From a virus: a stretch of 22,764 bases of DNA. This document shows, piece after piece, positions 1-22,764 of this stretch. The translations under genes and the position numbers were made by a program. The DNA is taken from positions 1 through 22,764 of IMG/VR virus record IMGVR_UViG_3300042881_002704. One strand, 5' to 3'. Under the pieces are notes generated by a model that saw only the letters and a list, made by a program, of their open reading frames with translations, searched no databases and was not told the origin of the DNA. Position 1 is the stretch's first letter, and each line of letters begins with the position of its first letter.

Positions 1-591
1 GAGCGCGAACAGTGCATCGAGCGCTACACCGCCGACGGCTCGACCTATCTGCAGGTCTGTAAGTGGCGGAATCATCAGCGAATTGACCATCCGACAGCCT
101 CGAAGTTGCCCGGTCCTCGCGAAGGTTCGCGAATCCTCGCGAGTGATTCGGAGCCCCTCGCGCCTGATATGGATAGGATAGGAAGGGATAGGATAGGAAT
201 AGAGGTTCCTTCGGAACCTCTGTCAGGCGATGCGCCTGACCGCGAGGTCGTCGACCGCGTGTTCGAACACTGGCGAACCGTCCACGGTCACCCGCAGGCC
301 AAGCTCGACGCCAAGCGCCGCAAGCTCATCCGCGACGCCCTGAAGGGCTACTCCGAGGCGGATCTCTGCCAGGCCATCAGCGGGTACAAGAACTCACCGC
401 ACCACCAGGGCCAGAACGACAAGGCCACGGTGTACGACGCGATTGAGCTCCTGCTGCGCGACGCCAAGCACATCGACGCCGGCCTGCGCTTCTACCGCGA
501 CCCGCCTCGAACCGACCTGTCGACGCTCACCCGGCGCAACGTCGCAGCCGTCGAGAACTGGGTGCCGCCCGAGATGAGGGCCGCGCAATGA
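1..591 (+). CDS. Phage replication initiator (lambda O/DnaT-like), 5' end outside window
   Basis: The frame is open from base 1 and gives 196 visible residues, so the start lies to the left of the window. Visible residues 16-37 contain the motif LQVCKWRNHQRIDHPTASK, typical of the end of the N-terminal DNA-binding part of phage replication proteins. Residues about 38-80 are a low-complexity linker. From about residue 81 comes the conserved phage replication C-terminal domain (AKLDAKRRKLIRDALKGYS, then NDKATVYDAIELLLRDA). Such proteins bind the phage origin and recruit the helicase loader. The linker DNA carries phased palindromes, a direct repeat and two hairpins, resembling the way lambda ori lies inside gene O. 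A TTG at 106 could start a shorter product but would remove conserved sequence. The stop overlaps the next gene as ATGA. Family identity is fairly sure; the origin role is inferred. Confidence 0.8.
   Translation, partial: EREQCIERYTADGSTYLQVCKWRNHQRIDHPTASKLPGPREGSRILASDSEPLAPDMDRIGRDRIGIEVPSEPLSGDAPDREVVDRVFEHWRTVHGHPQAKLDAKRRKLIRDALKGYSEADLCQAISGYKNSPHHQGQNDKATVYDAIELLLRDAKHIDAGLRFYRDPPRTDLSTLTRRNVAAVENWVPPEMRAAQ
117..142. repeat. Three TCGCGA palindromes phased at 10 bp
   Basis: The hexamer TCGCGA occurs at 117-122, 127-132 and 137-142, exactly one DNA helical turn apart, within the linker-coding part of the replication gene. This spacing puts all copies on the same helix face, as expected for an iteron-type initiator binding site. 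The sequence is seen directly; the binding role is inferred. Confidence 0.6.
171..199. repeat. Tandem 14-bp direct repeat GGATAGGATAGGAA
   Basis: Two exact copies of the 14-mer GGATAGGATAGGAA lie at 171-184 and 186-199, spaced 15 bp start to start. Each is itself a doubled GGATA unit. The tract is purine-only on this strand apart from T and much richer in A+T than its surroundings. It encodes the linker peptide DRIGRDRIG. It fits either an origin iteron or a DNA-unwinding element. Confidence 0.65.
201..240. repeat. Two back-to-back perfect hairpins after the direct repeats
   Basis: AGAGGTTCC (201-209) pairs with GGAACCTCT (213-221), a 9-bp stem with loop TTC. GTCAGGCG (222-229) pairs with CGCCTGAC (233-240), an 8-bp stem with loop ATG. 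The two abut with no gap and contain no mismatch. They lie inside the coding sequence and are not followed by a T run, so they are not terminators. A structural part of a replication origin is the likeliest explanation. Confidence 0.6.
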
Positions 592-1115
592 CCGCCGACG
601 ACTTCACCCGCTTCCGCTCGGTGCTCGCCGGCATGTCGAAGCTGTACGAGCGCGAGCTCGACGGCCCGCTGCTCGATGCGTACTGGCTCGCCCTGCGCGA
701 GTGGCCGCTCGCTGAGTTCGAGCAGGCGGCAGGGCACCTGCTGGCGCACTCCCGGTTCATGCCGCGCCCGGCGGACTTCACCGAGCTGCGCAACGCCGGA
801 CGCATGACCGCAGGCGAGGCGTGGTCCGCAGCGCTGCAACACGCGCGCGGGGCATGGCGCGCAGGACCCGCGGTGCCCGAGGTCGAACGCGCCGTCCAGG
901 CGATCGGCGGCTGGCCGGTCATCGCGGGCGCCTACGCCGACAGTCTGCAGTTCCTCGAGCGCCGCTTCGCCGACGCGTTTCGCGAGATCGAGGCACGCGT
1001 CGAGATCCGTGAGCAGCTGCCGGCCATCGCCGGTCCGAGCTCCACCTGGCGCGGACGAGTCACCGGCCCCACGAAGGTCGCCGAGCTGCTGCCGCACCTG
1101 CGGAGGCCCGCGTGA
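588..1115 (+). CDS. Probable phage replication P-like protein (helicase-loader type, DUF6475-like)
   Basis: A 175-residue protein whose ATG overlaps the stop of the initiator gene (ATGA), so the two are translationally coupled. The N-terminal part has the pattern [19 protein letters not shown], then [20 protein letters not shown] and [10 protein letters not shown]. This is a helical domain common in small phage proteins directly downstream of O-type initiators, known in some annotations as DUF6475. A conserved RMTAGEAW and an IGGWPVI segment follow. By position it is the analogue of lambda P, which delivers host DnaB to the origin; that role is inferred from context because no catalytic motif is visible. 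The C-terminal 40 residues are basic and Pro-rich. Confidence 0.55.
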
Positions 1116-1366
1116 ACACCGACAGGCTCGTCATCGAGATCTGGATGGCCCGGAAGCTCGGCATGCCGCTCGGCTGGGACGGCGGCATCACCACGAGCGA
1201 GGACCGCCGCGAGCGCATCCGCGCCGAGATCCTCAAGCAACAGCGACAGGGCTCAATCGCCGGGCGCCAAGCCGGGCAGCCCTGCGAGACCTGGGCGCAG
1301 CTGTTCCTGCGCGTCTACGGCCAATCAATCAACCCAACCGGCAAGGAGAAAACATGCGCGGAGTGA
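1112..1366 (+). CDS. Small hypothetical protein of the replication operon
   Basis: An 84-residue ORF starting with GTG that overlaps the previous stop (GTGA) and runs 13 bp into the SSB gene. The sequence is mixed charged/helical ([17 protein letters not shown]) with no signal peptide, membrane segment or metal-binding motif. I do not recognise the family. Tight coupling on both sides supports a real gene. Its position between the helicase-loader-like gene and SSB suggests a DNA-replication accessory role, but nothing in the sequence proves this. Confidence 0.55.
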
Positions 1367-1785
1367 ACAAGGTCATCGTGCTCGGGAACCTCGGACAAGA
1401 CCCCGAGCTGAAGAACCTCCCGAGCGGCGGCGCGGTCTGCAATCTGCGGATCGCGACCACGGATTCGTGGAAGGACAAGACCAGCGGCGAGGCGAAGGAA
1501 CAGACCGAATGGCACAGCGTCAGCCTGTTCGGGCGCCTCGCTGAGGTCGCCGCGCAGTACCTGCGCAAGGGCGCCCAGGTCTACATCGAGGGCCGCCTGC
1601 GCACCCGCAAGTGGCAGGACAAGACCGGCGCCGATCGGTACACCACCGAGATCATCGCCAACGAGATGCAGCTGCTTGGCGGCAAGGGCGACGGCCAACG
1701 CTCCGAGCGGCCCGCCCAGGCGAAGGCGCCGGCGCAGCAGCAGGCGCCGTCCGGCGATGAGTTCAACGACGACATCCCGTTTTGA
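1354..1785 (+). CDS. ssb: Single-stranded DNA-binding protein
   Basis: A 143-residue protein starting at the ATG at 1354, preceded by AAGGAG at 1343-1348. The reading frame is open further upstream, but the SSB family begins [18 protein letters not shown], which fixes this start. The OB fold spans about residues 1-108 ([21 protein letters not shown], then [17 protein letters not shown]). A Gln/Ala/Pro-rich linker follows, and the acidic tip DDIPF at the extreme C-terminus is the usual docking site for host replication and repair proteins. Length and layout are those of an intact bacterial-type tetrameric SSB. The protein coats single strands during phage replication and recombination. Confidence 0.96.
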
Positions 1786-1787
1786 CC

Positions 1788-1925
1788 ATGAGCACGCTGC
1801 AGGCACTCATCGCGTGGTCGAAGGTGTTCGCGGTCTGGGCCGCGATCGCCGTGTTCTTCGGCGCGGTCGCGGGTGTCGGCATCGTGGCCGCGCGCGCGGT
1901 CGTCGCGCTGCTGTGGGGGGAGTGA
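1788..1925 (+). CDS. 45-residue single-pass membrane peptide
   Basis: A short ORF starting ATG two bases after the ssb stop, whose TGA overlaps the ATG of the RusA gene. The peptide begins MSTLQALIAWSK and then has an unbroken hydrophobic stretch (about residues 13-42, rich in Ala, Val and Ile) with a single Arg near the end, finishing LLWGE. One transmembrane helix is clear. It resembles the small membrane peptides often found in phage early operons. Function is unknown; a holin is unlikely because there is no lysis partner nearby and the position is early. The perfectly fitted junctions on both sides argue that it is translated. Confidence 0.55.
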   Translation: MSTLQALIAWSKVFAVWAAIAVFFGAVAGVGIVAARAVVALLWGE

Positions 1926-2320
1926 TGGACCTGCAGTTCACGCTCCCCTGGCCTCCGAGCGTGAACCACTACTGGCGGAACTTCAGGGGCCGCATGGTCA
2001 TTGGCGCGCGCGGGCGACAGTTTCGAACTGAGGCGCTCGTCGCGATTCGCGAACAGCGAATCCCGGCGGATCACCTCGGCGGCCCACTGCGCGTCGAGCT
2101 GGTGGCAAACCCGCCGGATCGGCGACGGCGCGACCTCGACAACCTGCAGAAGGCGCTCCTCGATGCCGTCGTCGCGGCGGGCGTCATCGAGGACGACAGT
2201 TACATCGACGACCTGCGCGTGACGCGCGGGAAGGTCCTGCCGGGCGGATCGGTGACGGTCAGCATCCGACCGCTCACCACGGAGACCGCCTTCACGACCC
2301 GCCGAGGTGCCGAACCGTGA
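1925..2320 (+). CDS. rusA: RusA-family Holliday junction resolvase
   Basis: A 131-residue protein of the RusA crossover-junction endodeoxyribonuclease family. The N-terminal LPWPPSVNHYWR is the family signature. The active site is intact: RRRDLDNLQKALLDAV gives D70 and D72 with K76, and EDDSYI supplies D91, at the same numbers as the acidic residues and lysine described for E. coli RusA. The enzyme is a Mg2+-dependent dimer that cuts four-way DNA junctions; in phages it clears branched replication intermediates before packaging. The ATG at 1925 overlaps the stop of the membrane peptide, and the stop overlaps the next start as GTGA. The C-terminus carries an extra Thr/Arg-rich tail of about 15 residues. 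Confidence 0.93.
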   Translation: MDLQFTLPWPPSVNHYWRNFRGRMVIGARGRQFRTEALVAIREQRIPADHLGGPLRVELVANPPDRRRRDLDNLQKALLDAVVAAGVIEDDSYIDDLRVTRGKVLPGGSVTVSIRPLTTETAFTTRRGAEP

Positions 2321-2556
2321 CCGACCGCGACCCTCCGCTGGTCTGGACCATCAGCCGGCGGACGGAGACGAGCGAGGTGTACCTCACCGGCCTCGACCGC
2401 CACGGACAGGCGCTCTGGTGCCAGTTCTGGAACGGAGCCCTGCGCTACGCCACCGCGCGCGAGGCTCTCGACGTCCTGCGCCTCTACGCCCAGTCCGGCC
2501 AAGGCGCGGACTGGTACGTCACCCGGATCACTTTGCGCTCGCTGAGGACCTCATGA
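2317..2556 (+). CDS. Small hypothetical protein
   Basis: A 79-residue ORF with a GTG start that overlaps the rusA stop by 4 bases, and whose own stop overlaps the next start by 4 bases. The sequence alternates short strands and helices (VWTISRRTETSEVYLTGL, then LWCQFWNGALRYATAREALD) with many aromatic residues. No recognisable motif, signal peptide or membrane segment. The coupling makes it a credible gene of the early operon; no function can be assigned. Confidence 0.5.
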   Translation: MTDRDPPLVWTISRRTETSEVYLTGLDRHGQALWCQFWNGALRYATAREALDVLRLYAQSGQGADWYVTRITLRSLRTS

Positions 2557-2918
2557 CTGCACAGCTCGACCCGGATCTGATCAAGATCGACCAGCTGCTC
2601 GACGCTTGGGCGCGCGACGGACGGCCGGGGCAGGGCGGCGGCATGCACCCTTTGGAGCGACTGCGCCTGATCCACGACGGCGTCGTGCTCGGCGGTGATC
2701 GTCTCTCGAACGACGAGATTATGATTCTGCTTGACCAGGCCTACCTGACCTCGCCGCCGCGGACGAAGGCGCTGCTCGATGTCTGGTACAAGTCCTCGAG
2801 CCCTGCGCAGGTGAAGGCGCACCGGCTCGGGATCTCGCGCGCGGCGCTGTACACGCATTGGCGCGCTGCGCTTTGGTACCTGCTTGGAGTCCTTCGCGCC
2901 AAAGGCTTGACTATCTAG
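2553..2918 (+). CDS. Helix-turn-helix late regulator candidate (Q-like antiterminator position)
   Basis: A 121-residue protein. The C-terminal half reads like a sigma region-4-type helix-turn-helix: SPAQVKAHRLGISRAALYTH, then WRAALWYLLGVLRAKG. The central part (LSNDEIMILLDQAYLTSPPR) is helical. This architecture is common to small phage late-gene activators and Q-type antiterminators. It is the last gene of the early operon and is followed within 60 bp by an intrinsic terminator and then the late structural genes, which is the place of Q in lambdoid phages. The regulator role is inferred from this context; the exact family is not certain. The longer in-frame extension upstream of 2553 is ignored because the ATGA overlap with the previous gene sets the start. 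Confidence 0.55.
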   Translation: MTAQLDPDLIKIDQLLDAWARDGRPGQGGGMHPLERLRLIHDGVVLGGDRLSNDEIMILLDQAYLTSPPRTKALLDVWYKSSSPAQVKAHRLGISRAALYTHWRAALWYLLGVLRAKGLTI

Positions 2919-2929
2919 GCGTCTAGACG
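2907..2929. promoter_or_regulatory. TTGAC..TCTAG element with CGTCTAGACG palindrome
   Basis: At the end of the Q-like gene, TTGACTATCTAG (2907-2918) is followed by the perfect 10-bp palindrome CGTCTAGACG (2920-2929). A close relative, TTGACCGTCTAG, lies at 7223-7234 in the other large non-coding gap. TTGACT is a perfect -35-type hexamer but no acceptable -10 box follows at 16-18 bp, so a plain sigma-70 promoter is not supported. An operator or phage-specific promoter is possible. Confidence 0.35.
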
Positions 2930-2944
2930 ACAGCGTCCGCTCAA

Positions 2945-3006
2945 CTCGGGGCGCTGCGCCCGAGACGATCCACCAAAGCTCGCCATGTGCGGGCTTTTTT
3001 CGTTTT
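2945..3006 (+). terminator. Hairpin plus rho-independent terminator ahead of the late genes
   Basis: AAAGCTCGC (2975-2983) pairs with GCGGGCTTT (2989-2997), a 9-bp stem with one G-U pair and loop CATGT, followed by T2998-T3000, CG and TTTT. A second, weaker hairpin without a T tract lies just upstream (CTCGGG 2945-2950 with CCCGAG 2959-2964). Together they occupy most of the 99-bp gap 2919-3017, which holds no gene. The position, between the regulator and the first late gene, suits a terminator that an antiterminator must override. Confidence 0.75.
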
Positions 3007-3017
3007 AGGAGCACGAC

Positions 3018-3425
3018 ATGCCCGTCCAGCTGTCCACCGTTGTCCGCAACGCTCGCCTCGATGCGATCGAGACCGCCATCGGTACGAGCGCAATCCTCCG
3101 CATCCGCTCGGGCGCCGTGCCGGCGAACTGCGCCGCAGCCGACGCCGGATCGGCGCTCGCGACCATCAACCTGCCGTCCGACTGGATGGCCGCAGCCTCG
3201 GGCGGCTCGAAGGCGCTCTCCGGCTCCTGGGTCGACTCGAGCGCCGACGCCTCGGGCACCGCTGCCCACTTCCGCCTGTACGACTCGGGCGGCTCGACCT
3301 GCCACGCGCAGGGCACCGTCACGCTCACCGGCAACGGGGGCGACATGACCGTCGACTCGTTGGCGTTCACCGCCGGCCAGCAGTTCAGCATCACCGGCTT
3401 CACGCTGACTGACGCGAACGGCTGA
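3018..3425 (+). CDS. Small beta-rich phage structural protein
   Basis: A 135-residue protein with a strong ribosome site (AGGAG at 3007-3011, 6 nt before ATG). The sequence begins MPVQLSTVVRNARLDAIETA and continues with alternating strands rich in Gly, Ser, Thr and Ala (VPANCAAADAGSALATINL, LPSDWMAAASGGSKALSGSW, HFRLYDSGGSTCHAQGTVTL). It resembles a protein often found beside tail-fibre or neck genes in phages of GC-rich proteobacteria, but I cannot assign an exact role. It opens the cassette placed upstream of the terminase. A virion surface or fibre-associated protein is the best guess. Confidence 0.6.
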   Translation: MPVQLSTVVRNARLDAIETAIGTSAILRIRSGAVPANCAAADAGSALATINLPSDWMAAASGGSKALSGSWVDSSADASGTAAHFRLYDSGGSTCHAQGTVTLTGNGGDMTVDSLAFTAGQQFSITGFTLTDANG

Positions 3426-3435
3426 GGCTGATCCC

Positions 3436-3624
3436 GTGACGACTATCACCGTAGAGCAGCTTGACATCGTCCAGGGCGCGCCCGGTTATCGCGTGGCCGA
3501 GGCCGGCACCTACGGGCTGCTCGAGCTCGTGCCGTGCCGGCGAGAAATCGACACTAACGGCCCAATCTGCGCCTTCCTCGGCGCGACCGTTGCCGGCGTT
3601 GACCCGAACGAGGTTCAGGAATGA
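3436..3624 (+). CDS. Small hypothetical protein of the fibre cassette
   Basis: A 62-residue ORF with GTG start, 10 bp after the previous stop, whose TGA overlaps the ATG of the 711-residue gene (ATGA). The sequence (TVEQLDIVQGAPGYRVAEAG, then TYGLLELVPCRREIDTNGP) looks like a small globular beta protein; no motif is recognised. The overlap with the large structural gene suggests co-translation, perhaps as a chaperone or small partner of it, but that is inference. Confidence 0.5.
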   Translation: MTTITVEQLDIVQGAPGYRVAEAGTYGLLELVPCRREIDTNGPICAFLGATVAGVDPNEVQE

Positions 3625-5756
3625 AGGCCGCAATCGAACAGCTGTTCAACGGATCGCTCGCCCAGGTTGCGATCGGCGGCGCGTATGACGCGACGAAGAT
3701 CAACCGCGGCAAGCACACCGGGCAGTTCAACTTGGGCGCGGGCGCGGTCGACAAGTTCATCGGCCCGACTCCGGTCGGCGTGGCGAACCTTGCCGAAAGC
3801 CCGCTTGCGATTCCGTCCGCATACGTGTGCCCAATTAAGATCAACGACGACCTGTTCTGGATTTTTGGTGCGGATGCGACAACGGCGGCGGCGACCCGGC
3901 GGGTGCAGCTTTGGACCTTTGTTCCGAGCCTCGGCCCGGCAGGCTACACCTTCGTCGGCGCGGTGAACCTGACTTTCCCAACCGCCACCACTCACACCGT
4001 CCGGGGCTTTAGGGCGATCCTCGAAAACTACACGACCGGCACCGTGGCGGTCTCCGGGACCGGCGTTACCGGGACGGGCTCCGCGTGGGCCACAGGTCTG
4101 TCTGTTGGTTCTCGAATCGGCTTCGGCTCGACCGACCCGGCGCAGATTACGACGTGGTTTCAGATTCAAGCCATCGGATCGGACACCGGCATTACCCTGA
4201 CGACCTCTGCGGGCACCATCGCGGCGGGGACGGCTTACGTCATTCAGGACCTCATGCTGGTCCACGCCAACACCAACGCCACCGTCACGAACGGCGGGCT
4301 TTTCGTGACCAAGGGCCTGCAATATGCCGACTTCCAGAACCCGGCGTTTGCCATCCCGGCGGCGACGACTGTCGACAAGATCAAGGCGACCTACTGGCTG
4401 AAAGACGCCGCAACGATCACCAACGACGTTATCGGCGGCTGCGCTCTCGAAGATCGCGCCTCTTGGACCCAGCAGTATGTCTATGCGACCGAAGGCGCGG
4501 CGTCGTCGCTGAACGTCTATCGCTACAATATCCGCGCCCCGCTGACCCTGACCGCTGGCGCTATGGTCCTGACCGGCGCGGACATGGTCATTACCGGGGC
4601 TCAGGCAGTCACGGGCACCATCTCGCAGGCGAACAATGGCCGGGTAGCGACCCTCTCGGGGAATGGCGTCCCGTCGCTTTATCTGTTCACCACAACCCGT
4701 ATCCTCCGGGTGCCTCTTGCCAATGTCACCACAGGTTCGACGACCTTCGTGGCAGACAGTATGACGGAGGTGCTCCCCGGCGGATCGAACACAAACACAC
4801 CCACAAACACCTTTACTTCGCTCGACATTGCTGGGTCGATTGACAAGCTGGTGATCACCGGAGCGACCGGTACCGGCGCGGTTTACGTGACCGACTACTA
4901 CACTGGCGGTCAACAGATCGACCGTCGTGCTGGGTGTCTCACAACGCAGAACCCATCTGCCCTGCGCGACACCGACAGCCCGATTTTCATTCATAACGTC
5001 AGCAACAACGCGCCCTTCGTTTGGGTCGAGGACGGGTGGCTTTTCTGGGTTTACAGTCAGACGACGGGCACGACCGTCAACGCCCTGACCGTCTACCCTC
5101 TTGCGGCGGATTTGGAGTATCAGGCGGAAGTTAACAACCGAATCATCTGCCCGAAGATCCCGCTCGGCGCGACCCCGGCAAAGCTCTATCGCGCGCTGGT
5201 CAACTGCGTGGAGAACATCGGCGATCACACAATGGGCGTGTCGCCTGACGCCTACCGCATGCAGGTTCGCACTTCGGGCATCGACGACAACTCAGGCGCG
5301 TGGACGGACGTCCCGCAGGACGGCGACCTGTCCGGCCTCGGCACTCCGAGCAACCTCCAGTTTGCGTTCCAGTTCCGTACGGCGGGGGTCATCATGCTCC
5401 CGGCGCGCATCCTGTCGCTCGCGCTCGTGTACGAGACCGACGACGCACTGCCGAGCCAGTACCGCTGGAACTTCGGCGACTTCAACGCGGGCAACGGCAC
5501 CTTCGCATGGGTGCAGACCGCGCTCTTCGGCGCGACCCCGGGCGTGCACGCGATCAACATCTACCGCGCCGACACGGACGCGCTGGTGCTGACGCAGGCC
5601 AGCAGCGGCACGACCAACGGCGACTTTGAGAACTGGAACGGATCGGCTTGGGTGGCTGGCATCGGTGCCGATACCATAGGCCGTCGTCGTCGCTTCGTGC
5701 CCTCCGGCTCGCTGCCGGGCGGCGTGGATCTGTACGCCAAGCTGACGGTGGCCTGA
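3621..5756 (+). CDS. Large beta-rich virion protein (fibre/appendage candidate)
   Basis: A 711-residue protein, almost all beta-strand and turn by composition (Thr, Gly, Val, Ala). Residues about 138-195 form a small repeated-in-phages module (GTVAVSGTGVTGTGSAWATG, then ITLTTSAGTIAAGTAYVIQD) that occurs in many phage tail and head proteins. The middle has strand repeats such as LTAGAMVLTGADMVITGAQA and LYLFTTTRILRVPLANVTTG, suggesting a propeller- or solenoid-like fold. No enzyme motif, signal peptide or membrane segment is evident. It is the largest gene of the pre-terminase cassette and lies two genes before a fibre-adaptor-like protein, so a tail fibre, neck appendage or surface fibre is plausible. 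The interior (about 3900-5150) uses more A/T-ending codons than its ends, suggesting a mosaic origin. Confidence 0.65.
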   Translation: MKAAIEQLFNGSLAQVAIGGAYDATKINRGKHTGQFNLGAGAVDKFIGPTPVGVANLAESPLAIPSAYVCPIKINDDLFWIFGADATTAAATRRVQLWTFVPSLGPAGYTFVGAVNLTFPTATTHTVRGFRAILENYTTGTVAVSGTGVTGTGSAWATGLSVGSRIGFGSTDPAQITTWFQIQAIGSDTGITLTTSAGTIAAGTAYVIQDLMLVHANTNATVTNGGLFVTKGLQYADFQNPAFAIPAATTVDKIKATYWLKDAATITNDVIGGCALEDRASWTQQYVYATEGAASSLNVYRYNIRAPLTLTAGAMVLTGADMVITGAQAVTGTISQANNGRVATLSGNGVPSLYLFTTTRILRVPLANVTTGSTTFVADSMTEVLPGGSNTNTPTNTFTSLDIAGSIDKLVITGATGTGAVYVTDYYTGGQQIDRRAGCLTTQNPSALRDTDSPIFIHNVSNNAPFVWVEDGWLFWVYSQTTGTTVNALTVYPLAADLEYQAEVNNRIICPKIPLGATPAKLYRALVNCVENIGDHTMGVSPDAYRMQVRTSGIDDNSGAWTDVPQDGDLSGLGTPSNLQFAFQFRTAGVIMLPARILSLALVYETDDALPSQYRWNFGDFNAGNGTFAWVQTALFGATPGVHAINIYRADTDALVLTQASSGTTNGDFENWNGSAWVAGIGADTIGRRRRFVPSGSLPGGVDLYAKLTVA

Positions 5757-5757
5757 C

Positions 5758-6570
5758 ATGGCGCTGCTCGCGGGCGGCGCATCCGCGCAGCTCGTGCGCG
5801 CATCCGGCACGGCTGGAGCGGTGCAGGGGTTCCGCGCAGACGGGGCGCTTGCGGGTGCCCGGCTCTCGACCGCGCTGCCGTTTACCGCCCGATTCCAAGT
5901 CGGGGACGGGCTGGCGCAGCAGGGCGTCCGGGAGATCCTCGGCGCGCTCGATGTCACGCTCGGCGCGCTGACGCTCTCGGCCTCTGGGTCGCTGGGCGGC
6001 GGCATCACCGGGTCGCTCAACGCGACGCTCGGGGCGCTGACTGTTGTCTCGACCGGGCGCCTCGAGGTGCGCGGCACGCTGGGCAGCACGCTCGGCGCGC
6101 TGACCTTGAGCGCCGCCGGCCAGCTCTCAAGCGGCGCCTCAGGCACGCTCAACGCGACGCTCGGATCGCTGACGCTCGACGCTCAGGGCCGCCTCGCCAT
6201 AAGCGGCACGCTCGCGGTGACGCTCGGGGCGCTCACGGCCAACTCGGCGGGACGCACCGAGATCCGCGGGCAGCTCGACCAGACCCTCGGCGCGCTGACG
6301 CTCTCGGCCTCTGGGCAGCTTCCCATCACAGGCGCGGCCTCGGTCACCCTTGAGGCCTTGAGCCTCTCTGCGGCCGGCAGCCTCGCGCTGCGGGGCAGCC
6401 TGACGGCAACGCTCGGGGCGCTCACGCTCCAGGCGAACGGTCAGACGGTGCCCTACGAGCCCGGCGTGTACCGCCTCGCGCGCGTGCGCGGGTCGGTCTC
6501 GGGCGAGACGGTGAGCGGTGGACGCAGCTCGACGGTGAGCGCACGCAGCAGGACGGACACGGTGCACTGA
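5758..6570 (+). CDS. Internally repetitive beta-solenoid-like structural protein
   Basis: A 270-residue protein that starts one base after the previous stop. Residues 62 to about 230 are eight consecutive units of 21 or 23 residues with consensus G-x-L-x-x-TLGALTLSAxGxL. Each unit would form two short strands and a turn, so a stacked beta-solenoid or a string of small sandwiches is expected. The N-terminal 60 residues are Ala/Gly-rich and the C-terminal 40 are basic and Ser-rich (GETVSGGRSSTVSARSR). Similar TLGALTL repeat proteins are known in phage structural regions, generally of undefined role. The TGA overlaps the next ATG. It is probably a surface or appendage component of the virion. 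Confidence 0.6.
   Translation: MALLAGGASAQLVRASGTAGAVQGFRADGALAGARLSTALPFTARFQVGDGLAQQGVREILGALDVTLGALTLSASGSLGGGITGSLNATLGALTVVSTGRLEVRGTLGSTLGALTLSAAGQLSSGASGTLNATLGSLTLDAQGRLAISGTLAVTLGALTANSAGRTEIRGQLDQTLGALTLSASGQLPITGAASVTLEALSLSAAGSLALRGSLTATLGALTLQANGQTVPYEPGVYRLARVRGSVSGETVSGGRSSTVSARSRTDTVH
5941..6447 (+). repeat. Eight 21-23-codon protein-coding repeats
   Basis: Units begin at residues 62, 85, 106, 129, 150, 171, 192 and 213 of the host gene, with lengths 23, 21, 23, 21, 21, 21, 21 and about 18-21. A 30-nt stretch is identical at 5959-5988 and 6286-6315, five units apart, while most other units differ at the DNA level. That pattern fits old duplication plus recent gene conversion or selection on the TLGALTLSA core. 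Confidence 0.75.
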
Positions 6571-6827
6571 TGATCAACCTTGACCCCAACGACAGCGCGA
6601 ACGTGTCCATCACCTGGACCGACCTCGGCAACGCGACGCTGGCCTCAGTCGCCTACACGGCGATCAGTGGCGTCACGCTCACCCCGCAGGGCGTGAACGG
6701 GTCGGTGTCCACGGTGCGCGTCTCGGGCCTCGTGCACGGGCGCACTTACCAGCTCGAGGCGACGGCCACGCTGTCGACCGGCGAGACCCTCAACCGCAAC
6801 GTGCCCATCCGCGCGTTCAACGGCTGA
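6570..6827 (+). CDS. Ig-like small structural protein, fibre-tail adaptor type
   Basis: An 85-residue protein whose ATG overlaps the previous stop (TGATG). It starts MINLDPNDSANVSITWTDLG and ends with a strand pattern GRTYQLEATATLSTGETLNR then NVPIRAF, the typical shape of the small Ig-like proteins annotated as phage fibre-tail adaptors. These connect fibres or appendages to the tail or head. Its place right after two beta-rich structural genes agrees. The family match is by pattern only. The stop overlaps the HNH gene start by one base. Confidence 0.5.
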   Translation: MINLDPNDSANVSITWTDLGNATLASVAYTAISGVTLTPQGVNGSVSTVRVSGLVHGRTYQLEATATLSTGETLNRNVPIRAFNG

Positions 6828-7186
6828 TGCCTGCAGCTGCACCACGACCGTGTAACGCGTTCGGATGCCGAGCGCTGGTGACAGGGAAGGTCGGCTACTG
6901 CGCGGAGCACCAGAACGACGCGCGCAAGCAGGTAGACCTACGGCGTGCCTCGAGCACAGCACGAGGCTACGGCTACGTCTGGCAGACACGCATCCGACCA
7001 GGCGCTCTGATCCGCGAACCGCTCTGCAGGTTCTGCACTGACGCGGGACGAACGACGCCCGCGACCGAGGTCGACCACATCGACGGCAACAGCCGGAACA
7101 ACGACCCCGGGAACCTCCGGGCGCTGTGCCGGTCGTGCCACTCGGCCCGCACGGCCCGCGACCAAGGGTTCGCCCGCGCGCGGTGA
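6827..7186 (+). CDS. HNH endonuclease of the packaging module
   Basis: A 119-residue HNH nuclease. A first zinc knuckle is formed by C9, C14, C25 and H28. A second is formed by C67-x2-C70 and C101-x2-C104. Within the second comes the catalytic core: D83-H84 (VDHIDGNSRNND), N96 in GNLRAL and H105 after the last Cys pair. In HK97-type cos phages an HNH protein encoded next to the small terminase subunit is needed for efficient terminase cutting and head assembly; the location here is exactly that. It is not likely to be a homing endonuclease, since it disrupts nothing and is coupled to the gene in front of it. Confidence 0.9.
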   Translation: MPAAAPRPCNAFGCRALVTGKVGYCAEHQNDARKQVDLRRASSTARGYGYVWQTRIRPGALIREPLCRFCTDAGRTTPATEVDHIDGNSRNNDPGNLRALCRSCHSARTARDQGFARAR

Positions 7187-7286
7187 GGCCGAGGGGGCAG
7201 GGGTGGGTTGAAAGTCAGGGGGTTGACCGTCTAGACCGAACGGGTGGTCGTTCTTTCACACAGTCAGATCAGGGAAACCAGTTTTT
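7187..7286. other. Candidate cos region between HNH and terminase genes
   Basis: This 100-bp gap is the only sizeable non-coding stretch in the packaging region. Its left half is a G-rich purine tract (GGGGGCAGGGGTGGG at 7195-7209, then AAAGTCAGGGGG), followed by TTGACCGTCTAGACC (7223-7237) containing the near-palindrome GGTCTAGACGG on the other strand. In HK97-type and Sfi21-type cos phages, cos lies just upstream of the small terminase gene, often beside a similar G-run followed by GTCAAA..CTAG-like sequence. The exact cut site cannot be told from sequence alone. Confidence 0.45.
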
Positions 7287-7709
7287 ATGCCAGGGCCGCG
7301 ACGACCATCGAACCTCAAGCTGATCTCGGGCACCGCCCGGACCGATCGCGAGGTTCCGGAGCTCGTAAACCTGCCGCTCGTAGCGAATACGCCGCCGGCG
7401 CCGGACTGGCTGCCGAACGCGCACGCGGTGAAGGAGTGGGACCGGCTCGCGCCGATGCTGGTGGCGAACAAGCTGCTCGCTGAGGCCGACCTCGGCCCGC
7501 TCGGCCATCTCTGCGCCCTTCACGGAAAGATTGTCCAGCTTTGGACGGCCGGCGAGACGCCGACCGGGCACCTGCTGGCCCAGTTCAACACACTCGCGCA
7601 GGCCTTCGGGCTCAGCCCTGCCTGGCGCTCGAAGGTGAAACCGCTTGGTGACAAGGAGTCGAGTAACACGTTCACGAAGTTCAGGGCCGAAGGTCCCGGC
7701 CCGCGCTGA
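7287..7709 (+). CDS. terS: Terminase small subunit, P27 family
   Basis: A 140-residue protein of the P27 (Terminase_4) type, starting at ATG with an AGGGA ribosome site about 10 nt upstream. It begins MPGPRRPSNLKLISGTARTD, the usual opening of the family, then APDWLPNAHAVKEWDRLAPM and a helical core ending FGLSPAWRSKVKPLG, also a family hallmark. It recognises the packaging site and delivers DNA to the large subunit. The last 65 bp overlap the large-subunit gene in another frame. Flanked by the HNH gene and terL, giving the standard HK97-type order. Confidence 0.9.
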   Translation: MPGPRRPSNLKLISGTARTDREVPELVNLPLVANTPPAPDWLPNAHAVKEWDRLAPMLVANKLLAEADLGPLGHLCALHGKIVQLWTAGETPTGHLLAQFNTLAQAFGLSPAWRSKVKPLGDKESSNTFTKFRAEGPGPR

Positions 7710-9384
7710 CCATGTAGCGATTGCGATCGCCTACGCTGAGGAAGCGGCGGCGGACGCGAAGGGGAAGATGGTCGGGAAGTGGGTGCGGCTCGCCGCGAAG
7801 CGCTTCCTCGCCGACCTCAAGCACGCGCAGGGCAAGCGGCCTCGGTTCTTCTGGTCGCCTGACCAGGCGAACGCCGCATGCCAGTTCATCGAGCAGCTGC
7901 CGCACGTCGAGGGCGTCTGGGAGACGCCGACGATCACGCTCGAACCGTCGCAGGTGTTCTTCGTCTGCCAGCTATTCGGGTTCCGGAACGATGACGGCTC
8001 GCGCAGGTTCACGACCGCCCTGTATGCGGTCGCTCGAAAGAATGCGAAGTCGGCACTCGCCGCGGCCATCCTGCTCTATGTGTTCTGCACGGAGCCCGAG
8101 GTCGGGCCGCAGGTGATTTCGGCGGCGACGACTGGCGACCAGGCGCGGATCGTCTGGGGTGTAGCGAAGCGGATGGTCGAGAAGGTCTCGGACCTTCGCG
8201 AGGCTTTCACGCTTGAGCCCTTCGCGCGCGCAATTGCGCGGTACGAGGTCGGCGGGACATTCCGCGCGATCAACTCGAAGGCCTCAACGCAGGACGGCCT
8301 CAACCCGTCGGCGCTCTGCTTCGACGAGCTGCACGCGCACAAGACCAGGGATCTGTTCGACGTGTTGCGCTCGGCTTCTGGTGCGCGCAAGTCGCCGCTG
8401 TTCCTCTACACGACGACCGAGGGGTACGAGAACCCGGGGCCGTGGTCGGAGCAGCGCCGGTTCGCCTGGCAGATTCTCGAGGGGGTGGTCGAAGCCGATC
8501 ACTACCTCGCGGTCTACTACGCGCTCGACGACACGGACGACGACTTCGACGAGTCCAAGTGGATCAAGGCAAACCCGCTCCTCGGCGTGTCGGTGTCGCT
8601 GAAAAAAATGCGCGAGTACGCGACGGAGGCGAAGTCGCAGCCGGGCACGCTCGCCGAGTTCCGCATCAAGCGCCTGAACCGACCGGCTGCGGCGGCTGAG
8701 GCGTGGGTGGATCTGCGCAAGTGGAAGCGGTGCGGTGGTGCTGTGAACCTCGACGAGCTCGAGGGCGCTCGCTGCTGGGCGGCGCTCGATCTTGCTTCGA
8801 CGCGCGACATGTCGGCGTGGCGGATCGTCTGGGAGCGGGACGGGGTGTTCTACACCTGGGGCCGCTTCTGGGTGCCGCAGTCTGCGGTCGAGCAGCGGAC
8901 CGAGCGTGGCTCGGTGCCCTATGGGTCGTGGGTCACGCAGGGGCTGATCACGCAGACCGAGGGCAACGTGACCGACTACTCCGTGGTCGAGCGAGACATC
9001 CTCGCCGACTGCGCGCGGTTCAACCCGACCGAGGTGGCCTTCGATCCGTGGAACGCGACGGACCTCACGACGCGCCTGCTGGCCGCTGGCCTGCCGATGG
9101 TGCAGTTCATCCAGGGGCCGCGCTCGTATCACCCCGGCTTTCAGGCGCTCGAACGCGCCTACATCGCCGGGAAGCTGCAGCACGGCGGCGATCCGGTCCT
9201 GACTTGGAACGCGGCGAACCTCGTCCCGAGGCGCGACGCGAACATGAACCTCGCGCCTGACAAGCGCCGCAGCGCCGAGAAGATCGACGGAATGGTCTGC
9301 TTGCTGATGGCGATGGCTCGCGCGTCGCTCGCCCCGGAGGGCCAGAACTTGGACGAATACCTCGACTCGCCGGCGATTGGGTGA
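7645..9384 (+). CDS. terL: Terminase large subunit (HK97 type, Terminase_1)
   Basis: A 579-residue packaging motor (numbering from TTG 7645; GTG 7648 is an equal alternative). No ATG precedes the conserved KWVRLAAKRFLADL segment, so a non-ATG start inside terS is needed; AAGG at 7632-7635 may serve it. The ATPase domain has the variant Walker A ARKNAKS (residues 130-136) and Walker B LCFDE (224-228, D227/E228). The RNase H-like nuclease domain has D382 (AALDLAST), D467 (VAFDPWNATD) and D548 (EKIDGMV). All are intact. The protein pumps DNA into the prohead and cuts concatemers at cos. It ends four bases before the portal ATG. Confidence 0.95.
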   Translation: MVTRSRVTRSRSSGPKVPARADHVAIAIAYAEEAAADAKGKMVGKWVRLAAKRFLADLKHAQGKRPRFFWSPDQANAACQFIEQLPHVEGVWETPTITLEPSQVFFVCQLFGFRNDDGSRRFTTALYAVARKNAKSALAAAILLYVFCTEPEVGPQVISAATTGDQARIVWGVAKRMVEKVSDLREAFTLEPFARAIARYEVGGTFRAINSKASTQDGLNPSALCFDELHAHKTRDLFDVLRSASGARKSPLFLYTTTEGYENPGPWSEQRRFAWQILEGVVEADHYLAVYYALDDTDDDFDESKWIKANPLLGVSVSLKKMREYATEAKSQPGTLAEFRIKRLNRPAAAAEAWVDLRKWKRCGGAVNLDELEGARCWAALDLASTRDMSAWRIVWERDGVFYTWGRFWVPQSAVEQRTERGSVPYGSWVTQGLITQTEGNVTDYSVVERDILADCARFNPTEVAFDPWNATDLTTRLLAAGLPMVQFIQGPRSYHPGFQALERAYIAGKLQHGGDPVLTWNAANLVPRRDANMNLAPDKRRSAEKIDGMVCLLMAMARASLAPEGQNLDEYLDSPAIG

Positions 9385-9388
9385 ACGC

Positions 9389-10624
9389 ATGAACTTTCTA
9401 TCGCACTTCTACCGCTGGGTTTCGACCGGCAACGCACTGTCGGACCGCACGGGTAAGCAGGACGCGGCCCCGAGCTCGGCGCTCGTGGCTGACGCTGCGA
9501 TGGTCGGGCCGGATGTCGCGCTGCAGATCTCGACGGTCTGGGCGTGCATCGACCGCCGGGCCAAGACGATCGCGAGCCTGCCCTTCTTCGCCTACGAGTC
9601 CGTCGGCGGGAAGCGCTCGCTCGCGCGGCAGTCGCGGCTCTGGACGCTGTTGCACGAGTCGCCGAACCAGCGCATGACCCCGTACGAGTTTTGGGTCTGC
9701 ATGATCATGAACCACGACCTGCGCGGCAACGCCTACGCGCGCATCGACCGCGACCCGCGCACGGGCGAGGCGATCGCGCTCTGGCCGATGGCTGCGGATC
9801 AGGTCGAGCTGTCGGTGCTCGATGACGGCTCCGTGGTGTACGCCTACCGCTTGAACAACGACCTCGCCTTCCTGAAGGAAGAAAACGTCCTGCACCTGAA
9901 GGACATGGGTAACGGGACGGTCGGTCTGCCGCGGCTCGACTACATGCGCGCGACGGCCTCGGAGGCCAAGAGCGCCCAGCTTCAGTCGCACCGGCTGTTC
10001 GCGGCGGCGGGCAAGCCGACCGGCGTGCTGATGGTCGATCAGCTCCTGAAGAAGGAGCAGCGCGAGAAGCTGCAGGAGCGCTTCGCCGAGATGCAGGCCG
10101 GCAACACCGCGCGCCTGTTCGTCCTCGAGGCGAACATGAAGTACCAGCAGCTCTCGCTCTCACCGGAAGATCAGCAGCTGCTCGAGACGCGCAAGTTCGA
10201 GGTCGAGGAGATCTGCCGCTGGTTCGATGTCCCGCCGGTTCTGGTGCATCACTCGAACGTCACGACTTGGGGCTCGGGCATCGAGCAGATCGTGGACGGC
10301 TTCTACAAGTTCAGCGTTCGCCCGATGCTGGTCTCCATCGAGCAAGCGGTCCGAAAACGCGTCATGACGCCGAAGCAGCGCACCACGATGAGCGCTGAGT
10401 TCAGCCTCGATGCTCTGCTTCGCGCCTCCCTAAAGGACCGTATGGAGATCTACGGCTCGGCGGTGCAGAACGGCATCTACAACCGGAACGAGTGTCGACA
10501 GCTTGAGAACGCCGAGCCCTACGACGGCGGCGAGCTGTTCACCGCTCAAGTGAACCTCGCCCCGGTGAATCGACTTGGGCTGATTTCAACCCCGGCCGCG
10601 GGTTCCGCGCCGGACGACCTCTGA
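9389..10624 (+). CDS. Portal protein (HK97 family)
   Basis: A 411-residue protein of the HK97 Phage_portal family. I chose ATG 9389 (MNFLSHFYRWVSTG), four bases after terL; a TTG at 9377 would add four residues. Family landmarks are AALQIS-like VALQISTVWACIDRRAKTIA, then LPFFAYE, the LWPMAADQVEL strand, ENVLHLKDM, and the C-terminal ICRWFDVPPVLVHHSNVTTW. The dodecameric ring forms the DNA entry vertex, docks the terminase and later the neck proteins. Length is close to HK97 gp3. No odd features. Confidence 0.95.
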   Translation: MNFLSHFYRWVSTGNALSDRTGKQDAAPSSALVADAAMVGPDVALQISTVWACIDRRAKTIASLPFFAYESVGGKRSLARQSRLWTLLHESPNQRMTPYEFWVCMIMNHDLRGNAYARIDRDPRTGEAIALWPMAADQVELSVLDDGSVVYAYRLNNDLAFLKEENVLHLKDMGNGTVGLPRLDYMRATASEAKSAQLQSHRLFAAAGKPTGVLMVDQLLKKEQREKLQERFAEMQAGNTARLFVLEANMKYQQLSLSPEDQQLLETRKFEVEEICRWFDVPPVLVHHSNVTTWGSGIEQIVDGFYKFSVRPMLVSIEQAVRKRVMTPKQRTTMSAEFSLDALLRASLKDRMEIYGSAVQNGIYNRNECRQLENAEPYDGGELFTAQVNLAPVNRLGLISTPAAGSAPDDL

Positions 10625-10634
10625 GGATACGACC

Positions 10635-11321
10635 ATGCTTGTCCGCAAAACCCTGAGCCTTTCTGACGTTCAACTGAAGATGGACGGCGACGCCGGCACC
10701 TTCGAGGGCTACGCCTCCGTGTTCGGCGGTGTCGACTCGTACGGCGACACGATCGTGCGGGGTGCATTCGCGGCGACGCTGCAGGCCAACGCCAGCCCGA
10801 AGATGTTCTACAACCACGATTGGTCGATGCCGATCGGGAAGTGGCTGGCCGCGAAGGAGGACGACCACGGTCTCTTCGTCAAAGGCGAGCTCACCCCGAA
10901 CCTCGGCCTCGCCTCCGATGTTCGCGCCGGCATGCTTCACGGCACGATCGACGGCCTGTCGATCGGCGGCTACCTCAAGAAGGGCGACTACGACGAGACC
11001 GACGAGGGCCGCGTGATCCGCACCTGGTCGAGCCTGGTCGAGGTTTCGCCGGTCGTGTTCCCAGCTGATGCAGCCGCGCGCGTCGACCTGACCTCGGTCA
11101 AGGCGGCCGAGCTCGACGCGGCGATCGCTGAGATCGAGACCATCCGAGAATTTGAGCGCTTCCTGCGGGACGCAGGCGGCTTCAGCAAAGGGGCGGCGAC
11201 CGCGCTCGTCGCTCGTGCCAAGACTATCTGTTTCGCGGGGGACCCCGAGGCGGATAGCGAGGCGAAGTTCAAGCAGGAATTGTCCGAGCGCCTGCAGCGT
11301 CTCGCGCGTTCCATCGCTTGA
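10635..11321 (+). CDS. Prohead maturation protease (HK97 family, peptidase S78)
   Basis: A 228-residue protein starting 10 bp after the portal stop (GAGGA at 10624-10628). The family pattern is clear: GTFEGYASVFGGVDSYGD, then FYNHDW with the catalytic His at 61, DGLSIGGY with the catalytic Ser at 109, and SLVEVSPVVFPA with the Glu (136) expected for the third member of the site. The protease is packaged in the prohead, removes the scaffold (delta) domain from the capsid protein and digests itself. The C-terminal third (from about 150) is helical and probably acts in its incorporation. It directly precedes the capsid gene as usual. Confidence 0.93.
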   Translation: MLVRKTLSLSDVQLKMDGDAGTFEGYASVFGGVDSYGDTIVRGAFAATLQANASPKMFYNHDWSMPIGKWLAAKEDDHGLFVKGELTPNLGLASDVRAGMLHGTIDGLSIGGYLKKGDYDETDEGRVIRTWSSLVEVSPVVFPADAAARVDLTSVKAAELDAAIAEIETIREFERFLRDAGGFSKGAATALVARAKTICFAGDPEADSEAKFKQELSERLQRLARSIA

Positions 11322-11362
11322 TCCGCGCATCGTTCCACTATTTTTAATTTAGGAGAATCATC

Positions 11363-12520
11363 ATGACGGACATCGTCATCAAGTCGCTCGAGACCATCGA
11401 GCGCAACCTCGCCGCCTTCGCCGAGAAGGCGGACCGCGAGGTCAAGGAGGCCGGCCGCGTGTCGACCGAGACCAAGACTGCTATCGACGCGCTCGGCGTC
11501 CAGCAGCGTGAGATGGCCGACCGGCTGGTCGTGCTCGAGCAGAAGGGCTCGGGTCGCGGCGAGACGACCGCGCCGGACAACACCTGGGGCGGTCAGCTCG
11601 TCAAGAGCGACAAGTACCAGTCGTTCGCCTCCGGCCAGACCGGCAAGGCGCGCATCGAGGTCAAGAACACCCTGACGGGTGCCGACGCCAACGTCGCGCC
11701 GGATCGCAAGCCGGGCATCGTCCCGGGCGCTGCTCCGGTCCTGACCCTCGAGTCGCTCCTGCCCTCGACCGCCACCTCGAGCAACGCGATCGAGTTCACG
11801 AAGGAAGCCTCCTTCACGAACTCCGCCGCTGAAGCTGCTGAGGGTGCGGCGAAGGCTGAGTCCGCGCTGACCTGGTCGCTGGTCAACATGCCCGTGAGCA
11901 CCGTCGCTCACTGGATCAAGATCAGCCGCCAGCTGGCGATGGACAACGTCGCGCTCGCCGCGTACGTGAACGCCCGCATGACCTACGGCGTGAACCGTCG
12001 CGTGGAGACGCAGCTCGTCTCCGGCAACGGCACGGCGCCGAACATCAGCGGGTTCCTCAACACCGGCAACTTCACGGCGCACGGCTACGCCAACGCCGTG
12101 CTCGGCACGGTGTTGAAGAAGCTCGTCCTGATCCGTCGGATCATCGGCGACCTGCAGAACGCCGGTTACGCGCCGGACGGCATCGTTCTGAACCCGGTGG
12201 ACTGGGCGATCATCGAGACGGATCTGATGACGGAAGGCTCGGGCAACACCGCCCGCGTGTCCGTGGATGCCGTCGGCCGTCCGACCCTGTTCGGTCTGCC
12301 CGTGGTCGCAAGCGTCGGCATGACCGCCGACAACGTCGCGGTAGGTGCGTTCGCGCAGGCCTCGATGATCTACAACCGCGAGGGCGTGATCGTCGAGCTG
12401 AGCGATTCGGATTCGGACAACTTCACGAAGAACCTCGTGACCGTCCGTGCCGAGCGCCGCCTGGCACTCGCCACCGAGATCCCGGCCGCGATCCGTGCCG
12501 GTGACCTGACCCCGGCCTAA
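11363..12520 (+). CDS. Major capsid protein (HK97 fold) with N-terminal scaffold domain
   Basis: A 385-residue capsid protein, the same length as HK97 gp5, with the strongest ribosome site of the window (AGGAG at 11351-11355, 7 nt spacing). Residues 1 to about 101 are a charged, helical delta/scaffold domain (EKADREVKEAGRVSTETK). The HK97 fold follows: SSNAIEFTKEASFTNSAAE in the E-loop, VAHWIKISRQLAMDN in the spine helix, GIVLNPVDW in the P domain. By manual alignment, HK97 cross-linking residues K169, N356 and E363 correspond to K164, N357 and E364 here, all kept. Protease cleavage is expected near K101-N102 (EVKNTLTG aligned with HK97 FNKSLGSD). A strong terminator follows the gene. Confidence 0.96.
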   Translation: MTDIVIKSLETIERNLAAFAEKADREVKEAGRVSTETKTAIDALGVQQREMADRLVVLEQKGSGRGETTAPDNTWGGQLVKSDKYQSFASGQTGKARIEVKNTLTGADANVAPDRKPGIVPGAAPVLTLESLLPSTATSSNAIEFTKEASFTNSAAEAAEGAAKAESALTWSLVNMPVSTVAHWIKISRQLAMDNVALAAYVNARMTYGVNRRVETQLVSGNGTAPNISGFLNTGNFTAHGYANAVLGTVLKKLVLIRRIIGDLQNAGYAPDGIVLNPVDWAIIETDLMTEGSGNTARVSVDAVGRPTLFGLPVVASVGMTADNVAVGAFAQASMIYNREGVIVELSDSDSDNFTKNLVTVRAERRLALATEIPAAIRAGDLTPA

Positions 12521-12530
12521 TCGGTCGGTT

Positions 12531-12586
12531 CCGGCGTAAGCCGGCTGGATGGGGCGGGGGCTTCGGCCTCCGCCCCTATCCTTTTT
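12531..12586 (+). terminator. Twin-hairpin terminator after the capsid gene
   Basis: GGGGCGGGGGC (12551-12561) pairs with GCCTCCGCCCC (12566-12576), an 11-bp stem with one G-U pair and a TTCG loop, followed by TATCC and TTTTT (12582-12586). Just upstream CCGGC (12531-12535) and GCCGG (12540-12544) enclose a GTAA loop. Both loops are of the extra-stable tetraloop classes (UUCG and GNRA). The element fills most of the gap 12521-12596. It may also protect the 3' end of the capsid message. Confidence 0.8.
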
Positions 12587-12596
12587 GGAGAACACC

Positions 12597-12833
12597 ATGC
12601 TCGTGAAGTTCAAGACCTCTGGCAGCAATAGCGCTTTCGGCAGCTTCTCGCCGGGGGATCTGCTGCGCTGCGGCGACGATCTGGCTCGGCACCTGGTCGA
12701 GGATGCGCGCGTGGCGGAGTACGTCACCCAGAACGCGTCCGCGGCCCCTGCTGCGGCGCCCGCTGAGACGCCCGAGGCTGAGTCCGCCCCGGAGGCGGCG
12801 TCCGCTCCTGCGCGGCGTCGTGCCCGCCGGTGA
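12597..12833 (+). CDS. Small post-capsid protein
   Basis: A 78-residue protein starting at ATG 12597 with GGAG at 12587-12590. The frame is open further upstream through the terminator, but that part is not expected to be translated. Residues 1-46 form a small domain (MLVKFKTSGSNSAFGSFSPG, then DLARHLVEDARVAEYV). The rest is a low-complexity Ala/Pro/Glu tail ending in a cluster of seven Arg and Ala residues. Short proteins of this shape often lie between capsid and connector genes in HK97-type modules; their role is not well defined. The TGA overlaps the next gene (GTGA). Confidence 0.65.
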   Translation: MLVKFKTSGSNSAFGSFSPGDLLRCGDDLARHLVEDARVAEYVTQNASAAPAAAPAETPEAESAPEAASAPARRRARR

Positions 12834-13402
12834 AGATTTCAGTATTGACCCCGCCGACCGCCGAGCCGCTTTCGCTCGCGGAGGCTCGCGCGCACATGCG
12901 CGTGGATCACTTCGAAGAGGACGGCGTGATCGCCGGTCTCATCCTGGCCGCTCGCCAGCACATCGAGCAGGAGACGGGCCTCGCGCTCTGCACGCAGACG
13001 CTGCGCGGCACGCTCGACGCATTCCCCGCAGGTAAGGCGATGGCCCTGCCTGCTCACCCGGTCCAGTCGGTGACGGCTGTCCGGTACTTCAACGAGGCCG
13101 GGTCGCTCATCGAGTGGCCGGCCGGCGAGTGGGAGACGGATCTCACCGGCATCGTCCCGCGCATCGCGCCGCGCAACGGCTTCGCCTGGCCGACCCCGGG
13201 CCAGAAGCTCGGCGCGGTGCAGGTTGAGTTCGTCGCCGGTTACGGTGGCCCTGAGCTTGTGCCGCAGCCGGTCATGCAGGCGCTGCGCATCCTCGTCGCG
13301 CACTACTACGAGCACCGCGAGCTCGTCGTCACCGGGACGACCGTCAACGAGCTGCCGATGACGGTCAAGGCGCTCATCGCCCCGTATCGGTGCTTCGCCT
13401 GA
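12830..13402 (+). CDS. Head-tail connector protein (phiE125 gp8 / HK97 gp6-like)
   Basis: A 190-residue adaptor starting with GTG in a GTGA overlap. The N-terminus PPTAEPLSLAEARAHMRVDH and the following ILAARQHIEQETGLAL are diagnostic of the phiE125 gp8/HK97 gp6 connector class; LVAHYYEHRE near the C-terminus is the usual final helix. These proteins form a ring under the portal and give the surface on which head-closure proteins bind. Order and length agree with HK97-type modules. The stop overlaps the head-closure gene (TGATG). Confidence 0.9.
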   Translation: MKISVLTPPTAEPLSLAEARAHMRVDHFEEDGVIAGLILAARQHIEQETGLALCTQTLRGTLDAFPAGKAMALPAHPVQSVTAVRYFNEAGSLIEWPAGEWETDLTGIVPRIAPRNGFAWPTPGQKLGAVQVEFVAGYGGPELVPQPVMQALRILVAHYYEHRELVVTGTTVNELPMTVKALIAPYRCFA

Positions 13403-13728
13403 TGCGCGCTGGCCGACTCCGTCACCGGGTAGTCGTCGAGCGGGCGACTGACGGGACCGACGCCTATGGCGATCAGGTGCAGACCTGGACGACGCTTGCG
13501 ACCGTGTGGGCGGGCGTCGAGCCGCTGTCGGGCCGCGAGTACCTGTCGGCCTCGCACATTCAGGCGGATGTCTCGACGCGGATCGTTCTGCGCGGCATCC
13601 CGGGCGTGACGCTGACGCCGAAGGACCGCATCCGCTACGGGTCGCGCCTGTTTGACATCAAGCAGATCGTCGACCAGGACGCCGAGAACATCGAGCTGCA
13701 GCTGCTCACGCAGGAGCGGTTCGTCTGA
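13402..13728 (+). CDS. Head-closure (head-tail joining) protein, HK97 gp7/SPP1 gp16 type
   Basis: A 108-residue protein; the frame is open from 13390 but ATG 13402 gives the family start MRAGRLRHRVVVERATDGTD. The motif GDQVQTWTTLATVWAGVEPL and the later DRIRYGSRLFDIKQIVD, then ENIELQLLTQE, place it in the Phage_H_T_join family. It is a small beta-barrel that plugs the connector after DNA packaging. It is coupled by one-base TGATG overlaps to the genes on both sides. Confidence 0.92.
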   Translation: MRAGRLRHRVVVERATDGTDAYGDQVQTWTTLATVWAGVEPLSGREYLSASHIQADVSTRIVLRGIPGVTLTPKDRIRYGSRLFDIKQIVDQDAENIELQLLTQERFV

Positions 13729-14249
13729 TGGCCATCGTCTCGGACATCAAGGTCGAGGGCTTGCGCGAGCTCGAGGCCCGCTTGCTCGAGCTCGACGCGG
13801 TGGCCGGGAAAAAGCTGCTCACGCGCACGACGCGGCGTTCGCTGCTGCAGTTCCGCAAGCAGGCGGTCGCCAACGCCCGGAGCGGGTCGCGCTCGGGTGC
13901 ACTGGCTGAGGCCATCAAGATCGTGACCGTGACGCCGCGGGCGAACCAGACGGTCGCCGTGCAGGTAGGTCCGAAGAAGAAGGATCGCCGCGGGCTCGCC
14001 GTGCATAACGTGTTTTACAGCCGCCGCCGCCGGGGGATCTTCTACGGTCACCTGGTCGAGTTCGGCTTCACTGCGCGCGGCCGTGCTGCTCGCAGGGTGC
14101 CTGGGCGGCCGTTCCTGCAGCCTGCCTGGGACGCGACGCGGGCGGCTATCCCGGCTGAGTTTCGGCGGATTCTCGGGCAGGCGCTTGATCGCATCGCCCG
14201 CCGGTCTGCGCAGCGTTCGTCCGCTACCGAGGGGCTCGTCGACCCATGA
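13728..14249 (+). CDS. HK97 gp10-like neck/tail-joining protein
   Basis: A 173-residue protein of the HK97 gp10 family. The opening KVEGLRELEARLLELDAVAG and the central HLVEFGFTARGRAARRVPGR then PFLQPAWDAT are family signatures. Such proteins join the tail terminator region to the head-closure ring. The insert QVGPKKKDRRGLAVHNVFYS and the stretch of four Arg (SRRRRG) make it unusually basic. The C-terminal tail is Ala/Arg/Ser-rich. ATGA overlap with the next gene. Confidence 0.88.
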   Translation: MAIVSDIKVEGLRELEARLLELDAVAGKKLLTRTTRRSLLQFRKQAVANARSGSRSGALAEAIKIVTVTPRANQTVAVQVGPKKKDRRGLAVHNVFYSRRRRGIFYGHLVEFGFTARGRAARRVPGRPFLQPAWDATRAAIPAEFRRILGQALDRIARRSAQRSSATEGLVDP

Positions 14250-14632
14250 GCATCGAGAACGCAATCATCGCGCGCGTAAAGGCGCTGGCGACGGGCGCCG
14301 GCCAGCGGGTCTACCGCGAGGTCATCGTGCAGGAGCCGCAGCTGCCGGCGGTCGCCGTCTCGCGCACTGCGGGTGCTGGGTTCGCGCGCGTGCTCGGGAA
14401 TGTTCCGATGCTGCAGCGGGCGACGCTCCGGATCGAGACTGTCGGCGACACGATGGCGCAGGTGGCCCCGGTGGCCGCCGCGATCGTGACCGGCCTCGAT
14501 GGCTGGTCAGGTGCGGTGTCCGGCGTGACCGTGCTGCGCGCGACGCTGGTGCAGCAGCAGGAGCAGGCCGAGGCGCAGGGCGATCGGACGCTGCGCATCG
14601 TCCAGCAGGACTTCGACTTCGTGTTTCGTTGA
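14246..14632 (+). CDS. Tail completion / terminator protein (DUF3168-like)
   Basis: A 128-residue protein whose start MSIENAIIARVKALATGAGQ and strand pattern PQLPAVAVSRTAGAG, then RATLRIETVGDTM, match the DUF3168/tail-terminator class by shape. It caps the tail tube after it reaches full length and binds the neck. The C-terminus ends with RTLRIVQQDFDFVFR, a typical last beta-strand. Position between gp10-like and tube genes is the standard one. Sequence signatures of this family are weak, so the assignment relies partly on order. Confidence 0.75.
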   Translation: MSIENAIIARVKALATGAGQRVYREVIVQEPQLPAVAVSRTAGAGFARVLGNVPMLQRATLRIETVGDTMAQVAPVAAAIVTGLDGWSGAVSGVTVLRATLVQQQEQAEAQGDRTLRIVQQDFDFVFR

Positions 14633-14633
14633 T

Positions 14634-14686
14634 CGCCCGACTTGGGCGCGTAGTAACCACGGCCGCTTTCGGGTGGCCTTTTTTTT
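14634..14686 (+). terminator. Terminator ahead of the tail tube gene
   Basis: GGCCGC (14661-14666) pairs with GGTGGCC's last six bases (14673-14678), with one G-U pair and loop TTTCGG, followed by eight T (14679-14686). A second hairpin lies upstream: CGCCC (14634-14638) with GGGCG (14644-14648). The 66-bp gap 14633-14698 thus holds a paired-hairpin element like that after the capsid gene. A ribosome site for the tube gene (GGAG then AGG) starts immediately after the T run. Confidence 0.7.
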
Positions 14687-14698
14687 GGAGATAGGAAA

Positions 14699-15124
14699 AT
14701 GCCCGGATACATCAGTTCAGGCGTCGTGTTCTCCGCCGGTGACGGCGCGACCCCGACGGAAGTGTTCGCGACGGTCGCGCAGGTGCAGGAGGTCAAGTGG
14801 TCCGGTTACAGCCGGTCCGTGGTCGACTCTCGCGTGCTGGGCGATCTGTACCCGCAGCGCATGCTTGGCCCGCACGAGACGCAGAACGTGGAGATGAAGC
14901 TCCTGTTCGACCCGGCCGACACCGCGCACGAGGCGATCCGGACGCGATTGATCGCCGGCTCGCAGCACAACTACCGGATCACGCTTCCCGACCCGGGCGC
15001 GTACCAAGTGCAGGTCCGCGGCTTCTTCACGAAGTTCGAGGTCGACGCGCTGACGGCTGAGGGTGGCGAGATCGTCGTGAACGCGACGCTCGAGCTGACC
15101 GCGCTGCCGGTGGTGACCCCGTAA
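14699..15124 (+). CDS. Major tail tube protein
   Basis: A 141-residue protein after a strong ribosome site (GGAGATAGGA). The order (completion protein, this, G/T chaperones, tape measure) and size identify it as the tube protein. The sequence opens MPGYISSGVVFSAGDGATPT, followed by LLFDPADTAHEAIRTRLIAG and a set of beta-strands YRITLPDPGAYQVQVRGFFT, the tail-tube pattern in which the last part forms the outward-facing strand pair. Hexameric rings of this protein stack around the tape measure to build the flexible tail. Its separate terminator and ribosome site agree with a need for many copies. Confidence 0.85.
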   Translation: MPGYISSGVVFSAGDGATPTEVFATVAQVQEVKWSGYSRSVVDSRVLGDLYPQRMLGPHETQNVEMKLLFDPADTAHEAIRTRLIAGSQHNYRITLPDPGAYQVQVRGFFTKFEVDALTAEGGEIVVNATLELTALPVVTP

Positions 15125-15474
15125 TGGCGGCAGTCGATCGGGATCTGCTGCGGGCGCAGGTCAGCGCGACGCTAGCGAAGGCGACGGTCCGTCCGTTGGT
15201 CGTCGCTGGCGTCGAGCTGTTCGTTCGCGGCCTGACTGGCGCCGAGCGGGTGCAGCTCATGAAGTGGTCGGCCGAGGCGCAGGGCGGCGGCGAGCCGCTC
15301 AGTGACTACAAGGTTGCGTTCCTCGGACTCTGCGACGCCGACGGCGTGCGGCTGTTCGATGACGAAGCCTCGCTGGCGGTGCTCGATGGCGGTGCGGTCT
15401 CGGAGATCGCGCGAGCCGTGATCGAGGCGTCCGGCCTGACGGGCGCAGCTGCGGAGATCGCAACGGGAAATTGA
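15124..15474 (+). CDS. Tail assembly chaperone, gpG-like
   Basis: A 116-residue protein whose ATG overlaps the tube stop (TAATG). A strand-rich start (VRPLVVAGVELFVRGLTGAE) is followed by helices (RVQLMKWSAEAQGG, LAVLDGGAVSEIARAVIEAS), typical of tail assembly chaperones. The last sense codons GGA AAT and the TGA stop sit on a G-GGA-AAT slippery heptamer (15465-15471), so a fraction of ribosomes should move to the -1 frame and produce a G-T fusion of 225 residues. The chaperones coat the tape measure and recruit tube subunits; the fusion partner is the next feature. Confidence 0.85.
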   Translation: MAAVDRDLLRAQVSATLAKATVRPLVVAGVELFVRGLTGAERVQLMKWSAEAQGGGEPLSDYKVAFLGLCDADGVRLFDDEASLAVLDGGAVSEIARAVIEASGLTGAAAEIATGN

Positions 15475-15513
15475 CCGGCGAGTCGGAGCTGCTGCTCTGG
15501 TTCCGGCTCGCCG
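15465..15513 (+). promoter_or_regulatory. Programmed -1 ribosomal frameshift site with hairpin
   Basis: The heptamer GGGAAAT (15465-15471) stands in the right phase, read G-GGA-AAT in the gpG frame and GGG-AAA in the -1 frame, just before the gpG stop TGA (15472-15474). Four bases downstream a 16-bp hairpin begins: 15476-15491 pairs base for base with 15498-15513 (four G-U pairs, no mismatch), loop CTGCTC. Lambda uses GGGAAAG at the same junction. All three parts (site, stop, structure) are visible in the sequence; the efficiency is unknown. Confidence 0.9.
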
Positions 15514-15800
15514 CGCAGCTCGGGGCGACGGTGGGTGAGCTTCAGGAGCGGATGAGCTCTTTAGAGTTTACCTACTGGCAGGCGTTCTACGGATTGGAGC
15601 CGTTCGGCTTCGATACGGAGAACTGGCGGATGGGTATGACCTGCTCGACCGTGGCGAACGCTGCGGGCCCAAAGCGCGGCGGCAAGGCGTGGCGGGTCGA
15701 GGACTTCGTCCCGGCGCGCAAGGCGGAGCCAGCAGCATCTCAATCCATTGATGACGTCCGGCGAGTGGTCGCTGCGATGGTGGGAAAACCTCATGGCTGA
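15471..15800 (+). CDS. Tail assembly chaperone T extension (DUF4035-like), made by -1 frameshift
   Basis: A 109-codon frame that becomes the C-terminal half of the gpGT fusion. It has no ATG or GTG near its beginning; the only start-like codon is TTG at 15471, which is the base after the slip, so frameshifting from gpG is the natural way to express it. The core FTYWQAFYGLEPFGFDTENW, then RMGMTCSTVANA, is the pattern of the DUF4035/lambda T type (short helical protein with a L-x-P-x-G turn). The T part links the chaperone-coated tape measure to tube protein. Its last 8 bases overlap the tape-measure ATG. Confidence 0.85.
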   Translation: MTGESELLLWFRLAAQLGATVGELQERMSSLEFTYWQAFYGLEPFGFDTENWRMGMTCSTVANAAGPKRGGKAWRVEDFVPARKAEPAASQSIDDVRRVVAAMVGKPHG

Positions 15801-17583
15801 TATCGGCACACTGGTCGTCAGGATGGCGGCGGACTCGGCGCAGATGCGGTCCGAGCTCGACCGCGTCAAGGGCGAACTGAAGAAAACCGACAGCGGTGTC
15901 TCGGCGCTGTCCGGCGCCTTCAAGAACTTGGGCGGCATCGTCGCCACGTTCTCGCTGGCTGCGGTTGTCACTCAGGCGATGCAGGCCGCGGGCGCGCTGA
16001 ACGACACGGCGGCAAAGACCGGCCTCTCCATCGACGCGCTGCAGCGCCTGCAGTTCGCGGCGACCCTGTCGGGCGGCTCCCTCGAGGGGGTTTCCGGCGC
16101 GGTGGCGCGCATGCAGAAGGCGCTCGTCGGCGCGGAGGAGGGCGGCAAGGAGGCGGTGGCGGCGCTCGATCGGCTTGGCCTGTCCGCAAAGCAGATCCTG
16201 ACGCTTTCGCCGGACAAGCAGTTCGAGGCGATCGCGCAGAAGATCGCGTCGATTCAAGACCCGGCTGAGCGCACGACGGCCGCGATGAATCTGTTCGGCC
16301 GTTCCGGCGCCGAGCTCATCCCGACGCTGCTCGCGATCGGGACCAACGGCGAAGCGATGGCCGCGCAGCTCTCCGCCATTGGCGGGCCGGTTTCGGACAA
16401 GGCGATCGCCAACGTCGACACGCTGGGCGATCAGCTCGACGTGCTCAAGACGGGCGCGAAGAACACCGCCATCGAGCTCACGGCTCTGGCGTCCGCCATC
16501 CTCGTCCCGCTCCTGCGCGAGACGAATGAGTGGATCAAGTCGCTGCGCATCCTGACCGGCGGCGGCGGCGAGCTCGAGCAGCTGCAGCGCCGGCTCGAGA
16601 TCCTGCAGGAGGCGCGCAACTCCATCCCGATTTTCTTCAACTTCGGCTATGTCGAAGGCCAGGGCGTGGTGCTCGGCCGTCGCGGCCTCGAGCAGGCGAT
16701 GCGCTCGGTGCGTGCAGACATCGACGCCATGAAGGCGAGCGCGGCGGGCGCGGTCGGCGGCATCATCGACGTGCCGATGGACATCCCGCAGCCGCAGGTG
16801 CCGAACCTCGGCGGCGGCGGCGGCAAGCCTGGCGAGCGTGCGCTGACCCCGGCTGAGATCCGCGAGCGCGACGCGGCCAAGCGCGACGCCGACTTCAAGC
16901 GCGAGTACGACCTGACCGCGCTGCACCTCTCAAGCCTTCAGATGCTGTCGTTCGACCATGCCTCGGTGCTGGCGAACATCGACTCCACCAGCGCAGCGCA
17001 GCGCATCCAGTCCGCCACGGACTTCGAGTATTTCCGCGCGAACATCGCTCAGGCTTTCGGCCTGCAGCAGCTCGACTTCGAGACCATCAAGAACCAGTCA
17101 ATCATCGACCTCGCTGGCGGCCTGTTTACCGCTCTGGCTGGCGAGAACACGAAGCTGTTCAAGGTGCAGCAGGCCTTCGCGGTCGCGAACGCGGTGGTCA
17201 ACACCGCCGAGGGCGTCACGAAGGCGCTGCGCTCGCTGCCGTTCCCCGCCAACCTTGGCGCCGCCGCGAAGGTCGCGCTCGCGGGCGCGATCCAGATCGC
17301 CAAGATCAAGTCGACGGCGCCCGGCGGGTCCGGCAGCGCGACGACTTCGGGTCTCTCTGGCGGCTCCACCGGCTCGACCCCTTCGCTCCCGCAGACCGCC
17401 GGCAACGCCCAGCAGGCGGAGCAGGCCCCGCGCATCGCGCAGGTCGTGATCCAGGGCAGCGTGTTCTCCTCGCGAGAAACCGCCGACTGGCTGGTCGACC
17501 AGCTCAAGGACGCGATCAACAACCGCGACGTCGTGTTCATCAACGGGAACAGCCGACAGGCTGGTCTCATCACGGGAGCCTGA
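15793..17583 (+). CDS. Tape measure protein
   Basis: A 596-residue protein starting at ATG 15793 (MADIGTLVVRMAADSAQMRS), with GGGA at 15782-15785. Frames from 15748 would lengthen it into gpT and are less likely. It is long-helical: a coiled N-terminus (QMRSELDRVKGELKKTDSG), a hydrophobic segment (GGIVATFSLAAVVTQAMQAA), TAAMNLFGRSGAELIPTLLA and EWIKSL, a second hydrophobic stretch (FPANLGAAAKVALAGAIQIA), a Gly/Ser/Thr linker from about residue 510, and a conserved C-terminal domain (VIQGSVFSSRETADWLVDQL). It sets tail length and is ejected with the DNA. At about 0.15 nm per residue it predicts a tail near 90 nm, short for this class. No peptidoglycan hydrolase motif was seen. Confidence 0.92.
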   Translation: MADIGTLVVRMAADSAQMRSELDRVKGELKKTDSGVSALSGAFKNLGGIVATFSLAAVVTQAMQAAGALNDTAAKTGLSIDALQRLQFAATLSGGSLEGVSGAVARMQKALVGAEEGGKEAVAALDRLGLSAKQILTLSPDKQFEAIAQKIASIQDPAERTTAAMNLFGRSGAELIPTLLAIGTNGEAMAAQLSAIGGPVSDKAIANVDTLGDQLDVLKTGAKNTAIELTALASAILVPLLRETNEWIKSLRILTGGGGELEQLQRRLEILQEARNSIPIFFNFGYVEGQGVVLGRRGLEQAMRSVRADIDAMKASAAGAVGGIIDVPMDIPQPQVPNLGGGGGKPGERALTPAEIRERDAAKRDADFKREYDLTALHLSSLQMLSFDHASVLANIDSTSAAQRIQSATDFEYFRANIAQAFGLQQLDFETIKNQSIIDLAGGLFTALAGENTKLFKVQQAFAVANAVVNTAEGVTKALRSLPFPANLGAAAKVALAGAIQIAKIKSTAPGGSGSATTSGLSGGSTGSTPSLPQTAGNAQQAEQAPRIAQVVIQGSVFSSRETADWLVDQLKDAINNRDVVFINGNSRQAGLITGA

Positions 17584-17584
17584 C

Positions 17585-18007
17585 GTGCCCGCAGTCACTT
17601 TCACCGCGAAGCGCAGCCTCATCGCCGGGCATACGGGCGGGTCGCAGTATTCGCTCGACCTTCGCCTGGTCGAGGGCGGTCTCGGTGTCGGCCGCAAGGT
17701 CGGCTCGGAGACGCAGCGCTCGCTCAGCGACAAGACCGAGACGCTGTACTACTTCGGGAAGAGCACCTGGGCGGCGATCGCGCTCGTCTTGAACTCGACC
17801 GAGCGGGCCGCGCTCGCGGAGTTTTTGCATTCGGTCGAGGCCGGCGAGTCGTTCACCTTCTCGCCCTACGGCTCGGTCGCCGCGATGGGCACGACGCACA
17901 CCGCGCGGCGCGTGACCGCCAACTACAACTTCGAGCGCTTGGACGGCACCGGCGCCACGCCGAATGACGACGCGATGCGCGTTTCCTTCGACCTCGAGGA
18001 AGTCTGA
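17585..18007 (+). CDS. Minor/distal tail protein
   Basis: A 140-residue protein with a GTG start one base after the tape-measure stop, and a TGATG overlap with the tail-tip gene. The sequence (MPAVTFTAKRSLIAGHTGGS, TLYYFGKSTWAAIALVLNST, AEFLHSVEAGESFTFSPYGS) is a beta-sandwich type with one helix, as in lambda gpM-like and distal-tail (Dit-like) proteins. By position it joins the tube end and tape-measure to the tail tip. I cannot name the exact family; the role is inferred from order. Confidence 0.6.
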   Translation: MPAVTFTAKRSLIAGHTGGSQYSLDLRLVEGGLGVGRKVGSETQRSLSDKTETLYYFGKSTWAAIALVLNSTERAALAEFLHSVEAGESFTFSPYGSVAAMGTTHTARRVTANYNFERLDGTGATPNDDAMRVSFDLEEV

Positions 18008-21000
18008 TGCGCACCGACCCGGCCGCCTTCAACGAGCTGAACAGCGCCTCCGTCAAGGAGCCGCGCTTCGTCGTTCGCATCAACTTCTCGACGCCCATCC
18101 TCATCACGAGCCACACCGGCATCACGGGCCTCTCGGGTGCCGTCATCGACGGCGCGCTCATCGAGCCGAGCATCGTCTCGCAGCGCCTCAACCCCATCGA
18201 GGGGCGCTCGGAGATCGGCTCGGCCTCGTTCCAAGTGGCCGACCTTGCGGGCACGCTCACCGACGAGATCCGCTCGCGGCTCGGCGCCGCGGCTGGCCTG
18301 CGCGACAAGCAGGTCGAGTTCTTCTTGGGCTACGCTGGGCTCGCCTTCGCCGACTTCGTGCGGGTGGGCACCCAGCGCGTCACCGAGGCGACCTTCGACA
18401 AGGGCCGCTATCAGATCTCCTGCGCGGACATCCAGCGGTCGGCGAAGAAGGACATCTTCGAACTCGCCGAGACGACTCTCGCTCAGTCCCTTTCGGCAAC
18501 CGACACCACGGTGACGGTCAGCTCGACGGCCGGCTTCACGACCGTGTTCCACGGGCCGACCTACACCGACGCGGCCAACGCGACCGTCGGCTACATCAAG
18601 ATCCGGGACGAGGTCATTCGTTACACGGGTAAGACCGCGACCACCTTCACCGGCTGCGCCCGTGGCGTCCTCGGCACCATCGCGGCCGCCTACGACGTGG
18701 ACGCTGCCACCCCGGCAACGCGCCGCGAGAAGGTCACCGAGCACGTCTACCTCGAGCTGCCCGCGGTCAAGATCGCCTACGCCATCCTCACGGGGCAGCT
18801 CTACGGCGACGCCGCAACGCTCCCGGCGGCCTGGCATCTCGGAATCGACACTTCGCTCATCCGCACCTCGGACTTCATCGGCATTGGTGGAGATCTTTGG
18901 GACGGCGCCAACGCGGGCGTAGTGATCCGGTTCGAGGGGCTCAAGAAAACCGACGGCAAGAAGTTCCTCGAGGAGGAGATTTGTCGCCTGCTGGGCGTCT
19001 TCATGCCGGTGTACGCCGACGGCGCGTGGGGCCTGCGCCGAGCCGCGCGCGTGCTCTCGGATGCGGCCACGGTCGCCACCCTCGACGAGTCAAACAGCGT
19101 GCAGGTCGGCGAGCTTGTGCATGACATGGGCGAGCTGCACAACGTGTTCCGGATCTTCTGGAACTGGAACGGCTCGGACTACACGCGGACGACGGCACTC
19201 ATCGACGCGAGCTCGGCCGCGGCGCACGGCAAGGCCGACCCGCTCGATCTCAAGTTCAAGGGCTTGTACGGCGGCCGGGCCACCGACTCTCTCCTCTACC
19301 AGCTCGTCGACGCCCTGCGCGATCGCTACGCTGCGCCTCCCGAGCGGCTCTCCGTCACGGCGCTGCACTCGCTCAACCGCCTTGAGGTGGGCGACGTGGT
19401 GCGCGTGCGCTACGCCTCCGTCCGAGACTACTCCGGGGCGGGCGCGTCCATCGACCGCGCGTTCGAGATCCAAAACCTATCGGTGAACCACAAGACCGGC
19501 GCGGTGCAGCTCGAGCTCTTCGGCTCAACGTCCCCGGCTTCGGCGCTATCGCCGACTACGGCCACGACGGCGCTCCCGAACGCGTTCTACACGGCCACAG
19601 GAACCGCGCTCTCGACGGTGGCGACCATCACCGCGGGCGTGATGGCGACTGGCTCATACACGCTCACAGGCGGCTCCAGCCTCACCGCCTCGGGGTCCAT
19701 CTGGTACCACGACGGCGACCTGACGATCCCGCAAGGTTGCACCCTAAACATCAGTGGCAACGTGCAGCTGCGGGTGCGCGGCTACCTGACCGTCAACGGC
19801 ACCATCAACGGCGTCGGCGGCGGTCTGGCGGGCGTGGCTGACAACACCAGCCCGACCGTGCAGCTCACCGGTAATCCGGGCTGGGTCGGCAACTCCCGCG
19901 GCCTTGACGGCATCGACGCCGCGCAGGACTACGCCAACGGCAACGCGCGGCTCCAGACCGTCCCGGTGCCCGTGACGCAGGGCAAGCACGCCGCGTTCCC
20001 CTACCTCGAGGTCACGGTCTCGGGCAACACCCTGACCGGCCTGCCGACCGACCTGCGCGGCACCGGCGGCGGCCCGGGCGGCAAGATCACGAGCGGCGGC
20101 AAGGCGACCTTCCGCGCGGCGGGCGGGGCGGGGGCGGCGGGTGGTGCGGGTCTCTGCACGATCTCGCGCGGCTTCTCGACCGGCGCATCGGCGACTATCA
20201 ACCTGTCCGGCAACAGCCCGACCGCTCCGTCTCTGCACGGCCCGCTTCCGAACATGTACTACCCGGGCGCGGGTGGCGCTGGCGGCCCGGGCTCGATCCT
20301 CCTCCTCCTCGACGGCTCGGCCGTCTCTGCGCCGGATCTGACGAACCGCTTCATCGCCAACACCGGCACGGTGCCGCAGCCGGCGCAGGTGTCGGGCAAG
20401 CTCACCTTCCTCGACAACGAGCCGTACCACCGCTACTCGGACAACGAGGACCCGTGGGCGGGCTACCCCGACCCGGCGGTCATCTCCGGCCGCTCGCTGG
20501 CCGGCTCCGCCCAGCGCATCCAGTTCATCCCGGCTCCGGAGACGGCAACGGCCGACCCGGTGGCCGCCCCGCCTGCGCCCTCGGGTCTGACGGCGGTCGC
20601 CCAGGACGGCTTCGTGCTCGTCTCTTGGACGCTGCCGGCTGATCCGGCTTCTTATGATGCAGTCGAGCTCCACGCGTCCACGTCGAACGATCGCGCGGCG
20701 GCGGTTAAGGTTTTCGACGGCCGCGCGTCCGACTTTAAGCACGTCACCGGCGACACTTCCGCGCGGTTCTATTGGGCCAGGTCGCGCCGCGATCGCGCGG
20801 TCTCCGCCTGGCATCCGGCCACGACCACGAGCGCGGCGACTGCGGCGGCGCGTCCGCCGACGGTTACCGGGTACCTCACGAACGAGGCCGTGGCCGTCGC
20901 GGCTGACTCGGCCGGCACGGTCGCATCCTTCGCTGGCGCGTCGGGCTCCTTCAAGGTGCTCGCGGGCGCGGTCGACGTCACGACGTCCGCGACGTTCGCG

Positions 21001-22764
21001 CTTGTCGGCTCGAGCGCGCTAACCGCCACGATCAACGCGACGACGGGCGCCTACTCGGCGACCGCGATGACGGCGGACGTCGGCACGGCGACCTTCCGCG
21101 CGAGCTACGGCGGCGTGACCGTCGACAAGGTTTTCAGCGTCACCAAGGCGCGCGCGGGCGTGAACGGGACGAACGGGACCAATGGCTCGAACGGCAGCAA
21201 CGGGACGAATGCCGTCTCGATCTCGCTCTCGCGCGACGCGGTGCAGCTGTTCGCCTTCGCCGAGGGGACGGTCCCGTCGTTCGCGGATGCGGTCGGCACG
21301 GTCACGGTGCGCGACGGCGCGACCGACGTCACGGCGTCGGCGACGCTCTCGGCGGTGCAGGGCTCGGGCGTCACCGGCACGGTGAACACCGCGACGAACA
21401 CGCCGGTCAACGGTCAGCCGAAGGGCTACTACCGCGTTACCGCGATGACCGGCGACACCGGCACGCTTACGCTCTCGGCGGTCTACGGCGGCGTGACCTA
21501 TCAGGCGACCTTCACGCTCGCCAAGAATAAAACCGGCTACGAGATCGTCGCCGCGCTCCCGAGCACGAATCTCTTCGAGGGTCGGATGGTGTACCTCACC
21601 ACCGACGATAAGCTCTATCGCTACACCGGCGCGGCGTGGACGGCCGCGATTCCGGCGGCGGACATTTCCGGGCAGATCGCGGATTCGCAGATCGCGGGCG
21701 TCGGCGCGGGCAAGGTTACGGGGCAGCTGACAAACGCGCAGATCGCCGACCTCGCGGCGGCGAAAGTGACCGGCCAGCTCGCCGACTCGCAGCTCGCCGC
21801 TATCGGTGCGGCCAAGGTGACGGGCCAGCTGACCAACGCGCAGATCGCGGACATCGCGGCGGCGAAAGTCACCGGTCAAGTCGTCGCGTCGCAGTTAAAT
21901 GTCGGCGTCGGCGGCGGGAACCTTCTCGGAAACGCGGCCTTCCGCGCGCACGCGGGCGGCTATCCGACTGGGTGGGGCCTCTACAACAACGGCGCTCATT
22001 CGGTTACGCCGAGCATCAATTCCGGCGGATTGTTCGGCGGCAACTTCTTCCGCCTGACCGCGAACGAAACCGTCGGAAACACTTTCGGCCTCTACACCGC
22101 GAACAATATCGGCGTACCGGGCGCCGGCGTGGATTCGTGGACGCCCGGTCTAACCTATGTGATTTCGTTTTGGGCGCGCTCAAACGGCGCCGGCGCGGTT
22201 GGCCGGACCATGCAGGGCCTCTACTCGAACATGGGGTGGAACGCGGCAACTCAGCTCGCCAACCCCCCGCTCGTCAATGGCGTCTGGCAGCGTTACTCCT
22301 GGCGCGTGCAGCCGGCCGATAACAGCCACACGCCGGTCGGCTCGCTTTACATCTCTTTTGAGCCGGGCGGGAACGGTTTCAATTTTCTATTCTCGGGCGC
22401 GTCCATCGACATCTGCGCGCCGCAGGTTGAGCAGGGCGAGCTCCCGTCCGGCTTCTCGCCGCGACCGGAGGAGATCCTGCCGGGGACCATCACCGGGACC
22501 GAGATCTCGGACAACGCGATCACCACGCCGAAGCTGGTGGCGGGCGCGGTCGTGGCGGGGAAGATTGCTGCGGATGCGGTCGGCGCGAACGAGATCGTGG
22601 CCAACGCGGTCACGGCCGCGAAGATTGCGGCCGGTGCAGTCGTCGCCGGGAAGATCGCGGCTGATGCGGTGACGGCGAACGAGATCGCCGCGAACGCGAT
22701 CACGGCCGCGAAGATTGCCGCCGGCGCAGTCGTCGCCGGGAAGATCGCGGCCGATGCGGTTACC
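18007..22764 (+). CDS. Giant tail-tip hub plus central fibre protein (J-like), 3' end outside window
   Basis: The frame from ATG 18007 is open without a stop through base 22764: 1,586 codons, with the end beyond the window. Residues 1 to about 506 look like a tail hub/tip domain with a small inserted module (LSATDTTVTVSSTAGF, then GYIKIRDEVIRYTGKT and FTGCARGVLGT, about 159-225). About 537-830 is a strand and Gly-rich region (GTGGGPGGKITSGGK). About 855-945 is a fibronectin type III-like domain (PAPSGLTAVAQDGFVLVSW). Ig-like strands and a collagen-like NGTNGTNGSNG stretch (about 1051-1066) follow. About 1179-1213 is GRMVYLTTDDKLYRYTGAAW, then 17-residue repeats, a jelly-roll-like domain (1298-1482) and 30-residue repeats. 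This is the usual order in J-type host-specificity proteins. The likely role is host recognition and tail-tip structure. Confidence 0.85.
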   Translation, partial: MRTDPAAFNELNSASVKEPRFVVRINFSTPILITSHTGITGLSGAVIDGALIEPSIVSQRLNPIEGRSEIGSASFQVADLAGTLTDEIRSRLGAAAGLRDKQVEFFLGYAGLAFADFVRVGTQRVTEATFDKGRYQISCADIQRSAKKDIFELAETTLAQSLSATDTTVTVSSTAGFTTVFHGPTYTDAANATVGYIKIRDEVIRYTGKTATTFTGCARGVLGTIAAAYDVDAATPATRREKVTEHVYLELPAVKIAYAILTGQLYGDAATLPAAWHLGIDTSLIRTSDFIGIGGDLWDGANAGVVIRFEGLKKTDGKKFLEEEICRLLGVFMPVYADGAWGLRRAARVLSDAATVATLDESNSVQVGELVHDMGELHNVFRIFWNWNGSDYTRTTALIDASSAAAHGKADPLDLKFKGLYGGRATDSLLYQLVDALRDRYAAPPERLSVTALHSLNRLEVGDVVRVRYASVRDYSGAGASIDRAFEIQNLSVNHKTGAVQLELFGSTSPASALSPTTATTALPNAFYTATGTALSTVATITAGVMATGSYTLTGGSSLTASGSIWYHDGDLTIPQGCTLNISGNVQLRVRGYLTVNGTINGVGGGLAGVADNTSPTVQLTGNPGWVGNSRGLDGIDAAQDYANGNARLQTVPVPVTQGKHAAFPYLEVTVSGNTLTGLPTDLRGTGGGPGGKITSGGKATFRAAGGAGAAGGAGLCTISRGFSTGASATINLSGNSPTAPSLHGPLPNMYYPGAGGAGGPGSILLLLDGSAVSAPDLTNRFIANTGTVPQPAQVSGKLTFLDNEPYHRYSDNEDPWAGYPDPAVISGRSLAGSAQRIQFIPAPETATADPVAAPPAPSGLTAVAQDGFVLVSWTLPADPASYDAVELHASTSNDRAAAVKVFDGRASDFKHVTGDTSARFYWARSRRDRAVSAWHPATTTSAATAAARPPTVTGYLTNEAVAVAADSAGTVASFAGASGSFKVLAGAVDVTTSATFALVGSSALTATINATTGAYSATAMTADVGTATFRASYGGVTVDKVFSVTKARAGVNGTNGTNGSNGSNGTNAVSISLSRDAVQLFAFAEGTVPSFADAVGTVTVRDGATDVTASATLSAVQGSGVTGTVNTATNTPVNGQPKGYYRVTAMTGDTGTLTLSAVYGGVTYQATFTLAKNKTGYEIVAALPSTNLFEGRMVYLTTDDKLYRYTGAAWTAAIPAADISGQIADSQIAGVGAGKVTGQLTNAQIADLAAAKVTGQLADSQLAAIGAAKVTGQLTNAQIADIAAAKVTGQVVASQLNVGVGGGNLLGNAAFRAHAGGYPTGWGLYNNGAHSVTPSINSGGLFGGNFFRLTANETVGNTFGLYTANNIGVPGAGVDSWTPGLTYVISFWARSNGAGAVGRTMQGLYSNMGWNAATQLANPPLVNGVWQRYSWRVQPADNSHTPVGSLYISFEPGGNGFNFLFSGASIDICAPQVEQGELPSGFSPRPEEILPGTITGTEISDNAITTPKLVAGAVVAGKIAADAVGANEIVANAVTAAKIAAGAVVAGKIAADAVTANEIAANAITAAKIAAGAVVAGKIAADAVT
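21661..21882 (+). repeat. 51-bp (17-residue) tandem repeats in the fibre gene
   Basis: Units start at 21661, 21712, 21763, 21814 and 21865 (partial). The protein pattern is KVTGQLTNAQIADLAAA, and units two and four are almost identical in protein and alternate with KVTGQLADSQLAAIGAA and the diverged first unit. Such repeats generally form a trimeric triple-beta or coiled fibre shaft between adhesin domains. They are seen in-frame and keep the reading frame when gained or lost. Confidence 0.75.
22543..22764 (+). repeat. 90-bp (30-residue) tandem repeats at the window edge
   Basis: Two full units (22543-22632, 22633-22722) and the start of a third (22723-22764) encode GAVVAGKIAADAVTANEIAA followed by NAITAAKIAA, with only a few changes. 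The units are nearly the same at the DNA level, so the copy number may vary by slippage or recombination. The array continues past the right edge; its true number is not visible. The sequence type is the repetitive fibre shaft of lambda-like J proteins. Confidence 0.8.

Follow-up and report, generated by a model that had tools for sequence, protein, structure and literature searches.

A probable lambda-type −1 ribosomal frameshift signal at the G/T junction of an uncultivated phage

Frameshifting between the tail genes G and T is well known in phages (review PMC5009743; PRFect, PMC10885494). In Escherichia coli, in combination with the IS3 pseudoknot, all but three of the 64 heptamers slip detectably, and G_GGA_AAU is not among the three (PMC4066793). 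The slipping rates of U_UUA_AAC (2%) and U_UUA_AAU (3%) in E. coli are similarly low (PMC6787027). Heptamers ending in AAC, such as G_GGA_AAC, are of low efficiency in E. coli (PMC4066793), which counts against a frameshift reading of the locus described here. A stop codon directly 3′ of the slippery heptamer occurs in Rous sarcoma virus and in BYDV (PMC4373837). We compared with these systems the G/T junction of an uncultivated phage and consider it very likely, judging from sequence comparisons, that this junction carries a programmed −1 ribosomal frameshift signal of the lambda type.

The G/T locus and its predicted fusion product

The analysed stretch of DNA (the window) corresponds to a virus record 22,764 bases long, and the elements of the G/T locus lie on its plus strand. 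The gene for the major tail (tube) protein (14699–15124) was recognized by its match to phrog_158 (E = 2.4e-6); its product also matches Phage_tail_3 weakly, with E = 0.0048, below the cutoff. Its 3′ end overlaps the start of G (15124–15474), which encodes a tail assembly chaperone of 116 aa (phrog_344, E = 2.6e-11). T, the −1 frame portion of the G-T fusion (15471–15800), matches PF06223 Phage_tail_T above the cutoff (E = 7e-14) as well as the tail protein family phrog_337 (E = 1.6e-18). The ATG of the tape measure gene (15793–17583, 596 aa; phrog_9483, E = 4e-44 with the ORF read from 15748) overlaps the stop codon of T. The order at the locus is thus major tail protein, G, T and tape measure, with head-completion, neck, tail-terminator and major tail genes 5′ of G, and the placement of the G/T cassette, with the major tail gene on one side and the tape measure gene on the other, reproduces the lambda V-G-T-H order.

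Searches with G as the query found no match among annotated phages or in the PDB, and NCBIfam held no family matching G or T. Alignment of T against genome contigs found no relative, so that no host was assigned, and a tRNA scan found no tRNA. A long ORF (18007–22764) runs off the contig, which indicates that the record is a fragment at its 3′ end; the last part of this ORF, at about 22400–22764 of the window, consists of short tandem repeats (AAKIAAGAVVAGKIAADAVTANEIAANAIT).

The window also contains a hairpin resembling an intrinsic terminator, followed by eight T (14661–14686), 5′ of the major tail protein gene at 14699 and inside a late operon. Directly 3′ of the T run is GGAG, the likely Shine–Dalgarno (SD) sequence of that gene. 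Seven relatives (L007, L016, L019, L028, L034, L035 and L046) have one or two such hairpin-plus-T-run units in the same place, with differing stems.

The G reading frame ends in GCA ACG GGA AAT TGA. An initial annotation had proposed a −1 frameshift here, and its account of the layout agrees with our reading. The heptamer G_GGA_AAT (15465–15471) is in the phase of G, with its first G at 15465 and the codons GGA AAT extending to 15471; it touches the G stop codon TGA (15472–15474), which is followed by C; and a −1 slip leads into the T frame with its PF06223 domain, open from 15471 to 15800. Translation reproduces the predicted fusion of 225 aa and the junction peptide ATGNLTGESE. The phase, the open frames, the family of both halves and the synteny are directly supported. 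In 13 ORFs of the window, comprising 4776 codon pairs, no other in-phase heptamer fits XXXYYYZ with A or T as Y, and both codons of GGGAAAT are rare, with GGA used for 11 of 448 Gly and AAT for 17 of 171 Asn. The annotation of this uncultivated phage tail chaperone pair is corrected to a predicted 225-aa fusion, in place of two unrelated genes.

Conservation of the junction and translation of the T frame

Homologues of T were drawn from viral contigs, and wider searches together with named phages yielded 81 distinct junctions. All members of the close clade possess an in-phase heptamer at the same place with the stop codon directly 3′, in the combinations GGGAAAT TGA, GGGAAAC TGA, AAAAAAC followed by TGA or TAA, and AAAAAAA TAG. 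Over the whole set, the heptamer abuts the stop, which may be TGA, TAA or TAG, in 47 of the 81 distinct junctions (counts read from the junction list), and in many others it lies 5–21 codons 5′ of the stop. The abutting layout is therefore common and conserved in the family of T homologues, whichever stop codon is used. The initial annotation had regarded the arrangement as unusually compact. That part of its interpretation is contradicted by these counts and by the abutting stops of phages phiSASD1 and Dubu, of Rous sarcoma virus and of BYDV, whereas the −1 mechanism that it proposed is borne out by the conservation. A wider survey counted 130 junctions, belonging to 36 clusters, whose in-phase heptamer has A or T as Y. 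An XXXYYYZ heptamer is absent from the overlap in some distant homologues (L042, L113, L143 and Thermobifida P1312), which counts against the frameshift reading.

GGGAAAT followed by a stop was found again in one further relative (L127). The junction of L003, whose T is 97% identical, reads GGGAAAC TGA, and the C/T difference is silent in both frames (AAC and AAT both encode Asn, CTG and TTG both Leu). GGGAAAT is thus one doubly silent step away from GGGAAAC, and the TTG that might be taken for a start codon of T is a by-product of that change.

Two other junction types were observed. The junction of L115 reads GTG GGG GAA TGA, where GGGGGAA directly 5′ of the stop is the "fivetwo" motif of SEA-PHAGES chaperones. 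A second layout in the family has the heptamer 11–12 codons 5′ of TAG (L059, L063, L114, L116, L118–L120, L130 and L132), and in many of these junctions TAG falls within conserved T-frame Arg-Leu-Ala codons (CGN CTA GCN).

The adjacent frames in the window are two parts of a known fusion protein, as would also be expected if a single gene had been split by an indel, through a sequencing error or decay of the frame. We rejected this explanation, whose probability we regard as negligible: dozens of independent contigs, and named phages too, show the same two-frame layout with differing heptamers and stops, and L002 is 100% identical to the window over 3.3 kb. In the Streptomyces phages phiSASD1 and Dubu, annotators had joined the two homologous frames.

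The stretch between the heptamer and the first in-frame ATG of the T frame (15552–15554, T codon 28) provides further evidence. Substitutions in this stretch number 311, 111 and 829 at T-frame codon positions 1, 2 and 3, a bias indicating that the stretch is translated in the T frame, and similarity between T proteins continues through it. On this pattern of substitutions, purifying selection acts on the T-frame codons 5′ of the ATG. Among its close relatives the window alone has TTG as the first T codon, and almost all relatives carry CTG, CTA or ATA there, so that no start is conserved. A T frame translated from the slip site onwards and lacking a conserved start codon is better explained by frameshifting than by re-initiation or an internal start.

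Re-initiation would yield T as a protein of its own, with translation beginning at TTG 15471 and no frameshift; this codon and the G stop share bases (A TTG A). TTG is a permitted start, and genes are often coupled by such stop-start overlaps. However, the codon is not conserved, GGGA (15465–15468) and GGAG lie 2 and 14 nt from it, both of them poor spacings for a start, and the conserved heptamer would be left without explanation. For these reasons we rejected re-initiation, which we consider highly improbable. A similarly low probability applies to production of T alone from the ATG at 15552, either replacing the fusion or alongside it. Met28 is invariant in A1, the PF06223 match begins at T-frame residue 29, and AGGAG is located 3 nt 5′ of the ATG, a possible minor internal start. 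On the other hand, the T-frame codon bias and the protein similarity reach 5′ to the slip site, AGGAG stands too close to the ATG to make it a good start, and a change of CAG to CAA in L005, L016 and L028 weakens the SD sequence. An internal start at this ATG can coexist with frameshifting.

Elements flanking the heptamer

The predicted stimulatory hairpin (15476–15513) consists of arms at 15476–15490 and 15499–15513 and a loop at 15491–15498, with the base of the stem at 15476, 4 nt 3′ of the heptamer, where the initial annotation had also placed it. The uninterrupted stem of 16 bp described there is in part reproduced: the minimum-energy fold has 15 pairs (−30.4 kcal/mol, with 1 of 200 shuffles as good), a 16th pair (G-U) is possible, and G-U accounts for 4 of the 16. 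The hairpin ranks among the best 1% (20 of 2000) of T-frame synonymous recodings. Its pairs are kept in 85.8% of cells over 16 distinct rows, compared with 30–50% when the partners are slid; some changes in these rows are two-sided, and the covariation is modest. Junction folding exceeds that of synonymous recodings at p < 0.05 in 16 of 36 clusters; two control positions, where some excess folding is likewise seen, reach 6 of 36. In L024, about 40% of the synonymous recodings fold equally well. Conserved encoded residues account for part of the hairpin, and an Rfam search near the site returned nothing close to a gathering score. Conservation of the heptamer, stop position and hairpin is directly supported, as is selection acting on T-frame codons between the slip site and the first ATG; from the predicted folds and their conservation in close relatives, the hairpin may play a stimulatory role.

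An SD-like GGAG (15453–15456), which the initial annotation did not mention, lies 8 nt 5′ of the heptamer and is a candidate 5′ stimulator. It coincides with the peak of anti-SD complementarity in the family, 11–15 nt 5′ of the heptamer, where the mean is about −5.8 kcal/mol and up to 30 of 36 clusters have an energy ≤ −4, compared to 0–11 at positions further 5′. The observed energy is −6.3 kcal/mol compared with −5.2 expected from synonymous recodings (p = 0.0025 by the Wilcoxon test, on clusters that are phylogenetically related), and the same test at a control position gave no difference. The recodings retain most of the signal, so the codon-level excess is modest; a codon-independent SD signal was considered, and the encoded residues account for most, though not all, of the complementarity. 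By analogy with dnaX, GGAG is probably a third part of the frameshift signal.

The abutting stop could itself be functional, with some slipping occurring while UGA occupies the A site and competition with release factor setting the G-T:G ratio, though we think this unlikely. If true, the ratio would respond to the level of release factor, and the weak UGA-C context would help. Of the 47 abutting junctions, 35 have C immediately 3′ of the stop, and conservation of this weak context (+4 C) is suggestive, although T-frame coding may contribute to it. When a stop is placed after the HIV slippery site, release factors lower frameshifting, which indicates that some slipping takes place with a stop in the A site (PMC4373837). 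The junctions collected here offer natural material on which competition with release factor in −1 frameshifting could be tested.

Proposed mechanism and comparison with known systems

These results lead us to propose that most ribosomes would stop at the TGA at 15472 and release the tail chaperone G. A minority would be delayed by the hairpin, and possibly also by the SD-like GGAG on the 5′ side; tRNA-Gly and tRNA-Asn would then slip back one base on G GGA AAT, and the slipped ribosomes would continue from TTG (Leu) to give the 225-aa G-T fusion. We infer both the slipping itself and its rate. By analogy with lambda, the fusion and the surplus of G would presumably act together as chaperones on the tape measure protein and bring in the major tail protein.

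The junction shares with lambda G/GT (G_GGA_AAG) the gene order, a chaperone G, a T domain in the −1 frame, a G_GGA_AAN heptamer near the end of G, and major tail and tape measure genes as neighbours. Unlike lambda, the window has T instead of G as the last base of the heptamer, which places an Asn codon in the A site, and a stop abutting the heptamer. Dubu and phiSASD1 (GGGAAAC TGA) have the same class of heptamer, an abutting UGA, a homologous T and an annotated joined G-T; they differ in having GGGAAAC where the window has GGGAAAT, and the hairpin of Dubu is weaker. Rous sarcoma virus and BYDV are alike only in the position of the stop (PMC4373837), being unrelated eukaryotic viruses with other products, and Rous sarcoma virus has a pseudoknot. 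E. coli dnaX and the IS911-type signals likewise combine an SD-like element on the 5′ side, a heptamer and a 3′ hairpin; they involve other genes and the efficient A_AAA_AAG, and the SD element of the window is a putative one. The site is an ordinary member of the lambda-type family, whose compactness is widely shared and was already annotated in phiSASD1 and Dubu.
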